Shown: positions 1-64,000 of the stretch, piece by piece
Layout: each line of letters opens with the position of its first letter
Position numbering within the stretch: the stretch's first letter is position 1
NCBI RefSeq assembly: GCF_000336775.1
Contig: NZ_AOLJ01000011.1
Location: forward strand, 150,267 to 214,266
Direction: 5' to 3'
Length of the DNA: 64,000 bases
Source of the DNA: Haloferax gibbonsii ATCC 33959
Lineage (GTDB): Archaea > Halobacteriota > Halobacteria > Halobacteriales > Haloferacaceae
Notes under the pieces: model-generated
The model's database searches: none
What the model was told of the DNA's origin: nothing
Seen by the model: only the letters and a program-made list of their open reading frames with translations
Position numbers and translations under genes: made by a program

Positions 1-888
1 GTCGAGGGTGTTTATCTCGTCGACGAACAGGACGCCCTTGTTCGACTTGTGAATCGCGCCGGGTTCGACGCGGTCGTGGCTGGGCGTCTCCATGCCGCCG
101 GACTGGAACGGGTCGTGGCGGACGTCGCCGAGGAGGGCACCCGCGTGGGCACCCGTCGCGTCCTGGAAGGGCGCGGACTTCTGGTCCGCGTTGTTCACGA
201 TGAGGTTCGGAATCATCGCGTCGCTACCGCGCGAGCCGTAGCGGAACGCGAGGTAGATGATACCCGCGGCGAGGATGCCGAGCAGGACCTGCTGGGCGAT
301 GATGAGCGAGTAGCCCAGCACGACCGCAATGATGATCCACATGAGGAACGAGCGCATCTGGTTGCGCTTGCGTGCTTCCTCTTTGTGCGCCTCGACGATT
401 TGGTCACCCTTGCCCGCGGGGACCGTGCGGACCTTGGGGCGATTGCCGTCGTCGGGGTTGTGGTAGACGAGCACGTCCTGAAGCTCCTCGCGGGGGAGAA
501 GCTCGGACATCGCCTTGGCGAGCATCGACTTCCCCGTCCCCGGGGAGCCGATCATCATGACGTGGCGGCGCTGCTTGGCCGCCTTCATGATGACGTCGCG
601 GGCGTGCTCCTGCCCGATGACTTGGTCGACGAGGCGGTCCGGAACGGGAATCTCGTCGGTCGTCTCTATCCGGAGACCACCGAGGAGGTCGTCTTCGTCC
701 ACGTTCTCGGCCACGTCGGCGTCGATTTCGACATCGCTCCCGAGGTCGTCGATCGTCTTCTTGTCGACCTCTTCGGCCTCGTCGTGCTGGAGCGTCCCCC
801 CGTCGTCGATGCCCTCTTCGGAGGGCGCGTCGTCGGGTGAATCCTCCCGCTCGTGGAGGCTGTCGTCGGTGTTCGTATCGTTACTCAT
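1..888 (-). CDS. lonB: LonB membrane-anchored ATP-dependent protease, N-terminal part (cut by window edge)
   Basis: Archaeal-type Lon, an essential membrane-bound AAA+ serine protease. Only the first 296 codons are present; the Lon catalytic domain lies outside the window. Residues 1-75 are very acidic. Walker A GSPGTGKS is at about 114-121. Two adjacent hydrophobic helices at about 180-218 are inserted within the AAA+ domain and anchor the enzyme in the membrane, which distinguishes LonB from bacterial LonA. The sequence runs out inside Walker B (VLFVDEIN). The start ATG at 888 is followed by MSNDTNTDD; a TATA-like TGATATACTTT lies at 927-937. nadM is divergent. The family assignment is secure. 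Confidence 0.95.
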   Translation of the reverse strand, partial: MSNDTNTDDSLHEREDSPDDAPSEEGIDDGGTLQHDEAEEVDKKTIDDLGSDVEIDADVAENVDEDDLLGGLRIETTDEIPVPDRLVDQVIGQEHARDVIMKAAKQRRHVMMIGSPGTGKSMLAKAMSELLPREELQDVLVYHNPDDGNRPKVRTVPAGKGDQIVEAHKEEARKRNQMRSFLMWIIIAVVLGYSLIIAQQVLLGILAAGIIYLAFRYGSRGSDAMIPNLIVNNADQKSAPFQDATGAHAGALLGDVRHDPFQSGGMETPSHDRVEPGAIHKSNKGVLFVDEINTLD

Positions 889-926
889 AGAACTGTCGTC
901 GCTACTTCTAACGTAGGCCCTGCGAC

Positions 927-1031
927 TGATATACTTTCTCCCCGGGTGCATCCGGCGTACCTTGCCGTAACCTCGCGTTTCGACGGCCCTACCACCAGAA
1001 TACCGGAATTCTCGTGACTCGGCGTATTTAT
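927..1031. promoter_or_regulatory. Divergent promoters of lonB and nadM
   Basis: The 169-bp gap between the two start codons holds two TATA boxes. One, read on the minus strand within 927-937 (AGTATATCA), serves lonB and would give a leader of roughly 15-20 nt. The other, TATTTATAAG at 1024-1033, lies about 27 nt before the nadM ATG and predicts a leaderless or near-leaderless mRNA. Confidence 0.6.
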
Positions 1032-1057
1032 AAGTAATCCGGACTAACGCCCGATGC

Positions 1058-1609
1058 ATGCGGGGGTTCTACATCGGCCGGTTCCAGCCGTACCACAACG
1101 GCCACCACCGAATGGTCGAAGAGATTGCCACCGAGGTCGACGAGCTCGTCCTCGGCATCGGGTCCGCGGGCGACTCGCACTCGCCGCGGAACCCGTTCAC
1201 CGCGGGCGAACGAATCATGATGGTCAACAAGGCCGTCTCGGATTTCGACATCGCGACCTACGCGGTCCCCATCGAGGACCTCGACCGCAACTCGGTGTGG
1301 GTCAGCCACGTCCAGTCGATGTCCCCCGCCTTCGAGGTGGCGTACTCCAACAACCCGCTCGTCATCCAACTGTTCAAAGAGGCGGGCGTCGAGGTCCACC
1401 AGTCGCCCATGTTCAACCGCGAGGTGCTGGAGGGCACGGAGGTTCGCCAGCGCATGATCGAAGACCGCGACTGGGAGTCGCTCGTCCCCGACGAGGTGGC
1501 CGACGTGGTCCGCGAAATCGACGGTATCGAGCGCCTCCAGCGCGTCACGGCCACCGACGGGTCGGAGCGCGTCGGCGACGACGGGAGCCGCGACCCGAAC
1601 CCCTGTTGA
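1058..1609 (+). CDS. nadM: Nicotinamide-nucleotide adenylyltransferase
   Basis: Cytosolic NMN adenylyltransferase that makes NAD+ from NMN and ATP. It has 183 residues, the usual archaeal NadM length. The N-terminus has the nucleotidyltransferase signature GRFQPYHNGHH with the HxGH motif. The C-terminal ligand loop EGTEVRQRM corresponds to the ISTT-type motif of the superfamily. Another ATG lies 4 nt upstream in a different frame; the ATG at 1058 gives the family N-terminus MRGFYIGRF. The gene ends 1 nt before the SAM hydrolase gene, so the two and the following membrane protein probably form one operon. Confidence 0.95.
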   Translation: MRGFYIGRFQPYHNGHHRMVEEIATEVDELVLGIGSAGDSHSPRNPFTAGERIMMVNKAVSDFDIATYAVPIEDLDRNSVWVSHVQSMSPAFEVAYSNNPLVIQLFKEAGVEVHQSPMFNREVLEGTEVRQRMIEDRDWESLVPDEVADVVREIDGIERLQRVTATDGSERVGDDGSRDPNPC

Positions 1610-1610
1610 G

Positions 1611-2402
1611 ATGATTACGCTCGCGTCCGACTTCGGGCTGGCGTACCCGGCCGCGATGAAGGGCGTCGTCCTCTCGCGGACCGACGCGCGACTCGTGGAC
1701 GTGGCTCACGACCTCCCGCGGCAGGACGTTCGCGCGGCCGCCTTCTGGCTCCGCGAGACGCTTCCGTACTTCCCGCCCGCGGTCCACCTCGTCGTGGTCG
1801 ACCCCGGCGTCGGGACCGACCGGCGCGCGGTCGTCCTCCGCGTCGGCGACCACGTTCTCGTCGGCCCCGATAACGGCGTTCTCCGCCCGCCAGCGAGACG
1901 CGTGGTCGACGCCCTCGGCGACGCCGACGCACCGGTCGAAGCCTACGAAATCGACGTTCCGAACCCCGACTCGACGACCTTCCACGGGCGGGACGTGTTC
2001 GCGCCCGCGGCCGCCGACGCCCACGTCGCGGGCGCGTCGGCGCTCGGGTCGGTCGACCGCTTCGAACCGATTCCCGTCGACTCGCTCGCCGAGTGCCGCC
2101 TCCCCGAGGCGACCGTCTCGGCCGACGGCCGCGAGGCGACGGGCGAGGTGCTCGTCGTCGACGACTTCGGCAACTGCATCACCAACGTCCCGGGCGAGTT
2201 CGTCCGCGACGCGGCGGGCGACCGCGCGACGGTAAACGGCGAGTCGGTCCCGGTCGGTCGCACCTTCGAGGCCGTCGCGCGCGGCGAGCGACTGCTCACC
2301 GTCGGCAGCCACGGCAACGTCGAGTGCGACGTGAACCACGGCCGCGGCGACGAGGCGTTCGGCCTCGCGCCCGGCGACCGCGTCGAGCTCCGGGTCGACT
2401 GA
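1611..2402 (+). CDS. S-adenosyl-L-methionine hydrolase (adenosine-forming), DUF62 family
   Basis: A 263-residue member of the SAM hydroxide adenosyltransferase family (DUF62), which hydrolyses SAM to adenosine and methionine. Family hallmarks are visible: an N-terminal TLASDFG with its aspartate, VVVDPGVGT, PDNGVL, GRDVFAP and DDFGNCITN. It starts 1 nt after nadM and overlaps the next gene by 1 nt (TGATG), so translational coupling is likely. The pairing of an NAD biosynthesis gene with a SAM salvage enzyme suggests nucleotide and cofactor recycling; that link is inference from context. Confidence 0.9.
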   Translation: MITLASDFGLAYPAAMKGVVLSRTDARLVDVAHDLPRQDVRAAAFWLRETLPYFPPAVHLVVVDPGVGTDRRAVVLRVGDHVLVGPDNGVLRPPARRVVDALGDADAPVEAYEIDVPNPDSTTFHGRDVFAPAAADAHVAGASALGSVDRFEPIPVDSLAECRLPEATVSADGREATGEVLVVDDFGNCITNVPGEFVRDAAGDRATVNGESVPVGRTFEAVARGERLLTVGSHGNVECDVNHGRGDEAFGLAPGDRVELRVD

Positions 2403-3076
2403 TGGGCGCTCTCGCCTCCGTCCCCGCACTCAGTTCCGCCGCCGTCCCCGTCACCGTCGTCGTCCCCGAGGTCGACCCCTTCGCGGTGATGAACGTCGTC
2501 GGCCTCCTCGCGTTCGCGGTCGCCGGCGCGCTCAAGGCCGCCGAGGCCGGCCTCGACGTGTTCGGCGTCTCCGTGCTCGGCATCGTGACCGCCCTCGGCG
2601 GCGGGACGACCCGCGACGTGCTGGTCGACCGGCTGCCGGCCTCGCTCGCGGCGACGTGGGACATGAGCGTCGCGCTCGTCGGCGTCGGCCTCGCAATCGT
2701 CCTCATCCACTCGATAGAGGGCCGCGTGCGCGACCACCCGGCGTTCCTGACCACCGACGCGGTCGGGCTGTCGGCGTTCGCGGCGACCGGCGCGCTCGTC
2801 GGCGTCGACGCCGGCGTCACGTCGTTCGGCGTCGTCATCCTCGCGACCATCACGGCCGTCGGCGGCGGCTCAATCGCCGATATTCTCATCGGGCGCGTGC
2901 CGGTCGTCCTCCGCGACGACTTCTACGCGACGCCCGCGGTCGTCGGGGGCATCGGGTTCCTCGCCGCCCGCGCGGCCGGCGCGCCGACCGGCGTCCCCTC
3001 GGGGCTGTGCGCCGCGCTCGTCTTCTCGGTTCGGCTGCTCGCGCTCCGCTACGACTGGCGGTTACCGCGGGTCTGA
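2402..3076 (+). CDS. UPF0126/TRIC-like membrane protein
   Basis: A 224-residue membrane protein of the UPF0126 family, whose prokaryotic members are related to trimeric intracellular cation channels. It has an internal duplication: the glycine motif GGGTTRDVL at about residues 67-75 recurs as GGGSIADIL about 95 residues later, each following a block of helices. About seven membrane segments can be seen. The ATG overlaps the stop of the SAM hydrolase gene. The substrate cannot be told from sequence; a cation channel is the best family-based guess. Confidence 0.85.
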   Translation: MGALASVPALSSAAVPVTVVVPEVDPFAVMNVVGLLAFAVAGALKAAEAGLDVFGVSVLGIVTALGGGTTRDVLVDRLPASLAATWDMSVALVGVGLAIVLIHSIEGRVRDHPAFLTTDAVGLSAFAATGALVGVDAGVTSFGVVILATITAVGGGSIADILIGRVPVVLRDDFYATPAVVGGIGFLAARAAGAPTGVPSGLCAALVFSVRLLALRYDWRLPRV

Positions 3077-3105
3077 GTGGCGAATCCGAGGCCGCGCGCC
3101 GGACG

Positions 3106-4443
3106 TTACAGTTCGTTTTCCACGCCCCGCTCCGCGGACTGGACCTCGTCCGCGATGGTCTCGCGCTCGAAGTAGAGCATCTCGACGCCGACGACGACCA
3201 CCGCGAGCGCGAGGACGGTCCAGAACGTCCCGCGCTCGGCGTCGAACAGGTGCCACAGGAGCGCGACCGCGGAGCCGAGCGCGCCGACGGTTCCGACGGC
3301 GGGAATCACGGTCGTCCGGAGGTTCTCGCGCTCCCGGAACGCGAGAAGCGAGAGGCCGCCGAAGATGCTGATGAACGCGAGCGACGCGAACGAACTGATG
3401 GCGTCCAGACTTCCGAGGAAGGCGAACCCGGCGGCGAGCACCCCGAGCGTCACGAGCGGGCGAATCGGCTCGTCGGCGGAGTCGTCGCGGAGCCGACTCG
3501 GGAGCAGGTCGTCGGCGACGAGGCGCTTCGAGAGCCGCGCGGAGCTGAACAGCGTGGCGTTGATGGCGCTGCCCGTGGAGAACAGCGCCGCGACCGAGAT
3601 GAGGACGAACCCGGCCTGTCCGAGGAACGGCTGGGCCGCGACCGCGAGCGCGGTCTCGGCGTGCCGCTGGATGGCGTCGATTCCGGCGAGATTGGTCGTG
3701 ACGAGCGCGACGAGGACGTACAGAGCGGTCGCGCCCGCGATGGAGATGTAAACCGCCTTTCTGACCGTCTCCCGGGGGTCGGCGATGTTCTCCTGGTCGA
3801 ACAGCAGGAGCTCCCACCCCTCGAAGGCGACGAAGGAGACGGCGGCCGCGACGAGCGGGCCGATACCGACGTTCGACAGGCCGAACCCGAGGCCGCCGTG
3901 GGTCGCGCCGTAGGCGACGCCGCCGAGACCGAACAGGAGCAGGATGGCGACCTTGAGTCCGACGAGGAGGTCTTCGGCCCGCCCGGAGGCGTGCGCGCCG
4001 AAGACGTTGAGGCCCACGAACGCGGCGACGGTGAGCGCGGAGACGAACGGCTGTATCGAGACCGACGCGACCGACGAGACGCCGGTGAGTTCGACGAAAT
4101 AGCCGCCGAAGGCGTAGGCGTACATCGCCATCGTCCCGACGTAGCCGAAGACGAAGGTCCAACCCACGACGCCCGAGAGCGTGGTGCTGTCGGTGAACCG
4201 CTCGACGTAGCCGACGGGCGACCGCGGCGACTCGCACAGGCCGTTCAGTCGGAGGAGCGAGTAACCGGCACAGACCGCGAGCACGCCGGCGACGACGAAC
4301 GCCGCCCACGCGAGGGTCCCGGCCGCGCCGGCGACGACGCCGAGCACGGCGAAGATACCCCCACCGACCATTCCACCGATCGCCATCGACACGGCTTCCG
4401 GAAGCCCGACTTCGTCGGACATGGAGTGCAGTTCGACGCTCAC
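3106..4443 (-). CDS. APC-family amino acid/polyamine permease
   Basis: Integral membrane secondary transporter of 445 residues with about twelve hydrophobic helices. The first helix has the APC glycine motif GGMVGGGIFAVLG (about residues 23-35), the unwound substrate- and ion-binding segment of this fold. The substrate is not identifiable. The chosen start is a GTG at 4443. A TATA-like sequence at 4465-4475 lies about 25 nt upstream and favours this leaderless start over the in-frame ATG 21 nt further in. It is convergent with the preceding operon (30 bp gap). Confidence 0.88.
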   Translation of the reverse strand: MSVELHSMSDEVGLPEAVSMAIGGMVGGGIFAVLGVVAGAAGTLAWAAFVVAGVLAVCAGYSLLRLNGLCESPRSPVGYVERFTDSTTLSGVVGWTFVFGYVGTMAMYAYAFGGYFVELTGVSSVASVSIQPFVSALTVAAFVGLNVFGAHASGRAEDLLVGLKVAILLLFGLGGVAYGATHGGLGFGLSNVGIGPLVAAAVSFVAFEGWELLLFDQENIADPRETVRKAVYISIAGATALYVLVALVTTNLAGIDAIQRHAETALAVAAQPFLGQAGFVLISVAALFSTGSAINATLFSSARLSKRLVADDLLPSRLRDDSADEPIRPLVTLGVLAAGFAFLGSLDAISSFASLAFISIFGGLSLLAFRERENLRTTVIPAVGTVGALGSAVALLWHLFDAERGTFWTVLALAVVVVGVEMLYFERETIADEVQSAERGVENEL

Positions 4444-4524
4444 GACTGAAGAACGTAGCGGCCAGTTGATATGTGCTCGCGCCGCGGCACGGCTCTGGAG
4501 CGGCCGTGTGAGAGCGGACAGACG

Positions 4525-4568
4525 GAAAAAGCGACACGAAGTGGCCCGGCGGCGGAGCGCGCCGCCGG
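4525..4568 (-). terminator. Likely transcription terminator of thsC
   Basis: Downstream of the thsC stop on the minus strand, an 8-bp GC stem (CCGGCGGC at 4546-4553 with GCCGCCGG at 4561-4568, 7-nt loop) is followed within 20 nt by a T5 run (A5 at 4526-4530 on the plus strand). Archaeal termination depends mainly on the T-run; whether the hairpin contributes is unclear. Confidence 0.45.
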
Positions 4569-4610
4569 AGGATGGGTTGGATGGGGGAGTGTGTTCTGCG
4601 GACGGTTCGG

Positions 4611-6185
4611 TTACTTGGCCGCGATGACGTCGTCGATGCGGACGATCATCGTCGCGGCCTCGGTCGCGGACTCGATGGCTTCGCGCTTGACCGCGGCGGG
4701 GTCGATGACGCCCTGTTCGACGGGGTCACCGATTTCGCCGGAGCGACCGGTGGAGATGATGCCGGCGATACCCTCGTTTTCGTATCGGGAGCGGAGGTCG
4801 ACGAGCGCGTCGATGGGGTCCATGCCGGTGTTCTCGGCGAGGGTGCGCGGGAGCGCCTCGATGGCGTCGGCGTAGGCCTCGACGGCCAGTTGCTTGCGAC
4901 CCTCGATGCCGGCGGCCTCCGAGCGGATGCGGTCGGCGATGGCGATTTCGGTCGCGCCCGCGCCGGGGACGACGCCGCCCTTGTCGATGGCGGCGACGAC
5001 CACGTCGACCGCGTCTTGAATGGCGCGTTCGAGTTCGTCGACGACGTGTTCGGTGCCGCCGCGGAGGAACAGCGTGACGGCCTTCGCCGCCGAACCGCCC
5101 TCGACGAACGCGAGGTCGTCGTCGCCGAAGGTGCGGATGCTCACGGAGTCGACGTGACCGAGGTCGGACTCGTCGAGGTCGGACAGCGAACCGAGGCGCT
5201 TCGCGCCGGTCGCGCGGGCGAGGGCGCGAGCGTCGGACTTCTTCACGCTCTTGAACGCGAGGATGCCCGCGTCGGCGAGGTAGCCCGCGACGCGGTCGTC
5301 GATGGACTTGGTGCAGAACACCACGTCGACGCCGGCGTCCTTGAGGGCCTTCGCGTAGCCGCGGAGTTCGCTGTCCTCGGCGTCGATGGCGGCGGTGAGT
5401 TGTTCGACGGAGGTGATGTTGTACTCGGTGTCGACCTCGCCCTTGCGCACGTCGAGTTTCATGTCGAGGACCGCGACGGTCGCGTCGGAGACGGCGCGGG
5501 GCATGTTCTCGTTGACGGGTTCCTTGTCGAGGACGACGCCCTCGACGAGTTCGGTCGCCGAGGAGGACGCGCCCGTGCGGGTGAGCACGCGAACGTCGTC
5601 GCGGTGGAAGGCCCCGTCGGCGTCGCCGTGGACCATCTGGACCGCCTTGACGACGTGTTTGGCGAGCACGTCGGCGGTCACGTCGCCGGTGCCCTTGCCG
5701 GTCATGGAGGACTCGGCGACCTTGCGGAGCAGGTCGTCGTCGAGCGTCACGTCGAGGACCATGTCGTCGATGGCCTCTTGGGCGATGCGGGCGGCCTCGG
5801 TGTAGCCCTCGACGATGACCGTCGGGTGGAGGTCGTCGTCGAGGAGGTCCTCGGCGTGCGCGAGGAGTTCGCCGGTGAGGACGGCCGCGGTGGTCGTGCC
5901 GTCGCCGACTTCCTCCTCTTGGGTCTGGGAGACTTCGACGATCATCTGCGCGGCGGGGTGCTCGATGTCCATCTTCTCGAGGATGGTCGCGCCGTCGTTC
6001 GTGATGACGACCTCGCCCGAGGAGTCGACGAGCATCTTGTCCATGCCGCGCGGGCCGAGTGTGGTCCGTACGGCTTCGGCGACCGCCTTTCCGGCGCGGA
6101 TGTTGGAGTCCTGCGCGGAGCGGCCGTGCGTTCGGTTCGTCCCCTCTGCGAGAATGTATAACGGTTGCTGCATTCGTGAAGCCAT
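4611..6185 (-). CDS. thsC: Thermosome (group II chaperonin) subunit, CCT3-type without Gly-Met tail
   Basis: A subunit of the two-ring archaeal chaperonin that folds proteins in an ATP cycle. It has 524 residues. ATP-binding and hydrolysis motifs are all present: [29 protein letters not shown] and GAGATEI. The protein ends with RIDDVIAAK and lacks the Gly/Met-rich tail found on most haloarchaeal thermosome subunits. From memory, H. volcanii CCT3 has this length and lacks the tail, so thsC is the best match. The start ATG at 6185 follows a strong BRE/TATA promoter and a small hairpin. It is probably heat-regulated, as known for haloarchaeal chaperonin genes. Confidence 0.95.
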
Positions 6186-6237
6186 GTTGAAACCTCAACC
6201 GCTATCAACGATTGCAGTTCTATAAATACGTTTCGGC
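6186..6237 (-). promoter_or_regulatory. thsC promoter and 5' leader hairpin
   Basis: On the minus strand a BRE-like CGAAACG is followed directly by TATTTATAG (plus 6221-6228), placing transcription start near 6197-6200. The short leader contains GTTGAGGTTTCAAC (6186-6199), a 5-bp inverted repeat enclosing the GAGG of a possible ribosome-binding site immediately before ATG. Confidence 0.6.
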
Positions 6238-6361
6238 GAGGCCGAGCTACGAAATCGCACGACAGGGCGACGGTTTTCGAATTCGAGCGCGGGGCGGGCG
6301 TCGCAGGGTTCGGGGAGCCGCCATGGGGTTCGTGTCGCGGTCGGCGGCCGGTCGCGCCTCG

Positions 6362-6643
6362 CTACTCGTCGAGCGTGTCGACGGTGAGCGTTCCGTCGCC
6401 GAACAGCGAGACGAGATAGCCCGCGTACTGAAACGAGAACCTTCGAGACGGGTCGTGAGAGAGGCGAAAGAGAACGTCGAGCGCTTCGGGGTCGACACCG
6501 ATGTCCGAGAGCGGCGGGAGTTCGAGTGGGCTGAGTTCCGTGGCAGTCGCGACCGCCGAAGCGATGGCGACCGCCACCTCGTCGTAGCGGTCGACGGAGG
6601 TGGTTACCACGGACCCGGCTCCATCTTCGAGCGGGTCGTCCAT
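6362..6643 (-). CDS. HalOD1 output-domain protein
   Basis: A 93-residue protein made almost entirely of the haloarchaeal output domain HalOD1. The family pattern is visible as alternating helix (VAVAIASAVATATEL), the ELPPLSDIGVDPEAL core, and the terminal strands FQYAGYLVSLFGDGTLTV. Such stand-alone domains are common in haloarchaea, but their biochemical role is unknown; signalling or transcription output is assumed. It lies 55 bp downstream of a Bat-type regulator on the same strand, so the two may be functionally linked. Confidence 0.8.
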   Translation of the reverse strand: MDDPLEDGAGSVVTTSVDRYDEVAVAIASAVATATELSPLELPPLSDIGVDPEALDVLFRLSHDPSRRFSFQYAGYLVSLFGDGTLTVDTLDE

Positions 6644-6697
6644 ATAGTCCGAATGGGTAGTCGGGTACCTATTGGTGTGCGTTGATTATGTAACCCG

Positions 6698-7348
6698 TTA
6701 TTGTGGGGGTCGCTCGTCGCGAATTCGCTCTGCGAGCGTTCGATAGGCGCGTTTGAGGCGGGCCGCGACCGCCTGCCGCGAGATTCCGAGCTCCGTACCG
6801 AGCTCGTCGAGTGACGTGTCCCGTCGCTCGTCGAAGTAGCCGCGGTCGAGCGCGAGGAGCAGGGCTTCGACTTGCGTGTCGGTCAGCCCCTCGCTCGCCG
6901 GCGCTTCCTCGGCCGCGACGGACGTGATGCGGTCGAACTCGGCGTCGATGCCGTGGGCCGCCCACTCGCGTCTGAGGTCGGTCAGCACGCGGTGCGAGGA
7001 GACGCGGAGCTTGAGCCACCACGAGTCATCGGTCGAGAGACATTCTAAGAGAACCGCGTCTCTGGACACTAACGCGTCGAAAATCGGAGCCTGAGAGACG
7101 TCCCACGAGACGCCGTAGAGCGCCCGGTCCGAGACGGATTCGACGAGCGTGAGGTCGTCGACGCTCGGAAGCGACCGCGCCGACTCTCCGAACGCCCCCG
7201 CGTCGGGACCGCGGACCCAGACGAACGACGCCGCCTGCGAGGCGGTCGGGACGGACCGTTCCAGCTCCAGTTCGACGTCGTGTTCCTCGGCCGCGGGACC
7301 GAACGGGAGCGCGGACAGCGGGGCGACGACCTCGACGATGAGGCACAC
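6698..7348 (-). CDS. Bat/HTH_10-type transcriptional regulator
   Basis: A DNA-binding regulator of the bacterio-opsin activator class. The N-terminal about 150 residues match the GAF/HTH-associated domain of this class (conserved WWLKLRVSSHRVLTDLRREW). The C-terminal about 60 residues are the HTH_10 domain: LTDTQVEALLLALDRGYFDE, then SLDELGTELGISRQAVAARLKRA. I chose the GTG at 7348 (MCLIVEVVAPL), giving 216 residues; a TTG 27 nt upstream is also possible. A T-rich TATA-like stretch at about 7374-7379 lies at leaderless distance. The effector and targets are unknown. Confidence 0.82.
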   Translation of the reverse strand: MCLIVEVVAPLSALPFGPAAEEHDVELELERSVPTASQAASFVWVRGPDAGAFGESARSLPSVDDLTLVESVSDRALYGVSWDVSQAPIFDALVSRDAVLLECLSTDDSWWLKLRVSSHRVLTDLRREWAAHGIDAEFDRITSVAAEEAPASEGLTDTQVEALLLALDRGYFDERRDTSLDELGTELGISRQAVAARLKRAYRTLAERIRDERPPQ

Positions 7349-7507
7349 GCGTGGACGATAGGTGGAGTAGGGCAAAAAACTGCGTTTCAGCGTCTCTCCC
7401 TACCGTCGTGAAGGAATGAACGTCACGCGACGCTGAACGAACGCGTCGGTACTGTGTACTCGATGAAACGACTACGGCGGATTCTGCAACCTATTTGGCG
7501 GACACCG

Positions 7508-8347
7508 ATGAGTGACTCGACAATGCTGGAGTTGGAACACGGGTTCAGGGTCGTGGACGTGAACGCCCGCCTCGACCCCGACGAGCAGTCGATTGCGGCG
7601 CGCGGGCGGGAGATAAGCCCCGAGCGGCTGGAGCGCGAACTGCATCAGGCGGGCGTCGTCCGCGCCGTCGTCTCGCCGGGCGCACAGCGGGTCGAAGAGA
7701 GCTACCTCCGTCCGAACAACGCGGTCGCGCGGATGAGCGTCGACCGGCCGTTTCTGGCGTTCGCCCGCATCAACGGGCCGCGCGACCCGAGCGGTCGTGC
7801 CTCGGCGCGGCTCCGAAACCTCACGTCGTCGCGGGCGGACCACCACGCCGACCCCGGCGACATCGAGCAGTACGCCTACGACGACCGCTTCCACGGGTTC
7901 TCGCTCGCGCCGGCTGTCGACGGGCTCCCCGACGACGAGACGCTCGCGATGCTGGAGGACGTGGGGCTTCCCGTCTTCGTCGAGGGCGGACAGGCGTTCG
8001 AGCCGAGCGCCGTCGCCGAGTCGCTGCTCGGTCGGTTCCCCGTCATCCTGTCGAGTTTCGGCGGCTTCCCGCTCGACCGCGGACTGATGGACGAGGCCAT
8101 CGACCTCCTCGACGACCACGACGACCTCTACCTCGACACGAGTTTCGTCCGCTACCGGAGCGTCCTCGAACGCGCGCTCCTCGAACACCCGGACCGCGTG
8201 CTGTTCGGCAGCGGCGCGCCCGAGACCCACCCGAACGTGGGCGTCATGGAGATTCTGACGCTCGACGTGTCGGAGGACGCGCTGGCGAAGGCGTTCTCGA
8301 AGAACGCGGCGCGGGTCATCGAGGCGCTCGGCCCCGGAGAGCGGTAA
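7508..8347 (+). CDS. Amidohydrolase-2 family TIM-barrel protein
   Basis: A 279-residue predicted metal-dependent hydrolase related to the amidohydrolase_2 family. The start VVDVNARLDPDE replaces the usual DxHxH strand, so the first metal-binding histidines seem absent. Later elements are kept: GFSLAP, DDHDDLYLDTSF, and the typical end FGSGAPETHP followed by AKAFSKNAARVI. The loss of the HxH pair makes catalytic activity uncertain. The start is probably ATG 7508 (MSDSTML); a further ATG at 7523 is possible. Confidence 0.72.
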   Translation: MSDSTMLELEHGFRVVDVNARLDPDEQSIAARGREISPERLERELHQAGVVRAVVSPGAQRVEESYLRPNNAVARMSVDRPFLAFARINGPRDPSGRASARLRNLTSSRADHHADPGDIEQYAYDDRFHGFSLAPAVDGLPDDETLAMLEDVGLPVFVEGGQAFEPSAVAESLLGRFPVILSSFGGFPLDRGLMDEAIDLLDDHDDLYLDTSFVRYRSVLERALLEHPDRVLFGSGAPETHPNVGVMEILTLDVSEDALAKAFSKNAARVIEALGPGER

Positions 8348-8353
8348 AACGAG

Positions 8354-9256
8354 TCAGCGCCAGTCGTACCGGGCGACGGCGCGGTCGGCGCGCTTCGACC
8401 GGCCGTGGGGGTTTCGGGCGCGGGTTCGGTCGCGGGCGCGGGCGACCAACCCGTCCGAGACGCCCGTGGCGATGCCGCCGACCACGTCGCGGCCGGTCCC
8501 GACCCACCCGGAGGGAGTCACGTCGCCTTTCACGACGCCGAGCGCGGCGTCGACGCCGTCCGAAATCGCGTGTTTCGTCGTCCGCTTGACCGTCCCCGGC
8601 CTGACGCCGTAGTTCTTCACGAGCCGATAGGTCAGAGAGCGGTACTTCCAGCCCCAGTCGCGTTCGGAGATGCCGCCGTCGGCCTCGAACTCGCGGCGGA
8701 CGCACATCTCGGGCGCCCACGCGACCGAGCGGTCGAAGCCGGCGAGTCGGTGCGCCGCGTCGCGCGCGCCGCCCGTCTGGAGGTACTCGTCGAAGCCGTC
8801 GAGGGCGTCGATTATCTCGCGGCGGAACGCGACGTTGCCGCCGTTGAAGTACGTCACCGTGCGGCCGCCGATGGCGTTCCGTTCGAGGGATTCCGTCGTC
8901 ATGCCGTTGCGGAGCGTCTGGTGCATCGGCCCGGTGACCACGTCGGCGTCGGCGATGCCGTCTTCGAGCGCCGACAGCCACGACGACTCCACGGAGAGGT
9001 CGTATCGGAGGAGCGCGACCACGTCGCCGCCGGCGACTTCGAGGCCGGCGTTGCGGGCGACGTTGAGGTTGCGGTCGGAGATTTCGACCAGCACGTCCAC
9101 GTCGTCGCGCTCTCTCACCATCCCGGTCGTGCCGTCGGCGGAGGGGCCGTTGACGACGACGACTTCCGCGTCGGGGGCGTGCTCGGCCAGCGCGTCGAGG
9201 CTGGTGGCGAGCCGGTCCCGACCGTTGAGCGTCGGGAGCACAACCGAGAGATCCAT
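8354..9256 (-). CDS. Family 2 glycosyltransferase
   Basis: GT-A fold glycosyltransferase of 300 residues. The N-terminal signature is MDLSVVLPTLNGRD, followed by VVVNGPSADGT and RNLNVARNAGLEVAGGDVVALLRYD. The usual DxD metal motif is modified to RYDLS. An acceptor-side FNGGNVAFRR segment and DWGWKYRSLTYR follow. The C-terminal about 60 residues are a basic extension (RARDRTRARNPHGRSKRADR) that could contact the membrane surface. Donor and acceptor are unknown. A TATA-like ATTTAAGTAC on the minus strand (9279-9288) lies about 25 nt before ATG, predicting a leaderless mRNA. Confidence 0.85.
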   Translation of the reverse strand: MDLSVVLPTLNGRDRLATSLDALAEHAPDAEVVVVNGPSADGTTGMVRERDDVDVLVEISDRNLNVARNAGLEVAGGDVVALLRYDLSVESSWLSALEDGIADADVVTGPMHQTLRNGMTTESLERNAIGGRTVTYFNGGNVAFRREIIDALDGFDEYLQTGGARDAAHRLAGFDRSVAWAPEMCVRREFEADGGISERDWGWKYRSLTYRLVKNYGVRPGTVKRTTKHAISDGVDAALGVVKGDVTPSGWVGTGRDVVGGIATGVSDGLVARARDRTRARNPHGRSKRADRAVARYDWR

Positions 9257-9326
9257 ACCCGACAGTTGCGGTGGACGTACTTAAATGTGAATCGAGAATC
9301 GTGTTAAATTCTGCCGTGAGAACGCC

Positions 9327-10091
9327 TCACTCGGCGTCGCTCGCCCGGGTCGCCGCGCGGGACTGCTCGTCGGCCGACTCGACCCGCGCGTTCCAGTACG
9401 ACACGGACGCGAGGTCGTCGCCGACCGGCGAGTCGCCGACGGCGAGGTCCAGCGAACGGAACGGCTGTGCGATGCCGTTGGGGACCTTCCGGTAGAAGCC
9501 GAACGGGATGACGAAGTCGTGTTTCGCGTCGGCGAGGTCGAGCCCGGCGTCGCCGAGCAGCCGCCGCACGTCGCCTTCCGAGTAGAGCCGCGACCCCATC
9601 GGGAGCAGCCAGTTGTAGGCCACCCGGAGGCTCCCGTCGTTGAACGTGTCGAAGAACACCTGCTGTTTCGAGACGCGAGCCATTTCGGCTAAGAACTTCG
9701 CCGGGGTGTCCGCGAGGTGGAAAAACCGCATCGCGAACACCGCGTCGAAGTGGTCGTCCGGGAAGGGCAGCCGCGCGGCGTCGCCGCGGAGGAACTCGAT
9801 GCGGTCGGCGACGCCCGCTCTGCGGGCCTTCTCCCGCCCCTGTACCATCATCGCCCGCGAGATGTCCAGTCCGACGACGTTCGCCCCCTCCTGGGCGAGC
9901 ATCACGGTGAACCGGCCGGTCCCGCAGGCGATTTCGAGGACGTTCTTGTCCTCGACGGGGCCGAGCGCCGCGAGGACCGCCTCCTTCTCTCGCCGGTCGA
10001 TGAGGCGACCGCCCTTGGAGAACCGCTTCGAGTCGTACTCCTGGGCGACCTCGTCGGCCTGGTACCACTCCTTTCCTTTCACGCTACGCAT
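9327..10091 (-). CDS. Class I SAM-dependent methyltransferase
   Basis: A 254-residue Rossmann-fold methyltransferase. SAM-binding motif I is NVLEIACGTGRFTVMLA (about residues 50-66), motif II VVGLDIS, and motif III/IV FLRGDAARLPFPDDHFDAVFAM. It resembles the UbiE/MenG-like branch, but the substrate is not evident. The ATG at 10091 gives MRSVKGKEWYQADE; the reading frame stays open upstream but has no family sequence there. A 70-bp gap separates it from the glycosyltransferase on the same strand. Confidence 0.85.
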   Translation of the reverse strand: MRSVKGKEWYQADEVAQEYDSKRFSKGGRLIDRREKEAVLAALGPVEDKNVLEIACGTGRFTVMLAQEGANVVGLDISRAMMVQGREKARRAGVADRIEFLRGDAARLPFPDDHFDAVFAMRFFHLADTPAKFLAEMARVSKQQVFFDTFNDGSLRVAYNWLLPMGSRLYSEGDVRRLLGDAGLDLADAKHDFVIPFGFYRKVPNGIAQPFRSLDLAVGDSPVGDDLASVSYWNARVESADEQSRAATRASDAE

Positions 10092-10196
10092 ACTCGCGGG
10101 GGGGAGCCTAAAACGGTACTGGATACGCGGTGCGGAAGCGGGGTTCGGCGAGCGACGACAGAGAGGTTTTCCCCCGCTGAGCGCGTATCGTGCCAT

Positions 10197-10358
10197 ATGC
10201 CAACATGCAGAAACTGCGGTGAGACCTGTGATGCGGCTGAACTGACGCGCCACGTCAGCGAGGGGTGGCTCGTCGTCCACTGCCCGGCGTGTCACGCGCC
10301 GCTCGGGAGCTATCGACTCGGCACTCCTTCGGTCGATAGAATGCGAAACGCGGAGTGA
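10197..10358 (+). CDS. Small zinc-binding protein (53 aa)
   Basis: A 53-residue protein, MPTCRNCGETC at the N-terminus and HCPACHAPLG in the second half: two CxxC knuckles that should bind one zinc ion. Haloarchaea have many such micro-proteins, most of unknown role. It is divergent from the methyltransferase gene. A T-rich GAGGTTTTCC at about 10164-10173 lies 25-30 nt before ATG, consistent with a leaderless promoter. Confidence 0.75.
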   Translation: MPTCRNCGETCDAAELTRHVSEGWLVVHCPACHAPLGSYRLGTPSVDRMRNAE

Positions 10359-10479
10359 GACGCCTACTCGCGGGCGATTTTCCAACAAACGCACGATATT
10401 AATATGTGTATTATGTGTCTGGATTCTTTTCACACACTTGTAGCTAACCCTTAACACGGAGCAACCGACTGTGTCGGGT

Positions 10480-10752
10480 ATGAGCACCACCACTGCAGAG
10501 CCAGATACTGAAGACCTGCTCTCGGAATCCGAGTTCCGAGAGCGCCTCCGCGAGCTTCCCCCGAGCGCGAAGCTCGTCGCAAAAGTCCTCGAAAGCGACG
10601 CGCCCCTCTCGCAGGGCCAGCTCGCGGAGGAGTCGCTGCTGCCGGACCGCACCGTCCGCTACGCGCTCAACCGTCTCGAAGAGTCTGACCTCGTCGGCTC
10701 GCGTTACTCCTTCAAGGACGCGCGAAAGCAGGTCTACTTCCTCAACACGTAA
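10480..10752 (+). CDS. Winged-helix transcriptional regulator (MarR-like)
   Basis: A 90-residue single-domain winged-helix protein. The recognition unit is visible: LPPSAKLVAKVLESD (helix 1), LSQGQLAEESLLPDRTVRYALNRLEESDLVGSRYS (helices 2-3 and start of the wing), then KQVYFL. The start is ATG 10480 or the in-frame GTG 10471. A weak TATA-like CTTAAC at about 10449 fits a leaderless start in this area. Haloarchaeal proteins of this size and pattern are conserved; the target is unknown. Confidence 0.8.
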   Translation: MSTTTAEPDTEDLLSESEFRERLRELPPSAKLVAKVLESDAPLSQGQLAEESLLPDRTVRYALNRLEESDLVGSRYSFKDARKQVYFLNT

Positions 10753-10836
10753 GCACGCGGTCCACCGATAGCGCGACAGAACACGCCCGCGGGGGCGCAC
10801 TCCCGCAGACCAAGCCACCACTTCTCTCGAACCATC

Positions 10837-10919
10837 TATAGTAGCGTTTGCACTGGTTACACATCCAATCGCACGACAGCGTGCGATTGAGTGCACATTG
10901 ACTTGCAAACGCTACTATA
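10837..10919. mobile_element. 83-bp palindromic MITE-like element
   Basis: Both ends carry the same 16-bp terminal inverted repeat TATAGTAGCGTTTGCA (10837-10852, complement at 10904-10919). The centre is a perfect 10-bp hairpin CAATCGCACG/CGTGCGATTG with loop ACAG (10866-10889). The arms between are partly complementary. No ORF fits inside. This architecture is typical of non-autonomous miniature transposable elements. No clear target duplication is visible beyond a possible TA at each tip. The parent element is not in the window. Confidence 0.75.
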
Positions 10920-10945
10920 ACCCGTCGGCGAGCGTAGCCGCCGGC

Positions 10946-11728
10946 ATGCACGTCACGCGCGTCTCCGTCCCCGTCGCCACCCGCGCGCCGACCGGCGCGA
11001 CGAACGCCTACCTCGTCGCCGACGGCGGCGACACGCTGCTCGTGGACCCCGCGGCCCGCACCGACGAACTGGACTCCCTCGTCGCGCGCGAGGGCGTCGA
11101 CCACATCGCGGTCACCCACACCCACGCGGACCACGTCGGCGCGGTCGCCGCCTACGCCCGCGAGACGGGCGCGACGGTCTGGTGTCGTCGCGGCCGCGAG
11201 CGCGCCTTCTCGGACGCGACCGGCGTCGAACCGGACCGAACGTTCGCAGAGGGGTCGGTTCTCCCCGTCGGCGCGGGCGTCGAAGTGCTCGACACGCCGG
11301 GGCACGCCCGCGACCACGTGAGCTTCGTCGCCGGCGACGGCGTGCTCTGCGGCGACCTCGCGGTGGCCGAGGGGAGCGTCGTCGTGGGCGCGCCCGAGGG
11401 AGACGTGCGCGCCTACCTCGTCGCGCTCAGGCGACTCCACGCGCGCGGTCCCGAGCGGCTGCTTCCGGGTCACGGCCCCGAGATCACGGACCCGCGGGCG
11501 ACGCTGGCACGGCTCGTCGCGCACCGAAACGACCGCGAACGGGCCGTCCTCGACGCGGTGCTGGCCGGGAACGCGACGCCGGACGCCGTGACCGACGCCG
11601 CCTACGAGAAGGACGTGTCCGCCGTGCGCGACCTCGCCCGCGCGACGGTCGTCGCGCACATCGAGAAACTCGCCGCCGAGCGTCGGGTCCGGTGGGACCC
11701 GGAGGCGAAGCGAGTCGAACCGCGGTAG
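10946..11728 (+). CDS. Metallo-beta-lactamase-fold hydrolase with C-terminal winged helix-like region
   Basis: A 260-residue MBL-fold enzyme. The metal motif HTHADHVGA (about residues 54-62), then DTPGHARDHVSF, CGDLAV and LLPGHGPEI supply the usual zinc ligands. The last about 60 residues (ERAVLDAVLAG... AHIEKLAAERRV) resemble the wHTH extension of LACTB2/glyoxalase II-like relatives. The substrate is unknown. ATG 10946 lies 27-32 nt after ACTATAA, formed by the right end of the MITE-like element, so the transposon tip may supply its TATA box. Confidence 0.85.
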   Translation: MHVTRVSVPVATRAPTGATNAYLVADGGDTLLVDPAARTDELDSLVAREGVDHIAVTHTHADHVGAVAAYARETGATVWCRRGRERAFSDATGVEPDRTFAEGSVLPVGAGVEVLDTPGHARDHVSFVAGDGVLCGDLAVAEGSVVVGAPEGDVRAYLVALRRLHARGPERLLPGHGPEITDPRATLARLVAHRNDRERAVLDAVLAGNATPDAVTDAAYEKDVSAVRDLARATVVAHIEKLAAERRVRWDPEAKRVEPR

Positions 11729-11824
11729 GTCGCGCGTCGTCGGCGTCCGGGTCCGCGGGTGGCCGAGGCTCGCGCTCCCGCGAAAAACCGCGCCCCTCTT
11801 TGGGCTCGCGCCCGCATCGCGGGT

Positions 11825-12553
11825 ATGGACCTCGACGCCGAACTGGACCGCGCCCGCGACCTCGACGTGTCGGAACTCGCCGACGCCATCGAGTCCATCG
11901 GCTTCGAGTGCACGCGCTGCGGGGCCTGCTGCAAGGGCTACGAGGGCGACGACGGCCCCGAACCGCACACCGCGACCGTCTTTCCCGACGAGGTGCGCGC
12001 CCTGCAGGAGGCCGGCGGAGCCACCGACCCCGACGGCGATGGGACCGGTGGGGACGACTCGAACGACGAGTCGGGAACCCCGATGGAGTGGCGGGACGTT
12101 GCTCGCCCGATGCCCTACGGCCTCGTCGAGGGCGACGACGGCCCCGAGGGCGAGACGTTCGAGTGGGCGCTCCAGACGAGCGCCTGCGGCGACTGCCGGT
12201 TCTACGAGGAAGACGACGAGGGGCAGGGGGCCTGTCGGGTCCACGAGGACCGCCCCCTCATCTGCGAGACCTACCCGTTCAGCGTCGCCCTCGGCGGGAC
12301 GAGCCAGCCGATGGGCGAGGCCGTCGACGAGGAGGGCGTCGTCCGCGCCCACGAGTGCGAGGGGCTCGGACGAGACATCTCTCGGGAGGACGCGGAGGAA
12401 CTGGCGCGGGCGCTGAAAGAGCGGGCGGTCCGAGAGCTACGCGAGGCGCGGGGAGTCACCGAGGCCTACGAGCCCGTCGAGACCGGGCCGGGCGAGGTGG
12501 TCGTCCACGACTCGGAGGGCGCGAAACGGCCCGACGGGACGCGGGTTCAGTAG
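11825..12553 (+). CDS. YkgJ-family cysteine cluster protein
   Basis: A 242-residue protein with the YkgJ/UPF0153 cysteine cluster, thought to bind zinc or an Fe-S centre: CTRCGACCKG near residue 25, CGDCRFY near 122 and CRVHEDRPLICETYPF near 138. Between the first two cysteine groups is a low-complexity acidic insert rich in Gly and Asp. No enzymatic role is established for the family. The start ATG at 11825 (MDLDAELDRARDL) was chosen because the upstream frame is low-complexity. The spacing of 96 bp from the MBL gene allows cotranscription. Confidence 0.82.
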   Translation: MDLDAELDRARDLDVSELADAIESIGFECTRCGACCKGYEGDDGPEPHTATVFPDEVRALQEAGGATDPDGDGTGGDDSNDESGTPMEWRDVARPMPYGLVEGDDGPEGETFEWALQTSACGDCRFYEEDDEGQGACRVHEDRPLICETYPFSVALGGTSQPMGEAVDEEGVVRAHECEGLGRDISREDAEELARALKERAVRELREARGVTEAYEPVETGPGEVVVHDSEGAKRPDGTRVQ

Positions 12554-12604
12554 TCGAATCCCGATGACTGCGGTACATCTTTAACACTCCGGCCTGACCA
12601 CATA

Positions 12605-12621
12605 TTGGAGGTCTTACGGTG
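12605..12621 (+). promoter_or_regulatory. Shine-Dalgarno site and GTG start of the TRAM gene
   Basis: GGAGGT at 12607-12612 lies 6 nt before the GTG at 12619 that starts MEISDKLL. A TATA-like CTTTAAC near 12577-12583 places the transcription start about 10-20 nt before the start codon. This is one of the few clear SD sites in the window, and it settles the choice of start. Confidence 0.6.
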
Positions 12622-13023
12622 GAAATCTCAGATAAACTCCTGTGTCTGTTCAATGCTGACGTTCGCACCGAGGACGACCGATACGTCGTCGAAATCCCGC
12701 GCCGCGAAGTCGAGACCGGAACCGTCGAACCCGGCGAGACCTACCGCGTCGCGCTCATCTCCCGCGAGTCGAACGAGCCCGCCGAGTCCGAATCGAACGC
12801 CGGACCGACGCCCTCGGCCGAACCGCAACCGCCCGTCGAAGCCGGTGAACTCCGCTACGTCGAAATCGAGGACATCGGCAAGCAGGGCGACGGCATCGCC
12901 CGCGTCGAACGCGGCTACGTCATCATCGTCCCCGGCACCGAAGTCGGCGAGCGCGTGAAGGTCGAAATCACCGAAGTCAAGTCTAACTTCGCCGTCGGCG
13001 AAGTCGTCGAAGACGACTTCTGA
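12619..13023 (+). CDS. TRAM-domain RNA-binding protein
   Basis: A 134-residue protein. The C-terminal about 60 residues form a TRAM domain, with the signature EDIGKQGDGIARVERGYVI, the VPGTEVGERVKVEI segment and a final VGEVVEDDF. The N-terminal part (residues 1-50) is a small acidic conserved module, and a Ser/Pro/Glu-rich linker joins the two. Single-TRAM proteins act as RNA-binding proteins or RNA chaperones in archaea. The protein is short for a tRNA methyltransferase fusion, so a free-standing TRAM protein is most likely. Confidence 0.88.
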   Translation: MEISDKLLCLFNADVRTEDDRYVVEIPRREVETGTVEPGETYRVALISRESNEPAESESNAGPTPSAEPQPPVEAGELRYVEIEDIGKQGDGIARVERGYVIIVPGTEVGERVKVEITEVKSNFAVGEVVEDDF

Positions 13024-13092
13024 CGGCGCTCTTTTCGCGGTTCGACGCCGTTCGTCTCGACGGGACGCTCTCCCGCGACCGACAGACCACGG

Positions 13093-13172
13093 CTGCAAGT
13101 GAATCACGCACCACGCTTGCGAGTGAACGCACGGCCGTTGTCGGCGCGCAGAGAGAGCGCGGTTGCACGTGA
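13093..13172 (+). repeat. Three short direct repeats TGCAAGTGAA-like
   Basis: In the gap between the converging TRAM and radical SAM genes, the sequence TGC(A/G)(A/C/)GTGAA occurs as CTGCAAGTGAA (about 13093), TTGCGAGTGAA (about 13116) and TTGCACGTGAA (about 13163). The spacings are irregular (about 23 and 47 bp). They may be regulatory or remnants of a repeat; I see no gene here. Confidence 0.35.
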
Positions 13173-13199
13173 AGAATCTGGTTCTGGGAACTGAGTCGG

Positions 13200-14897
13200 C
13201 TACTGAACGTACTTCGTCACGTCGGCGTCGACACCCACGTCGGCCGCGTCGGCGTAGGGTCGGTTCACCACGATGTCGCCGGCGGTCGAGCGACCGATGC
13301 CGGGGATGGCGGTGAGTTCGTCCATCGACGCCTCGTTGAAGTCAAGCGGGTAGGGAACGCCGGTGACGGAGCGGTAGCCGTGGTCGACGACGGCCACGTC
13401 GATGGTCTTCCCGAGCTCGCGCTCGCCCGGAATCCCGACCAAAAGCGGGTAGGTCCCGAGCTGGCGGCCGAACGTCCGGCCGTCCTGGTGGTATTCGAGG
13501 TGGACGTTCGGGAGGACCGTGCCCGCGGGGGCGACCCGGCGGAGCATCGGGCGGTCGATTTCCTCGCGGACCTCCTTTTTGTACGTCTTGAACAGCTGTT
13601 TGTGGTCGCGGGCGATGTCGGCACCCGTGTCGGACATGTCGGTGCCGTCGAACGCCATCACCTGCCGGATGTTGATGCGGCGGACCATCAGCCCCTCGTC
13701 GTAGACGCGCTGGAGGAACCGCTTGTTGTGCTCGAACGTCTCCTCGCGCTCGCCTTTCAGACCGTGGAGGAGGTTGATTCCGGGGAGGAGCTTCGGCAGT
13801 CGGTTCGCGGCGTCCGGGCCGTGGGTCGGCGCGTCCGCCGGGTCGTCGCCGGGCCGCCAGCCGGCGACCTCGTTGACGATTTTGACCGCCTCGAAGCACT
13901 CGTCGGCGGAGACGTTGAGGTTGTTCTCCTCTTGGACCACGGGGTCGGCGGATTCGAGGCCGAACGCCGCGGTGTCGCCGGCCGTGTTGTGCTCGGCGAT
14001 GATGCGGAGCGCCTCGCGGGACTTCTCGGGCCAGCCGACGATGGTGATGGGGTTGACGTTGTCGAGGTGGAGCGTGCCGAGGTCGGGGGCGACCTCACGG
14101 ATGCCGCCGTAGAGCCGGCGGAGCGCGTCGGGGTTCGGGGCCTCGCCGTCGCCGCCGAACGCGAGGATGTCGGCCTGTCGGCCGAGCCGGAAGTGCCGCG
14201 CTCCGCGGTTGTAGAGGTTCTCGACCTCCTTGACGACGGAATCGGCGGTTCGGAACGCGGGGTTGCCGTACAGCGGTTCGGTGCAGAACGAACAGCGGTA
14301 GGCGCAGCCACGCGAGGTCTCCATCTCGCAGATGAGGTGGTCGGGGTGGTTGGGGTGCTGTTCGACGACGAACGCGCCCGTGGCGGCCCAGCGGTCGAGT
14401 TCCTCGTTGTCGCGCATGCGGTTGCCGAAGCCTTCGAGGCCGGAGTCGACGAGGTCGTAGGCGGCCGCCTCGATGTCGCCCTTGGCGACGAAGTCGTAGT
14501 CGAGGTTCTTGCGCTCCATGTCCTGGCCGCCGGCGTTCTCGTCGCCGACGCCGAATCGAATCGGCCCGCCCATGAGCGCGGTGCCCTCGGCGACCCACGC
14601 GAGTTCGCGGACCTCGTCGGGTTCGGCGGGCGTCCCGCCGACGTACTTGCCGGGGACGGTCATGCCGCCGATGTAAATCATGAGGTCGGCGTCGGCCACG
14701 TCGCGCCACTTCTGTCTGTCCTCGCGGAGTTCGTCGATGGTGTGGTAGACGACGTTGGACTCGGGGACGCCCGCGTCGACCACCGCACCCGCGGTGAACC
14801 TGGGATACGTCGAGATGTACGGCGGCACGCCGAAGTGCGCCGGCTCGTCGACGTATCCGTCGACGATAGTCACGGTGAGGTCGGCGGGGTCGGTCAT
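13200..14897 (-). CDS. Radical SAM protein with B12-binding-like N-terminus and C-terminal helix-hairpin-helix
   Basis: A 565-residue radical SAM enzyme. Residues 1-150 resemble a cobalamin-binding-like Rossmann domain (DLMIYIGGMTVPGKYVGG). The 4Fe-4S motif CxxxCxxC is in SRGCAYRCSFC near residue 200. Substrate-barrel elements such as FGLESADP follow. The last about 40 residues contain a HhH motif, TAIPGIGRSTAGDIVV, which suggests nucleic-acid contact. Overall it resembles YgiQ-like proteins whose reaction is unknown. The ATG at 14897 (MTDPADLTVTIVDG) begins the conserved sequence. Confidence 0.85.
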   Translation of the reverse strand: MTDPADLTVTIVDGYVDEPAHFGVPPYISTYPRFTAGAVVDAGVPESNVVYHTIDELREDRQKWRDVADADLMIYIGGMTVPGKYVGGTPAEPDEVRELAWVAEGTALMGGPIRFGVGDENAGGQDMERKNLDYDFVAKGDIEAAAYDLVDSGLEGFGNRMRDNEELDRWAATGAFVVEQHPNHPDHLICEMETSRGCAYRCSFCTEPLYGNPAFRTADSVVKEVENLYNRGARHFRLGRQADILAFGGDGEAPNPDALRRLYGGIREVAPDLGTLHLDNVNPITIVGWPEKSREALRIIAEHNTAGDTAAFGLESADPVVQEENNLNVSADECFEAVKIVNEVAGWRPGDDPADAPTHGPDAANRLPKLLPGINLLHGLKGEREETFEHNKRFLQRVYDEGLMVRRINIRQVMAFDGTDMSDTGADIARDHKQLFKTYKKEVREEIDRPMLRRVAPAGTVLPNVHLEYHQDGRTFGRQLGTYPLLVGIPGERELGKTIDVAVVDHGYRSVTGVPYPLDFNEASMDELTAIPGIGRSTAGDIVVNRPYADAADVGVDADVTKYVQ

Positions 14898-15054
14898 CGG
14901 TCGCGGTTCGGGTTCGACGCGGAAAACGCAACCGGTCGGCGGTCGCAGACGGGGGTAGTCGTGGGAGGGCGACCGCAGGCGTCGACGATGGCGCGGTCCG
15001 TGAGTCGCTTCCGCCTCCCGCGCGTTTATGAGCGTGGGAGCGTAACTGACGGCC

Positions 15055-15213
15055 ATGCCCGCGACCCTCGAAGTCAAGTGCGCCAACGAGGACTGCGAAC
15101 TCGACATGTTCGAGCTGCACTACACCTACGACATGCCCGACGACGTGACGGTGGCGGACTTCTCCTGTCCGTACTGCGGCGAGTCCCGCTTCCTGGAGGA
15201 GATTCAGCTATGA
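15055..15213 (+). CDS. Small zinc-ribbon protein (52 aa)
   Basis: A 52-residue protein with two cysteine pairs, KCANEDCELD and FSCPYCGES, giving a treble-clef or ribbon zinc site. It overlaps the downstream Hsp20-like gene by 4 nt (ATGA), so the two are translationally coupled and probably act together. An upstream TTTATGAGCG near 15026 lies about 27 nt before the ATG and can serve as TATA box. It matches a conserved haloarchaeal family of unknown function. Confidence 0.8.
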   Translation: MPATLEVKCANEDCELDMFELHYTYDMPDDVTVADFSCPYCGESRFLEEIQL

Positions 15214-15704
15214 GCGACCTGCGGAAGTTCGGCGAGTCGGCGGCGAACGCCGTCCTCGAACGGGTCGGCCGCGGCGTCAGCCAGATGCAAGAGCGCAAGC
15301 CCCTCGCCCACGACCTGCTCGAATCCGAGGACGCCTACCTCGTCGTCTTCGACGCGCCCGGTGCCCGCGCCGAGGACGTGCAGGTCCGCTTCCTCGACGG
15401 CGAGGTCGAGATTCGCATCGACCGCTTCCGCGACTTCCACGAGGGCTACGAGATGCGCTTCCCCGGCCGCGGCCTCACGCTCTCGGGGAAGGCGACCATC
15501 CCCTCCGACGCGTCGGTCGAAGCCGCCGAGGGGACCGCCACGGTCGGCAAGAACGGCACGCTCCAGATTCGGATTCCCAAGGACGAGCGCGCGAGCGACA
15601 TCGCCGTGACCGAGGAGGAAGACGAAGGCGAGGCCGACACCGACACCGAGTCCGAGGCCGACGACGAAGTCGACTTCGGCGACGTGGACGACCAAGACGC
15701 CTGA
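15210..15704 (+). CDS. Hsp20/alpha-crystallin-like protein
   Basis: A 164-residue small heat-shock-type protein. The central about 90 residues form the alpha-crystallin-like sandwich: YLVVFDAPGARAEDVQVRF, GEVEIRIDRFRDF, and a late GTLQIRIPK strand pair. It has an unusually long acidic tail (from residue 133, over half Asp/Glu). The A-x-x-x-G-x-L motif of canonical Hsp20 is weak, so it belongs to the divergent haloarchaeal branch. It is coupled to the upstream zinc-ribbon gene. A holdase chaperone role is inferred from the fold. Confidence 0.8.
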   Translation: MSDLRKFGESAANAVLERVGRGVSQMQERKPLAHDLLESEDAYLVVFDAPGARAEDVQVRFLDGEVEIRIDRFRDFHEGYEMRFPGRGLTLSGKATIPSDASVEAAEGTATVGKNGTLQIRIPKDERASDIAVTEEEDEGEADTDTESEADDEVDFGDVDDQDA

Positions 15705-15752
15705 AGTGTCGTTTCGGGCGCGACGCGGCGACCGCCCTCATTTCCCGTTCGT

Positions 15753-16901
15753 TCATTCCCCGTCGAGCGTCATCCCTTCGACCACCGCGAACTCCTCGTC
15801 GCCGTCGAAGCGCCGAGGGTCGAACGCGTCCGGTATCGACGCCCGACCGTCGCCGAGCACCGCCTCGGCGAGTCGCTCACCGATTGCCGGCGACCACATG
15901 AAGCCGTGGCCGTGCCAGCCGGCGGCGACGTAGACGCCGTCGGCGACCGCGCCGACGAGCGGGTTCCGGTCGGGGGTCGCCCCGCAGAGGCCGGCCCACG
16001 CGCGGTCGAGTTCGAGTTCTGACCCCCCCGCGTCGCCGACCGTCGCCCGGTGCCGAACCGCGTCGAGCGCGTCGGCGACGAACCAGTCGTCCGCGGTCGG
16101 GTCCCAGTCGTCGGGGTCGGGCTCGACCGGTTCGACGCCGTCGCCGGCGAGGACGCCGCCGGGGTGCGGCCGAAGGTACGACTCGTCGGTCGCGTCGTAG
16201 ACGGTCGGTCCGCGGTAGTCGCAGTCAGCGACGAGCGCCTGCGCCCGGTACGGCTTGAGCGCGATGGGGTGGCCGGCGTCGGCCAGCAGGCGGCGCGAGT
16301 GGACGCCGGCCGCGACGACGACGGCGTCGAAGCGGGCGGTCACCACGTCGTCGACGGCGACGCCCGGCGGGTCGGTTCGGAGCGACACCGCGTCGCCGAC
16401 GCGGAACTCGACGCCCGCGGACTCGCACTTCTCGACGAACAGGTCCGCGTAGGCCGCCGGGTCGGCCCAGCCGGCGTTCTCGGCGACGCCCGCGAGGAGC
16501 ACGTCGTCGGTCCGAATCGGGAACCGGTCGGCCAGTTCGTCGGCTCCGACGAGCGACACCGCGCGGTCGTGGACCCGCATTCGCTCGACCGACTCTTCGA
16601 GGGCCGCGGCCGCCGCGTCGTCGCCCTCGCGCGCGAGAAAGACGTAGGGCGTCTCGTGGAAGGTGAACCCGCCCTCGCCCGAGAGGCTCCGAAACCGGGC
16701 CATCGCGCGGTCGGCGACGGCCACGTCGATGTCCTCCGCGTAGGCGTCGTAGCAGATGCCGGCGGCGCGGCCCGTCGACCCGCCGCCGGGCGCGTCGCGT
16801 TCGAACAGCGTGACTCGCGCGCCGCGCTCGGCGAGGTCGAAGGCGGTCGTCAGGCCGACCGCGCCCGCGCCGACGACGGCGACGCGCGCCGATTCGTTCA
16901 T
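15753..16901 (-). CDS. FAD-dependent amino acid/amine oxidoreductase (DAO family)
   Basis: A 382-residue flavoenzyme of the glycine oxidase/D-amino-acid dehydrogenase family. The FAD dinucleotide-binding motif VVGAGAVGLTTAFDLAERGARVTLFE is at residues 8-33. Further signs are GGGSTGRAAGICYDAY, a VVVAAGVHSRRLL segment, and a C-terminal GVYVAAGWHGHGFMWSPAIGE that contacts the flavin. The substrate cannot be told apart among glycine, sarcosine, proline or D-amino acids. The start MNESARVAVVG is unambiguous. The 262-bp region upstream contains a possible structured RNA. Confidence 0.85.
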   Translation of the reverse strand: MNESARVAVVGAGAVGLTTAFDLAERGARVTLFERDAPGGGSTGRAAGICYDAYAEDIDVAVADRAMARFRSLSGEGGFTFHETPYVFLAREGDDAAAAALEESVERMRVHDRAVSLVGADELADRFPIRTDDVLLAGVAENAGWADPAAYADLFVEKCESAGVEFRVGDAVSLRTDPPGVAVDDVVTARFDAVVVAAGVHSRRLLADAGHPIALKPYRAQALVADCDYRGPTVYDATDESYLRPHPGGVLAGDGVEPVEPDPDDWDPTADDWFVADALDAVRHRATVGDAGGSELELDRAWAGLCGATPDRNPLVGAVADGVYVAAGWHGHGFMWSPAIGERLAEAVLGDGRASIPDAFDPRRFDGDEEFAVVEGMTLDGE

Positions 16902-16994
16902 ACCCCGTCTGCGTCGGCGAGCGACTTGAATGGCCGCCGCTCGCGGTCGTAACGTCGGTCGAGACCCGCGCGGCGCGGTCGCTCAGGATGTGTA

Positions 16995-17110
16995 GAGAGA
17001 CGGGGTAGGTCGGCCGGCCGTGGCCCGCGTGGAAACCACGTGGGTCCGAAAGGAGCCACCCGACCGTGCCGTCACCTGTCCTCTCCGGCGGCCGCGTAAA
17101 AGGCCTCCGG
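16995..17110 (+). ncRNA. Candidate structured RNA (three-way junction plus hairpin)
   Basis: Within a 262-bp gap the plus strand can form nested helices with no mismatches. GGTCGG 17008-17013 pairs with CCGACC 17060-17065, and GTGGC 17020-17024 pairs with GCCAC 17055-17059. They enclose a hairpin 17025-17032/17036-17043 and a second hairpin TCC-GAAA-GGA (17045-17054). Outer pairings are ACGG 17000-17003 with CCGT 17069-17072 and GAGAG 16995-16999 with CTCTC 17081-17085. A further hairpin CCGGcGGCC/GGCCtCCGG spans 17085-17110. The GAAA tetraloop favours this strand. No clear promoter is seen, and it resembles no RNA I know. Confidence 0.35.
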
Positions 17111-17163
17111 TGCTCGGTGCAGGGACGGGACGAGCGCGGGCGACCGGCTGGCGGCGCGCCGGA

Positions 17164-17946
17164 CTACTCGGCGAACTCGTCGACGCCGCGGGCCGGGTAG
17201 CCGACCACGAGGTCGATGCCGGCGTCGCGGAGGTCGTCGATTCGCCGGCGCACGTCGGCCACGGAGCCGATGAGCGCGTAGTCGCGCGAGGCCTTCAGGA
17301 GCACCTCGCGGGCGCGGCCCTCGGCCGAGGCGTCGGTCGCGGCGTCGTCGGGGAGCGCGCGAGCGACGGGGCGACGGCGAGAGACGTACGCGCCGACGGC
17401 GTCGAGAATCTCGTCGTCGTCGTCGGTGAGGGCGGTCGGGGCGTAGACCGCGATTTCGCCGTCGAAGCCGGCGGCCCGGAGCGCCCGAACGTCCCTACGG
17501 GTCGACCGCGAGAGGAGTTCGTACTGGGTGCCGCCGGCGGCGAGGGCGATTCGTTCGATGCCCTCGGTGCCGACCCACGCGTCGGGCGCGCGCTCTCTCG
17601 CGGCGCGGAGACGGGGCGCGACCGCACGGCGCGCCTCGTCGTCGGTCAGATACGCGCCGTGGCCGGCCACGAGCACCTGCCGAATCCCGTCGGGGAGCCA
17701 CTCGTACAGCGAGTCGTCGCCGAGCGGGTCGAAGCCGTCGGCGCGGACCGGCGTGGTCAGTCGAATCTCTTTTTCGGCCGCGAGTTCGCGAAGCACGTCC
17801 TCGTCGGGGAGTCGCTCGCGGCCCTCGTAGTCGATAGCCACGATGTCGAGCGGGACCGACAGCGCCTCGCGCACGTCGCACTCGGCGGGCTTGAGTGCGA
17901 CAGCGTCCAGACCGGCTTTCGAGACCGCACGCTCGGCGGTCAACAT
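17164..17946 (-). CDS. Conserved haloarchaeal TIM-barrel-like protein (luciferase-like)
   Basis: A 260-residue soluble protein with alternating strands and helices that suggest a TIM barrel: VPLDIVAIDYEGRERLPD, IRQVLVAGHGAYLTDDEARRAV, WVGTEGIERIALAAGGTQ, and a final YALIGSVADVRRRIDDLRDAGIDLVVGYP. This last segment closely resembles the C-terminal end of F420-dependent luciferase-like monooxygenases, where it closes the cofactor site. The family appears restricted to haloarchaea and its reaction is unknown. The start ATG is at 17946. Confidence 0.7.
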   Translation of the reverse strand: MLTAERAVSKAGLDAVALKPAECDVREALSVPLDIVAIDYEGRERLPDEDVLRELAAEKEIRLTTPVRADGFDPLGDDSLYEWLPDGIRQVLVAGHGAYLTDDEARRAVAPRLRAARERAPDAWVGTEGIERIALAAGGTQYELLSRSTRRDVRALRAAGFDGEIAVYAPTALTDDDDEILDAVGAYVSRRRPVARALPDDAATDASAEGRAREVLLKASRDYALIGSVADVRRRIDDLRDAGIDLVVGYPARGVDEFAE

Positions 17947-18336
17947 ACTATCACCACAGAACTTTCAGTACCGTCGCGGAACGCGATCCATCGTCTGTGC
18001 GACCATGTGAGAACGGATAGCGCGGAGGAGGGCAAAACCCTGTCGGTGACGGCGATGATAGCTCTCCCGACGACGTTTATATACCCCGTTTCGAAGCGGC
18101 GGCGAGCGGCGTCGAATCGCGTGACGACTCGTCTCACGGCGGAATACCGATGGTTCGTCCGTCGTACTGCCACGATTGTATTCAGGACGCAATTCTAAAC
18201 TCGAAGTAGTAGTCGAAAATGAATCGTGACAGTCTCAGACGCCCGTTTTCGGTGATTCCCAGTTCTATAGATTCGGAAATCGCGTCGCCGTTATATGGGG
18301 TTCGCGGCCGACGATTCAGATGTAAGGTGAACCGAG
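17947..18336. other. 390-bp intergenic region with divergent promoters, no gene seen
   Basis: It holds the start regions of the minus-strand gene ending at 17164 and the plus-strand DoxX gene. A strong, near-symmetric TATA sequence TTTATATA sits at 18076-18083; read on the minus strand it is preceded by CGAAAC and could give a leader of about 100 nt to the 17946 gene. A second TATA, CGTTATATGG, is at 18289-18298 for DoxX. A small hairpin AGGG-caaaa-CCCT is at 18029-18041. Short open frames here lack coding character. Confidence 0.5.
18289..18336 (+). promoter_or_regulatory. DoxX promoter and ribosome-binding site
   Basis: TTATATGG at 18291-18298 predicts transcription start near 18318. AAGGTGA at 18324-18330 is a Shine-Dalgarno-like match placed 6 nt before ATG 18337, so this is a leadered gene. 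Confidence 0.55.
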
Positions 18337-18864
18337 ATGGCCGCTAACGCACAAATCGAGATGCTGGGGAACAGGATGGACTTCGACTACTCGCGGGGCG
18401 TCACGGGCTACGTGCTCGTGTTGACCCGCCTCATCACCGGTTACTGGTTCCTCCACGCGGGCTGGGGGAAGATAACCGGTGAAGCGTTCAACGCCGGCGG
18501 CTACCTCGCGAACGCCCCCGCCGCCTCGCCGCTGCAGGGCTTCTTCGCGTGGGCCGCCGCGACTCCGTGGCTCCTCGACCTCACGAACATCATGGTTCCG
18601 TGGGGCGAGTTCCTCATCGGTCTCGGGCTCATCGTGGGGGCACTCGTCCGGCTCGCCGCCTTCTTCGGCGGCGTCCTGATGGTGTTCTTCTACCTCGGGA
18701 ACGCCGACTGGGGCCACGGTCTCGTCAACAGCGACCTGTTCGGGCTGATGATGTTCGCCATCGTCGGCACCCTCGCGGCGGGCCGTATCCTCGGCCTCGA
18801 CGCCATCATCGAGAAGATGGAGTTCGTCCGCCAGCGCCCCGCGCTCAAGTACCTCCTCGGCTGA
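18337..18864 (+). CDS. DoxX-family membrane protein
   Basis: A 175-residue integral membrane protein of the DoxX/DoxD family. It has four or five helices with the family signature LTRLITGYWFLHAGWGKITG at about residues 30-49, and the charged and amphipathic features of this fold: MVPWGEFLIGLGLIVGALVRLAA and FFYLGNADWGHGLVNSDLF. In Acidianus, DoxD belongs to a thiosulfate:quinone oxidoreductase. In haloarchaea DoxX homologues have no proven role, so membrane redox or sulfur chemistry is only a guess. Confidence 0.85.
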   Translation: MAANAQIEMLGNRMDFDYSRGVTGYVLVLTRLITGYWFLHAGWGKITGEAFNAGGYLANAPAASPLQGFFAWAAATPWLLDLTNIMVPWGEFLIGLGLIVGALVRLAAFFGGVLMVFFYLGNADWGHGLVNSDLFGLMMFAIVGTLAAGRILGLDAIIEKMEFVRQRPALKYLLG

Positions 18865-19003
18865 GGAGGTACTCGGGGGGCGGAAAGGGAGTTGTCGCGG
18901 GGGCGACGACACGCTGACGCTGTTTTTCGGAACTGACTCAGGCACCGCGAGCGGGCGCGCCGGGGGCAGTGCGCCGAGGAGAACGAGACGCCGAGCGGGG
19001 ACG

Positions 19004-19600
19004 CTACACCGGGTAGTCGGCGTCGGGGTCGACCACGCGGTCGACCTCCTCGGGGGCGCGCCAGTCGGTCGTGAGTTCGAGCAGTTGCACGAGCATCCGC
19101 CCGGTCGCGCCCCAGACGGTGTAGCCGTCGACGTGGAAGAAGTGGAGTCGAATCTCGCCGTACTGCGGGTGGTCGCGGCGCTCCGACTCGTAGTTCGCGC
19201 GGTCGGTCAGGTCGCCGACCGCGAGCACCGCGATTTCGGCCACCTCGCGCTGGTCGGGTTCGTACTCGCGGTCGGGTACCGTGGCGACGAACGGGGAGAC
19301 GGCGTAGTCGGTCACGGTGAGGATGTCGTCGAGTCGGCCGTGAAAGGCCGCCTCCTCGGGCCGGAGCCCGATTTCCTCGTTGGACTCGCGGAGCGCGGTC
19401 GCCCGCAGGTCGGCGTCGCTCGGCTCGCGCCCGCCGCCGGGGAAACTCATCTGGCCCGGATGCTCGCCGAGGTGGTCGGCGCGCTTGGTAAACAGGATGT
19501 GCGGCCGCTCGTCGCGGAACACGACGGGAGCGATGACGGCCGCCCGCCGGCCCGCGTCGACGGTCACCGGTTCGTGTCGGGTGACGCCCGCGAGGTCCAT
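19004..19600 (-). CDS. Nudix hydrolase, CoA pyrophosphatase-like
   Basis: A 198-residue Nudix enzyme of the UPF0035/NudL group, which cleaves CoA and acyl-CoA to 4'-phosphopantetheine and 3',5'-ADP. The group-specific LGEHPGQMSFPGGGREPSD precedes the Nudix core TALRESNEEIGL, whose REUxEExGU residues are present. A later VWGATGRML segment is also typical. I chose ATG 19600 (MDLAGVTRHEP); the frame upstream is basic low-complexity. It is a monofunctional cytosolic enzyme with no clear operon partner. Confidence 0.85.
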   Translation of the reverse strand: MDLAGVTRHEPVTVDAGRRAAVIAPVVFRDERPHILFTKRADHLGEHPGQMSFPGGGREPSDADLRATALRESNEEIGLRPEEAAFHGRLDDILTVTDYAVSPFVATVPDREYEPDQREVAEIAVLAVGDLTDRANYESERRDHPQYGEIRLHFFHVDGYTVWGATGRMLVQLLELTTDWRAPEEVDRVVDPDADYPV

Positions 19601-19629
19601 CGTCACGATTCGTAAAGAGATGCCGAGAC

Positions 19630-20118
19630 TTAGGCCTGCCCCTCCGCGTCCAGCGCGGCGTCGAGGCGCTCGCGAATCGACCCGACGTCGGTGTCGGCCC
19701 ACGCTTCGAGGTCGTACGTCACGTCCAGCAGGCGAGCGATTTCGTCGTCGTCTCCCGTCTGCACCGCGCTCGCGGCCGCCGCGCGGAGACGGCTTTCGAC
19801 CTGCGTCGCCAGTTCGTCCCGCGGCACCTCGCGAGTGGGGTAATCGAGGATGTGCGGCAGGTCCTCCGCCCGGTCGGGGAGCGTCGGAAACGCCATCGGC
19901 CCGACCGTCAGGAGTTCCGCGTCCGTCTCGTCGTCCTCGTAGGGGACGAGGTAGTAGGCGTCGACCGCGTCGGAAATCGCGTCCGAGAGGGCGTCGCCGT
20001 CGGTCTCGCGGCCCTGTTTGAACGCGAGTTCGTCCAGCGCGGTCTCCAGTTCCTCGCGGGTGAGCGCGCCGAAGAGGTCGACGACGCCCGCGAGGTCGTC
20101 GTAGGTCGCCTCGCTCAT
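19630..20118 (-). CDS. Conserved haloarchaeal protein, coupled to the GT81-like gene
   Basis: A 162-residue acidic, helical, soluble protein starting MSEATYDDLAGVVDLFGALT. It includes two predicted helical halves and a conserved YYLVPYED segment followed by VGPMAFPTLPDRAEDLPHIL. It fits a haloarchaeal family that I recall as DUF7109, without certainty. Its ATG overlaps the stop of the upstream glycosyltransferase gene (ATGA), so the two are cotranslated and may act together. No catalytic motif is seen. Confidence 0.75.
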   Translation of the reverse strand: MSEATYDDLAGVVDLFGALTREELETALDELAFKQGRETDGDALSDAISDAVDAYYLVPYEDDETDAELLTVGPMAFPTLPDRAEDLPHILDYPTREVPRDELATQVESRLRAAAASAVQTGDDDEIARLLDVTYDLEAWADTDVGSIRERLDAALDAEGQA

Positions 20119-21221
20119 CGGCCCGCAGCCTCCCGCACGTCGTCGAGGTCGTCGCTCGCGGCCGCGAGCACCGCGTCGGGCGACAGCGACGTGTCCCGCC
20201 ACGCCGGGAGCCGCGTGTCCTCGCCGGGCTTCGAGATGGCCTCGGCGTAGGTGGCGACCTGCTCGCGCTCGTCCGCCCGGTCGTAGTCGAACCCGTTGAA
20301 CGCGGCGTCGGCCGCGTACTGCTCGACCAGTCTGTTCCCGGCCTCGCGGTAGCGCTCCGCGAGCGTGTCGAACTCGACGCTCCCGCCGTGTTCCACGACG
20401 GCCCGGAGGAGCGTCCGCCCGACCGACTCGCTCATGTCCGAGAGGCCGGTCGGCCCGCTCACGGAGCGGTGGTCGTGTTCGTACTCGCCGAGGTCGACCT
20501 GCGCGCTCCGGTCGAAGCCGGCGCGGGCGAAGGCGTCGCCGAGGGTGCCGACTTCGAGGCCCCACTTCCGCGGCGACCGCATCCGCAACGCGAGGTCCGA
20601 GGTGGCAGCGAACTCCCCCGCGAGGGCGTACCGGAACGAGTCGAGATACCGGACGATGGGCGCGTCAGTCTCGTCCTCGAGCGCCCGGACGAGCGGGGCG
20701 TAAAACAGCCTGAACAGCCGGCCGTAGAGCCGCCCCTCCTCGACGCGGGCGTAGTAGCCCTTCGAGAAGTCGTGGCCGTGCGCGAGCGGAAACAGGAGCC
20801 GCGGGACGTAGCGCTCGTCGTAGGTCTTCGTGTCCGCGTCGTGGACGACGACGTACTCCTCGCGGGCGGCGCAGCCGAGCGCGAGCCACACGTCGCGGCC
20901 CTTGCCCCGCTCGCCGTCGAGGCCGTGGGAGTCGAGGAGGTCGGCGACGCGGGGGCCGTCGCACCACAGCACGTCGAGCGGCAGGTCGTACTCGTCGAGC
21001 CAGTCGGCGAACGGGGCCACCCGGTCGGCGGGCGCGCGGAGGGGGACGACAACCCGCGCCGGCGAGAGCGACTCCAGCGTCGAGAGCACCCGCTCGGCGG
21101 CGAGGCCGGCGTACTCGCGCTCCGTCATCGGCACGACCACGGCGGCGCGGTCGGTCGGGGCGTCGGGGACCGAACCGGAGAGGTCGTGGAGCGTCGTGAC
21201 CCGCTCTTGTACGTACTCCAT
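20115..21221 (-). CDS. GT81-like glycosyltransferase (glucosyl-3-phosphoglycerate synthase type)
   Basis: A 368-residue GT-A glycosyltransferase. After RAAVVVPMTEREYAGL, the donor-binding region has VVVHDADTKTYDERYVPRLL, where DAD is the metal-binding DxD. It is followed by GHDFSKGYYARVEEGRLYGRL, closely resembling the FxKGFY block of glucosyl-3-phosphoglycerate synthase (GpgS). The MRSPRKWGLEVGTL segment also fits. GpgS makes the precursor of glucosylglycerate, a compatible solute and lipid-saccharide primer. Whether this enzyme uses phosphoglycerate is not proven. The gene overlaps the 162-residue protein downstream. Confidence 0.75.
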   Translation of the reverse strand: MEYVQERVTTLHDLSGSVPDAPTDRAAVVVPMTEREYAGLAAERVLSTLESLSPARVVVPLRAPADRVAPFADWLDEYDLPLDVLWCDGPRVADLLDSHGLDGERGKGRDVWLALGCAAREEYVVVHDADTKTYDERYVPRLLFPLAHGHDFSKGYYARVEEGRLYGRLFRLFYAPLVRALEDETDAPIVRYLDSFRYALAGEFAATSDLALRMRSPRKWGLEVGTLGDAFARAGFDRSAQVDLGEYEHDHRSVSGPTGLSDMSESVGRTLLRAVVEHGGSVEFDTLAERYREAGNRLVEQYAADAAFNGFDYDRADEREQVATYAEAISKPGEDTRLPAWRDTSLSPDAVLAAASDDLDDVREAAGR

Positions 21222-21313
21222 CGTGTCGGTCGAGGGACCGGGCGAGCAAAAGTGCGGCGAGAGCCGAGCCGGCTACCGGCTTCGCTCCGGGAGCGGCCGG
21301 GCGGTCCGGAGGG

Positions 21314-22537
21314 TCAGTTCGGGATGCGCCCGGCGCGCTGGAAGGCGATGAGGCCCGTGACGACGACCGCCAGCCCGACCGAGAACCAGAAGAACACCTC
21401 GTCGAACGCGTAGCCGAAGTCGGTCAGGGTGCCGACCACGCCCGACCCGCTGGCCTGGAATATCATCATGCCGAACGAGTACACCGAGTAGGCGCTCCCG
21501 CGGCTCTCGTCGGGCAGCGTGTCGAGCAGGTAGGCGTCGAGCGCCGGAAAGAGGCTGTGGATGACGTAGCCGACGACCGCGGTGACGACGAGGAGGCCGA
21601 CGAGGCTCGTCGTCACGGTCAGGACGAACACCGAGACGACGAAGGAGACGAGCACGCCGAGGATGTACGGGATGCGCGGCAGCTTGTCGGCGAGCCGCCC
21701 CGAGAGGAAGAACGCCGGCACGCCCGCGCCGAAGATGACCGTCAGCATGTTGCGCGCCGTCGTCGCCGGCAGTCCCTTCGACACCATGTACAGCTCGTAG
21801 AAGTTGAACAGGCCCTGCCAGACGAAGCCGGTGAAGCCGAGGATGACGATGCCGGTGAGGATGACGCGCCACTCGCTCCGGGCCGCGCCGAGGAGGTCGC
21901 GGTCGGCCGCGCCCGCGTCGGGGAGGTCGGTCGAGCGGGCCGTGAAAAAGAGCGCGAGGGTCACGACGGCGGCCGCGAGGCCGACGCAGACGAAGACGAG
22001 TTGCCACGCCGCGGAGACGAACGGGAGCCGGGGGACGAGGTCGGGACCGACCGCGAGGACGAGCGTGACGAAGGGGGCGACGCCGACGGCCGCGAGCTGG
22101 CTGGCGGTGCCGTGGATGCCCATCGCGCGGCCGACGCGGTCGGGGAACAGCTCGCTCACGAGCGGGTTGGCGGCGACGAAGTACGCGCCCGAGGCGAGCC
22201 CCATCGAGACCGCGCCGACCATCAGCGTCTCGACGGTGGTCGCGCTGGCGGTCACGCCCGAGGCGACGACGAGGACGACGCCGGTCCCGAGCACCACGCG
22301 GTGTCTCGGAACGCGGGTGAGCAGCCAGCCGGTGGGCACGCGGAGGACGGCGCTCCCGAGCCAGACGAGGGTGGCGACGATGCCGACGGTGGCGCGGTCG
22401 ACCGCGAAGAACGTGATGAACTCCCCGAGAAGGGGTGCGAAGACGACCCGCGCGAGGTTGACGAGCAGCACCATCCCGCAGAGCGTTCCGAAGAGGCGGC
22501 CACGTGACACGGACGGAACCGCGCGCCGCGGGGTCAC
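21314..22537 (-). CDS. Major facilitator superfamily transporter
   Basis: A twelve-helix MFS permease of about 407 residues. Between helices 2 and 3 it has the loop LLTRVPRHRVVLGTG, a degenerate MFS motif A. An equivalent half-repeat, LSGRLADKLPRIPYILG, lies after helix 7-8. The substrate is unknown; efflux-type relatives are common. The start is uncertain: I use the GTG at 22537 (MTPRRAVPSVSRGRLF), because the open frame upstream to 22630 is basic low-complexity and would overlap the promoter of the divergent zinc protein. Confidence 0.82.
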   Translation of the reverse strand: MTPRRAVPSVSRGRLFGTLCGMVLLVNLARVVFAPLLGEFITFFAVDRATVGIVATLVWLGSAVLRVPTGWLLTRVPRHRVVLGTGVVLVVASGVTASATTVETLMVGAVSMGLASGAYFVAANPLVSELFPDRVGRAMGIHGTASQLAAVGVAPFVTLVLAVGPDLVPRLPFVSAAWQLVFVCVGLAAAVVTLALFFTARSTDLPDAGAADRDLLGAARSEWRVILTGIVILGFTGFVWQGLFNFYELYMVSKGLPATTARNMLTVIFGAGVPAFFLSGRLADKLPRIPYILGVLVSFVVSVFVLTVTTSLVGLLVVTAVVGYVIHSLFPALDAYLLDTLPDESRGSAYSVYSFGMMIFQASGSGVVGTLTDFGYAFDEVFFWFSVGLAVVVTGLIAFQRAGRIPN

Positions 22538-22632
22538 AACACTTTCGACTGAGCGGGGTCGTCGGCGCGTCGTGCGGGCGAAAACGGGGGTTCGTCGTCG
22601 GGTTTTTATGTTCGTTGCACAAACGGACACCT

Positions 22633-22803
22633 ATGAAGACAACGCGGAAGGGGCTTCGAGACGGGGAGTTGGAGAAGGATACCTACGGACGACTGACCTG
22701 TTCCGAGTGCGGCGAGTCGCTGAAGAAGAAAAACGACCCGGACGAGGTGTTTTCCCTCCGCATCTGCGCCGACTGCGGGCGGGAGTGGAAAGAACTCAGA
22801 TAA
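22633..22803 (+). CDS. Zinc-finger micro-protein, HVO_0758-like (56 aa)
   Basis: A 56-residue protein with two C(P)xCG-type knuckles, TCSECGES and ICADCGREW, which together bind one zinc. Its size and sequence fit the H. volcanii zinc micro-protein HVO_0758, which I recall from structural and phenotypic studies; that match is from memory, not searched. GTTTTTATG at about 22600-22608 lies about 25-30 nt before the ATG and predicts a leaderless mRNA. It is divergent from the MFS gene. Confidence 0.88.
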   Translation: MKTTRKGLRDGELEKDTYGRLTCSECGESLKKKNDPDEVFSLRICADCGREWKELR

Positions 22804-22848
22804 GACGAACCGACCGACAGCGGACGCCCGACGGGAACCGGCGGCCGC

Positions 22849-23940
22849 TCACTCGAACACCGAATCGAACGTCCGCGCCCCGAGGGGGTCGAACGTGCCG
22901 GCCGCGATGTTCTCCGCGACGTGTGCTACCGACGACGCGCCGACGAGCGCCGCGGTCACGCCGGGCGCGCTCCGCGAGAAGTTGAGCGCCCGCTGGGCCG
23001 CCGTGTCACCGGCGAGCACCGAGTTCACCGACGCCGGAATCTCCGTCGCGAGGTCGCCCTGCGCGAGGCTGGCGCTCGTGAAGGCGTGCAGGCCGTGCTC
23101 GTGGGCGTACCAGAGCGCGCTCATCGCCTCGCCCGCGTCGGTGTCGTGGGCCTCGACGGTGAACGCGTCGGCCATCACGACGTTGAACGGGAGCTGAATC
23201 GCTTCGAGCGAGTGCTCGTCGTTGCCGACGGTGTCGGCCGCGCGCTCGGCCCGACGGACGAGTTCGGGGAGCGACAGGTACGCGTCGTGGTCGGGCGCGA
23301 CCCGGAGCGCCTCCCACGTGGCGACGCCGTAGCGACCGATGTCGGCGGCGGCGACCCGGCGTTCGAGCACCTCGAAGGCGGCCTCGATTCGGTCGTACAC
23401 CGTCTCGCGGTCGGCGACGGCCAGTTGCGTCTCGGGGTTGTGCAGGTAGTAGCAGTCGACGTGGTCCAGTCCGGTCAGGTCGAGCGACCGGTCGACCATC
23501 TCGTCGACGAAGGCGGGTGCGATGGTGTGGCTGCCGTGGGCGAGTTCGTCCGGGTCGGCGAGGCCCGCGTCGAGGACCGTCTCGCGGACGTACGCGCCGG
23601 GGTCGTCGGGGCGCTCGCGGTCGAAGGGGACGAACCCGGCCTTCGAGGCGACGACGACGGCGTCGCGGTCGACGTCGGCCCCGCGGACCGCGTCGCCGAC
23701 GACCCGCTCGGCGCGGCCGTGACGGTAGTTTGACGCCGTGTCGACGAGGTTGACGCCGTGTTCGAGCGCGGAGACGAGCGACTCGCGGTAGCGGTCGTCG
23801 ACCGCGTCGGTCGGCTCGCCGAGGTAGGTCCCGATGCCGATACTGGAGACGACGCCGGGGCCGAACCGGCGGTAGAAGGTGCGGCCGAAACTGTCACCGA
23901 ACCGGTCGCGGTAGGCCCACGTCGCCCGTCCTGTAGCCAT
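22849..23940 (-). CDS. Aldo/keto reductase
   Basis: A 363-residue AKR-fold NADPH oxidoreductase. The catalytic tetrad can be placed: Asp and Tyr in VNLVDTASNYRHGRAERVVG, Lys in VVVASKAGFVPFD, and His in DCYYLHNPETQL. Further barrel elements are YGVATWEAL and the C-terminal NFSRSAPGVTAALVGASS that binds the nucleotide. It is longer than typical AKRs owing to an N-terminal FGRTFYRRFGPG region. The substrate is unknown. Confidence 0.88.
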   Translation of the reverse strand: MATGRATWAYRDRFGDSFGRTFYRRFGPGVVSSIGIGTYLGEPTDAVDDRYRESLVSALEHGVNLVDTASNYRHGRAERVVGDAVRGADVDRDAVVVASKAGFVPFDRERPDDPGAYVRETVLDAGLADPDELAHGSHTIAPAFVDEMVDRSLDLTGLDHVDCYYLHNPETQLAVADRETVYDRIEAAFEVLERRVAAADIGRYGVATWEALRVAPDHDAYLSLPELVRRAERAADTVGNDEHSLEAIQLPFNVVMADAFTVEAHDTDAGEAMSALWYAHEHGLHAFTSASLAQGDLATEIPASVNSVLAGDTAAQRALNFSRSAPGVTAALVGASSVAHVAENIAAGTFDPLGARTFDSVFE

Positions 23941-24006
23941 GGGCGGGGCTACGGCTGCCGACGGTTAAGGGCCACCGGTCCGGGTTCGGAGGCGGCCGCC
24001 TGCGAG

Positions 24007-25191
24007 TCAGATATCGCCCGACAGCGCCTCGAACACGTGTTCGATGAGTTCGTCGCGGGCGATGGACTCGCCGTTGCCGCCGTCGGTGACGGCGTCGGGG
24101 CGGATTATCTGGCCGCCGCCCATCCGGGCGTGGCCGCCGGCGCTCGCCCCGCGGTAGTGGTCGAGGGCGGCCTCCAGCGTCCGACCCATGTGAACCCGGT
24201 CGTCGCGGGAGCGACCCGAGAGGTAGACGTTGCTCTCGCGCTCGCCGCAGACGACCGCCGCGGTGACGCCCTCGAGTTGGATGAGTTCGTCGGCCGCCTG
24301 CGGGATGGCGTCGACGTTCGAGATGGTGCCGATGTCGGCGACCGCGAAGGGACCGCGCACGTCGCGGCCGGCGATGGCTCGGGCCTTCGCCTCCAGCACC
24401 TCGCGGGAGACCTCGGGATTGGCGATGCGGTCGAGGTGGTCCTCGTTGACGCCGGGAAAGAGGAAGCCGGCGGCGTCGAAGTCGGCGGCCGAACAGCCCG
24501 CCGTGAGGTGTTTGGTGTCCGTGAGAATCCCGTAGACGAGGCCCGTAGCGACCTGCGAGGGGACGGTGTACGAGGCGTTCACCTCGCTGGCGTGCATGTC
24601 CGGCGGGACGGGCTTCGCGCCCACGTCGCGGAAGTACTCGGCGATGATGCTCGAACACGCGCCGTAGTCGGTGCGCACGTCGGTGAACACCTCGCCGGTC
24701 CCGTCGCCGGGGTGGTGGTCGACGACGGCGTAGGGGAGAACGCCCTCTGCCCCCGCGAAGCCGCGAGGCGCGTTGTGGTCGACGAGGACGACCGCCTCGG
24801 CGGCGAGGTCGCTCACGTGGTCGATAGGGTCTAAGTCGAGGTCGAGAACGGTGCGAAACGCGCGATTTTCCTGGTGTCGAATCTGGCCGGCGAACTGGAT
24901 GGTCGGTGTGGTACCGACCTGTTCTGCGAGACAGGCCACGCCGATCGCCGCGGCCATGGCGTCGGGGTCCGGGTTCGGGTGCATGAGGACGGCGACCTCG
25001 TCGACGTCCTCCAGCGCCTCGGCGAAGCGCGTGCCCATCGGCCGCTTGAAGCGAATCGCGGCGTAGACGACGAGCGAGAGGGCACCGAGCGCGACGACGA
25101 GCGCCGCCGCGATTTCGGGGTGCGCGCGCACGAACGAGTCGATAGACTCGAAGATAGCACCCGTGTCGAACTGCCCCACCGGACCGAACAT
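24007..25191 (-). CDS. Membrane-anchored DHH phosphoesterase
   Basis: A 394-residue DHH/DHHA1 phosphoesterase related to NrnA and GdpP. One helix at about residues 26-46 (EIAAALVVALGALSLVVYAA) anchors it. Catalytic metal motifs follow: HPNPDPDAMAAA, VLVDHNAP, and the signature VVDHHPGDG. The C-terminal DHHA1 part has ASAGGHARMGGGQI. Relatives cleave nano-RNA, pAp or cyclic dinucleotides; which one here is open. The start ATG 25191 fits a TATA (AATATTCAT on the minus strand, 25217-25225) at leaderless distance. Confidence 0.85.
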   Translation of the reverse strand: MFGPVGQFDTGAIFESIDSFVRAHPEIAAALVVALGALSLVVYAAIRFKRPMGTRFAEALEDVDEVAVLMHPNPDPDAMAAAIGVACLAEQVGTTPTIQFAGQIRHQENRAFRTVLDLDLDPIDHVSDLAAEAVVLVDHNAPRGFAGAEGVLPYAVVDHHPGDGTGEVFTDVRTDYGACSSIIAEYFRDVGAKPVPPDMHASEVNASYTVPSQVATGLVYGILTDTKHLTAGCSAADFDAAGFLFPGVNEDHLDRIANPEVSREVLEAKARAIAGRDVRGPFAVADIGTISNVDAIPQAADELIQLEGVTAAVVCGERESNVYLSGRSRDDRVHMGRTLEAALDHYRGASAGGHARMGGGQIIRPDAVTDGGNGESIARDELIEHVFEALSGDI

Positions 25192-25292
25192 ACACAACAC
25201 GACCGGGGCCTACCGTATGAATATTCCCCCTAATCGAGTTGTCCTGAGTGACAGAATTTCGGGGATTCGAACCTGTCGCCCCCCGAATACGC

Positions 25293-26189
25293 TCAGTCGT
25301 CGCCGGCCCGGTAGGCGTCGATTGCCGCCCGGTAACCCTCGCGATACGTCGGATACGTGAACGAATAGCCGAGGTCGCGGAGGCGGTCGTTCGAACAGCG
25401 CTTGCTCGTCAGGATGCGGCGACGGGCGGCCTCCGAGAGGTCGCCGACGTCGAGGCGTTCTTCCTTCGTGCGCTTCTCCGGACGCGGCACGCCGCACTCG
25501 TCGGCCAGCCAGTCGGCGAACTCGTGTTTCGAGACGGGTTCGTCGTCGACGACGAGGACGGTGTCGTCGCGGGCGCGGTCGGTTTCGAGGAGGTACGCGA
25601 CGACGCCCGCGGCGTCGTCCCGGTGGACCATGTTGAGGTAGCCCGCGGTGACCGGGCCGTTCAGGTAGCGTTCGAGCCGGTAGCGGTCGGGGCCGTAGAG
25701 CCCGGCGAACCGGGTGACCGTTCCCTCGATTCCACGCTCGGCGGCGTGCTCGCGGGCGACGCGCTCGGCCTCCGCGAGGACGCGCGTCTTGTCGGTCGTC
25801 GGGTCGAGCGGCGTCGACTCGTCGACGAAGTCGCCGCCGTGGTCGCCGTAGACCCCCGTGCTCGACGTGTAGACGAGGCGCTCTGGCGGCGAGTCGCGGG
25901 CGGCGAACTGGTCGATTGCCGTTCGGAGACCCTCGACGAAGACGGTCCGGGCGGCGTCGGCCCCGCGGCCGCCGGAACTCGCGGCGAAGACGACGTGGTC
26001 CACGTCGGGGACCGACGCCAGCGAGTCGGCGTCAGTCACGTCGGCGCGGACCGCTTCCGCGCCGGTCGCTTCGACGGCGGCGAGGCCGTCGTCGGAGCGG
26101 CGGACGCCCCACACGTCGTGGTCGTCGGCGACGAGCGTGCGTGCGAGTTCGAGGCCGACGTAGCCGCAGCCGAGGATGGCGACTCTCAT
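25293..26189 (-). CDS. Extended SDR-type nucleotide-sugar epimerase-like protein
   Basis: A 298-residue NAD(P)-binding protein of the extended short-chain dehydrogenase group. The nucleotide motif is AILGCGYVGLELARTL (residues 4-19). The active-site region has VYTSSTGVYGDHGG and then TTDKTRVLAEAER: the lysine remains, but the usual tyrosine of YxxxK is replaced, as in YeeZ/SdhA-like atypical epimerases. RFAGLYGPDR and NMVHRDDAAGVV complete the family pattern. It overlaps the upstream gene by 4 nt (ATGA). Confidence 0.82.
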   Translation of the reverse strand: MRVAILGCGYVGLELARTLVADDHDVWGVRRSDDGLAAVEATGAEAVRADVTDADSLASVPDVDHVVFAASSGGRGADAARTVFVEGLRTAIDQFAARDSPPERLVYTSSTGVYGDHGGDFVDESTPLDPTTDKTRVLAEAERVAREHAAERGIEGTVTRFAGLYGPDRYRLERYLNGPVTAGYLNMVHRDDAAGVVAYLLETDRARDDTVLVVDDEPVSKHEFADWLADECGVPRPEKRTKEERLDVGDLSEAARRRILTSKRCSNDRLRDLGYSFTYPTYREGYRAAIDAYRAGDD

Positions 26190-26605
26190 CGTTCGTTTCG
26201 GACGGCGATGACGTGGTGGATGGCGGCCAGTTCGTTCAGCGTGGCGGCCGTGCGCCCCTCGATTGCCTGTTGAATCTCCTGTCCGGAGAGGTCGAGGTCG
26301 ACCTCGGCCGCGAGCGTGTCGACGTCGAGGATGCCGCTCGTCATACCCATGAGGAGGTGGTCGCGGAACTCCCAGACGATGGCGTCGGCGTCGGGGTTGC
26401 CGTCGGCGAGTTCGAGGACCGCGGCGGCCTGTTCGAGCGTGAGGTCCAACACGCCGTTCGAGAGCGCGGCTTCCGAGACGCCGGCGGCCTCGGCGGCCGT
26501 CTCCGACCCGGCGGCGTCGACTGCGCGGCGAATCTCGTCCTCGTAGGCGGCTCGCAACTCGTCTGCCGAGAGGGTTCCGGGCTCCGCGGCGGCGTCGTGC
26601 AACAT
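26186..26605 (-). CDS. Conserved haloarchaeal protein (DUF5791-like)
   Basis: A 139-residue helical acidic protein. It starts MLHDAAAEPGTLSADELRAAY and continues with a helical repeat-like core (GVSEAALSNGVLDLTLEQAAAVL). It fits a haloarchaeal family I recall as DUF5791. The short helix-turn-helix-like piece SETAAEAAGVSEAALSNG might hint at DNA or protein binding, but this is weak. It is translationally coupled to the epimerase gene and lies 57 bp downstream of the pilus-like cluster on the same strand. Confidence 0.72.
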   Translation of the reverse strand: MLHDAAAEPGTLSADELRAAYEDEIRRAVDAAGSETAAEAAGVSEAALSNGVLDLTLEQAAAVLELADGNPDADAIVWEFRDHLLMGMTSGILDVDTLAAEVDLDLSGQEIQQAIEGRTAATLNELAAIHHVIAVRNER

Positions 26606-26662
26606 ACACCGCGATTCGGCGTTCCGGCGGCAAAACGGTTGCCACTCGGGTCGTATTGGCGG

Positions 26663-29600
26663 CTACCCGTCCGCATGGCAGTCGCCCGCGACGGTGCATC
26701 CCGGTCCGCCTGCCCAGCCCTCGGAGCGCTCGTCCGCGTCGCCGTCGATGTCGCCGACGCCGACGCCCGACGGGGGCACCGCGACGACGATTGTCGTCTC
26801 AACGTCGAACGTGACGCGGTCGCCGTGGCCGACCGTCTCCGCGACGCCGTCGCCGTCCCAGTCGAGAGCGACGGTCGAGCCGTCGCGGGCGTACGTGAGG
26901 GATTCGGCGTCGCCGCGGGCGTGGACGCGGAACTGCGCGAACTCGCCGGCGACTTCCACGTCCCAGACGTTGACCGTCGCGTACCAGTACCCCGGGACGG
27001 GCGCGACGGGCATCCCGGCGGGGACGCGCTTGAACGACGTGTCGAAGCGGGAATCGAGCGTGTCGTTCACGCGGTCGGTGACCGCCTTCTCGGTGGCGCT
27101 CATCGCCGCGTCGGTCGCCGTGTCGGCGACGGCCTGCTGACGGGCGGTCCGCGTCGTCTCGACGGTCCGGTTCGTGAGCCGCTGTGGGACCGTGGTCGAG
27201 CGGTCCCGGCGGACGGTTCGGAACGCCTCGTCGAGGCGGCGTTCGAGAAGGTCGGCCTCGACGGTTCCCGTGCCGGCGGCCTCGACGGCGATTGCGCGGG
27301 CCGCGGAGCCGTTCGTCACCGCCAGCGCCCGGTGGGCCGGGTCGTCCCACTCGCCGAGCGCGCGCTCCAGAATCCGCTGGCGCTCCGTCATCGAGCGGTC
27401 GGTGTGCGCGCGGAGCGTGTCTCTGGCGGCCTCTTCGGCGGGAACCGTCGACCGGTCGACCGCGATTTCGAGCCTGTCGCGCCGGTCGGCGAGCGTCTCG
27501 TTCGTGCCGTTCGTCGCCGCGAGCGTCGAGTCGGCGGCGAGGAGAGCGCGGGCCGCGACGCGGAGCGGGACGCGGCGGTTCGCGCCGAACACCGGTTCGA
27601 GGACGGTGTCGGCGGCGTCGCCGTAGGGGAGCGTGAACAGGTTGGTGTTGCGGGCGACGAGCGGGTGGTAGGTGCCGCCGCGGGAGACGGTCGGCATCGC
27701 GGACCCCGAGAGGCCGCCGAGCGAGAGGTACATCGGGTCCGCGTCGGGGACGAATCGGACGCCGGTTTCGTTGTCGGTTCCGTTCGCGCCGTCCGCTCGC
27801 GTCTCGCCGAGCGTCGCGCGAGCGACCTCCTCGGCGCGGACCGCCTCCGAGAGCGACCCGAGGTTCGCGTCCGTACTCGCGTCGTCGGCCGCGCCGGTCG
27901 CCGCCGCGGTCCGGTTCGCCCGGCGGTCGAGCGCCGCCAGCACGCGGTCGAGGTACGCGGCGCGAACCGCGACGCGCGCCCGGTCGGAGACGCCGTCGTA
28001 GGCGGCCGGGACACCGACGAGTTCGGGACGGTCGGCGCGGAGTCCGGCGGCGAGTTCCGCGGCGGGGTTCACCTCGCCCGCGGCGACCCGCCGAGCCGAC
28101 ACCGTCACACTGCGGTTTTTGACGCGGTCGGCGAGCGCGACGAGGTCGGAGCGAATCCAGCGGTCGAGGCCGGGAGCCATCGGTGCGGTCGTCTGCTGTC
28201 GGGCGGGCGCGTCGCCGTCGGCGACGTCGCGGGCGAGGTCGTCGAAGCCGCCGCGAGTCGCAACCGCGTCTTCGGCCGCGTCCGCGGCCGCGGCGAAGTT
28301 CTCGCCGTCGAGCGCGCCGCCGGGTTCGACCGCCGGGTCGAGAGGTCGTTCCGGGGCGGACACGGCGGCCGGGTCCACGACGGCCGCGAGGTCGACGCGC
28401 GTCCTCGTCTCCGTCGTTTCTTCGGTGTGGAACGTCTCGTTGCCCCGACGCCACGTCCGAGTGGTCGTCTCGCTCGTCGTCACGATGCGGGAGCCGGCGT
28501 CGACGACGACGGTATCGGCTTCGAGCGCCGGCGTTCGCGTCGCCATCGTCTCGACCGACGACGCCGTCTCGGTCGCGGTGTCGACGAGTTCCCACTCGGT
28601 TCCGAGGTCGACCGGCGGGTCGTCGCTGTGGGCGACGACGGTCGCGTCGGCTTCGATTGCGACGGTGGCGCGATGGGCGTCCGCGACCACGTCGTCGGAG
28701 GCGGGCGCGTCGCCGTGGCCGTCGACGAGACCGACCAGCGCGTGGTCGGCCGCAGAGCCGACGGAGGCGTCGATGGTCCGGTTCGTCGGAATCTCGTTCG
28801 CGACCGACTCGGCGGACGGGTTCGGTGCGGGAAGCGCGTTCGCCAGTTCGGGCGCGGCCGGAACGCCGGTCTGCGAGAGCAGGCTCCGGGCACCGGCGTG
28901 GACGGCGGCGCGCCCGGTCGCCCCGCGAGCATCGGCGTCGGTAGTTCCGAACGCCTGCTGTTCGGCGAGCAGGACGCCGGCGTTCGTCGCCAGCGCCGCG
29001 TGGTCGTTCGAGACGACGTTGTCCACGGGCGCGCCGGCGTACTGGCTCCAGCCGCGGGACCACGCCGAGACCCACAGCGCGGTCGTCACCGTCGCGTCGA
29101 GCGTGCCGCCGTCCAGCGCGTTCGCGTCGAGGCGGCGCTCGAAGGCCTCGGTTCGGTCGTGGAGCGCGAGGACGGGCGTCCGGACGCCGACCGTCGCGGT
29201 GACGGACTCGGCGGCGACCGTGCGACCGCCGCGAGCGACCTCGACCGAGACGTTCTCGACGGTCGCGACGAGGACGGTCCCGTTCTCGCGGCCCGAAATC
29301 GAGACGCGGTCCATCGCGTCGCGGAGGGCCGACTCGTTCGTCGGTCGCGGCAGGGTTGCGGTCGCGTTCACGTCGCCGCGGGCGACGGAGACGGCCCGAA
29401 GCCGCTCCGTCGCGGCGAGCGCGATGCGGAGTCTGAGGTAGTCGCGGAAGGGACGCTCGTCGGAGAGCAGTCGCCCGACGGTCGTGTTCGCGGGCGAGGT
29501 GACGGGGTTCGCCGCGGCCTCGCGCGCCGCGTCTCCGACCGCCGCGCGGACGGCGGCGTCGGCCTGTGCGGTCGCGCGGTCCATCGCGTCGTCGACGCGG

Positions 29601-29719
29601 CGGTCGGCAACGGGGTCGTGAGCCGAGAGCGCGCCGGAGAACGTCGCGCTCCCGACGAGGAGCAACACGCCGAGCAGGGCGAAGGGCACTCGACCGCGGT
29701 CGTCGTCGGCGAGCCTCAC
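26663..29719 (-). CDS. Giant secreted protein with prepilin-like N-terminus, pilus-like cluster
   Basis: A 1018-residue exported protein. It starts at GTG 29719, which overlaps the stop of the upstream gene (GTGA). Residues 5-30 look like a class III (prepilin) signal: acidic DDD, then RG before RVPFALLGVLLLVGSATFSG. PibD-type cleavage after Gly9 is inferred. The rest is Ala/Asp/Thr/Arg-rich and predicted largely helical, with many N-x-S/T sequons (for example NTT, NRT, NGT). Near the C-terminus a more ordered domain appears (PGYWYATVNVWDVEVAGEFAQF), ending in a Cys pair GCTVAGDC. I recall haloarchaeal homologues as DUF7286. It may be a large tip adhesin or minor pilin of the neighbouring machine; this is inference. 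Confidence 0.72.
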   Translation of the reverse strand: MRLADDDRGRVPFALLGVLLLVGSATFSGALSAHDPVADRRVDDAMDRATAQADAAVRAAVGDAAREAAANPVTSPANTTVGRLLSDERPFRDYLRLRIALAATERLRAVSVARGDVNATATLPRPTNESALRDAMDRVSISGRENGTVLVATVENVSVEVARGGRTVAAESVTATVGVRTPVLALHDRTEAFERRLDANALDGGTLDATVTTALWVSAWSRGWSQYAGAPVDNVVSNDHAALATNAGVLLAEQQAFGTTDADARGATGRAAVHAGARSLLSQTGVPAAPELANALPAPNPSAESVANEIPTNRTIDASVGSAADHALVGLVDGHGDAPASDDVVADAHRATVAIEADATVVAHSDDPPVDLGTEWELVDTATETASSVETMATRTPALEADTVVVDAGSRIVTTSETTTRTWRRGNETFHTEETTETRTRVDLAAVVDPAAVSAPERPLDPAVEPGGALDGENFAAAADAAEDAVATRGGFDDLARDVADGDAPARQQTTAPMAPGLDRWIRSDLVALADRVKNRSVTVSARRVAAGEVNPAAELAAGLRADRPELVGVPAAYDGVSDRARVAVRAAYLDRVLAALDRRANRTAAATGAADDASTDANLGSLSEAVRAEEVARATLGETRADGANGTDNETGVRFVPDADPMYLSLGGLSGSAMPTVSRGGTYHPLVARNTNLFTLPYGDAADTVLEPVFGANRRVPLRVAARALLAADSTLAATNGTNETLADRRDRLEIAVDRSTVPAEEAARDTLRAHTDRSMTERQRILERALGEWDDPAHRALAVTNGSAARAIAVEAAGTGTVEADLLERRLDEAFRTVRRDRSTTVPQRLTNRTVETTRTARQQAVADTATDAAMSATEKAVTDRVNDTLDSRFDTSFKRVPAGMPVAPVPGYWYATVNVWDVEVAGEFAQFRVHARGDAESLTYARDGSTVALDWDGDGVAETVGHGDRVTFDVETTIVVAVPPSGVGVGDIDGDADERSEGWAGGPGCTVAGDCHADG

Positions 29720-30603
29720 GCCGACCACGTCCTGACGACGACAGTGACGCGTCCGACGGAGACCGCTTCGGCGGCGGCGCGCGGGGTGTCGTACCGGGCG
29801 CGCATCGCGTCGGCGAAGCGCGGAGCCAGCGCGGCCGCGAGGTCGGCGTTGGCGGCGCGGGTCTCCTCGCGGGCGACTTCGGGCGCGACGGAGGCGTTCA
29901 CCAGCGCGCCGGCTCGTTCGTACCGGTGGGTCATCAGCGTCGAAACCGGCTCGTCGCCGCGGAGCGCGAGGCGGGCGAGCGCGGGCGGGAACAGCCCGGC
30001 GACGGTCCGGTTCGCAGCGACGCGAGCGACGGCGTCGAAGCCGTCGTCGCTGGCGGCGACAGCGTCTTCGCGCGCCGCGGGGAACCCGCTCGGCACGTCG
30101 AGCGTCGCGGAGTGAACCGTTTCCGAGGACGGCGGTTCGGGTCCGAGGGCGTCGGTCGCGCGGACCGGCGAACCGGGGAACGGCGTCCACGCGACGGCGA
30201 CGGAGACGCCGCGAGTCGGGAGTTCGGACGCGACGCGGGCGGCGGCCCGGGCCCGGAAGTCGTCGCGGGCGCTGGTCAGGCGAACGCCGTCGACGGTCAC
30301 CGCCCCGAGTGTCGCGCGGGCGAGGAGGCCGGCGAGGCTGCCGTGCGCGGTTCGGTCGAGTTCGCGGGCGTCGACGCCGCCGGCATCGAGGAGCGACGGG
30401 TCCGCGGCCTCGACGCCGGGGGCGAGCGAGTAGGTGACCGTCGCGGTGCTCGTCGCCAGCGACGAGGCGACCCCGTCGGCGTCGATAGCGGCGGTGTCAC
30501 GGCCGACTCCGGTGTCTGCGCCGGCGTCCGCGGTGACGACGAGACCGATGCTCGCGGTCACGAGCAGCAAGCAGACGGTCACGTCGAAGACGAGGTCGGT
30601 CAT
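29716..30603 (-). CDS. Membrane-anchored exported protein of the pilus-like cluster (295 aa)
   Basis: A 295-residue protein with one N-terminal helix right after the start: MTDLVFDVTVCLLLVTASIG, then VVTADAGAD. The lack of a positively charged leader and the acidic residue near the helix start resemble a mature pilin core, but no prepilin cleavage motif is visible. The extracellular part is Ala/Asp/Arg-rich. The ATG at 30603 overlaps the upstream stop (ATGA), and its own stop overlaps the giant gene. I recall it as a DUF7284-type family; function unknown. Confidence 0.72.
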   Translation of the reverse strand: MTDLVFDVTVCLLLVTASIGLVVTADAGADTGVGRDTAAIDADGVASSLATSTATVTYSLAPGVEAADPSLLDAGGVDARELDRTAHGSLAGLLARATLGAVTVDGVRLTSARDDFRARAAARVASELPTRGVSVAVAWTPFPGSPVRATDALGPEPPSSETVHSATLDVPSGFPAAREDAVAASDDGFDAVARVAANRTVAGLFPPALARLALRGDEPVSTLMTHRYERAGALVNASVAPEVAREETRAANADLAAALAPRFADAMRARYDTPRAAAEAVSVGRVTVVVRTWSA

Positions 30604-30992
30604 CGCCACACCTCGACGCGGAGCGTCCCGAAGCCGACGCGACCGGGTTCGACGCGAACGCTGACCCGAGTCGAATCGGCGTCGGCGTCGGTAGGCGCGG
30701 CGGGGCCGACGGCGCGGCGGTCGCCGTCGACCGCGACGACGACGCGGCAGGAAAACCCGTCCGGACAGGCGTCGAGCGCGTCCGAGAGCCGGGAGCTGAC
30801 GACCACGCCGGAGTCGTCGACGAGGGCGGACTCGACGTTCGACAGCGTCGCCGGCGCGAGGTCGCGGTCGGTCGTCGGTAGCGAGTCGTCGAGGACCGTC
30901 GCGTAGCCCGAGATGGCCGCGCAGACGACGAACAGCGCGGTCAGCGCGGCGACCGGCGAGGTCTGCGCCCTACGCCGAGACGACGGTGACAT
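30600..30992 (-). CDS. Pilin-like protein with class III signal (130 aa)
   Basis: A 130-residue small protein. Its N-terminus SSRRRAQTSPVAALTALF matches the archaeal prepilin pattern: basic stretch, Arg-Ala, then Gln-Thr-Ser-Pro leading into a hydrophobic helix (to about residue 30). PibD cleavage would fall after Ala9 (inference). The mature part contains a Cys pair (CPDGFSC) and a beta-rich C-terminal half (RVVVAVDGDRRAV, TRVSVRVEPGRVGFGTLRVEVW). It overlaps the preceding gene by 23 nt and the next by 4 nt. It is the best candidate for a structural or minor pilin in this cluster. Confidence 0.75.
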   Translation of the reverse strand: MSPSSRRRAQTSPVAALTALFVVCAAISGYATVLDDSLPTTDRDLAPATLSNVESALVDDSGVVVSSRLSDALDACPDGFSCRVVVAVDGDRRAVGPAAPTDADADSTRVSVRVEPGRVGFGTLRVEVWR

Positions 30993-31440
30993 CGGTTCCC
31001 TCCCAGGTGACGTGGCGGACGACGAGCGGTTCGCTGGCGGGCCGCCACGAGGCGTTCCGGTCGCGTGCGGTCTCGGCCGCGGCGGCGAACGCGGCGGGCG
31101 AGTCGAAGACGGCGCTCGGGGACGCGCCGGCGGCGACCGACCCGAGTCGGGAGTCGGGCGTCGCCGGCGTCACCGGGCCGAAGGCGAACGCGGCGTGCGC
31201 CGCGCCGCCGTCGTTGCGGAGGCCGATTCGGTGCGAGCCGATGCGGACGGCGTCGGCGTCGAGTTCGTGTTCGGCGGTCGCGTCGTACTCGGCGACGGCC
31301 ACGGCGTCGACGGCGTCGGCGACTCCCGAGGCGTCGGGAGCGGGCGTCGTCGGGAGGCCGGCGACCGTCCCGACGAGGACGGTCGCGGCCACCGAGAGCG
31401 CGGCCCACGTGTAGAGCGTATCGAGCGGTGCGTCGAGCAT
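30970..31440 (-). CDS. Anchored exported protein opening the pseudopilin-like operon (156 aa)
   Basis: A 156-residue protein with an N-terminal helix MLDAPLDTLYTWAALSVAAT followed by VLVGTVAGLP. The remaining chain is extracellular, with EHELDADAVRIGSHRIGLRN and a final WEGTDVTVVSA. It is the first gene of the four-gene run downstream of PilC and has its own strong TATA promoter. No signal peptidase site of classical type is clear; N-terminal anchoring as in pilin-like proteins is likely. I recall the family as DUF7283. Function unknown. Confidence 0.72.
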   Translation of the reverse strand: MLDAPLDTLYTWAALSVAATVLVGTVAGLPTTPAPDASGVADAVDAVAVAEYDATAEHELDADAVRIGSHRIGLRNDGGAAHAAFAFGPVTPATPDSRLGSVAAGASPSAVFDSPAAFAAAAETARDRNASWRPASEPLVVRHVTWEGTDVTVVSA

Positions 31441-31475
31441 AGACCGGGGTGGTCCCGTCCGGGTATATAAACCTC
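31441..31475 (-). promoter_or_regulatory. Leaderless promoter with shared ACGGGACCA element (P1)
   Basis: On the minus strand GGTTTATATA (TATA, plus 31464-31473) is followed by ATACCCGGACGGGACCAC, ending 9 nt before ATG 31440. The TTTAT pentamer begins 31 nt before the ATG. The same 18-nt block with the same spacing precedes pilB at 35282. Confidence 0.7.
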
Positions 31476-31530
31476 AGCACGGGACGGCGACGGAAACGGA
31501 ACCGGTGACGAGCGTCCCGAGGACCGCGAC

Positions 31531-33306
31531 TCAGACGAGCGTCCCCGCGGCGGCGAACGCGACTGCGAACGTCGTCGTCGCCGAGACGAGCGCGCGGCCG
31601 ACGCGGGAGGCCACGAGGTGACGGTCGAGACCGTGTTCGACGCCGACCGAGAGCGTCGTCAGGATGACCGCCGAGAGGAGGACGTACGCGCCGACGGCCA
31701 GCCCGAGGTCGGCGGTCGAAAGCGGCGTCGCGACGGCCGTCTGGTCGAGCGTCTTCGCGGGGGCCATCCCGTCGGCGAGCGCGACGGTCGCACCGGCGAC
31801 GAGCGGCCCGAAGACGGCGGCCGTGTTCGACAGCGTCTCCGTGACCGAGGCGAGTTCGCGGCGGGCCTCGGCGTCGAGTCGGGAGAGCGCCGAGAGCTGG
31901 TCGGCCATCGAGACGATTGCGCGACCGGCGGGTCGACCCTCGCTGGCGGCGAGGCCGAGGAGCGTCGCCACGCCCGCGACGCGGGGGCTCGGCGTCGATT
32001 CGAGGACGCCGTACTCGCCGCGGAACGACTCGACGACGCCCACTCGGAGGCGACGCTGGACGCCGACGGCCTCTTCGAGCAGGTCGCCGGTTTCGCCCGG
32101 GACCGAGGTGGCCGCGCGGGCGAGCGCGGATTCGACGGCCTCGCCCTCGCCGACGGCGCGACCGACGAGGTAGAGCGCGTCGGAGAGGCCGTCTTCGACC
32201 GCGCGGACGCGGGCTCTGAGCGCCACGACCGGGCGGGCCGCGACGAACAGCGCGGTTCCGGTTCCGATGCCGACGGCGGCGAGCGGCGCGAGCCACGGCG
32301 CGACGAGCGCGTCGGCGGCGACGAAGCCGATGATTCCGGCGACTGCGCCACCGGCGACGCCGAGAGCGCGGTGGTCGTCGACCGCGGGGTGAGACGCGTC
32401 GACCGAGAGCGGCGCGAACGCGACCGGCCGCCGAACGAGCACCCATCCGACCGCGGCGAGGAGACAGGCGGGAAGCGCCACGTCGTAGACGAAGGCGACG
32501 TGCCCGGCGGTGACGCCGACGCCGGCGACGCGGGCGGCCGGGAGCGCGCCGACCAGCGCGAGCGGGAGCAGGACGCCGAAGGCGTAGACCGCCGTCACCG
32601 GCCCGCGGACGGAGCCGACGAAGTCGGCGAGGCGGTCGCGGGTGCCCTCGCGGACGACCTCGTGGGCCCGGTCGAGCGCCCGGTCGCGCTCGCCGGCGGG
32701 AACGTCGGCGGCGGTCTGCAGGAGCGCAGTCGAGCGGTCGAGCGCCGGGAACCACGTGCGCCAGGCGTCGGCGAACTCGGAGAGCCCCGCCGTCGGCGTC
32801 CCGCGGGCGCGGTCGACGTGTGCGGCGAGCGAGGCCGAAAGCGGGTCGTCGCCGCCGTGCGCGGCGAACGCGCTGGCCCGCTCGACCGAGGGCTCGATGC
32901 GCATCCGGAGCGCGATACGGCCGACGAGTTCCGGCGCGTTCCCGAGCGCCCGCGTCCGGCGGAGCGTCGCCAGCCAGACCGGGAGCGTGTGAATCGCGTG
33001 GGCCGCACCGAGCGCGGCCGCGAGCGCGACGAAGACGACCGTGACGGTCGGGAGTCGAGCGAGATGGGCGACCAGTCCGCCGAGTAGCCCGGCGGGAAGC
33101 GACGAGCCGTAGCCCGCGGCGACGACCGTCTCGGGGGCGAGATTCGAGCCGAGAAACGCGAGCGACCGACGAAGGTCGTCGCTCGGCTCGGCGTCGATTG
33201 AGTCGGGCGAGAGCCGCGCGAGCGTCGTCGCGGCCGAGTGAAGTATCCGAGTCGAAGCGGAGTCCGCTCCCGCTCCCGTGCTCGTGGCCGTGTCCGGACT
33301 CAGCAT
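31531..33306 (-). CDS. Type IV pilus assembly platform protein (PilC/TadC-like)
   Basis: A 591-residue integral membrane protein with two T2SSF (GspF/TadC) halves. Each half has a cytoplasmic helical bundle followed by membrane helices. The first is seen at about residues 130-240 (ELVGRIALRMRIEPSVERA) and the second at about 370-500 (VEDGLSDALYLVGRAVGEGE, SEGRPAGRAIVSMADQLSALSRL). About eight hydrophobic segments are visible. In archaeal type IV pili this protein forms the membrane base with the ATPase. The start overlaps the ATPase stop by 7 nt, so they are cotranslated. The subfamily is an archaeal PilC of uncertain pairing. Confidence 0.85.
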   Translation of the reverse strand: MLSPDTATSTGAGADSASTRILHSAATTLARLSPDSIDAEPSDDLRRSLAFLGSNLAPETVVAAGYGSSLPAGLLGGLVAHLARLPTVTVVFVALAAALGAAHAIHTLPVWLATLRRTRALGNAPELVGRIALRMRIEPSVERASAFAAHGGDDPLSASLAAHVDRARGTPTAGLSEFADAWRTWFPALDRSTALLQTAADVPAGERDRALDRAHEVVREGTRDRLADFVGSVRGPVTAVYAFGVLLPLALVGALPAARVAGVGVTAGHVAFVYDVALPACLLAAVGWVLVRRPVAFAPLSVDASHPAVDDHRALGVAGGAVAGIIGFVAADALVAPWLAPLAAVGIGTGTALFVAARPVVALRARVRAVEDGLSDALYLVGRAVGEGEAVESALARAATSVPGETGDLLEEAVGVQRRLRVGVVESFRGEYGVLESTPSPRVAGVATLLGLAASEGRPAGRAIVSMADQLSALSRLDAEARRELASVTETLSNTAAVFGPLVAGATVALADGMAPAKTLDQTAVATPLSTADLGLAVGAYVLLSAVILTTLSVGVEHGLDRHLVASRVGRALVSATTTFAVAFAAAGTLV

Positions 33307-35282
33307 CCCGAACCACGCTCCGCGCGGGCCGCGGCGATGTCGTCCGGCGTCGTTCGTCCCGTGTCAGCCAGCGATTCGAGACGCGCAGCGCGAGCGTCGA
33401 GCGCGTCGAGTACGTCCGCGTACGACTCGTCGGGACGGGCCACGGACTCGACCGCGAGGCTGTCGCCGCGCGCGACCGACCCCGTCGGTTCGAGGGTGCG
33501 TCCGTCGTGTTCGAACAGCGTCTCGAACGTCGCGTCGTCGCCGACGGGCCGGACCTCCTCGACGCGTGCGACCCGGTGAGCGTTCGCGCGCTCGCAGGTG
33601 ACGACGAGGTCGGTCGCGGCGAACGACGACGCCGGGACGCCGAGGTCGGAGACGACGCGCTCGCGCACGTCGGCGGCCCCGTCGCCGTGAATCGTTCCGA
33701 GGACCGCGTTGGCGTTCGCCCCGACGCGCATCGCCTCGTAGAGGACGGCGGCCTCCTCCCCCCGGACTTCGCCGAGGGCGAGCGCGCCGTCACCCAACCG
33801 GAGCGCCGCGTGAAGCGCCTCCTGCGGCGTCGGTTCGGGGCCGCCGGTCGTGTCGGTTCGGAGCGTCTGCACGTCGCGGTCGGCGTCCAGCAGGTTCGAC
33901 GCCGGAAGCTCCGGCGTGTCCTCGATGAGCACCGTGCGAACGTCGCGCGGGAGTTCCCACAGGAGCGAGCCGAGGAACGTCGTCTTGCCGGCCCCGCGCG
34001 ACCCGGCGACGAGGACCGAGGCACCGCGTTCGACCGCGAGCGAGCAGAGCGCCGCGGCCTCGGCCGAGAGCGTCCCGTTGGCGACGAGCGCGGGGAGCGT
34101 CAGCGGCGTCTCGTCGTGGCGGCGGAACGCGAAGCCGAGGCCGTCGCTGGCGGGCGCGGTCACGCCCGCGACCCGAACGGTCGCGCCGCCGGCCTCGACC
34201 ACGGTGTCGAGCGTCGGGTCGGCGCGGGAGAACGACGCGCCGCTCACGCGACGCAGGCGGGAGGCGAGCGACTCCGCCCCGCCGGGGGCGAGGCGGACGT
34301 TCGTCGGCATCGAGACGCCGCCGGCGACGACGCGAATCGGGTTCTCGTCGGCGGGCGTCGAGACGTACACGTCCGAGACTGCGGGGTCGGAAAACAGGTC
34401 GTCGAGGACGCCGTGGCCCGCGGTGTGCTTCGCCAGTATCGCCGCGAGCGTCTCGACCGGGTCGTCCGGGTCGGCGACGAGACTGACGGCGCGGCCCGGT
34501 GCGCGCGGGCCGGCGTCGACGGCACCGCTGGCGAGTCTGTCGTGGGCGGCTTCGAGAGTCCGCGCCGCGCGCTGGTCGAGCGCCGATTCGGGCGGCGTGA
34601 GGTGGTAAACGGGGCCGCGAGCGCTCTCGTACCGGCGGGCGACCGCGCCGGTGTCGAGGTCGGTCGCTCCGACGAGTCGCCCGTCGGCCGGGGGACGGGG
34701 GTCGACTCGGGAGCGCGCGAGCGTCGGGCCGACGACCGCCCGGAGCGCGTCGCCGTAGTCGGCGCTTCGAGACGCACCCGCTGCGAGTCCGGTCTCGATG
34801 GCCGCGCGGCGGACCGGCCCCGCGCGACCCGTCGCCTCGTGGGCGGCCCCGAGCGGGTCTTCGCGGGCGCGGTCGGCGAGGCGGTCGTCGCGGAAGCGGA
34901 CGCGCTCCGCGAACCGGCCGGCGGCGACGAGCAGGCCGGTCGCGGCGTCGTCGTACCGGCGCTCCAGTCCGTCGGCTCGGACGACGAGCCGGTCGGCGTC
35001 ACGGGTTTCGAGCGCGCCCACGACCGTTGCTCGACAGGCGGACGCAGTCGAAAGCGACCCGCGGTGCGGGCAGTCCCCGGCGTCGACCACGAGCGTCACG
35101 GTGTCGTCGTCGGGGCGGTCGGCGGGCGTCGAGAACGCGGTCACACAGCCACACTCGTCGGGAGAATCGCGGGGTGCGACCCGAACGCCGGTCGCGTCGG
35201 CGAGGCGGTCGCCGAGCGCGTCCGGGAGCGCCGCGGCGACGGTTTCGGAGAGGGGTCCGATGGAAGAGGAGTCGAGGGGCAT
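33300..35282 (-). CDS. Type IV pilus/secretion ATPase (PilB/VirB11 family)
   Basis: A 660-residue motor ATPase. The N-terminal half (1-270) is variable and has a possible metal cluster (Cys44, Cys46, Cys71, Cys83). The C-terminal half is a VirB11/GspE fold: DVYVSTPADENPIRVV at about 304, Walker A GSRGAGKT 427-434, Asp box VLIEDTPEL 451-459, Walker B LALGEVRGEEA 501-511, and His box GTIHGDGA 529-536. It powers assembly of a pilus or pseudopilus. The ATG at 35282 follows a promoter matching that at 31440. From its sequence it is an unusual, divergent paralogue. Confidence 0.88.
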   Translation of the reverse strand: MPLDSSSIGPLSETVAAALPDALGDRLADATGVRVAPRDSPDECGCVTAFSTPADRPDDDTVTLVVDAGDCPHRGSLSTASACRATVVGALETRDADRLVVRADGLERRYDDAATGLLVAAGRFAERVRFRDDRLADRAREDPLGAAHEATGRAGPVRRAAIETGLAAGASRSADYGDALRAVVGPTLARSRVDPRPPADGRLVGATDLDTGAVARRYESARGPVYHLTPPESALDQRAARTLEAAHDRLASGAVDAGPRAPGRAVSLVADPDDPVETLAAILAKHTAGHGVLDDLFSDPAVSDVYVSTPADENPIRVVAGGVSMPTNVRLAPGGAESLASRLRRVSGASFSRADPTLDTVVEAGGATVRVAGVTAPASDGLGFAFRRHDETPLTLPALVANGTLSAEAAALCSLAVERGASVLVAGSRGAGKTTFLGSLLWELPRDVRTVLIEDTPELPASNLLDADRDVQTLRTDTTGGPEPTPQEALHAALRLGDGALALGEVRGEEAAVLYEAMRVGANANAVLGTIHGDGAADVRERVVSDLGVPASSFAATDLVVTCERANAHRVARVEEVRPVGDDATFETLFEHDGRTLEPTGSVARGDSLAVESVARPDESYADVLDALDARAARLESLADTGRTTPDDIAAARAERGSGC

Positions 35283-35313
35283 ACGGGGGCGTGGTCCCGT
35301 CCGGGTATTTGAA
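35283..35313 (-). promoter_or_regulatory. pilB-like promoter with shared ACGGGACCA element (P2)
   Basis: On the minus strand GGTTCAAATA (weak TATA, plus 35305-35314) is followed by ATACCCGGACGGGACCAC, ending 9 nt before ATG 35282. This is identical over 18 nt and in spacing to the 31440 promoter. It begins at the stop codon of the upstream gene. Confidence 0.65.
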
Positions 35314-35314
35314 C

Positions 35315-35776
35315 CTACGCCGCCGGCGGGTCGGCCGTCGCGGGGGCGAGGACGACGACCGAACCGCCCGCGTCGGCTTCGAGCGTCAGCCTGAGTCGGT
35401 GTTCGCCCGGCCCGAGGACGAGTCGGTCGCCGACGACGCGAATCCGAGGACCGCCGACGCGACGGACGACGGTCGGGCCGCCGGCGACGCTCGCCGAGAG
35501 TTCGACGCCGTCGCCGCCGCGAACCGCGAGTTCGGAGACGCCGGCGGCCCGCCACGACCCGGCGGGAACGTCGAGGACGACGTGCCGCCGCGCACCCGCC
35601 ACACCGGCGGGTGTCGGGTCTTCCGCGGCCGCGAGCGCCGTCGCGGCGTGCGCGACGTCGTCGGCCATCGAGCCGATTTTCACGGTCGTCGCGTCCGCTC
35701 TCGCCGCGTCGGCCGCCGGGAAGACGACGCCGGCGATGGCGACCGCGAGGAGGCACGCGAGGACGACGCGAATCAC
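35315..35776 (-). CDS. Secreted or anchored protein of the pilus-like cluster (153 aa)
   Basis: A 153-residue exported protein. The N-terminus MIRVVLACLLAVAIAGVVFP is a signal sequence or anchor. The rest is predicted mostly beta: RHVVLDVPAGSWRAAG, VRRVGGPRIRVVGDRLV, GEHRLRLTLEADAGG. This resembles a small beta-sandwich. No catalytic residue pattern is seen. Its ATG overlaps the stop of the coiled-coil gene (ATGA). I recall haloarchaeal homologues as DUF7311. It may be a periplasm-side (cell-wall space) partner of the pilus base; inference. Confidence 0.72.
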   Translation of the reverse strand: MIRVVLACLLAVAIAGVVFPAADAARADATTVKIGSMADDVAHAATALAAAEDPTPAGVAGARRHVVLDVPAGSWRAAGVSELAVRGGDGVELSASVAGGPTVVRRVGGPRIRVVGDRLVLGPGEHRLRLTLEADAGGSVVVLAPATADPPAA

Positions 35777-36339
35777 AGCGCGTCGCGGAGGCGGGCGGCC
35801 AGTCCGCGGTCGGCGGAGTCGGCGGCCCGGGAGTCGGTGGCTCGGGTGCTAGGTTCGCGCCTGGGAGTACCGCCGCGCCCGTCGGCGGGTCGTTCGGCGT
35901 GCGACGCCGCCTCCGCGGCGAGCGTGTCGGCCGACTGCGACGGCGCGGGAGACGCGGTCTCGTCGACGAGGTCGGCTTCGAGCGATTCGGCCTTGGCGAG
36001 CGCGGCGTTCGCCCGGCGCTCGACGTCCTCGTTGACCGCGCGGACGCCGCCGAGGTAGCCGCGCACCGCCTGCGTCGCGGCGTCCACCTCGTCGAGGCGC
36101 TCGGTGAGCGACTCGACCGCCGATTCGAGCTCGGAGACCCGACGCTCGACGGACGCGAGGTCCTCCAGCGACGAGAAGTCGGCGTCGCCGTCGGTGATGG
36201 TTCGCTCGACCGCGTCGAGCCGCGCGGCGAGGTCGGCAGTGCGGTCGGCGGTGTGGTCCGCCGCGACCGGTCCGCGGGAAGCGGGCGTGCCGGCGTCTGC
36301 GTCACCGTCAGCGTCGAAGTGGACTGGGTCGGCTGTCAT
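35773..36339 (-). CDS. Coiled-coil protein, first gene of pilus-like cluster (188 aa)
   Basis: A 188-residue cytosolic protein with no membrane segment. Residues about 40-125 form a heptad-like coiled coil: DLAARLDAVERTITDGD, LEDLASVERRVSELESAVES, LTERLDEVDAATQAVRGYL. Flanks are acidic or Arg-rich and disordered. The ATG at 36339 follows a TATA with the same ACGGGxCCA element as two other promoters in the locus. The overlap with the next gene couples them. I recall the family as DUF7310. It might organise the ATPase or cargo; function unknown. Confidence 0.72.
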   Translation of the reverse strand: MTADPVHFDADGDADAGTPASRGPVAADHTADRTADLAARLDAVERTITDGDADFSSLEDLASVERRVSELESAVESLTERLDEVDAATQAVRGYLGGVRAVNEDVERRANAALAKAESLEADLVDETASPAPSQSADTLAAEAASHAERPADGRGGTPRREPSTRATDSRAADSADRGLAARLRDAL

Positions 36340-36373
36340 GGGGCGGCCTGGCCCCGTTATCCCTGATAAAGCT
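36340..36373 (-). promoter_or_regulatory. Promoter of the coiled-coil gene with shared element (P3)
   Basis: On the minus strand CTTTATC (plus 36365-36371) is followed by ACGGGGCCA (plus 36349-36357). TTTAT and ACGGGxCCA lie at exactly the same distances from ATG 36339 as in the 31440 promoter. The region is shared with the divergent cetZ gene. Confidence 0.6.
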
Positions 36374-36453
36374 CCGGGGTTGAACAGGGTTCGAGCGGCC
36401 GAGCAGTTCTCCCGTGGGGAACGTTCAAGACGAGCGACGGAGTGGACTGTGGT

Positions 36454-37536
36454 ATGAAAACCGTCCTGATTGGTGTGGGCCAAGCGGGTGGGAAGCTCAC
36501 CACCGCCCTCCAGTCGTTCGACCGACAGATGGGGTTCGGCGCGGTGCTCGACGCCGTCGCGGTGAACACCGCGAAAGCGGACCTCCAGCCGCTTCCGGTC
36601 GAGACCGTGCTCATCGGCCAAGACCGCGTCAACGGTCACGGCGTCGGCGGCGACAACGAGCTCGGAGCCGAGGTCATGGAGGCGGACCAGACCGAGGTCA
36701 TGTCCGCCCTCGACGGCCGCGTCACGGCCGAAGCGGAGTCGATTTTCGTCGTCGCCGGGCTCGGCGGCGGCTCCGGGTCCGGCGGCGCGCCCGTCCTCGC
36801 GAAGGCGCTCCGCCGCGTCTACGACGTGCCGGTGTACGTCCTCGGAATCCTGCCCGGACAAGACGAAGGAGCGATGTATCAGGTGAACGCCGGCCGCTCG
36901 CTCAAGACCATCGCCCGCGAGTCCGACGCCGTCCTCCTCGTCGACAACGACGCCTTCCGCTCGTCCGGCGAGTCGATGAGCGAGGGCTACGACGCCATCA
37001 ACGACGCCATCGCCCGGCGGGTCGGTCTGCTCTTGGCGGCCGGCGAGGCGACCGAGGGCGTCGGCGAGAGCGTCGTCGACACCTCCGAAGTCATCAACAC
37101 CCTCCGTTCCGGGGGCATCGCCGCGCTCGGTTACGCGAGCGCCGAGGCCTCTCCCGACGCCGAGGACAACATCAACGCGGTCATGAGCACGACCCGTCGC
37201 GCCGTGCTGACGGGCACGAGCCTGCCGGACGCCAGCGACGCGGACTCTGCGCTCGTCATCATCGCCGGCGAACCCGACACCATCCCGCGGAAGGGCGTCG
37301 AGCGAGCGCGCCGCTGGGTCGAAGAGGAGACCGGCAGCCTGCAGGTCCGCGGCGGCGACTTCCCGCTGGAAAGCGGCCGTCTCGCGTCGCTCGTCCTCCT
37401 CGGCGGCGTCGAGCGCTCCGAGCGGGTCGAGTCGTTCATGGAACGCGCCCGCGAGGCCATCGACCAGGCGAAGACCGAAACGCGAGAGGACCCCAAAGAG
37501 ATGTGGCACAACGACGACCTCGACGACCTGCTGTGA
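36454..37536 (+). CDS. cetZ2: CetZ tubulin/FtsZ-superfamily GTPase (CetZ2-type)
   Basis: A 360-residue cytoskeletal GTPase of the archaeal CetZ family. Residues 1-12 carry MKTVLIGVGQAG (T1 nucleotide loop). The tubulin signature GGGSGSGG is in VAGLGGGSGSGGAPV (T4), and DNDAFR plus the T7 region NTLRSGGIAALGY are CetZ-type rather than FtsZ-type. CetZ proteins control cell shape and motility. The CetZ2 assignment rests on its position relative to neighbouring genes as I remember H. volcanii; the family is certain, the paralogue less so. ATG 36454 was chosen; an in-frame GTG is 12 nt upstream. Confidence 0.9.
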   Translation: MKTVLIGVGQAGGKLTTALQSFDRQMGFGAVLDAVAVNTAKADLQPLPVETVLIGQDRVNGHGVGGDNELGAEVMEADQTEVMSALDGRVTAEAESIFVVAGLGGGSGSGGAPVLAKALRRVYDVPVYVLGILPGQDEGAMYQVNAGRSLKTIARESDAVLLVDNDAFRSSGESMSEGYDAINDAIARRVGLLLAAGEATEGVGESVVDTSEVINTLRSGGIAALGYASAEASPDAEDNINAVMSTTRRAVLTGTSLPDASDADSALVIIAGEPDTIPRKGVERARRWVEEETGSLQVRGGDFPLESGRLASLVLLGGVERSERVESFMERAREAIDQAKTETREDPKEMWHNDDLDDLL

Positions 37537-37742
37537 TGGCGACCGGCCAACACTGGCGCGACTAACGACCACATAATTCCACTTTTTCAAGACGTTCGTC
37601 CACCGAATGCCGGAGTTCTCCCCAATCTGCGAATGACTTTTCCGTCATGCCCCCAATCCGTGCTATGTGTTACCAATGATTGGGTGTAGGTGGAACGAAA
37701 CGATGAGCGTAGGAGCCGTCTCGGCGCGACGCCGGGGTCACC

Positions 37743-38846
37743 ATGTCTGAGTCGGCGGTCGACCCGCTCCGGCGAAGCGTCGAAGTCGAGTACTGGGTCA
37801 CCGACGGCGACGGGTCACTCACCGACCCGGGCGAGCTCGTCGACGCCTCGCCGGGGGCCGAGCGGGAGTTCGTCGAGCCGGTGTTGGAGGTGAAGACGAC
37901 GCCGTGCGACTCGGCGGCCGAGTTGCGCGAGGAGCTGTACGAGCGGCTCGGCGACGTCCTCTCGCGGGCCGAGGTCGTCGGAAAGCGGCTCGTCCCGCTC
38001 GCCACGCCGATTAGCACCGAGACGGTGACGGAGCGTCAGAGCGACCGAACCCGCATCCAGAACCGCGTCATCGGGTCGGACTTCCGGTACGCGCGGCACT
38101 GCGTGGGGACGCACGTCCACGTCGAACAGCGCCCCGGCCGCGAGATCGACCAGTACAACGCGCTCGTGGCGCTGGACCCCGCGCTGGCGCTGGTGAACTC
38201 CTCGCCGTACTACGACGGGAAGCGGTTGGCGGCGGGCGCGCGGTCGAAGCTGTACCGCCGGATGACCTACGACGACGTGCCCCACCAAGGCCGGCTGTGG
38301 CGCTACGCCGACGACACGCGGGAGTGGTCGCGCCGCCTCGAACGCCGGTTCGAGGAGTTCGTCGTGCGCGCCGAGGAGGCGGGCGTCGACCGGGCGACCG
38401 TCGAGGCGAACTTCGACCCCGAGAGCGCGGTCTGGACGCCGGTGCAACTCAGAGCCGAGTTCGGCACGGTCGAGTGGCGCTCGCCGGACTGCGCGCTCCC
38501 GAGCGACGTGCTCAGGCTGGCGAACAGCGTCGCGGGCGTGGTGAACCGCCTCGACGACGCGGCCCTCGCAATCGAGGGCGAGGCCGGCGGCGTGACGGAC
38601 GACCGGGTCGTCCTCCCCGAGTTCGACGCGGTTCTCGGCTACGTCGACGCCGCCATCGAGGACGGCCTCGACTCCGAGGCGGTGCGGTCGTACCTCGACC
38701 GGATGGGGTTCGACGTGGACGCGTACAGCCCTGTGTCGCACGAGGTAGCCGACCGCGAGACGGTCACGGCCGCCGAGGCGAGAGAGGTGCGACTGGCTCA
38801 CGCCGACCGTCTCGAACGGGACGTCTGGAACGCGGTCCGGCAGTAA
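37743..38846 (+). CDS. Glutamate-cysteine ligase-like protein (GCS2/YbdK family)
   Basis: A 367-residue ATP-dependent carboxylate-amine ligase of the GCS2 fold. The start has SVEVEYWVTDGDGSL, followed by FVEPVLEVKTTPC, a metal-binding CVGTHVHVEQ segment, and LRAEFGTVEWRSPDC near the C-terminal half. Relatives make gamma-glutamylcysteine, the thiol of haloarchaea, but YbdK-type paralogues have only weak activity. So the substrate remains open. A 206-bp AT-richer gap precedes it. Confidence 0.82.
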   Translation: MSESAVDPLRRSVEVEYWVTDGDGSLTDPGELVDASPGAEREFVEPVLEVKTTPCDSAAELREELYERLGDVLSRAEVVGKRLVPLATPISTETVTERQSDRTRIQNRVIGSDFRYARHCVGTHVHVEQRPGREIDQYNALVALDPALALVNSSPYYDGKRLAAGARSKLYRRMTYDDVPHQGRLWRYADDTREWSRRLERRFEEFVVRAEEAGVDRATVEANFDPESAVWTPVQLRAEFGTVEWRSPDCALPSDVLRLANSVAGVVNRLDDAALAIEGEAGGVTDDRVVLPEFDAVLGYVDAAIEDGLDSEAVRSYLDRMGFDVDAYSPVSHEVADRETVTAAEAREVRLAHADRLERDVWNAVRQ

Positions 38847-38903
38847 GCGATAAACCGCCGCGAGCGACTGCGAAAAGACGGAACCGGAAGCCGAAGCGGT
38901 CGC

Positions 38904-40253
38904 TTACTGCTGGATGAGGCTCGCGCCGTCGAGTTCAGTGCGGCTGTACTCGATGTCCATGAGGTCGAGGATGGTCGGCGCGATGTCGTAGAGGTCGGCG
39001 TCCTCGATGACCGCACCGGGGTCGTCGACGTAGAGCGTCGCGTTGTCGAACGAGTGCATGCCGTTGCGGGGGCCGACGCCGAACACGTCGTCGTGGCCCT
39101 TGAACCCGGACTTCAGGTCGAAGCCGTGGTTCGGGATGACGACGAGGTCGGGGGCGATGTCGTCGTGGTCGCCGCGGAAGGCGTCCTCCTTGACGACGAC
39201 GCGGTCTGCGACCTTGTTGCCGTCGGGGCCTTCGAGGCCTTCGAGTTCGGCCTTGAGCTCGTCGCGGACGTCCTCGTACTCCGACTGCGGGACCGACCCG
39301 CGGGGCTCGCGCCCTTCGAGGTTGATGAAGAACCGGCCGGGGATGAGCGAGTACGCCTTCGAGTCTTTGTCGATGTCCGAAAGCGAGTCGTGGTCGTCGT
39401 CCTCGTAGGAGAGCCAGCCGTTCTCCTCGAGCCACGTGTTGCAGTGGACCTCGTAGTCGAGGGACGTAAAGCCGTGGTCGGACGCGACGATGAGCGTCAC
39501 GTCCTCGGGGAGGGCGTCGCGGATGCGGCCGAGGTAGTCGTCGACGGTGCGGTAGAAATCCATGAAGGCGTCCTTGTTCTTCCCGTCGCGCTCGTAGTCC
39601 TTGAACAGGAAGTGGTTGACGCGGTCGGTCGTCATGAAGACGCCGAAAAAGAGGTCCCAGTCGTCCTGGTCGATGTAGCGCTCGAACGCCTCGTAGCGCC
39701 GGTCGAGCGTCTTGCGGGCGTCCTCCATGAACGCGGTCTTGTCCTCGTCGTGACCGAGCTTCGCGTTCACGTCGATCTTGTAGTTCATCTCGGAGAGCGC
39801 GTCGCGGAAGTCGTCGGGGTAGGCGGCCTTGTCGACGCCGGGCGAGAGGAAGCCCGAGACCATGCGCTGGACGTTGCGCTGGGGCGGGAACGTCACGGGG
39901 ACGTTCATCACGGTGGCCTTGCGGCCGGCGTCGGTGACGCGGTCCCAGACGCGGGTGGCCTGCACGTCCCGACCCATCGGGACGTAGGTGTCGTAGGAGC
40001 CGACCTCACGGTCCTGGAAGCCGTAGACGCCGGTCTCGCCGGGGTTGACGCCGGTCGTGAGCGCCGGCCAACACGCCGAGGACTCGGGCGGGACGATGCT
40101 GTCGATGTCGCCCGCCGAGCCCGCGTCGGCCAGCGCCGCGAAGTTGGGGAACTCGTCGGGATGCTCAGAGAGGAGAGTGAACGGAACCCCGTCGATGCCG
40201 ATGAAGGCGACGCGGGGGTGGTCTTTGCCGCGGAGTCGGTCGAACAAACCCAT
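38904..40253 (-). CDS. Alkaline phosphatase superfamily phosphodiesterase
   Basis: A 449-residue enzyme of the type I phosphodiesterase/nucleotide pyrophosphatase group. Metal ligands are seen in VAFIGIDGVPF, in MTTDRVNHFLF (Asp, His), in IVASDHGF (Asp-His), and in GMHSFDNATLYV (His). The nucleophile region is PPESSACWPALTTG; here Ser replaces the frequent Thr. No signal peptide is found, so it is probably cytosolic. The substrate is unknown: haloarchaeal paralogues are often linked to glycan or lipid metabolism. The TATA-like CTTATGG just upstream (40275-40281 on the minus strand) supports ATG 40253. Confidence 0.85.
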   Translation of the reverse strand: MGLFDRLRGKDHPRVAFIGIDGVPFTLLSEHPDEFPNFAALADAGSAGDIDSIVPPESSACWPALTTGVNPGETGVYGFQDREVGSYDTYVPMGRDVQATRVWDRVTDAGRKATVMNVPVTFPPQRNVQRMVSGFLSPGVDKAAYPDDFRDALSEMNYKIDVNAKLGHDEDKTAFMEDARKTLDRRYEAFERYIDQDDWDLFFGVFMTTDRVNHFLFKDYERDGKNKDAFMDFYRTVDDYLGRIRDALPEDVTLIVASDHGFTSLDYEVHCNTWLEENGWLSYEDDDHDSLSDIDKDSKAYSLIPGRFFINLEGREPRGSVPQSEYEDVRDELKAELEGLEGPDGNKVADRVVVKEDAFRGDHDDIAPDLVVIPNHGFDLKSGFKGHDDVFGVGPRNGMHSFDNATLYVDDPGAVIEDADLYDIAPTILDLMDIEYSRTELDGASLIQQ

Positions 40254-40460
40254 ACCTCACGGTATCCAAGAGAACCATAAGAAGGTTCGTCTCTCCGCCG
40301 GAGTTTGCGACGAGAGACGACGGATACGGGGCCGCTGTCGGAGAAAGCGGCGAATCTCACCGGACGAGGGCGGGGCGCTACCACCGACGACGACGTGTCA
40401 GACGCGAATCAGGCTATCTCGACCGGCCGGGCAGCCCGCGTGCGGGACCGTCCGCGCAGC

Positions 40461-41312
40461 CTAGACCCGCGGCTGCCCGGGCATCGAGAACGGGCGCTCC
40501 TGAGCGACGGCGGTCCGACCGCTGACCCGAAGTTCGCTCGCGACGACGAACGCCAGCCCCCACGCGACGAGCGCGACCGCCCACATCGACCCCACGCTGG
40601 ACACCTGGGTCGGGAAGACGAGCGAGACCGCGCCGAAGTAGACGGCGAGGCCGCCGGTCAGCCACGCGACGAAGCGGTGTCCGGGCGCGCCCGCGGCCGC
40701 GACGAGACCGAGCAAGAGCAGTCCGATTGCCATCGTCGTCATCTCCATGTAGTGGCCGGCGACGGCGTGAACGTCGCCGGTCGCCTGCAGACCGAACTGG
40801 TTGACCGCGAACGCGAGCACCGGGAGCGCCGCGACCGCGACGAGGCCGAGGAGCGCCGGGCTGTAGTCGTCGCCGACCGAGATGACGTCCCGTCCCGCGG
40901 GATGGAACAGTAGCATCAGTCCGGTGAGCACGAAGAAGGGGACGACCTCCTCGACCGGCCCGCCGCCGACGACGGTGCCGACGAGGACGAGCGTCGTCAC
41001 GGCGAAGGCCACCTGCATGAGCGCGACCCGCTTCAGCGGACGGTACAGTTGGCTCGCGACGCCGAGGATGATTATCCAGACGTTCGCCGCGATGACCATC
41101 ACGTGCAGGCGGTGTTCGGCGAGCACGTCGCCGCCCGCGCCCCAGCCGACGACGGCGAACGAGAGCAGTTCGCTGACGAAGACCGCCGCCATCCCGAGCG
41201 TCACGACCGCGAGCAGGTAGAACGCGTACAGCCGGGCCCGACCGAACGCGGTCGACGAGTCGCCGGCGTCCGGGGCGTCGGTACTACTATGTTGATTGGT
41301 ATCAATGGACAT
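40461..41312 (-). CDS. Multi-pass membrane protein of unknown function
   Basis: A 283-residue protein with about eight transmembrane helices beginning near residue 27 (LYAFYLLAVVTLGMAAVFVS). It includes charged intramembrane loops EHRLHVMVIAANVWII and a C-terminal soluble tail (RVSGRTAVAQERPFSM). No known transporter motif can be recognised. The N-terminal tail MSIDTNQHSSTDAPDAG is hydrophilic. The start ATG at 41312 lies 29 nt from a perfect 15-bp palindrome that overlaps the expected TATA position. Confidence 0.65.
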   Translation of the reverse strand: MSIDTNQHSSTDAPDAGDSSTAFGRARLYAFYLLAVVTLGMAAVFVSELLSFAVVGWGAGGDVLAEHRLHVMVIAANVWIIILGVASQLYRPLKRVALMQVAFAVTTLVLVGTVVGGGPVEEVVPFFVLTGLMLLFHPAGRDVISVGDDYSPALLGLVAVAALPVLAFAVNQFGLQATGDVHAVAGHYMEMTTMAIGLLLLGLVAAAGAPGHRFVAWLTGGLAVYFGAVSLVFPTQVSSVGSMWAVALVAWGLAFVVASELRVSGRTAVAQERPFSMPGQPRV

Positions 41313-41340
41313 GGTTCAGGAGAGAGTACGACGGCCGAGA

Positions 41341-41355
41341 GAATAACCGTTATTC
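41341..41355. promoter_or_regulatory. Palindromic TATA/operator GAATAACCGTTATTC
   Basis: A perfect inverted repeat (GAATAAC c GTTATTC) lies between the membrane protein (ATG 41312, minus) and the repair operon (GTG 41457, plus). Its distance of 29-43 nt from 41312 places it over that gene's TATA box. This could be an operator that blocks promoter use or a symmetric promoter. Confidence 0.45.
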
Positions 41356-41456
41356 GGGGGTTTCGGACCTGTTTCTCCGCCGGACGCTCAGCGAGTCGAG
41401 AGAGTCGGGTCGGAACGGGCGAAGGAGCGAAGTGCCGCGCGGGACAACGACCGGAC

Positions 41457-41897
41457 GTGAAGGAGTTCGAGCGTAAACAGCTCTTGGAGCGCGTCAATCG
41501 GGAGGGTGCGACCGTCGGCACGCAGATTCCCGACCGCATCGAGGTCCAAGGCGAGGAGATAGACCTCAGGGAGTTCGTCTTCGAGATCAAGCGCCGCGAC
41601 ACCATCCCCTCGGGCGAGCGGGAGCGCGTCGACCAGGCGAAGCGGAACCTCCGCCGCGAGCGCCTCGAACGGCTCCAGCGAATCGAGGACAACGAGGTGA
41701 GCTACGACGAGGGGCGGCGGCTGGCCGAGGACATCGTCGGCATCGACCGGGCGTTGAACGCCCTCGAACAGCTTCGGGCGGTCGACCTCGAACAGGAGGA
41801 AAACCGCCAGAACGCCGCGGACCAGAAGCGGTGGATGAGCTTCCTGAAGAAGGCGCTGGGGCGCGACGGCGGCAAGGGCAAACGGGGCGGCCGATGA
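41457..41897 (+). CDS. Conserved haloarchaeal protein in PolX operon (DUF5788-like)
   Basis: A 146-residue highly charged helical protein. It starts at GTG 41457 (MKEFERKQLLERVNREGATV), with a conserved IPDRIEVQGEEIDLREFVFEIKRR block (about residues 24-47) and a long helix RNLRRERLERLQRIEDNEVSYDEG. The basic tail is KKALGRDGGKGKRGG. I recall the family as DUF5788. The stop overlaps the PolX start (ATGA). Charge and context suggest a nucleic-acid-related role; unproven. Confidence 0.78.
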   Translation: MKEFERKQLLERVNREGATVGTQIPDRIEVQGEEIDLREFVFEIKRRDTIPSGERERVDQAKRNLRRERLERLQRIEDNEVSYDEGRRLAEDIVGIDRALNALEQLRAVDLEQEENRQNAADQKRWMSFLKKALGRDGGKGKRGGR

Positions 41898-43645
41898 GCC
41901 GAAACGACGAGATAGCGAGCCTGCTGGAGGAGTTCGCCGACCTGTTGGAGGCGAAGGACGTGGCCTACAAGCCGTCGAGCTACCGCCGCGCCGCCGAGAA
42001 CGTCCGCGAGCATCCGAAGCCCGTCGAGGAACTCGCCGCGGAGGGCGAAGACGCGGTCCAAGAGATAGACCGCGTCGGCGACGCCATCGCCTCGAAAATC
42101 GTCGAGTACGTCGAGACCGGCAGCATCGAGGAGTTGGAGGAGCTCCGCGCGGACCTCCCGGTTGACATGGCCGGGCTGACGAGCGTCGAGGGCGTCGGCC
42201 CGAAGACGGTCGGCAAACTGTACGAGGCGCTCGGCGTCGCCGACCTCGACGACCTCGAAGCGGCCGCCCGCGACGGGGAGATACAGGAGGTCAAGGGGTT
42301 CGGCGCGAAGACGGAGGCGAACATCCTCGACGGCATCGAGTTCGCCCGCGAGGCGACCGGCCGCGAACTGCTCGGGAAGGCGCGACCCGTCGCCGACGAC
42401 CTGCTTTCGTACCTCGGCGACCACGACGCCGTCGGCAGGGTCGAGCCCGCGGGGTCGATGCGGCGGTGGCGCGAGACGGTCGGCGACATCGACGTGCTCG
42501 CCGAGAGCGCCGACGCCGAGGCGGTCATCGACCGCTTCCTCGCGTGGGACCTCGTCGGCGACACCATCGAGGCGGGCGAGCAGAAGGCGAGCGTCCGGGT
42601 GAACGGGATGCGGGTCGACCTCCGGGTCGTCGCCCCCGCGGAGTACGGCGCGGCGCTCCAGTACTTCACCGGGAGCAAGGACCACAACGTCCACCTCCGC
42701 AACATCGCCATCGACCGCGGCCTCAAGATGAACGAGTACGGGATGTTCGACGTCTCCGACGTGGACGACCCCGACGACGGCCCGCGGGCCGGAACCCGCG
42801 TCGCCGGCGACACCGAGGAGTCGATGTACGCCGCGCTCGACCTCCCGCTCGTCCCGCCGGAGCTGCGCGAGGACACCGGCGAAATCGAGCGCGCCGCCGA
42901 CGGCGACCTGCCCGACCTCGTCGCGGAGGGCGACCTCCGCGGCGACCTCCACACCCACACCGACTGGTCTGACGGCGACAACACGGTTGCCGAGATGGTC
43001 GCGGCCGCCGAGGAACGCGGCTACGACTACCACGCCGTCACCGACCACGCCACCGGCCCCGGCATGGTCGGCGGCGTCGGCGTCGAGGACGACGACCTAC
43101 TCGACCAGATTGCCGAGGTCCGCGCCGCCGCCGACGACGCCGACATCGCGGTGTTCACCGGCGTCGAGGCCAACATCGACGCCGAGGGCGGCATCTCCGT
43201 CGCCGACGACGTGCTCGACCAACTCGACGTGGTGGTCGCCTCGCCACACAGCGCGCTCGACCAGGACCGCGAGACGGCCACCGAGCGACTCGTCACCGCG
43301 ATGGAACACCCCGCGGTGAACATCCTCGGCCACCCGACCGGTCGGCTCATCAACCAACGGCCCGGCCTCCCCCTCGACTACGAGCGACTCGCGGAGGCCG
43401 CCGTCGAAAACGGCGTCGCGCTCGAACTCAACGCCAGCCCGTACCGTCTCGACCTGAACGGCGAGGCGCTCAAAATCGCCGTCGAGGCGGGCGCGACAGT
43501 CGCCATCGACACCGACGCCCACCGACCAGCCGAACTCGACCACGCCCGCTACGGGGTCCACACGGCCCGCCGCGGCTGGGTCGAAACCGCGGACGTGCTG
43601 AACGCGCGGTCGGTCGAGGAACTGTCCGATTTCCTCCGTGACTGA
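41894..43645 (+). CDS. polX: DNA polymerase X with PHP domain
   Basis: A 583-residue PolX. Order: N-terminal HhH-8 kDa-like domain (1-100), HhH GLTSVEGVGPKTVGKLYEAL, then a nucleotidyltransferase palm with GSMRRWRETVGDIDVL (catalytic Asp pair) and MRVDLRVV (third Asp). The C-terminal PHP domain (from about 350) has the metal motifs GDLHTHTDWSDGDNT, AVTDHATGP, TGVEANI, ASPHSAL, and IDTDAHRP. It likely acts in base-excision or gap repair with the PHP part as a 3'-5' exonuclease or AP-site nuclease, as known for bacterial PolX. It overlaps both neighbours. Confidence 0.95.
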   Translation: MSRNDEIASLLEEFADLLEAKDVAYKPSSYRRAAENVREHPKPVEELAAEGEDAVQEIDRVGDAIASKIVEYVETGSIEELEELRADLPVDMAGLTSVEGVGPKTVGKLYEALGVADLDDLEAAARDGEIQEVKGFGAKTEANILDGIEFAREATGRELLGKARPVADDLLSYLGDHDAVGRVEPAGSMRRWRETVGDIDVLAESADAEAVIDRFLAWDLVGDTIEAGEQKASVRVNGMRVDLRVVAPAEYGAALQYFTGSKDHNVHLRNIAIDRGLKMNEYGMFDVSDVDDPDDGPRAGTRVAGDTEESMYAALDLPLVPPELREDTGEIERAADGDLPDLVAEGDLRGDLHTHTDWSDGDNTVAEMVAAAEERGYDYHAVTDHATGPGMVGGVGVEDDDLLDQIAEVRAAADDADIAVFTGVEANIDAEGGISVADDVLDQLDVVVASPHSALDQDRETATERLVTAMEHPAVNILGHPTGRLINQRPGLPLDYERLAEAAVENGVALELNASPYRLDLNGEALKIAVEAGATVAIDTDAHRPAELDHARYGVHTARRGWVETADVLNARSVEELSDFLRD

Positions 43646-44201
43646 CGACGTTGGGGCCGACCACCCCGGCACGGTCGCCTCGGGCGTCGACCGCGCCGCT
43701 CCCGGCGACACGGCGCTCCTCTTGGACGTGATGCTCGGCAAGCTCGCCACCTACCTGCGGATGTGCGGCTACGACGCCGAATATGCGCTCGACAGCGAGG
43801 ACGAGGCGGGTGATTCTGAAGGTAACCGCGACCCCCGAACCGACCCCGGCGACGACAGCCTGCTCGCGCGGGCGGACGCCGAGAGGCGTGTTCTTCTCAC
43901 ACGCGACGTGCGACTGGCCGAGCGAGCCTCCCGGAGCGTCCTCCTCGCCGAACGGGAACCAATCGCGCAACTCCGCGAACTCGAATCGGTCGGCTTCGCG
44001 GTTTCGCTGGACGAGGAGCCGTCGCGGTGCGGCGCCTGTAACGGCCGCGTGGAGGCCGTCGGCCGCGACGAACCGGTCCCCGACTACGCGCCCGACCCGA
44101 AGGAGACGGCGCTGTGGCGGTGTCGCGACTGCGGGCAGGTGTTCTGGCGCGGGAGCCACTGGCGCGACGTGGAAGCGAGATTGGACGGCGGAGAACAGTA
44201 A
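43638..44201 (+). CDS. Mut7-C RNase domain protein
   Basis: A 187-residue protein. It has the Mut7-C (PIN-related) core: LLLDVMLGKLATYLRMCGYDAEY at the start, then DDSLLARADAERRVLLTRDVRLAERA, where acidic residues form the nuclease centre. The C-terminal zinc ribbon has CGACNGRVEAV and CRDCGQVFWRGSHWRDV. Family members are predicted RNases. A GTG start at 43638 overlaps the PolX stop by 8 nt. An acidic insert lies at about residues 50-72. Operon location with PolX hints at nucleic-acid metabolism. Confidence 0.88.
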   Translation: MTDDVGADHPGTVASGVDRAAPGDTALLLDVMLGKLATYLRMCGYDAEYALDSEDEAGDSEGNRDPRTDPGDDSLLARADAERRVLLTRDVRLAERASRSVLLAEREPIAQLRELESVGFAVSLDEEPSRCGACNGRVEAVGRDEPVPDYAPDPKETALWRCRDCGQVFWRGSHWRDVEARLDGGEQ

Positions 44202-44224
44202 GCGGAACGCGGTCGTCGGTCGTT

Positions 44225-44266
44225 CGGGTCGGCGGCGGGACTACTCGGGTCGGCGGCGGGACTACT
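44225..44266. repeat. Perfect 21-bp tandem duplication at the 3' end of a gene
   Basis: The unit CGGGTCGGCGGCGGGACTACT occurs twice in direct succession (44225-44245 and 44246-44266). The second copy includes the stop codon (44262-44264) of the minus-strand gene. Since 21 is a multiple of 3, the duplication adds a second in-frame stop 7 codons downstream. Confidence 0.85.
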
Positions 44267-45260
44267 CGCGGCGGCGCGGGAACCACTCGTCGCAGGCTTC
44301 CATGTCCCGCATCATCTCGTCGTGGGCCGCGCAGTAGGGCTTGAGCCCGTCGGAGGTGCGGACGTACTCGAAGTACGTGCAGTTGCCGCAGTAGCGGTCG
44401 CCGACCGTGGCGTTCGCCGGGCGGTCCGCGGCGGGGTGGTCGGCCGCGCCGGCCGGCGAGCGCTCCGATTCCGCCGACTGGACGGTATCGACGCCGGACT
44501 GCCCCGTCGCCGAGGCGTCGGGGGCGTTCGACCCGTCCGACGACGTCGAGGCCGAGGCCGAGGACGAAGCCGAGGGTTCGACGTCGAGCGGGGTGATGTC
44601 CTGCGTCGACGCGCCACCGTCGGTCGCGCCGGCGGTCGGGTCGGCACCGGCGGTCGACTGGTTCGTCTGCGTCTGAACGTCGCCGTCGGGCGTGCCGCCG
44701 AGGAAACCGATGCCGCCGAGGCCGCCGCCGGACTTCTCGACTTCGACGACGCGGGTCTCGCCCTTCTTCGTCACTTGGACCGTGGCCGTGCCGCCGGGGT
44801 CGTTCCGCGTCTTGAAGTTGGCGACGCCGACGAACAGACACCAGAACGTCGTGAGCGTGCCGAAGAAGTAGACGGCGACGGTTTCGAGGGTGAGGTCGGG
44901 AAGGCCGGCCCCGCAGGTCGCGCCGGTCCACTGACACGGGTAGGCGTGCGAGAAGAGCGCGACGCCGAGAACGGCGATGCTCGCTCCGATGAGCGACGCG
45001 GCGCGGGTTCGACGGCTCGCGGGGAGGACAGCGAGGACGCCGAGGAAGACGGCGGGGACGCCGATGCCTCCGAGGATGCCCCCGAGTTCGCGCGCTTCGC
45101 CGAGGGTCGCCCCGCCGGACGTGTACACGTCGGTCGTCGCGACGACGATGCCCGCGACGACGAGCAACACGCCGAGGAGGAACCCCCCGAAGCCCAGGGA
45201 CAGCCGTCGGAGACTCGGCCCGCCCCGGCCGCCGTGGTACGCCTCCGAAAGACTGGTCAT
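44262..45260 (-). CDS. Membrane protein with Cys-rich C-terminal zinc-like motif
   Basis: A 332-residue protein. Four to five N-terminal transmembrane segments span about residues 18-145 (FGGFLLGVLLVVAGIVVATT, GVPAVFLGVLAVLPA). A long Ser/Asp/Ala-rich disordered linker follows (about 190-270). The C-terminal about 45 residues have YCGNCTYFEYV, YCAAHDEMM and ACDEWFP: a cysteine/histidine set likely to bind zinc. I recall haloarchaeal homologues as DUF7139. The zinc module would sit in the cytoplasm. Function unknown. Confidence 0.75.
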   Translation of the reverse strand: MTSLSEAYHGGRGGPSLRRLSLGFGGFLLGVLLVVAGIVVATTDVYTSGGATLGEARELGGILGGIGVPAVFLGVLAVLPASRRTRAASLIGASIAVLGVALFSHAYPCQWTGATCGAGLPDLTLETVAVYFFGTLTTFWCLFVGVANFKTRNDPGGTATVQVTKKGETRVVEVEKSGGGLGGIGFLGGTPDGDVQTQTNQSTAGADPTAGATDGGASTQDITPLDVEPSASSSASASTSSDGSNAPDASATGQSGVDTVQSAESERSPAGAADHPAADRPANATVGDRYCGNCTYFEYVRTSDGLKPYCAAHDEMMRDMEACDEWFPRRRE

Positions 45261-45432
45261 GGCCCCGACTACGAAAGCAGCCCCTAAAACGATGCGTCAG
45301 ACGATTATCTGTTTCTCGACACGTCGCGGGCTGTCGATATCCGCGCGTCGGCCCGCCGGACGCGTCGCCGGCCCGTCATCGTCGCATGCGAATCTCGAAG
45401 GGATTATCATGCGCGGTGGCTAACCCTCGCGC

Positions 45433-45714
45433 ATGGCTGACGAGGAAGCAGACGAGGCACCCGCCGTCGAACTCGGTACGGGCGCGTCCGTCGAAGGTGC
45501 GCCCCTCGCGCGCGTCGCCTCCCGACTGACGTGGCCGCAAGAAAAGAGCAGCATCCTGAACAAAGAAGGCGACGCGGTCATCCGCACGCCCGACGGTCCC
45601 CAGAGCCTCGAAGACGTGCTCGCCGAGGCCGACGAGACCTACTTCGAGACGCGACAGACCTTCGTCGACGACGTGCTCGACATCGTCGGCCGCGACCCCG
45701 TCCAGACGGAATAA
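45433..45714 (+). CDS. Conserved small haloarchaeal protein (DUF5789-like)
   Basis: A 93-residue soluble acidic protein. The conserved core is ARVASRLTWPQEKSSILNKE with GDAVIRTPDGPQSLEDVL, ending in EADETYFETRQTFVDDVLD. This pattern is that of a widespread haloarchaeal family I know as DUF5789; some members show similarity to small RNA- or stress-associated proteins, but there is no experimental function I can cite. It ends 2 nt before the CPBP gene, so an operon of three genes follows. Confidence 0.8.
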   Translation: MADEEADEAPAVELGTGASVEGAPLARVASRLTWPQEKSSILNKEGDAVIRTPDGPQSLEDVLAEADETYFETRQTFVDDVLDIVGRDPVQTE

Positions 45715-45716
45715 CG

Positions 45717-46388
45717 GTGTTGCGCCGCCGGCTCGCCCGCCTCCCGTGGCTCTACCGCGCCCTCATCGTCGGGGGCGTCGTCGGGGCCGCGTGGAGTCTC
45801 TGGCCGCTTCCCGCCGGCGACCTCACCTACCGCGCGGTCCACGACGCCCTCCTGTTCATCCTCGTACCCGGAGCGCTCGCGCTCGCCCACGGTCGCAACC
45901 TCGGCTGGAACGTCGACCGGGCGGCGCTCCGCAACACGGTTCTCCTCGCGCTGTTCGTTCTCCCGTTTTACCTCGTCGGGTCGAGCCTGCCGTCGATTCG
46001 GGCGTACTACCCGATGTGGCACACCTCGACCGCCCTCGCCGACTTCCTCCCGCACGCGGCCCAGCAGTTGCTCGTCGTCGTCGCGGCCGAGACGTACTAC
46101 CGCGGCCTGCTCTGCGTCGGCGTCCGCGAAATCGGCCGGAAGAGCGCGCTCATCAGCCCGGTGCTCTACGCGTTTCACCACGTCGGCAAGCCCCCGATAG
46201 AGATTCTCCTGTCGGCACCGACGGACGTGCTCTTCGGCCTCGTCGACTACGAGAGCGACTCGATTCTGCCCTCCATCGTCGCCCACGGCGGGGGGCTCAT
46301 CCTCTTGGACTGGCTCGTGCTCCACCCGCCGCTGTTCCCCCCCGAGCGGGTCGCCGCGGCGCTCCAGTGGCTCCCGATTCCGCTATGA
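45717..46388 (+). CDS. CPBP-family intramembrane metalloprotease-like protein, altered motif 1
   Basis: A 223-residue protein with six to seven membrane helices. CPBP motifs: AAETYYRGLL (motif 1; usual EExxxR, here the first Glu is Ala), LYAFHHVGKP (motif 2 His), and VAHGGGLILLDW (motif 3 His). The missing glutamate may reduce or abolish protease activity. The start is GTG 45717 (MLRRRLARLPWLY), directly after the upstream stop. The gene overlaps the GrpB-like gene by 4 nt (ATGA). Substrate unknown. Confidence 0.78.
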   Translation: MLRRRLARLPWLYRALIVGGVVGAAWSLWPLPAGDLTYRAVHDALLFILVPGALALAHGRNLGWNVDRAALRNTVLLALFVLPFYLVGSSLPSIRAYYPMWHTSTALADFLPHAAQQLLVVVAAETYYRGLLCVGVREIGRKSALISPVLYAFHHVGKPPIEILLSAPTDVLFGLVDYESDSILPSIVAHGGGLILLDWLVLHPPLFPPERVAAALQWLPIPL

Positions 46389-46996
46389 GCGACGGTGGCG
46401 GCGACCGCAAGGACCGGTCTGCGGCCGACGACCCATATCCGTCGCTCGGCCTCGCCCGCGGCACCGTCGAACTCGCCGCGCACGACCCGCGCTGGCGCGA
46501 GGCGTACGAGCGCGAGGTCGAGCGCCTGCGACCGCGACTCGGTGGCGCAGGAGGCGGCGACAGCGTCCGATTCGAACACGTCGGGAGCACCGCAGTTCCG
46601 GGATTAGCCGCAAAGCCCATCCTCGACCTGCTCGTCCTCGTCTCCGACCTCGACGATGCCGAGGGCGTCGCGCGGGCGCTCGAAGCCGCGGGCTACGAGG
46701 AGCGCCCCGACGACGACGTTCCCGACCGCCGATTTTTCGTCCGCGGCCCGCCCGAGCGGCGGACGCACTATCTCTCCGTGACCGAAGTCGGGAGCGACTG
46801 CCACCGCGAGCAGGTCACCTTCCGCGACGCGCTCCGCGCAGACGACGACCTCGCGGCCGAGTACGAGCGACACAAGCGCAGGCTCGCCGAGGCGCACCCC
46901 GACGACCGGAGTCGGTACACGAACGCGAAGGCGTCGTTCGTCGAATCCGTGCTCGACGACGCCGCGTCGTGGGAAGTCGACGACTCGCTCGTGTAG
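46385..46996 (+). CDS. GrpB-family (UPF0157) nucleotidyltransferase-fold protein
   Basis: A 203-residue protein. After an acidic leader it has the UPF0157 pattern: VELAAHDPRWREAYEREVER, FEHVGSTAVPGLAAKPILDL (the nucleotidyltransferase-like GS and DxD region), and ERRTHYLSVTEVGSDCHREQ, followed by FRDALRADDDLAAEYERHKR. The fold is that of the minimal nucleotidyltransferases. Despite the name it is unrelated to GrpE-like chaperones; in some bacteria GrpB-like domains are fused to CoaE. Its role is unknown. Confidence 0.85.
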   Translation: MSDGGGDRKDRSAADDPYPSLGLARGTVELAAHDPRWREAYEREVERLRPRLGGAGGGDSVRFEHVGSTAVPGLAAKPILDLLVLVSDLDDAEGVARALEAAGYEERPDDDVPDRRFFVRGPPERRTHYLSVTEVGSDCHREQVTFRDALRADDDLAAEYERHKRRLAEAHPDDRSRYTNAKASFVESVLDDAASWEVDDSLV

Positions 46997-47046
46997 GTCG
47001 AGCACACTACCATAGCTTTTCCCCGCCGGGGAGTCAAGGGTGGGTC

Positions 47047-47502
47047 ATGGCACTCCCAATCGACCCCAGCGCCATCAAACCGGAAGACATCGGCGAGGAA
47101 CGCGTCGTCCTCGAGATGGAACACGAGGCGGCAATCGAGCGCGTCCGCGAGGCGTTCACCGACGCCGGGTTCGGTGTCGCCACCGAATTTTCGCCCTCCG
47201 AGATGCTCAACGAGAAGGTCGACGCCGGCCGCGACCCCTACTACGTCCTCGGCGCGTGTAACCCGAACATGGCGGACCGCGCGCTCGACGCCACCGACAA
47301 GAAGATGGGCGGGCTCTTCCCGTGCAACGTGGTCATCTGGGAGGAGGAACCGGGCAAGCAGGTCGTCTACCACCTGAGCATCATGCGCGTCGCCCGGCTC
47401 ATCGGTATCGCGCCCGACAACGACGAGATGGCCGACATCATCGCCGACACGGGCGAACTCGTCGAACAGGCGCTCGCCAACCTCGACGCGGCCGAGGCAT
47501 AA
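47047..47502 (+). CDS. DUF302-family protein
   Basis: A 151-residue soluble protein. Core DUF302 features: MEHEAAIERVREAFTDAGFG, then SEMLNEKVDAG, YYVLGACNPNMADRALDA, and LFPCNVVIWEEEPGKQVVYH. The two-layer sandwich is found from bacteria to archaea, and its ligand is unknown; the conserved Cys pair CNPNM and PCNV may matter. A TATA-like AGCTTTTCC near 47014-47022 lies about 27-30 nt before the ATG. Confidence 0.88.
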   Translation: MALPIDPSAIKPEDIGEERVVLEMEHEAAIERVREAFTDAGFGVATEFSPSEMLNEKVDAGRDPYYVLGACNPNMADRALDATDKKMGGLFPCNVVIWEEEPGKQVVYHLSIMRVARLIGIAPDNDEMADIIADTGELVEQALANLDAAEA

Positions 47503-47535
47503 TCGAGGTCACCGAGCGTATCCAGCCGTCTCGAC

Positions 47536-47709
47536 TTACAACCCGTCTCGCGCGTCCACCGCGTCCGCGATGCGCTTGACGTCGCCCCGAATCTTGTACA
47601 GCAGGTAGAGCGCGACGAGCGCCGCGACCACGGGGAGGAGCGCGAAGATGCCGTAGATGAGGATGATGATGAGCAGTTCGGGACCGCCGGGTACCTGTAA
47701 CGGGACCAT
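47536..47709 (-). CDS. Small single-span membrane protein (57 aa)
   Basis: A 57-residue protein not detected as a long frame. It starts MVPLQVPGGPELLIIILIYG, followed by IFALLPVVAALVALYLLYKI, then a basic-acidic cytoplasmic tail RGDVKRIADAVDARDGL. The pattern of a Pro/Gly-rich start, one or two hydrophobic stretches and an amphipathic tail recalls TatA-like small membrane proteins of haloarchaea, but length and motif are insufficient for that call. It lies 36 bp downstream of nreA on the same strand. Confidence 0.7.
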   Translation of the reverse strand: MVPLQVPGGPELLIIILIYGIFALLPVVAALVALYLLYKIRGDVKRIADAVDARDGL

Positions 47710-47745
47710 GCGAGAACGTATTATCCGACTGTCAAAATACGTTGC

Positions 47746-49008
47746 TCACGTGAAGTCGAAGATGTCGGTCTGGAGGCCGGCGGCCATCGTGGACTTCCGC
47801 CGGAGGTCCGCGAGCGAGACGGGGAGGTACTCCGTCACGTCGCGGACGGCGTCGCCGAACGTCTCGGCGTCGGCCGTCTCGCCTTCGAAGGCGTGGCGGA
47901 TGGACTCGCGTATCTGCCAGACGCCGACCGGCCCCCAGTAGTCGTCGGAGACGTGTCTGATGACGAGCGCCTTCGCCTGTCGGCCGCGCTCCTGGAGGTG
48001 TTCGAGGACGCCGAGTCGGGAGGCGTGGTACGCGCCGGCCGTCTCGTTCACGTAGCCGGTCCGGCCCTCGTAGCCCTCGCGGTCGGCCGCGAGGTACATC
48101 CCCGCCTCGGGGTCGGGGTTCCAGACGCTCCCCGGCGCTTTCAGCTCTATCAGTTCGAACTCCCAGCGCCCCGGCGCGAGGATGACCCAGAAGGCGTTGC
48201 CGATGAACTCGTTGCGGTAGATTTCGACGCCGTCGACGCTGTCAGCGTGTTTGACCTGTCCGCGGAGGTACTGGCCGAGCGTGTCGTCGACGGCGGTGAT
48301 GGACCACCGCGTCGGGACGAGTCGGCGCTGTTCGGTCTGGCCGAGCGCGCCCGCAGAGAGGATGGTGTTGATGTCGTACACGTCGAAGCCGCGGCGGTAG
48401 AGGTACGTCATCGCGCCCTCGGCGTTCCAGTCGTCGTCTTCGAGCGTCTTTTTCACCAGTTTGGGGACGTGCGGGTTCTCCGCGAGGTCGGCGGAGCGGG
48501 CGCGGGCCCGCGGGCCGACGGGGGTCGCCACGTCGTCGGCGCTGGCGTCGAGGTCGAGCGACGGCTTCCCGTCGAGACCGATTTCGACCGTCACGGGGCG
48601 GTCGGCGATGGCGACCTCGCGTTGCGTCCCGAGGAAGCCGTCCCACGAGTCGGCGACGTTCGTCACCTTCGTCCCGCGGTTTGAGTTCAGAAGCGAGGTG
48701 CGCCGCTGGAACACGTCGTCGATGCTCACGCCCTCGTCGTACCACGCGGCGCTCGTCTCGAACGACGCCGCGTCCTCGTCGTGGCCGACCGGCGAGAGGA
48801 TGCCCGTCGAGACGTTCGGATAGTTCGACCGCCCGACGAAGATAGACGGGGAGACGCCGCCGTACAGCGAGTCTCCCTGCACCGTCTCCTCGAACCGGTC
48901 TTGGAACGTCTCGAGGTGGTCGAGGATGCCGTAGGACTTCTCCTCGGCGAGTCGCCGCCGCTCGGCGCGCTCGTCCCGCTCGATGTCCATGTACTCGTCG
49001 AGCCGCAT
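47746..49008 (-). CDS. nreA: NreA DNA repair protein
   Basis: A 420-residue member of the archaeal Nre family. The C-terminus ends QTDIFDFT, a PCNA-interacting (PIP) box with Gln, Ile and two Phe, so binding to the sliding clamp is likely. The body has conserved blocks: SIFVGRSNYPNVSTGILSPV, FQRRTSLLNSNRGTKV, and a central NEFIGNAFWVILAPGRWEFE. It does not contain the N-terminal zinc finger of NreB-type proteins. H. volcanii NreA is known to be needed for resistance to DNA damage such as mitomycin C. The start ATG 49008 gives MRLDEYMDIER. Confidence 0.92.
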   Translation of the reverse strand: MRLDEYMDIERDERAERRRLAEEKSYGILDHLETFQDRFEETVQGDSLYGGVSPSIFVGRSNYPNVSTGILSPVGHDEDAASFETSAAWYDEGVSIDDVFQRRTSLLNSNRGTKVTNVADSWDGFLGTQREVAIADRPVTVEIGLDGKPSLDLDASADDVATPVGPRARARSADLAENPHVPKLVKKTLEDDDWNAEGAMTYLYRRGFDVYDINTILSAGALGQTEQRRLVPTRWSITAVDDTLGQYLRGQVKHADSVDGVEIYRNEFIGNAFWVILAPGRWEFELIELKAPGSVWNPDPEAGMYLAADREGYEGRTGYVNETAGAYHASRLGVLEHLQERGRQAKALVIRHVSDDYWGPVGVWQIRESIRHAFEGETADAETFGDAVRDVTEYLPVSLADLRRKSTMAAGLQTDIFDFT

Positions 49009-49092
49009 TCACCGGACGTGGGTCGCCCGCGGGTATGAACCTTCGGCGACGCGTCCGGGTTCAGAAGGGGATGCGACTCGCGCGGGTGGGGC

Positions 49093-50073
49093 TCAGGTGT
49101 GGATGCCCATCGCTTCGATCTGCTCTTGGTAGCGGTTCCGGATGGTGACTTCCGTCACCTGCGCGACCTCGGCGACCTCGCGCTGGGTCTTCTTCTCGTT
49201 GCAGAGAAGCGACGCGGCGTAGATTGCGGCGGCCGCGAAGCCGGTCGGCGACTTCCCGGAGAGAAGCCCCTGTTCCGCGGTCGTCTCGATAATCTCGTTC
49301 GCCTTCGACTGGACCTCCTTCGAGAGGTCGAGTTCGGACGAAAACCGCGGGACGTACTTCTTCGGGTCCACCGGCCGCATCTCCAAGCCGAGCTCCTGGG
49401 AGATGTAGCGGTACGTGCGACCGATTTCCTTGCGCTCGACGCGAGACACCTCGGAAATCTCTTCGAGGGAACGAGGAATGCCCTCCTTGCGACAGGCGGC
49501 GTAGAGCGCCGAGGTGGCGACGCCCTCGATGGAGCGCCCCCGAATCAGATCCTCGCTGAGCGCGCGGCGGTAGATGACCGAGGCGACCTCGCGGACCGAC
49601 CGCGGGACGCCGAGCGCCGAGGCCATGCGGTCGATTTCGCTGAGCGCGAACTGGAGGTTACGCTCGCCGGCGTCCTTCGTGCGGATGCGCTCTTGCCACT
49701 TGCGCAGGCGGTGCATCTGCGACCGCTTCTTCGAGGAGATAGAGCGGCCGTAGGCGTCTTTGTCCTTCCAGTCGATGGTCGTCGTCAGCCCCTTGTCGTG
49801 CATCGTCTGCGTGGTCGGCGCGCCCACGCGAGACTTCGACTGCCGCTCGGAGTGGTTGAACGCCCGCCACTCCGGGCCGGGGTCGATGCGCTCTTCTTCG
49901 ATGATGATGCCGGTCTCTTCGTGAATCAACTCGCCGTCGCCGGTCCGAACGACCTCCTCGGGGTCGAGGTCGTCGAGGTCCAACTCCTCTTCTGATGTCT
50001 CGTCGTCCTGTGACTCGTCTCCCCATCGAGTCCGGTCGTGCTCACGCTCCCGCTGGCGGGTAGGCCGTTTCAT
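49093..50073 (-). CDS. tfb: Transcription factor B lacking zinc-ribbon cysteines
   Basis: A 326-residue TFB. Both cyclin-like repeats are intact: [20 protein letters not shown] (repeat 1 start), [19 protein letters not shown], and [17 protein letters not shown]. The recognition end is [20 protein letters not shown]. The B-reader region GPEWRAF and SRVGAPTT is kept. The ribbon has lost its ligands: CPxCGG is DPEEVV (37-42), and CxxCG is HEETG (51-55), so zinc cannot be bound. Residues 1-36 are basic then acidic. The ATG at 50073 was chosen; a TATA-like run lies only 4-13 nt upstream, so transcription start and translation start need care. Confidence 0.9.
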
Positions 50074-50076
50074 CGC

Positions 50077-50086
50077 ATTTATATAT
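50077..50086. promoter_or_regulatory. AT-rich TATA-like sequence between tfb and rnhA
   Basis: ATTTATATAT is near-symmetric. For tfb (minus) it is too close (4-13 nt) to ATG 50073. For the plus strand it would start RNA near 50108, 84 nt before rnhA. So it more likely drives rnhA. Confidence 0.4.
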
Positions 50087-50180
50087 TGTCTATTTCCTTG
50101 CACTTCAACCTTTGGCGGGGTTCGTCGACGTGTCGTCGTGCCCGCAGCGACGAACGGAGCGCCTTTACCGAATCACCGGT

Positions 50181-50194
50181 GAGGTGACGGTATG
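50181..50194 (+). promoter_or_regulatory. Ribosome-binding site of rnhA
   Basis: GAGGTGA at 50181-50187 matches the anti-Shine-Dalgarno sequence closely and stands 4 nt before ATG 50192, fixing that start and indicating a leadered mRNA. Confidence 0.6.
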
Positions 50195-50785
50195 CCGACC
50201 GTCGAGTGCGACCCCGACGAAGCCCGAGGACGACTCGAAGCCGCGGGCGTGTCCGTCTCGCCCGGAAACACCGACCACGAGCGGTGGCGCGCCGAACGCG
50301 GCGACGCCAGCGCGGTCGCCTACGACGGGAAAGTCGTCGTACAGGGGTCGCGGCCGACCGACCTGCTCGCGCTCATCCAGCCGAAAGGCGGCCGCGCGCA
50401 CGTCTACTTCGACGGCGCGAGCCGCGGGAACCCCGGCCCCGCGGCCATCGGGTGGGCTATCGTGACCAGCAACGGTATCGTCGCCGAGGGCTCGAAGCGA
50501 ATCGGCGAGACGACCAACAACCGCGCGGAGTACGAGGCGCTCGTGGAGGCGCTGTCGGTCGCCGAGGAGTATGGGTACGACGAGATCGACGTGCGCGGCG
50601 ACTCCCAACTGGTCGTCAAGCAGGTCCGCGGCGAGTGGAACACGAACGACCCCGGTCTCAAAGAGCGCCGCGTGAAGGCCCGAGAGCTGCTGTCGGCGTT
50701 CGACCGCTGGTCGCTGGAGCACGTACCGCGAGAGATAAACGACCGCGCCGACTCCTTAGCCAACGAGGCCCTCGACCATGCCTGA
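50192..50785 (+). CDS. rnhA: Ribonuclease HI
   Basis: A 197-residue type 1 RNase H that degrades RNA in RNA:DNA hybrids. Residues 1-65 form an extra N-terminal module. The catalytic domain starts with VYFDGASRGNPGPAAIGW (first Asp), then TTNNRAEYEALVEAL (Glu), DVRGDSQLVVKQV (Asp), and INDRADSLANEAL (last Asp). All four acidic residues are present. It overlaps the next gene by 8 nt. The N-terminal extension is typical of haloarchaeal RNase HI. Confidence 0.94.
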   Translation: MPTVECDPDEARGRLEAAGVSVSPGNTDHERWRAERGDASAVAYDGKVVVQGSRPTDLLALIQPKGGRAHVYFDGASRGNPGPAAIGWAIVTSNGIVAEGSKRIGETTNNRAEYEALVEALSVAEEYGYDEIDVRGDSQLVVKQVRGEWNTNDPGLKERRVKARELLSAFDRWSLEHVPREINDRADSLANEALDHA

Positions 50786-51338
50786 GCCAGAACTTCCCGA
50801 AGACGTGCTCTCCGAGGCCGAACGGCTGACGCGGCTGGCCCGCGACGCCGTGGACCCCGACGAGGCGGCGACGTATCGGTCCGTCCGCGACGACCTCGTG
50901 AGCGAGTACGAGTTCCGCGCGCGACACCGCGAAGAGGACGACGTGTTGGTGCTCCACCCCGACGAGTGGGTCGACGACGACGGGGTCGTCGACCCCACGG
51001 AAATCGACGATGTCGACCGCGGAATCGAACGCCCCCTGTCCGGGGCCGGAGAGGACCACGAGTGGGGCGCGGTCGAAGAGCACAACGCGGCGTACGTCGA
51101 GACCGTCGCCGAGGAACACGGCGCGGACCACGCGGCGAACGCGCGGGCGTTCGCGGACTTCCTCGGGAACCACTACGTCCGGCGAGTCGAGATGGCTGGC
51201 GCTCCCGAAGTGCGCGAGTTCGTCGAAGAATATTATCCACGCAACGCGTGGCCGACCGCGGAACAGCGGTCGTTGTTGCCGGAGTCGCTCGAGTTGCTCT
51301 TCGACGCCGCAGACGCCGAAGTGCCCGAATACAACTGA
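50778..51338 (+). CDS. RnhA operon partner protein
   Basis: A 186-residue acidic soluble protein. It begins MPEPELPEDVLSEAERLTRL, with a conserved EADERATY-like helix (DEAATYRSVRDDLVSEYEFRAR), DDVLVLHPDEWV, and a C-terminal FADFLGNHYVRRVEMAGAPE with YYPRNAWPTAEQ. I recall homologues annotated as 'rnhA operon protein' or DUF7108 in haloarchaea, always next to rnhA. Its overlap with rnhA supports coupling. Function unknown; a role with RNA:DNA hybrid removal is inferred from context. Confidence 0.8.
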   Translation: MPEPELPEDVLSEAERLTRLARDAVDPDEAATYRSVRDDLVSEYEFRARHREEDDVLVLHPDEWVDDDGVVDPTEIDDVDRGIERPLSGAGEDHEWGAVEEHNAAYVETVAEEHGADHAANARAFADFLGNHYVRRVEMAGAPEVREFVEEYYPRNAWPTAEQRSLLPESLELLFDAADAEVPEYN

Positions 51339-51373
51339 GCGAACCCCGCGGTTCGTGCGGTGTGTGCAGCCGA

Positions 51374-51733
51374 TTACAGCTTGGCTTCGACGAGCTCCGA
51401 GACCATCTCGGCGCGCTCGTCGTCGGTGACGAACTTCGAGAGCATCCAGTCGAAGCGGTCGAGGACCGCCTGGAGGCCGTCGTCGGTCAGTTCGTACTGG
51501 TTCGTCCGCTTGTCGAGTTCGCTCTTTTCGACCAGCCCCATCTCGACGAGGTCGTCGAGGTTGGGGTACAGACGCCCGTGGTTGACCTCGGTGTCGTAGT
51601 ACGATTCGAGGTGACGCTTGATAGCCAGGCCGTACATCGGTTCCTCGGCGAGAATGACGAGGATGTTCTGTTGGAACGCGGTGAGGTCCCGAGCCGCACC
51701 GGATTTGTTGCCAATTGTTTGTGCCTCTGACAT
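51374..51733 (-). CDS. PadR-family transcriptional regulator
   Basis: A 119-residue winged-helix repressor. The PadR core is clear: ARDLTAFQQNILVILAEEPMYGLAIKRHLES, then the recognition part VNHGRLYPNLDDLVEMGLVEKS and wing TNQYELTDDGLQAV. A leaderless start at ATG 51733 is supported by a TATA (TTTAAATA on the minus strand, plus 51756-51763) 24 nt upstream. An inverted repeat GACAT...ATGTC (51729-51748) spans the start and might be its own operator. The ligand is unknown. Confidence 0.88.
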   Translation of the reverse strand: MSEAQTIGNKSGAARDLTAFQQNILVILAEEPMYGLAIKRHLESYYDTEVNHGRLYPNLDDLVEMGLVEKSELDKRTNQYELTDDGLQAVLDRFDWMLSKFVTDDERAEMVSELVEAKL

Positions 51734-52068
51734 GCATATGGAAATGTCACCTTCCTATTTAAACTTTGTCAACGAGCAGTCTGTTTCGCCGTCGTACGGA
51801 GGCCCATTATTCAAAGAAATTGGGGCAGAGCGCACACGAGTGCCGGGTATTGCACAGAGTCGAGTCACGGCGACAAAGGGAAGACGACGCAGCGTCGCCG
51901 AGCGGGCATACCCGGGGAATATCTCAGACGCATAGGAGTAGCGTCGTGGGATTCTGTGGGGAATACCTCCAGATATAGAGGGGTTCGAAGCGGCCGACGG
52001 GACCCGGATGACAGCGGTACGAGACCAATCCCGAAAGGACTTTTGCCCGCATCGAGGATGGGTTCGGT
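51734..52068. other. 335-bp intergenic region with divergent promoters
   Basis: It contains the PadR promoter (51756-51763) and the ppa promoter (52031-52046). In between, an imperfect direct repeat GGGGAATA(T/C)CTC is at 51914 and 51958, spaced 44 bp; it may be regulatory. I see no convincing ORF or RNA gene. Confidence 0.5.
52031..52068 (+). promoter_or_regulatory. ppa leaderless promoter
   Basis: CCGAAAGGACTTTTGC at 52031-52046 combines a BRE-like CGAAAGG with a T-rich TATA element 24-30 nt before ATG 52069, predicting a leaderless mRNA. Confidence 0.55.
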
Positions 52069-52602
52069 ATGGTGAACCTCTGGGAAGACATGGAGACCGG
52101 CCCCGATGCGCCGGACGAAATCTACGCAGTTGTCGAGTGTCTCAAAGGCGAGCGCAACAAGTACGAGTACGACAAGGACATCCCCGGCGTCGTCCTCGAC
52201 CGCGTGCTCCACTCCAACGTCCACTACCCGTCGGACTACGGCTTCATCCCGCAGACGTACTACGACGACGAAGACCCCTTCGACGTGCTCGTCCTCGTCG
52301 AGGACCAGACGTTCCCCGGCTGCGTCATCGAGGCCCGCCCGGTCGCGCTCATGAAGATGGACGACGACGGCGAGCAGGACGACAAGGTCATCGCCGTCCC
52401 CATCGAGGACCCCCGCTACGACCACATCGAGGACCTCGAAGACATCCCGCAGCAGACGCTCGACGAGATTGACGAGTTCTTCGCGACCTACAAGAACCTC
52501 GAGGCCGGCAAAGAAGTCGAGACGCTGGGCTGGGAGGACAAGCAGGCCGCCAAGGACGCCATCGAACACGCGATGGACCTCTACGAAGAGAACTTCGCGT
52601 AA
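52069..52602 (+). CDS. ppa: Inorganic pyrophosphatase (family I)
   Basis: A 177-residue soluble family I PPase that hydrolyses PPi. Catalytic signatures: KYEYDKDIPGVVLDRVL, YPSDYGFIPQTY, DPFDVLVLVEDQTFPGCVIEARP with the triad of aspartates, and LMKMDDDGEQDDKVIAVP, then KNLEAGKEVETLGWE. It is a hexameric Mg-dependent enzyme in homologues. The gene ends before a T-rich GCTTTTTCG (52620-52628), which probably terminates transcription. Confidence 0.95.
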   Translation: MVNLWEDMETGPDAPDEIYAVVECLKGERNKYEYDKDIPGVVLDRVLHSNVHYPSDYGFIPQTYYDDEDPFDVLVLVEDQTFPGCVIEARPVALMKMDDDGEQDDKVIAVPIEDPRYDHIEDLEDIPQQTLDEIDEFFATYKNLEAGKEVETLGWEDKQAAKDAIEHAMDLYEENFA

Positions 52603-52804
52603 GCGACTCCGCCGCGCGCTTTTTCGACGTCGCCTTCGAGTCGGAGCGTCGCCGCCGACCTCGGCGTCGACTCCCGAGACGCGTCCGACGGAAACCGACC
52701 AGCGTCGGCGACGCGGATACCCGACAGTTATCGCCGCCGCATCGACCGATAAATTATGCGCATGGGTAATCTTTAGTCCCTGTGTCGGGTACGTCGAGAC
52801 GAGC

Positions 52805-52921
52805 ATGGCAGCCAAGCAACCCCGTCTCGGGCTTCAGCACCCGACCGTCGTCCCCACGAACTTCACGCCCGCCGACGAGGCGGACGAAGACGCCGAGGAA
52901 GCGTCCTCCGAAGACGCGTAA
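52805..52921 (+). CDS. Small acidic protein (38 aa)
   Basis: A 38-residue frame starting MAAKQPRLGLQHPTVVPTNF and ending in an acidic tail (EADEDAEEASSEDA). The halophilic acidic composition, an ATG 25-35 nt after a CTTTAGTCC/TATA-like segment (about 52768-52776), and a location clear of other genes support translation. It has no recognisable domain. It may be one of the many micro-proteins of haloarchaea. Confidence 0.5.
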   Translation: MAAKQPRLGLQHPTVVPTNFTPADEADEDAEEASSEDA

Positions 52922-53090
52922 CCCCGAATTTCTCGCGCGACGACCGCCGAGCGCGACACGATGTCTACGCCGCCGACAGCCACGCGGCCGCCTCTGACAG
53001 ATGGGGCGCCCCACCGACCGAAGCGACGAAACACCTGAATCTACCGCTCGTTCGCTGTATGTTCACACCCCACATCCATGAGGGAACCCC

Positions 53091-53120
53091 TTTTTATCTC
53101 GCCGCTGTAAGGCGTTGGTA
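53091..53120 (+). promoter_or_regulatory. Leaderless promoter of the rhomboid gene
   Basis: TTTTTATC at 53091-53098 lies 24-30 nt before ATG 53121, fixing this start over an in-frame TTG 6 nt upstream. Confidence 0.6.
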
Positions 53121-54020
53121 ATGCCTATCTGCGACGTGTGCGGCAAGGACGAGAGTCTGCCGTACCGCTGTTCACGGTGTGGCGGGACGTTCTGTTCCGA
53201 ACACCGCCTCCCCGAGAACCACGACTGCGCGGGGCTCTCCGACTGGGACGACCCCGCCGGCGTCTTCGACAGTTCCTTCGACGATTCGGTGAACAATCAG
53301 GGCGGCCGCGGCGGCGGACTGCTCAGTTCGCTCGCGGGCGCAGGCGGCGTGCTCGGCTACTTCCGCGGGAACGTCACGTACCTGTTTCTCGCGCTGATGT
53401 GGCTCACGTTCTTCGCCCAACTCGTCTTGGAGCAGTTCCTCGGTCTCACCTCCCTCTCGATTAGCGCCTTCTACCTCACGAGCATTCACCCCGAGTACGT
53501 CTGGACGTGGGTCACCTCGATATTCGCCCACGGCGGCTTCTACCACATCGTCGGCAACTCCATCGTGCTGTTCTTCTTCGGCCCGCTGGTGGAGCGCTAC
53601 GTCGGCTCGCGGAAGTTCGCGGCGCTGTTCCTCGTCAGCGGGATGCTCGCCGGACTGGCGCAGGTCGGCTCGTCGATGCTCCTGTCGCCGGGAAGTGTGA
53701 GCGCCGTCGTCGGCGCGAGCGGCGCCATCATGGCCGTCCTCGGCGTCCTGACGGTCCTGAATCCGGGGCTCCGCATCTATCTGTACTTCATCATCCCCGT
53801 GCCGCTGTGGCTGTTCACGCTCGGGTTCGCCGGCATCTCGGTGTTCTTCTTCGTCAGCCAGAGCGCCGACGGCATCGCCCACTTCGCGCACCTCATCGGC
53901 CTCGTCATCGGCCTCGCCTACGGCCAGCGGGTGAAGGGCCAGCGGAAGGTCCCCTCGCAGCTCTCGCTCGGCGGGCGCGGTCCCGGCGGTCCCGGCGGCC
54001 CCGGTCGCGGCCGGTTCTGA
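53121..54020 (+). CDS. Rhomboid intramembrane serine protease with AN1 zinc finger
   Basis: A 299-residue fusion. Residues 1-36 form an AN1-type zinc finger (CDVCGKDESLPYRCSRC and CSEHRLPENHDC). Six helices follow. The rhomboid motifs are AHGGFYHIVGNSIVLFFFGP (His/Asn), VVGASGAIMAVLG (catalytic Ser in GASG), and GIAHFAHLIGLVIGLAYG (catalytic His). The tail is Gly/Pro/Arg-rich. It should cleave membrane protein segments; the zinc finger may sense or bind ubiquitin-like SAMP or substrate (inference). The stop is 1 nt from the endonuclease V gene. Confidence 0.92.
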   Translation: MPICDVCGKDESLPYRCSRCGGTFCSEHRLPENHDCAGLSDWDDPAGVFDSSFDDSVNNQGGRGGGLLSSLAGAGGVLGYFRGNVTYLFLALMWLTFFAQLVLEQFLGLTSLSISAFYLTSIHPEYVWTWVTSIFAHGGFYHIVGNSIVLFFFGPLVERYVGSRKFAALFLVSGMLAGLAQVGSSMLLSPGSVSAVVGASGAIMAVLGVLTVLNPGLRIYLYFIIPVPLWLFTLGFAGISVFFFVSQSADGIAHFAHLIGLVIGLAYGQRVKGQRKVPSQLSLGGRGPGGPGGPGRGRF

Positions 54021-54021
54021 G

Positions 54022-54849
54022 ATGCGTCCGGCCCGCCCCGAACTCGCGCCGCGCCCCGGCCTCTCGCGCGACGAGATGGAGTCACTCCAGCGCCGTGTCG
54101 CCGAGGCCGCCGTCTTCGAGGACGACCTCCCGTTCGACCCGACGCGCGTCTCGCTCGACTCTCCGGAGACGGAAAACGAGACGCTCACGGACGCGATAGC
54201 ACCCGGCGGTGACGCCGACTCGCCACCGCCGCTCGTCGCCGGCATCGACCAGTCGTTTCTGGACGACCGCGCGCTGAGCGCCGTCGTCGTCCTCCGCGGC
54301 GGCGAGGTCGTCGAGCGCGTCCACGCCGTCTCCGACCTCGAGTTACCCTACATCCCCGGCCTGCTCTCGTTCCGCGAGGGCGGTCCCATCCTCGACGCGC
54401 TCGCCGAACTCGACCGCGACCCCGACCTGCTCGTCTTCGACGGCTCCGGCCGCATCCACTTCCGACAGGCCGGCCTCGCCACCCACCTCGGCGTCGTCTG
54501 CGACGCGCCGAGCATCGGCGTCGCCAAGTCTCTCCTCTGCGGGACGCCGGACGAGGACGTGGACGGCCGGCCGGAGGGCTGGCGAACGCCGATTCGCGCC
54601 GACGACTCGGTCGACCCGGTCGGCGGCCACCCCGCCAGCCCCGAGACGACCATCGGCTACGCCTTCCAGTCGCGGCAGTACGACTCGCGGCCCATCGTGA
54701 ACCCGCTGTACGTCAGCCCCGGCCACCGCCTCTCTGCGGCCACGACCGTCGACCTCGTCTCCCGGCTCTCGGGGCAGTACAAGCTCCCCGAACCGACCCG
54801 GTTGGCCGACGCGTACGCCGACGAGGCGAAGGCGCAGTACGAAGACTGA
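54022..54849 (+). CDS. nfi: Endonuclease V
   Basis: A 275-residue nuclease that nicks DNA or RNA at deoxyinosine/inosine. The catalytic core includes LVAGIDQSFLDD (Asp), VHAVSDLELPYIPGLLSFREGGPI (the conserved PYIPG wedge and Glu), LLVFDGSGRIHFRQAGLATHLG (Asp, the H of GxxHPR-like region), and GVAKSLLCG (Lys). The C-terminal SPGHRLSAATTVDLV is typical. Start ATG 54022 begins 1 nt after the rhomboid stop, so they share an operon. Confidence 0.93.
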   Translation: MRPARPELAPRPGLSRDEMESLQRRVAEAAVFEDDLPFDPTRVSLDSPETENETLTDAIAPGGDADSPPPLVAGIDQSFLDDRALSAVVVLRGGEVVERVHAVSDLELPYIPGLLSFREGGPILDALAELDRDPDLLVFDGSGRIHFRQAGLATHLGVVCDAPSIGVAKSLLCGTPDEDVDGRPEGWRTPIRADDSVDPVGGHPASPETTIGYAFQSRQYDSRPIVNPLYVSPGHRLSAATTVDLVSRLSGQYKLPEPTRLADAYADEAKAQYED

Positions 54850-54915
54850 GACGCGACCGCGGCCCAATCGTGGCGAACCGCGTACACTTAACAGCGCGCG
54901 GTTCGACCTACCGAC

Positions 54916-55761
54916 GTGCATCAAAAGACGGTCCTCATCACCGGTTGCTCCTCGGGAATCGGGCGCGCGACGGCGCTCGACTTCCTCGACGAGGAGTGGG
55001 AGGTTTACGCCACCGCCCGGAACCCGGCCGACATCGAGACGCTGGGGGAACGCGGCGCGAACATCGCGACGCTCGACGTGACCGACCAGGGGGACGTCGA
55101 CCGCGTGGTCGACCGCATCGCCGACGAGCAGGGCCGAATCGACTGCCTCGTCAACAACGCCGGCTACGGTCAGATGGGCCCCGTCGAGGACGTGCCGACC
55201 GAGAAGGTCCACGACCAGTTCGACGTGAACGTCTACGGCCCCCACCGACTCATGCGCGCCGTGTTGCCCCACATGCGCTCGCAGGGCGACGGCACCATCG
55301 TCAACGTCTCCAGCGTCGTCGGCCGCGTCGCCTTCCCCGGCACCGGCGTCTACGCCGGCTCGAAGTTCGCCATCGAGGCGATGACCGACGCGCTCCGCAC
55401 CGAGGTCGAGGAGTACGGTATCGACGCCGTCCTCATCGAACCCGGTCCGGTCGAGACGCAGTTTTCGAACCGCGTGGACGACGAGGTCAACGGCAACGGC
55501 GAGGACGCCGACGGCCTCGACCGCTCCGGCGCGTACGAGAAGCTCTACAAGCTGTTCGACGACTCGCAGGCGCTCGGCGGCGGCGGTCCCGGCGCGATTC
55601 CGCCCGAGCGCGTCGCAGAAGACATCGTCAACGCCGCGAGTTCGACCAAGCCGCGGGCGCGCTACCAGCCCGGAACCGTCGCCCGCGTCGGCGTCCTCGC
55701 GCGCTTCCTGCCCGACGCGTGGCGCGACGCGCTCTACGGCTTCGCTCGCAAGCTGCCCTGA
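54916..55761 (+). CDS. Short-chain dehydrogenase/reductase
   Basis: A 281-residue classical SDR. NAD(P) motif TGCSSGIGRATALDF at residues 8-22; NNAGYGQMG; catalytic Ser in VNVSSVVGRVAFPGTG, and YAGSKFAIEAM with the Tyr-x-x-x-Lys pair; PGPVETQF. It resembles oxidoreductases acting on sterol-, lipid- or ketone-type substrates, but the substrate is open. Start is GTG 54916 (MHQKTVLITG); a TATA-like CACTTAAC about 25 nt upstream supports it. Confidence 0.9.
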   Translation: MHQKTVLITGCSSGIGRATALDFLDEEWEVYATARNPADIETLGERGANIATLDVTDQGDVDRVVDRIADEQGRIDCLVNNAGYGQMGPVEDVPTEKVHDQFDVNVYGPHRLMRAVLPHMRSQGDGTIVNVSSVVGRVAFPGTGVYAGSKFAIEAMTDALRTEVEEYGIDAVLIEPGPVETQFSNRVDDEVNGNGEDADGLDRSGAYEKLYKLFDDSQALGGGGPGAIPPERVAEDIVNAASSTKPRARYQPGTVARVGVLARFLPDAWRDALYGFARKLP

Positions 55762-55798
55762 ATTCGTCGCGGTCGGCCCGCGAACCGCCGTCTCGGCG

Positions 55799-57019
55799 TT
55801 ACTTCAGACAGGTCGCGACGACCCGGAGGGCGTCTTCGCCCTGTACTTGTTCTGCGAGCAGCGGCACCCGCTTCACGTCGCGGCCGCGGAAGAGGTTCGT
55901 CGCCGAGCGGAGCGCGTCCTGTTGGACCTGCCAGCGGCGCTGACAGAAGCCGCAGTTCTCCAGGTCGGGCGACTCTATCCACTTGGGGTCGACGTCGGCC
56001 ACGTCCTCGACGGACTCCATCACGCGGTTGACGACGAGCGTCTGGACGGGGATGCCGAACTCGTCGAGCCGCGAGACGAGGCGCTTGGACTCCACGACGC
56101 TCATCTCCTCGGGAATCATGACGACCCGGAAGTCGGTCCGCGTCGGGTCGCGGAGGACCGCGCGCAGGCGCTCGATGCGCTCGCGGAGGTCGTCGAGGTC
56201 CGCCATCCCGGCCTGCGGGTCGTCGGGGCCGCCGCCGAACATCCCCTTGAGGTTGTCCATCATGCCGGAGAAGCGCTGGCGCATGCGGGCGATGCGGCCG
56301 AGCATGGAATCCATCAGTTCGGGGAGTTCGAGCAGGCGGAGCGTGTGGCCCGTGGGCGCGGTGTCGACGACGACGCGGTCGAACCGCGGGTCGTCCATGT
56401 ATTCGAGGAGCTGCTGCATCGCCGCGGCCTCGTCCGCGCCGGGCATCGGGCCGCCCATTCCCATCGGCCCGTCGCCGCCGAGGAGGTCCTCGAAGCCGCC
56501 CATTCCGCCGCCCATCCCACCGAACGGGGAGTCCGAGTCGCCGCCGGCGAAGGGGTTGTCGTCGTCGTAGTCTCCGGTCTCGAAGTCGGTCTCGTCGTCG
56601 AAGTCCTCGCCCGAGCCGTCGCCGCCGGCGAACGGCCCTTCCATGACCGCGTCGGGGTCGATTTCGGCCGCGTAGAGGGGAATCTCCTCGCGAATCCGAG
56701 TCGGCTTGTCGGGGACCGGCACGCCGAGCGTGTCGGAAAGAGAGTGCGCGGGGTCCGTGGAGACGACGAGCGTCGCGGTGCCGTCGGCCGCGCTGGCGAG
56801 CGCCGTCGCCGCGGCCATCGTGGTCTTCCCGACGCCGCCCTTGCCGCCGTAGAGGACGTAATCCGGGGCGTCGATTCCCTCGGGGAGGTCCTCGGTGTCG
56901 GTCGACGTGACCTCGTCGGGCTCGGTGACTTCCACCTCGATTTCGGCCGGCCCGTCGTCGCCGGCGTCGTCGTCTTCGTCGGCGTCGGGTCGCTCCGTCG
57001 GCTCAACGTCGATGTCCAT
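55799..57019 (-). CDS. Get3/ArsA-family ATPase with Gly/Met-rich insert
   Basis: A 406-residue P-loop ATPase. A 50-residue very acidic leader precedes the deviant Walker A YGGKGGVGKTT (57-67). A switch I VVSTDPAHSLSDTLG follows. After about residue 125 comes an insert rich in Gly, Asp and Met (FAGGDGSGEDF, NPFAGGDSDSPF, MGGGMGGF). Switch II is VVVDTAPTGHTLRLLELP, followed by a Met-rich helix (MLGRIARMRQRFSGMMDNL). ENCGFCQRRW has the CxxC of Get3 dimers. Likely role: capture of tail-anchored membrane proteins. Arsenite function is improbable because ars genes are absent. Confidence 0.88.
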   Translation of the reverse strand: MDIDVEPTERPDADEDDDAGDDGPAEIEVEVTEPDEVTSTDTEDLPEGIDAPDYVLYGGKGGVGKTTMAAATALASAADGTATLVVSTDPAHSLSDTLGVPVPDKPTRIREEIPLYAAEIDPDAVMEGPFAGGDGSGEDFDDETDFETGDYDDDNPFAGGDSDSPFGGMGGGMGGFEDLLGGDGPMGMGGPMPGADEAAAMQQLLEYMDDPRFDRVVVDTAPTGHTLRLLELPELMDSMLGRIARMRQRFSGMMDNLKGMFGGGPDDPQAGMADLDDLRERIERLRAVLRDPTRTDFRVVMIPEEMSVVESKRLVSRLDEFGIPVQTLVVNRVMESVEDVADVDPKWIESPDLENCGFCQRRWQVQQDALRSATNLFRGRDVKRVPLLAEQVQGEDALRVVATCLK

Positions 57020-57169
57020 GTCGGACCCGACACCGCGGGGCTTTGTGTACTTCTCGGTCTCGGAACCGCCGGTGGACTTTTGTCCCGCCGCATCGGTGCC
57101 GACCGCGACGCCAACGCCGCCGGTGGCCTCCCCGACCGCTTTTTGCCCCGACCGCCCGTCGTCGCTCGT

Positions 57170-57694
57170 ATGCGCGAGTTCGCATCCGACCCGCCCGAGG
57201 AGGTCCGCGTCGGCGACGCCCTCCGCGAGGCGGACCACACCGTCGCGGTCGCGGAGTCCTGTACGGGCGGCCTCGTCGGGTCGCTCCTGACCGACGTGCC
57301 CGGCTCCAGCGACTACTTCGACCGCTCGCTCGTCACCTACTCCTACGACGCCAAGCGCCACGAACTGGCGGTCTCGCGGGAGTCGCTCGACGAACACGGC
57401 GCCGTCTCCGAGCCCGTCGCCCGCGAGATGGCCGCCGGCGTCCGCGACGTGGCCGACGCGACGTGGGGGCTCGCCACGACGGGTATCGCCGGGCCGGAGG
57501 GCGGACTCCCCGGCAAGCCGGTCGGGACCGTCTTCGTCGGCGTCGCCTTCGCCGCGCCGTGGGGCTCCGGCGACTCCTACGCCCGCGTCGAGCGCTTCGA
57601 GTACGACGGGTCGCGGACGCAGGTGAAAGAACGGATTGCGCGCGGGGCGCTGGCGCTCCTCCGCGAAGAGATCGAGTCCGCCACGACCGGCTGA
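57170..57694 (+). CDS. CinA C-terminal-domain NMN amidohydrolase
   Basis: A 174-residue protein consisting only of the CinA C-terminal (PncC) domain, which deamidates NMN in the pyridine nucleotide cycle in bacteria. The signature AVAESCTGGLVGSLLTDVPGSSDYF is at about residues 27-51, with FDRSLVTYSYDAKRHEL, GLATTGIAGPEGGLPGKPVGTVFVG. A leaderless start is supported by GCTTTTTGCC at 57138-57147. It might link functionally to nadM at the left of the window. Confidence 0.9.
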   Translation: MREFASDPPEEVRVGDALREADHTVAVAESCTGGLVGSLLTDVPGSSDYFDRSLVTYSYDAKRHELAVSRESLDEHGAVSEPVAREMAAGVRDVADATWGLATTGIAGPEGGLPGKPVGTVFVGVAFAAPWGSGDSYARVERFEYDGSRTQVKERIARGALALLREEIESATTG

Positions 57695-57764
57695 GCCGGT
57701 CGCACGGCCGCCGTCGGTCGGTTCCGTGGGAAAGCTTTGTATCCCGCCGGACCAGTCTGCATCC

Positions 57765-58289
57765 ATGAACAAGAAGGGACACGTGCTCAACGCCATCCTG
57801 TTGGCGCTCGGGCTCGGCGTCATCCTCACCGTGGACCCGCGGTCGTTCGAACCGACGGTCGACTCGGCGTTCCTCCTCGCCCAGAAAATCGGCCAGTTGT
57901 CGCTGCCCGTCGTCCTCGGGGCGCTGTTTCCCGACGTGGACACCGCCTTCGGCAAGCACCGCAAGACGCTCCACAACCTCCCGGTGCTGGCGATATTCCT
58001 CGCGTTCCCGCTCGTCTTCGGCAACCTCCACTTCGTCTGGATCGGCGTCGCCACCCACTACGTCCTCGACATGGTCGGCTCGAAGCGCGGCATCGCGCTG
58101 TTCTACCCGCTTTCGCCGCAGGAGTACGACCTGCCGACCGGCGTGGCGACGAGTTCGAAACACGCCGACTCGGTGACCGTCGTCGTCACGGTCGCCGAAC
58201 TCGGCGTCCTCGCCGGCGTCCACTACTACCTCTTTTCGCTCGACGTGTCCCTCGCGGACGCCGCGGCGACGTTCACCGCGGTGGTCTGA
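57765..58289 (+). CDS. YdjM-like membrane-bound metal-dependent hydrolase
   Basis: A 174-residue membrane protein of the LexA-binding, inner-membrane-associated hydrolase (YdjM/DUF457) family. It starts MNKKGHVLNAILLALGLGVI. Metal-type residues are in LFPDVDTAFGKHRKTLHNLPV (Asp, His, Arg, His) and ATHYVLDMVGSKRGIALFYPL (His, Asp). Four membrane helices flank these motifs. The reaction is unproven; some relatives are linked to SOS or lipid functions. ATG 57765 follows GCTTTGTATCC at 57734-57744. Confidence 0.87.
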   Translation: MNKKGHVLNAILLALGLGVILTVDPRSFEPTVDSAFLLAQKIGQLSLPVVLGALFPDVDTAFGKHRKTLHNLPVLAIFLAFPLVFGNLHFVWIGVATHYVLDMVGSKRGIALFYPLSPQEYDLPTGVATSSKHADSVTVVVTVAELGVLAGVHYYLFSLDVSLADAAATFTAVV

Positions 58290-58349
58290 GGGCGGGGCGG
58301 CCGCGATGCTGGCGCGTTCGGACGCGCTCGAAAAACTATTTTGCGAGAC

Positions 58350-59114
58350 TCAGTAGACGCTCACGTCGTCGAACCGACCGTCGTAGGCGATGTGGCTCGG
58401 ATGCGTCGGCTCCATCCCCGAAAGCAGGAGTCGGTCGACTTTCCCCCACGAGTTCTCGTAGCCGAGGTGGGCGAACTCGGCCACGCCGCGGAGCGCGTGG
58501 GAAACTCCTGTGCGGCGGACGACCCGGCGTTCCGCCCCCTCGCGGAGCGCGGCGACGAGGTCGGCCTCGGAGCGGATGTCGCAGTCGAACTCGGTCCACG
58601 CCTCGCCGACGGTGCCGTGGAGGTGCGCGTAGGACGACGCGAACCCCGGCAGCCCCGTCTCGCGGGCGATGTCGCGCCCGCGGCGGTTGTCCCGCGGCAG
58701 GGTCTTCGTGTTGTACGTCTCGACGGCGTCGATGTCGTCGCGGCGGGCGGCCACGTCCTCGGCGGTGAGGCTCACCGTCAGGAACTCGGGGTGCGGGACG
58801 AGCGTCGCCGCGTCCTGCCGGTCGAACTCCGCGAAGGCCCCGTCGAGGGTGATGAAGTCGGGCACGGGGTCCGAGAGGCCGACCGCGAGGACGTGTTTCC
58901 GGTCGCGCCACGGCCCCGTGAACACCTCGCGGGCGGGGACGACGAGCAGGTCGTCGTCCGAAAAGCGCGCCGCACGGGCGCGGATGTCTGGCAGGCGAAC
59001 GAAGTGCGGCGCGTAGACGAGCACGTCGATACCGCGGGCTTTCGCGCGCGAGACGACCCGCTCGTCGAGAATCTTCACGTGCATATCGACCCGCGTCGTC
59101 GTGGTCGCACTCAC
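58350..59114 (-). CDS. PHP-domain metal-dependent phosphoesterase-like protein
   Basis: A 254-residue PHP-type barrel. The first metal motif is atypical: VDMHVKILD instead of DxHxH. VLVYAPHFVRLPD, VVPAREVFTG, LVPHPEFLTV, AVETYNTK and GFASSYAHLHGTVG supply the other PHP ligands. It resembles a haloarchaeal group of PHP proteins whose substrate is unknown. Start GTG 59114 (MSATTTTRVD); an ATG at 59084 is an alternative start. Confidence 0.8.
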   Translation of the reverse strand: MSATTTTRVDMHVKILDERVVSRAKARGIDVLVYAPHFVRLPDIRARAARFSDDDLLVVPAREVFTGPWRDRKHVLAVGLSDPVPDFITLDGAFAEFDRQDAATLVPHPEFLTVSLTAEDVAARRDDIDAVETYNTKTLPRDNRRGRDIARETGLPGFASSYAHLHGTVGEAWTEFDCDIRSEADLVAALREGAERRVVRRTGVSHALRGVAEFAHLGYENSWGKVDRLLLSGMEPTHPSHIAYDGRFDDVSVY

Positions 59115-59212
59115 ACGATACGGTCGGGTCAGCCACCAGTTAGTGGTTGCTATTTGTCGAACGCCGGGCGGTCGAAGAAACGGTTTTGTCGCTCACGTCC
59201 GTCGGTGGGAAC

Positions 59213-59515
59213 ATGTCCCGGTGGAAGTGCGGAATCGAAGGGTGTGACGGTCGGTTCGAAGACGCGGAAAGCGCGGTCATCCACCAGACGGTGGAACACG
59301 AGCGCCACGAGTGCAAAGTGTGCGGGACCATCGTCCCCGAGGGCTACTTCGCGATTCGACACGCCTTCGACGAGCACACCCGCGCCGAGTTCGTCCGCGC
59401 GTACGACGCCGACTCCTCCGCGGTCCGCATCCGCGAGGACGTGAAAGACGCCGTCGAGGCGGACGCGGACCTCAACAGCGTCGTCGAGACGCTCCGCGAG
59501 CAGGGCGCGCTGTAG
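59213..59515 (+). CDS. Small protein with two zinc fingers (100 aa)
   Basis: A 100-residue protein. Residues 4-30 contain CGIEGCDGRFEDAESAVIHQ with H later, a C2H2-like finger. Residues 34-54 hold CKVCGTIVPEGYFAIRHAFDEH, a second finger. The last 35 residues form a charged helix (RIREDVKDAVEADADLNSVV). Such tandem fingers in haloarchaea are possible DNA or protein contacts. A T-rich CGGTTTTGTC about 28 nt before ATG 59213 indicates a leaderless transcript. Confidence 0.78.
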   Translation: MSRWKCGIEGCDGRFEDAESAVIHQTVEHERHECKVCGTIVPEGYFAIRHAFDEHTRAEFVRAYDADSSAVRIREDVKDAVEADADLNSVVETLREQGAL

Positions 59516-59694
59516 ACGGAACAGCCGGAAGTCGCGGTGGGACGCGACACGGTCGCGCGAGACGGCCTCGCCGGGGACTGTCGGGGGACATGGGAGTCGC
59601 CGGGAGGGTGGGTCGCCGGGGGACGCGGCGCTCGTCGCGCGCGGTGAGTCGAGCCGAAACTGAGAGAGAAGAGAGCCCTCGTCGGGGCGGACGC

Positions 59695-60147
59695 TTACCG
59701 CTCTTCGGAGTCGAGGACGCGAATCTGGTCCCCGCGGACGGTGACCGGAATCGGGACCGTCGCCTCGTACAGTTCGACGGTGACCTGGTCTTTCGTCTCG
59801 TCGATGCGCTGGACGCGCGCCTTCTCGCCTTTGAACGGGCCGGCGATGAGTTCCACGATGTCGCCCTCCGCGATACCCTCCACGTCCGGCGTCGGCGAGA
59901 GGAAGTGTTCGACTTCGGCCATGCTGGAGGTGCCGACCGCGCCGCCGCTCTCGACGAGGCCGCGGGCGTGCGGAATCTCCTCGAGGACGCGCGTGACGAT
60001 ACCGTCGTCGTCGGCCTCGACCATCACGTAACTCGTGAGCGAGTCGGGCGCGAGGACGGCGTGAATCTCGGCGAAGTCCTTCGTCGCGATCATGTCTGCA
60101 ACCGTTCGCTCCTGGCGAGCGGTGGTCTTTACGGCGAAGATGGGCAT
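59695..60147 (-). CDS. spt5: Transcription elongation factor Spt5/NusG
   Basis: A 150-residue archaeal Spt5. The NGN domain occupies residues 1-85 ([19 protein letters not shown], with the Ser/Thr-rich [11 protein letters not shown] contact segment). A KOW domain follows ([21 protein letters not shown]). It clamps RNA polymerase and connects to ribosomes. It starts 1 nt after secE, an arrangement conserved in archaea and bacteria. Confidence 0.95.
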
Positions 60148-60148
60148 C

Positions 60149-60322
60149 TCAGACCCCTCCGGGGAGGAAGCTCATGACCGCGAAGATGATGAAACCGAGC
60201 AGTCCGACGAGGAAGATACCCGCGCCGGCGATTTTGGAGATCTGGGAGAACTCCTGCCAGGACGGGGTGCTCGCGAGTTTCAACACGCGAACGTAGCTGT
60301 TCAGGTCGTACTTAACGTCCAT
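60149..60322 (-). CDS. secE: Protein translocase subunit SecE (Sec61 gamma)
   Basis: A 57-residue tail-anchored membrane protein not apparent as a long open frame. The cytosolic amphipathic helix is [20 protein letters not shown] and the single membrane span is [19 protein letters not shown]. This is the standard archaeal SecE architecture. It is joined to spt5 (1 nt gap) and lies downstream of ftsZ1. A TATA-like TAGAAAAAG on the minus strand (plus 60344-60352) lies about 25 nt upstream. Confidence 0.93.
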
Positions 60323-60518
60323 GTTGCTGGGGCCTAAGGCGTCGGGCTTTTTCTATCTATTGATGCACCGTCGAGCCGAATTCGGTCTCGAAGGCGAGCG
60401 AGAACGTCGAATCCGGCGGAGTGACGCCGCTACGCGGAACGCGAGGGGAGGAGAACGGAGGGCATCCGGACCGCGAGCGCGGTGGACGCGTTCCCGGCCG
60501 CGTCGCCGACGACGGCGA

Positions 60519-61658
60519 CTACTCGACGTAGTCGATGTCCTCGAGACGGCCTTCGGCCTGCGCCTGCACCTCGCCGTTGCGGCCGTAGATTTGGGGCGAC
60601 TCGACGCCGGTGACGACGATCATCGTCCGCATCATGCCTTCGAGTTCGTCGTCGACCGAGGTCCCCCAGATGATGCGCGCGTCGGGGTCGATGCGGTCGT
60701 AAATCTCCTCGACGACGCCCTCGGCCTCCTCGATGCTCATGTCGGAGCCGCCGGTGACGTTGACGAGCGCGGAGTTCGCGCCGGAGATGTCCACGTCGAG
60801 AAGCGGCGAGCGGAGGGCGGACTTGACGGACTCTTGGGCCTTGGACTCGGAGTCGGACTCGCCGAGACCGATCATGGCGACGCCGCCGCGCTCCATGACC
60901 GTCTTCACGTCGGCGAAGTCGAGGTTGACGAGACCGGGCTTGGTGATGAGTTCGGTGATGCCCTTGACCGAGCGCATCAGCACCTCGTCGGATACCTTGA
61001 ACGCCTGGCGGACCGGGAGCTTCCCCACGGCGTCGAGCAGGCGGTCGTTCGGGACGACGATGACCGTGTCCGAAACGTCGCGGAGTCGTTCGAGACCGGC
61101 TTCGGCGTTCGTTCGTCGCACCTCGCCTTCGGCCGTGAACGGCGTCGTGACGATGGCGATGGTGAGCGCGCCCGACTCGCGGGCCGCCTTGGCGACCACG
61201 GGGGCCGAGCCGGTGCCGGTGCCGCCGCCGAGGCCGGCGGTGACGAACACCATGTCGGAGCCCTCGATGGCGTCGTAAATCTCCTCTTGGGATTCGAGGG
61301 CGGCCTCCTCGCCGACCTGCGGGAGCGAGCCCGCGCCGCGACCCTGGGTCTTCTGTTCGCCCATGAGAATCTTCGTGTCGGCCCCGATTTCCACGAGGTG
61401 CTGCACGTCGGTGTTGGCGGCGACGAGCTTCGCCCCCTTGATTCCCTCCTCGTGCATCCGGTTGACGGTGTTCCCGCCGGCACCGCCGCACCCGACCACC
61501 GTGATGTTGGTCTGGAGGTCTTTGAGAACCGCTTTCAGTTCGTCGTCAGTCATCGTCCCGGACCGGTTGATGTTGGTCGAGTCGTCGACCTGAACCGACT
61601 CATCCCCCATGTCCTCGGCCTCGGCCTCGTCAATTGCGTCGCCGACGATAGAGTCCAT
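60519..61658 (-). CDS. ftsZ1: Cell division protein FtsZ1
   Basis: A 379-residue tubulin-superfamily GTPase of the FtsZ1 class that organises the archaeal division ring. An acidic 40-residue N-terminal extension precedes [19 protein letters not shown]. The tubulin signature is [16 protein letters not shown]7 [11 protein letters not shown] and the catalytic aspartates are intact. The tail ends [10 protein letters not shown]. The order ftsZ1-secE-spt5 is conserved in archaea. Start ATG 61658 is supported by TATA (AGATAATTAG on minus, plus 61687-61696), about 30 nt upstream. Confidence 0.95.
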
Positions 61659-61685
61659 ATTTATGGAGACGGTTTACGGAGGACG

Positions 61686-61697
61686 ACTAATTATCTT
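61686..61697 (-). promoter_or_regulatory. ftsZ1 promoter TATA box
   Basis: AGATAATTAG read on the minus strand lies about 30-38 nt before ATG 61658, giving a short leader of roughly 5-10 nt without Shine-Dalgarno sequence. Confidence 0.5.
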
Positions 61698-61815
61698 TCC
61701 CCCTTCCGTCAGACATCTGTCCGACGAGCCGCCGATTCGTGCCGAAACGTGACATGAGAGCCCGCGGCACAGGTCGGTTCACGGGGCGAATCGGTCGGCC
61801 GCGCTCCGCCGGGGG

Positions 61816-63135
61816 TCACACGACGAACTCGATGAGTCGTTCTTTCGATACGTCTTCGGGCGCGACGGTCTCGCCGTCGACCTCGACCGACTGCCCGGCC
61901 GAGAGCTTGCCGAACGCCGGCCCCTCGGGAACGCCGAACTCGCGTGCCGCGGCGGGGTCGAACGCCCGAACCGTCGCCGTGACCGCCCCGTCGTCGCGGA
62001 CGACGCTGTCGTATTTCTCGCGCAGCACGTCGCAGAGCCGCGACACGAGTTCGTCGTAGCCGTCGCCCGCGACGGCGGCGCGACCAACCGCGCGCGCGCC
62101 GCCCTCGGTCGTGTGGAAGGCGACGGTGGTCTCGCGGACGGCGTCGAGCGCGGCGTCGAGGTCGATGCCCTGCGCCTCGCCGAGCAGGCCGTCGGGGAGC
62201 GAGACGACCTCGTAGTCGTCGGCGTCGATTCGCGCGCCGAACCGGAGTCCCTCCTCGACGGTCGTGACGTCGGCTTCGAGGGCCGAGACGCGGTCGAGGG
62301 CGACGCCCGCGGTCTCGCGGACCCACGTCTCGGAGACGACCCGGAACCCCTCGGCTTCGAGGGCGGCCGCGAGGTCGTCGCGGTCGCCGTCGACGAGCGC
62401 GAGATCGGCCGCGGAGGCCTCGAACGCCCGGCGGAGCACGTCGCGGTTGTTCTCGGGCGCGCCCATCGCCTTGAGCTGCCAGTCGGCGGCGATGTGGCCG
62501 ACGCGCCAGTCGGTCTCGCGGAGGACGCGCTCGAACCGCGGGGCGTAGTGGCCGCCGCCGAAGCCGACGAGTTGGCGGTCCGCGTCGGGCGCGACGCCCT
62601 CGATGTCGAGGACGGCCGCCGCGACCGCGCGGGCCCCCTCGGGGTCTCCCCACTGCGCTTCGTCGCTCCCGAGTTCGACGAACATCGAGGGGACCGTCGG
62701 CTCGGTCGGGCCGTGGTGGGTCGCCTCGATGCCGACTTCGTAGTCGTCCGGCGCGCGCTCGCGGAGCGCCTCGACGACGGCGCGCTGGGCGTTGGGGCAC
62801 GCGCGGGCGAATCGCCCCGGCTCGCCGCCGTAGTCGGCGGGGCCGAAGTTCCCGGTGAAGTGCGCGGTCAGGAGCGCGCCGGTCTCGCCGGCGTGCCGCG
62901 AGACGACGACGAGGAGGTCGAGGTCGGCGTCGAACGCCTCGGCGGGGTCGTCGAGGTCGATGTGTCGGTCGTCGAACTCGCGGAGTTCGAAGCCGTCGCG
63001 GGAGAAGACGGTGCCGCCGCCGTCGGCGTCGGGTCGGTCCCCGTCGGTCCGTTCGTCCCAGTCGGCGAGTTCGAGCAGGTGCTCGCCGATGTGAACCGAT
63101 GCGCTGTCGGCGCGGCTGACGACGATTCCAATCAC
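61816..63135 (-). CDS. dtdA: D-aminoacyl-tRNA deacylase (archaeal DTD2/GEK1) with C-terminal extension
   Basis: A 439-residue enzyme that removes D-amino acids from mischarged tRNA. The N-terminal about 280 residues are the DtdA fold: VVSRADSASVHIGEHLLEL, VVVSRHAGETGALLTAHFTGN, GIEATHHGPTEPTVPSMFVEL and LVGFGGGHYAPRF. The C-terminal about 150 residues form an extra alpha/beta region absent from shorter DtdA proteins; haloarchaeal versions usually carry it. Function of the extension is unknown. The start is ATG 63135. Confidence 0.92.
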   Translation of the reverse strand: MIGIVVSRADSASVHIGEHLLELADWDERTDGDRPDADGGGTVFSRDGFELREFDDRHIDLDDPAEAFDADLDLLVVVSRHAGETGALLTAHFTGNFGPADYGGEPGRFARACPNAQRAVVEALRERAPDDYEVGIEATHHGPTEPTVPSMFVELGSDEAQWGDPEGARAVAAAVLDIEGVAPDADRQLVGFGGGHYAPRFERVLRETDWRVGHIAADWQLKAMGAPENNRDVLRRAFEASAADLALVDGDRDDLAAALEAEGFRVVSETWVRETAGVALDRVSALEADVTTVEEGLRFGARIDADDYEVVSLPDGLLGEAQGIDLDAALDAVRETTVAFHTTEGGARAVGRAAVAGDGYDELVSRLCDVLREKYDSVVRDDGAVTATVRAFDPAAAREFGVPEGPAFGKLSAGQSVEVDGETVAPEDVSKERLIEFVV

Positions 63136-63192
63136 GATACGAGGGTCGCCGAGGCCGGCGAAAAGGGCGTCGGAAGCGGCGAGGGGAGCCGG

Positions 63193-64000
63193 TCAGTCTT
63201 CCACCGCGGCCGGAACCTCGTTCGCGCCGTAGTCGCCGCGAACGCGTCGGACCGAGAGCTTGGCGACCGCCGCAAGTTGCTTGCGTCGCCGGACGAAAAG
63301 CGCCGTTCCGACGACCAGATAGACGACGGAGAAGCCGATGAGCGAGGTTGCGCCGTCGAAGGTGACCGCGCCGAGTCCCGGAATCGGGAGCGTGAGCGCC
63401 AGACCGGTGACGGAGTAGACGAACTGTGTCAAGAAGAGCCCGAGCAGGGCGACCGCCTCGCGGAGGCTGATGGAGAACGTGATGAGGATGGCGATGGCGA
63501 AGTAGCTCTGGGCGGCCGTCAGCCAGAGTTCGCCCATCTGGTGGGTGTCGAGCGGGAGCGGGCCGTAGTAGCCGAGCGACAGGCTGTAGACGAGCACGAG
63601 CGTCCCGATGAGGAGCGTCCACTGGTTGAGCTTCGAGGAGATGAGCGCGTTGAAGCCGGCGGTCGACCGCGCCTTGTTGACGAGGTAGGCCACGACGATG
63701 AGTTCGGGGCTCTCGCTCGCCAGCGGCGCGACCCACTGAATCATCAGGAACGACGGGATGCCGACCGACTTCCCGAGGGCTTCGAGGCCGTGAGCGAACG
63801 GCTCGACGGCGACGAGGATGACGATGCCCGAGAAGACGAACAGCGCGAGGGTCGTGGCGATGCGCTTGGGTTTTCGGTACGACTGGAGGTACGCGGGCAC
63901 GCCGATCTGCGCTTCGTCCTCGTGCGGCGAGTTCATCGCCACGAAGATGTACGCGACGTAGAGGCCGACGAGGACGAACATATCGACCGCGCCGATGCCC
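63193..64000 (-). CDS. Na+/Ca2+ exchanger-family carrier, C-terminal part (cut by window edge)
   Basis: The last 269 codons of a CaCA-type antiporter. The first residues belong to a helix of the N-terminal half; its start lies beyond the window. A soluble loop (SPHEDEAQIGVPAYLQSYRK) joins the halves. The second alpha repeat carries MIQWVAPLASESPELIVVAYLV, the ion-binding motif of the family. About six helices follow, ending in a basic tail (RRRKQLAAVAKLSVRRVR). The ion specificity is not known. Confidence 0.85.
   Translation of the reverse strand, partial: GIGAVDMFVLVGLYVAYIFVAMNSPHEDEAQIGVPAYLQSYRKPKRIATTLALFVFSGIVILVAVEPFAHGLEALGKSVGIPSFLMIQWVAPLASESPELIVVAYLVNKARSTAGFNALISSKLNQWTLLIGTLVLVYSLSLGYYGPLPLDTHQMGELWLTAAQSYFAIAILITFSISLREAVALLGLFLTQFVYSVTGLALTLPIPGLGAVTFDGATSLIGFSVVYLVVGTALFVRRRKQLAAVAKLSVRRVRGDYGANEVPAAVED

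Follow-up and report, generated by a model that had tools for sequence, protein, structure and literature searches.

Positions 16995-17110 of the window (the whole stretch of 64,000 nucleotides from Haloferax gibbonsii ATCC 33959 that was analysed) are flanked by two ORFs, at 15753-16901 and 17164-17946, both on the minus strand as the original prediction had described; the former, named by eye, is FAD-dependent oxidase-like. No tRNA was found in the 64-kb window. Between these ORFs lies a putative small RNA gene (Table 1), with a 5' end at about 17073 and a 3' end, still uncertain, at 16970 or up to about 40 nt beyond. The extent proposed initially, 16995-17110, overlaps the RNA, but the 3' part reaches to about 16970 and falls outside that range, and 17095-17110, then counted as part of the RNA, carries a promoter-like element instead. 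A coding reading was rejected because core lengths (96-108 nt among 74 sequences) vary out of frame, leaving all three remainders modulo 3; each frame was stop-free in 36-45 of the 74, which by itself decides nothing on coding.

Table 1. Features of the putative RNA gene, in window positions
Feature	Position	Strand	Remarks
Promoter-like CCGGAGG-NN-TTTT	17095-17110	-	TTTT about 28 nt upstream of the RNA start; BRE/TATA position
RNA gene core	16970-17073	-	104 nt; matched by models R1 and R2 in its own genome; core conserved in 74 aligned sequences
P1, 5' strand GACGG	17069-17073	-	Pairs with 16999-17003; P1 99.7% paired, 3 of 5 pairs invariant
Internal loop 1, 5' side CAC	17066-17068	-	Near-invariant; positions 5-7 identical in 72-73 of 73
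P2, 5' strand GGUCGG	17060-17065	-	Pairs with 17008-17013; covariation
P3, 5' strand UGGC	17055-17058	-	Pairs with 17015-17018; covariation
Internal loop 2, CCUUUC	17048-17053	-	Conserved, unpaired in the model; 73 of 74 sequences
P4, apical hairpin CCCACGUGG-UUU-CCACGCGGG	17024-17044	-	9 of 10 pairs changed on both sides; 90.9% of cells paired
P3, 3' strand	17015-17018	-	Pair counts on A4
P2, 3' strand CCGACC	17008-17013	-	Pair counts on A4
Internal loop 1, 3' side UACC	17004-17007	-	UA conserved, following two positions variable
P1, 3' strand CCGUC	16999-17003	-	Pair counts on A4
3' conserved box GAGCGACCGC	16975-16984	-	GAGCGRYNGC in most aligned sequences

Relatives were collected in two steps. 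A blastn search of 59 related genomes with positions 16940-17165 yielded matches in 29 of them (E<=0.01); the core was held by 22 genomes, that of H. gibbonsii included, at 23 loci, and the other seven displayed short matches only. Twenty of these 23 loci (L004, L006 and L008 were dropped as near-duplicates) composed alignment A2 and the covariance model R1. A second model, R2, was built on 74 sequences (alignment A4) and used with a cut-off of E<=0.001. These were 74 of 80 loci, six (L103, L104, L106, L110, L111 and L112) having been dropped for low scores before pairs were counted. The loci fetched and aligned represent only part of the genomes matched by R1.

Hairpin structure and reading strand

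Both alignments supported the same fold, one long hairpin interrupted by two internal loops. In A4, which was fitted to the structure (itself drawn from the same sequences), 94.5% of cells were paired and 17 of 25 pairs had changed on both sides, in 132 cells; none of 500 shuffles reached any of five measures, and slid controls were 28-49% paired. In A2, a MAFFT alignment of 20 loci from which the structure had been drawn but which was not itself fitted to it, 93.6% of cells were paired and both-side changes affected 8 of 25 pairs (26 cells). RNAalifold on A2 also drew a single hairpin, identical except that P4 was shorter. The compensatory changes that the original prediction had proposed to look for in relatives are thus present in both alignments. 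Covariation was carried by P2-P3 and P4. P1 hardly varies and three of its pairs never do, so that its support is one of compatibility and not of covariation. Conservation beyond pairing was observed in P1, the CAC side of internal loop 1, CCUUUC and the GAGCG box.

Taken alone, the stretch 16995-17110 folded at -65.7 kcal/mol on the plus strand (z -3.83, 0 of 200 shuffles as good) and at -60.4 kcal/mol on the minus strand (z -2.38, 3 of 200). Since this is better than shuffles on both strands, the fold exceeds chance at this GC content, as had been claimed from the letters; the pairings drawn at that time, GTGGC/GCCAC and GGTCGG/CCGACC, also occur at the coordinates given for them. The shape built from them fared differently, and a structured RNA at the site was supported while the strand and the drawing were not. 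The two-hairpin three-way junction with a GAAA (GNRA) loop was absent from single-sequence folds and from alignment folds. A different and weak junction appeared in one of six alignment folds (plus strand, 16970-17100), where four outer pairs, partly broken, enclosed a 3-pair hairpin together with the main hairpin. On the plus strand, the CC-GAAA-GG mini-hairpin could be formed, as YY-GAAA-GG, in 66 of 74 sequences; its minus-strand counterpart, a CC-UUUC-GG hairpin, was formable in 11 of 74 only.

A G-U pair on one strand is an A-C mismatch on the other. Read from the minus strand, P1-P3 displayed 74 G-U versus 2 A-C cells over the 74 sequences, and P4 displayed 65 versus 19. Folding energies favour the plus strand or neither one: RNAalifold values were lower for the plus strand at all three extents (plus/minus -54.2/-50.8, -46.7/-43.5 and -55.2/-53.6), the single-sequence z was better on that strand (-3.83 versus -2.38), and single folds made the minus-strand RNA the more stable one in 36 of 74 sequences. 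Wobble pairs were given more weight than energies, as they show directly which mispairs have been tolerated. A plus-strand RNA was rejected, against the energies, on these wobble pairs and on the direction of the promoter-like element. The latter, which lies upstream and agrees independently with the wobble pairs, leads us to infer that reading proceeds on the minus strand, from a start near 17073 to 16970. The oxidase gene is on that same strand, contrary to the antisense orientation, one of the two suggested at first.

Promoter-like element, neighbouring genes and distribution

An archaeal BRE/TATA pair belongs at the upstream distance at which CCGGAGG-NN-TTTT was encountered. This motif had a single match in the genome of H. 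gibbonsii and none in a reversed control. It was conserved at near-constant distance in most of 73 sequences (L108 was dropped besides the six excluded from A4), with a T at -27 in 69 of the 73. The predicted RNA gene would thus possess its own promoter at archaeal TATA distance, as expected of a stand-alone small RNA gene. A pattern combining the promoter with the 5' end matched in 122 of 391 genomes; many of these matches were plainly due to chance, the reversed control matched as well, and examination by eye revealed no new convincing member of the RNA in the 391 genomes. As a separate observation, the region upstream of rRNA in genome G010 (L206) has GACGGCCTTTTATG, which resembles GGAGGCCTTTTACG of window positions 17095-17110; this likeness hints at a promoter of the stable-RNA type.

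Neighbouring ORFs, viewed by eye, differed among loci, also within the genus. Clustering them over 152 loci (some genomes twice, low-scoring loci included, ORFs called by a crude acidic-composition rule) gave no cluster present in more than 15 loci among the 14 largest listed. The nearest downstream ORF was on the strand of the RNA in 63 of 142 loci and on the opposite strand in 79, and a fixed same-strand downstream gene, as looked for in an mRNA leader or riboswitch, was not found across loci. These data bear on the suggestion that the RNA is a riboswitch-like 5' leader of the FAD-dependent oxidase gene. The two are indeed on the same strand in the window, with 68 nt between the 3' boundary of the RNA and the oxidase start; yet other loci, even in the genus, have other neighbours, and the 63 of 142 count speaks against it as well, so that such a leader is highly improbable and the initial proposal was abandoned. 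The RNA is, as predicted from these comparisons, a stand-alone gene and not a leader. The nearest upstream ORF was on the strand of the RNA in 103 of 146 loci (on the other strand in 43), for which reason read-through from upstream genes is possible in many loci. In six loci (e.g. L188), the RNA was preceded at 72-88 nt by an ORF that was named fibrillarin-like by eye.

Within the class, R1 matched 127 of 391 genomes and 35 of 86 genera (two of the 127 rest on weak matches), and R2 matched 125 of 391 genomes and 34 of 86 genera. All 15 genomes of the genus carried the RNA according to the covariance models. R2 gave a single match in 121 of 125 genomes and two or three in 4. Scores were at least 50 bits, except for two diverged copies (41-43) and four weak R1 matches (25-31). 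Presence was patchy across the class, two thirds of the genomes having no match, which speaks against a core housekeeping RNP; an individual absence is no proof, because only ten candidates were scored per genome under strict filters. Outside the class, the RNA pattern was scanned alone, without the covariance model: the 72 stretches found in a named genome collection all bore haloarchaeal names (some organisms twice), and phages displayed no match to the RNA. One IMG/VR match was recorded, at 7153-7221 of a 71-kb contig from the viral collection (L243, IMGVR_UViG_2974630626_000001). Matches also occurred on three haloarchaeal plasmid records. For 24 of the 74 sequences the closest relative belonged to a different family, with cross-family identity of up to 92% (L066 from family f1 versus L074 from family f4). 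An accessory regulator that would sometimes have been transferred agrees with both the patchy presence and the similarity across families.

Some relatives differed from the common organization. Thirteen of the 74 sequences, which belong to several families, carried a 20-nt motif, ACCGAACCGAGAGCGTCAGG, 9-15 nt past the core (at least 15 of 20 letters; L066, L069, L074, L076 and nine others). At 16 or more letters there were 10 real occurrences versus none in a control region, for a motif picked after inspection of the same sequences; at that level the window did not have it. In species that carry the motif, the RNA may be longer. Two diverged copies (L103:1585-1690 and L104:1549-1654) retained the promoter-like element, GACGGCACGG, CCTACCCCGTC, each of the P1 strands and the GAGCG box around a different central hairpin (GCGTGCATTTGACACGC). 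These copies suggest that the upper hairpin may be exchangeable.

Candidate functions and relation to known RNAs

The view that the RNA belongs to no known family was borne out by Rfam 15, which gave no gathering match in the window; with lax filters and E<=5, positions 16850-17250 returned only mir-9191 at 17180-17239 (E 1.7), outside the RNA. Two known classes were nevertheless compared with it. Like archaeal H/ACA sRNAs, it is a hairpin with an internal loop about 11 bp below a second one and an A-rich box in its tail. Internal loop 1 would be the pocket of such a pseudouridylation guide, P2 and P3 together are about 11 pairs long and the A-rich box lies 14-17 nt past P2; H/ACA hairpins have such stem lengths and box spacings. 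However, the consensus pocket in UN geometry found 0 targets in the 16S and 23S rRNAs of three genomes, a test that is weak because shuffled means were 0.07-0.12. ANA was inconstant, occurring 13-17 nt past P2 in 56 of 73 sequences (ACA within nt 13-20 in 42 of 73), and no conserved GA pair that would make a K-turn was recognized in the alignments by eye. For H. volcanii, passages of PMC2584109 report two hairpins, HP1 and HP2, as H/ACA candidates. With neither a pocket target in these rRNAs nor a constant ANA box, the guide was rejected, and we hold its chances to be very slight.

The second class was that of Ro60-bound Y RNAs, which share with the RNA described here a hairpin of about 100 nt, a base of constant sequence and an internal loop rich in pyrimidines. 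They differ in that TROVE (Ro60-like) proteins do not co-occur with it: among 391 haloarchaeal genomes searched, 43 encoded such proteins (e.g. L239-L242), 8 of these 43 also carried the RNA (counted by hand against R2) where about 14 were expected by chance, and none of the 15 genomes of the genus had TROVE. This assignment was rejected as well.

Our preferred reading, which we consider rather probable, is that of an independent minus-strand gene for a small RNA, so far seen in haloarchaea only, whose product would act in trans as an RNP. The RNA would be transcribed from about 17073. Its P1/internal-loop-1 end, whose sequence is constant beyond pairing needs, would form with the tail a site for a sequence-specific protein or for a large RNP such as the ribosome; contact with the target would fall to CCUUUC, as an exposed loop, and to the apical hairpin, which varies. 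The RNP step is drawn from conservation, no partner protein or target having been found.

The same exposed loop is open to another reading, in which the RNA would be a base-pairing regulator that binds mRNAs through CCUUUC or the tail without a dedicated protein, like trans-acting bacterial sRNAs. CCUUUC is indeed unpaired in the model and occurs in 73 of 74 sequences, and excerpts of PMC3956466 report phenotypes for deletions of H. volcanii intergenic sRNAs. Yet the most constant part is the paired P1 end with internal loop 1 and not an exposed seed, and most of those H. volcanii sRNAs lack conservation (22 of 27 species-confined, according to the same excerpts). We regard this regulator as unlikely, with some chance left to it.

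A ribosome-associated RNA was also considered, one that would pair with 16S rRNA or have a seat on the ribosome, where it would tune translation or 30S assembly; binding would then depend on CGGCACGG. Exact complements of 9-12 nt were found against one 16S rRNA, CGGCACGGU facing position ~249 in 65 of 80 RNAs and CCUACCCCG facing ~620 in 58 of 80. Complementarity to 16S was beyond shuffles in one genome (G010, none of 400 shuffled RNAs scoring as high), borderline in a second (G289, 0.045 of shuffles) and at chance in a third (G016, 0.28), and complementarity to 23S gave no match in G010 and chance level in G016 and G289. Moreover, it was the self-complementary apical hairpin that gave the 12-nt match behind the G010 score, variants such as CCUAAACC and CCUACACC have lost the ~620 complement (judged from the RNA side), and both complementary segments are mostly paired within the RNA fold. 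On the other side, sRNA_61, a chromosomal H. volcanii RNA of 111 nt, displays high ribosome occupancy and encodes no detected protein in the portion of PMC12482152 consulted. A role at the ribosome seems doubtful on balance.

A broader version of the preferred trans-acting RNP would make it the founding case of a haloarchaea-only RNP, with a constant platform (the unique promoter, P1/internal loop 1 and the 3' GAGCG box) bearing an exchangeable upper hairpin. It would have spread between families partly by transfer and on plasmids, and its site of action would be the ribosome or some other large machine; we put it forward as a speculation with a small chance of being right.

No description of the locus was found in the literature searched, subscription papers and supplements being outside that scope. 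An FtsZ1-like gene (named by eye) lies about 43 kb from the RNA, at the right end of the window, and from the gene numbers around FtsZ1 we take the locus to correspond to the vicinity of HVO_0764/0765 in H. volcanii. A small Cys-rich ORF at 15055-15213 agrees with HVO_0767, listed as a C(P)XCG protein in PMC11241148. Through this mapping we infer that the locus is absent from the 27 H. volcanii sRNA mutants, as they appear in the available part of PMC3956466. The three most conserved RNAs from that source (H225.2R, hts10 and htsf359) resemble ours in being intergenic and present in 12-19 other haloarchaeal genomes; on the H. volcanii chromosome they lie elsewhere, at 1.60, 2.08 and 2.39 Mb. 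The family may nonetheless have been met before as a transcript. STRG.2577.4, an intergenic H. volcanii RNA of 111 nt, is very highly expressed according to an extract of PMC5892119, and the similar length alone of this RNA and of sRNA_61 is only a lead to their identity with the one described here. Excerpts of PMC7002113 mention 22 intergenic RNAs (itsRNAs) from a halite community that, like ours, occur in several Halobacteria and have no function assigned. The RNA may be among these itsRNAs or the H/ACA hairpins of PMC2584109, as far as the cited portions go.

Most studied H. volcanii intergenic sRNAs are species-confined (22 of 27 in the part of PMC3956466 referred to), whereas roughly one in three genomes sampled from the class has the present RNA. 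The covariance model can be used for annotating other genomes. With its strong covariation and a putative promoter of its own, the gene presents a clear target for genetics in the tractable model Haloferax. Should the RNA act as an RNP, the search for its protein partner would lead to a new archaeal RNA-binding system.

Follow-up and report, generated by a model that had tools for sequence, protein, structure and literature searches.

The stretch of DNA analysed, hereafter the window, comprises 64,000 nucleotides of Haloferax gibbonsii ATCC 33959 (NZ_AOLJ01000011.1:150267-214266). Within it, eight tightly packed minus-strand genes span positions 26663-36339, with adjacent genes either overlapping by 4-23 bp or separated by gaps of at most 90 bp. 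The order of transcription is DUF7310, DUF7311, PilB, PilC, DUF7283, DUF7285, DUF7284 and DUF7286. By Pfam, six of the operon proteins belong to families of unknown function and PilB to T2SSE. The genes of the operon and its conserved neighbours are as follows.

35773-36339, minus strand: DUF7310, coiled-coil protein of 188 aa, first operon gene (PF23991, 2.2e-30; no TM-like window)
35315-35776, minus strand: DUF7311, small exported or N-terminally anchored protein of 153 aa (PF23993, 5.2e-37; TM-like segment at 4-22)
33300-35282, minus strand: PilB2-type secretion ATPase of 660 aa (PF00437, T2SSE, 1.1e-15)
31531-33306, minus strand: PilC/TadC-type multi-spanning membrane platform of 591 aa (several TM-like segments; homologues match PF00482)
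30970-31440, minus strand: DUF7283, N-terminally anchored protein of 156 aa lacking a class III leader (PF23954, 5.6e-54)
30600-30992, minus strand: DUF7285, small prepilin-like protein of 130 aa (PF23956, 2.3e-31)
29716-30603, minus strand: DUF7284, pilin-like protein of 295 aa (PF23955, 8.6e-88)
26663-29719, minus strand: DUF7286, pilin-like giant of 1018 aa (PF23957, 1.1e-303)
36442-37536, plus strand: cetZ2 (tubulin/FtsZ-family), divergent neighbour (CetZ_C, 1.9e-66)
26186-26605, minus strand: DUF5791 protein, downstream conserved neighbour (PF19104, 7.6e-41)
25293-26186, minus strand: NAD-dependent sugar epimerase/dehydratase-like protein, downstream conserved neighbour (gene kept in 27 of 40 loci; family name from PMC9856176)

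A family match for each product, a gene order repeated in about 34 of the 40 diverse Halobacteria loci compared, and purifying selection on all eight genes between Haloferax species (dN/dS approximately 0.07-0.54, with DUF7310 the fastest) together identify the open reading frames as real genes. The coordinates and lengths given in the original prediction were borne out, including those of PilB, the platform and the giant. Its description of the locus as complete was not, since the single prepilin peptidase detected in the genome (PF01478, at C12) and all nine PilA-type pilins (H-domain, PF07790) are encoded outside the window. While loss of the operon in several lineages might suggest a decayed, non-functional locus, for this genome the idea is refuted by the eight open frames under purifying selection and by intact ATPase motifs, leaving it a negligible probability.

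The cetZ2 gene, which the original prediction did not mention, lies about 100 bp from the operon, and a CetZ gene adjoins the operon in 26 of the 40 Halobacteria loci. Its product scores 677 bits against PDB entry 4b45 and 320 bits against 4b46, which we take to be CetZ2 and CetZ1 of H. volcanii, respectively, and is thus nearer CetZ2. On the other side, the DUF5791 protein is probably arCOG04674 of the cetZ2 region and lies outside the pilus machine, and the epimerase-like protein is probably arCOG03095 of the same region. Both genes remain in place in loci from which the operon has been deleted.

Brown and Duggin (2023) showed that, in most Haloferacales and Halobacteriales, H. volcanii included, cetZ2 adjoins a pilB2/C2 regulon, and named an epimerase and a hypothetical protein as the two conserved neighbours of the cetZ2 region (PMC9856176). 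The present locus resembles the H. volcanii regulon in genus, in the position of cetZ2 beside pilB/C, in layout, in its DUF5791-like and epimerase neighbours and in its several predicted pilins (PMC9856176); no difference was found, the link being drawn through genus, CetZ2 identity and published synteny. Because the closest named homologues of its PilB are from Haloferax (94% identity to Haloferax sp. Q22), its neighbour matches CetZ2, and the cetZ2-pilB2/C2 synteny of H. volcanii is published, the locus is almost certainly the cetZ2-linked pilB2-C2 regulon of Haloferax.

Earlier, Makarova et al. (2016) had described a halobacterial type IV pilus variant, subclade 4F, in which the ATPase has a Cys-rich N-terminus, the coiled-coil protein is intracellular and an FtsZ-family gene lies nearby; their model has dedicated stand-alone PilA-family major pilins (arCOG02981 or arCOG10216) (PMC4858521). 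The 4F assignment of the present locus rests on shared features, namely the Cys-rich ATPase, the adjacent TadC-type platform, the coiled coil and the CetZ neighbour, to which a related methanogen ATPase can be added; H. volcanii PilB2 itself has been placed under 4C, not 4F (PMC6491452). The locus differs from 4F in that the PilA-family major pilins expected in that paper are absent from the operon. DUF7310 is probably the coiled-coil arCOG07564 of the 2016 study, identified by its description. With its 4F features the locus is not new. The original view, that the filament is unlike pili already known, holds only in part: the regulon entered the catalogue as 4F in 2016 and was connected with cetZ2 in 2023, though without a described function. 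Neither a function for the pilB2-C2 regulon nor the DUF names of its cassette (DUF7311-7283-7285-7284-7286) appeared in the published literature searched. The same search gave no mention of HVO_0746-0751, presumably the H. volcanii locus tags of the regulon. While the locus itself is already known, its motor-cassette coupling, its deletion scars and the colinear methanogen cassette are undescribed in the main text of the papers, supplementary tables aside.

PilB retains its Walker A motif at 427-434 along with the usual ATPase motifs, and its PDB matches are the archaeal secretion ATPase 2oap, FlaI and CpaF. Within its Cys-rich N-terminal region, C44, C46, C71 and C83 are invariant or nearly so among homologues, and methanogen PilBs show a homologous C..C/CR pattern. 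The platform protein itself has no significant Pfam match, T2SSF (PF00482) being matched in 11 of 15 homologues, and PilC is always adjacent to PilB in loci carrying either gene. A PilB2-type ATPase was called at E <= 1e-90, equal to at least 717 bits. With this profile, PilB2 of the present genome scores 922 bits and its other PilBs at most 143 bits, and the next-best PilBs in 25 genomes searched in full reach at most 175 bits. The separation of the PilB2 branch is taken from this gap because a PilB tree was uninformative, having only two outgroup paralogues, both very long-branched.

The operon was also compared with other archaeal and bacterial machines. With the Haloferax adhesion pili PilB1-C1 and PilB3-C3 it has in common the PilB/PilC assembly core and the prepilin peptidase pool, but those pili differ in ATPase branch and in pilins. 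The archaellum has a homologous ATPase and platform (FlaI/FlaJ), but the operon has neither archaellin nor fla/arl accessory genes and its match to the FlaI model is far below cut-off. The "Tad-like" label of the original prediction is apt as far as the general kinship of archaeal PilB/PilC with TadA/TadC goes (TIGR03819, CpaF). It is less apt in that the TIGR03819 match is far below cut-off, and the operon has a single platform gene rather than a TadB plus TadC pair and no match to the Flp or TadE/F/G families.

Two cassette proteins carry the marks of prepilins. In nearly all DUF7285 and DUF7286 homologues, R-[A/G], the archaeal prepilin motif, stands directly before the hydrophobic helix. 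Cleavage of DUF7285 is predicted between RRRA and QTSP, the motif R[AG] followed by Q..P recurring in nearly all homologues, and that of DUF7286 between DRG and RVPFALLGVLLLV. For DUF7284, all 23 aligned rows from other families have the motif R[AG][IVM][SN], and none of the 16 rows of family f1, to which Haloferax belongs, has it; these leaders were counted by eye in aligned N-termini, as a regular expression undercounted them owing to start-codon choices. Within f1 the leader has been lost and the protein begins approximately at the mature N-terminus, its length in this genome being 295 aa from the ATG in an ATGA overlap or 297 from an upstream GTG. DUF7283 has a conserved N-terminus (MF.APvDaWY) and lacks a class III leader throughout its family. 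The C-terminal part of DUF7286 contains a DxDxDG motif (953-958) and GVGDxD (987-992). DUF7310 would be cytoplasmic, judging from its lack of a TM segment.

Structure prediction adds some detail. The AlphaFold2 model of DUF7286 has a mean pLDDT of 84 and one N-terminal TM-like helix, with a pTM of 0.55 that makes the domain arrangement less sure; a Foldseek search of it against PDB and BFVD (viral models) gave no match at E <= 0.001. For DUF7285 (pLDDT 91), the model consists of an N-terminal helix, a further helix and a four-stranded sheet. Comparison of this fold with PDB returned nothing significant, the top matches being ribosomal protein domains at E >= 0.02, and a pilin or pseudopilin fold is not claimed for DUF7285.

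The original prediction correctly stated that the cluster holds no H-domain PilA pilin, as PF07790 (Pilin_N) has no match among the operon proteins. Its further statement, that the cluster's unknown proteins must include the filament subunits, is too strong, given the nine PF07790 pilins and the peptidase elsewhere in the genome and the haloarchaeal PilB3 locus, which operates with trans-encoded pilins (PMC4858521). Taken together, the prepilin motifs make the cassette a good source of substrate candidates, yet with those pilins and that peptidase elsewhere the shaft may be made of PilA. On such an account the machine is a conventional pilus whose shaft consists of PilA-family pilins supplied in trans, as in the published 4F model, leaving the cassette to contribute no more than a surface protein and pilins for minor or tip positions. 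Precedent in Haloferax PilB3 and in stand-alone PilA-type pilins speaks for it, and the absence of a PilA-type gene from every operon compared in Halobacteria speaks against it; it is regarded as possible but doubtful.

The distribution of the genes links the cassette to its motor. Among 145 Halobacteria genomes, 110 are positive for DUF7286, 104 for the PilB2-type ATPase and 106 for DUF7311. Every one of the 104 PilB2-positive genomes also carries DUF7286 and DUF7311, and 35 of the 145 lack both PilB2 and DUF7286. Fisher tests of PilB2 co-occurrence with cassette genes give 9e-28 and 2e-33; as these ignore kinship, independent losses weigh more. Six genomes have DUF7286 without PilB2. Five of them (G056, G012, G067, G120 and G124) hold only pieces of DUF7286, those of G120 sitting at contig ends and perhaps reflecting an assembly artefact. 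In the sixth, G045, the genes for DUF7285, DUF7284 and DUF7286 look intact and stand next to cetZ2, at a locus without the motor, DUF7283, DUF7310 or DUF7311; this genome is a real exception to motor-cassette coupling. In some Halobacteria, the cassette is separated from the motor.

In three of the five genomes that hold only DUF7286 pieces, the remnants lie between intact cetZ2 and DUF5791 genes. A complete DUF7310 joins the last quarter of DUF7286 in G067 (locus L149), the start of DUF7310 is fused to the end of DUF7286 in G012 (L148), and a disrupted piece of DUF7286 occupies the same place in G056 (L147). G012 and G067 belong to one genus and may share one event; G056 is from another family. 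These scars imply joint loss of the motor and most of the cassette, with cetZ2, DUF5791 and the epimerase left in place. Brown and Duggin suggested that the regulon arrived next to cetZ2 recently, as a mobile element, in keeping with its patchy presence there and with flanks that are similar with and without it (PMC9856176). What is left of the first gene, the last gene or both between intact flanks shows loss instead in these lineages, and methanogens carry the cassette colinearly, so that recent acquisition is very improbable. The original idea of a type IV pilus-like machine with exported partners of unknown kind is well supported by the PibD-type motifs, the near-perfect co-occurrence and the block loss.

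DUF7286 homologues were found in several methanogen-like families; judging by genome context and the sarcinarray family, their genomes appear to be Methanosarcina-like and Methanocella-like. Their clusters carry homologues of DUF7311, DUF7283, DUF7285, DUF7284 and DUF7286 in the same order. Profile comparison gave probabilities of 96.9% for DUF7311, 97.6% for DUF7285 and 98.0% for DUF7284, with off-diagonal values below 13%; methanogen X2 was equated with DUF7283 from a 60.6% probability plus gene order. Homology of the methanogen coiled coil to DUF7310 is not claimed, its profile support being weak (6.4%; E 0.015). PilB and PilC lie outside the methanogen cassette cluster, and in each of the nine such genomes tested a PilB of this type is encoded elsewhere (388-433 bits). 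In most methanogen loci the giant is followed by an archaeosortase-sorted sarcinarray/MAST protein, its family confirmed for three loci and the protein absent from L088 and L090, which points to the cell surface.

The same neighbour would suit a pseudopilus without an external fibre, in which a type II-like piston serves export, envelope or S-layer work and DUF7286 is a cargo or an envelope-spanning component. The Halobacteria loci show no tandemly duplicated major pilin candidate, which also fits. In Halobacteria, however, the operon has no associated secretion substrate or enzyme, and the exported proteins match no type II-specific family; such a piston is considered unlikely.

The preferred reading is a machine of the 4F pilus family whose cassette supplies dedicated substrates and accessories. 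That the cassette holds the dedicated partners of the PilB2 motor is very probable, and the model as a whole is reasonably so. It draws on the gene families, the conserved leaders, the PilB2-cassette coupling, the deletion scars, the retention of PilB in methanogens and the purifying selection. In the proposed sequence, a prepilin peptidase encoded elsewhere would cut DUF7285 and DUF7286 after R-[A/G]; in most other families DUF7284 would be cut there too. ATP hydrolysis by PilB2 would drive PilC2 to raise the N-terminal helices clear of the membrane and so build a short stalk. At or near the tip of this stalk of cassette pilins, the giant DUF7286 would form a functional head, a placement with roughly even chances. 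DUF7283 and DUF7284 may be minor subunits; DUF7311 may serve as an accessory in the envelope, and the DUF7310 coiled coil may form a cytoplasmic scaffold. Observed here are the genes, their family assignments, the leader motifs and the link between motor and cassette; cleavage, assembly, the tip placement, any part played by CetZ2 and the biological role are inferred. Counting against the model are G045, which keeps DUF7285, DUF7284 and DUF7286 in the absence of PilB2; the missing class III leader in Haloferax DUF7284 and in all DUF7283; the DUF7285 fold, with its lack of a significant PDB match; and the trans-encoded PilA-type pilins that could build the shaft.

More tentatively, the regulon may represent an ancient euryarchaeal class of pseudopilus common to methanogens and Halobacteria. 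Such a class would take its substrates from a five-gene cassette, have a pilin-like working end of about 1000 residues with an unseen fold, and use a cognate PilB encoded inside or outside the cassette, with CetZ2 possibly contributing to positioning in Haloferax.

The regulon is widespread, its ATPase occurring in 104 of the 145 sampled Halobacteria, and it is present in the genetically tractable genus Haloferax. With one PilB so tightly coupled to one cassette, its substrates can be sought among four proteins, which gives microscopy and mass spectrometry a direct target. Finally, judging from the deletion scars, cetZ2 can outlast the operon, which limits the possible dependence of CetZ2 function on it.

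In one family of Halobacteria that includes Haloferax, aligned N-termini reveal that DUF7284 of the exported cassette has lost its prepilin leader and begins at approximately the mature N-terminus, while the leader is kept in every aligned row outside that family. The gene in the window is:

30603-29716, minus strand: DUF7284 gene, leader lost

Turning to methanogens, a unit comprising the C-terminal part of the DUF7286 giant and the sarcinarray surface protein is repeated in tandem at one locus (L086:6956-17425). PilB2-type PilBs of methanogens have in their vicinity a HerA-like (DUF87) ATPase and a pilin-like protein resembling DUF7382, and in one haloarchaeon both adjoin the whole operon (L143:5001-6624; L133:5785-6291 and 11950-13107); the Haloferax genome contains a DUF7382 match at C11:574389-574583. 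Elsewhere, a MinD/ParA-type ATPase with DUF7125 comes after PilB2-PilC2 (L145:11863-13293), and the cassette of that genome occupies a separate site (L075).

In genome G045, DUF7285-7284-7286 adjoin cetZ2 and a second cetZ (L068 / L150), yet a genome search did not find PilB2. This set would represent either early decay or the use of another motor.

In the window, cetZ2 lies beside the operon as follows:

36442-37536, divergent from the operon across a gap of about 100 bp: cetZ2

Beyond it is an ORF (38904-40253) that we take to be phosphodiesterase/nucleotide pyrophosphatase-like, and at L144 and L147, in other genomes, its N-terminus is found again in the vicinity of cetZ2. Intact cetZ2 remains at three loci where the operon has been deleted (L147-L149), which indicates that cetZ2 is independent of the operon.
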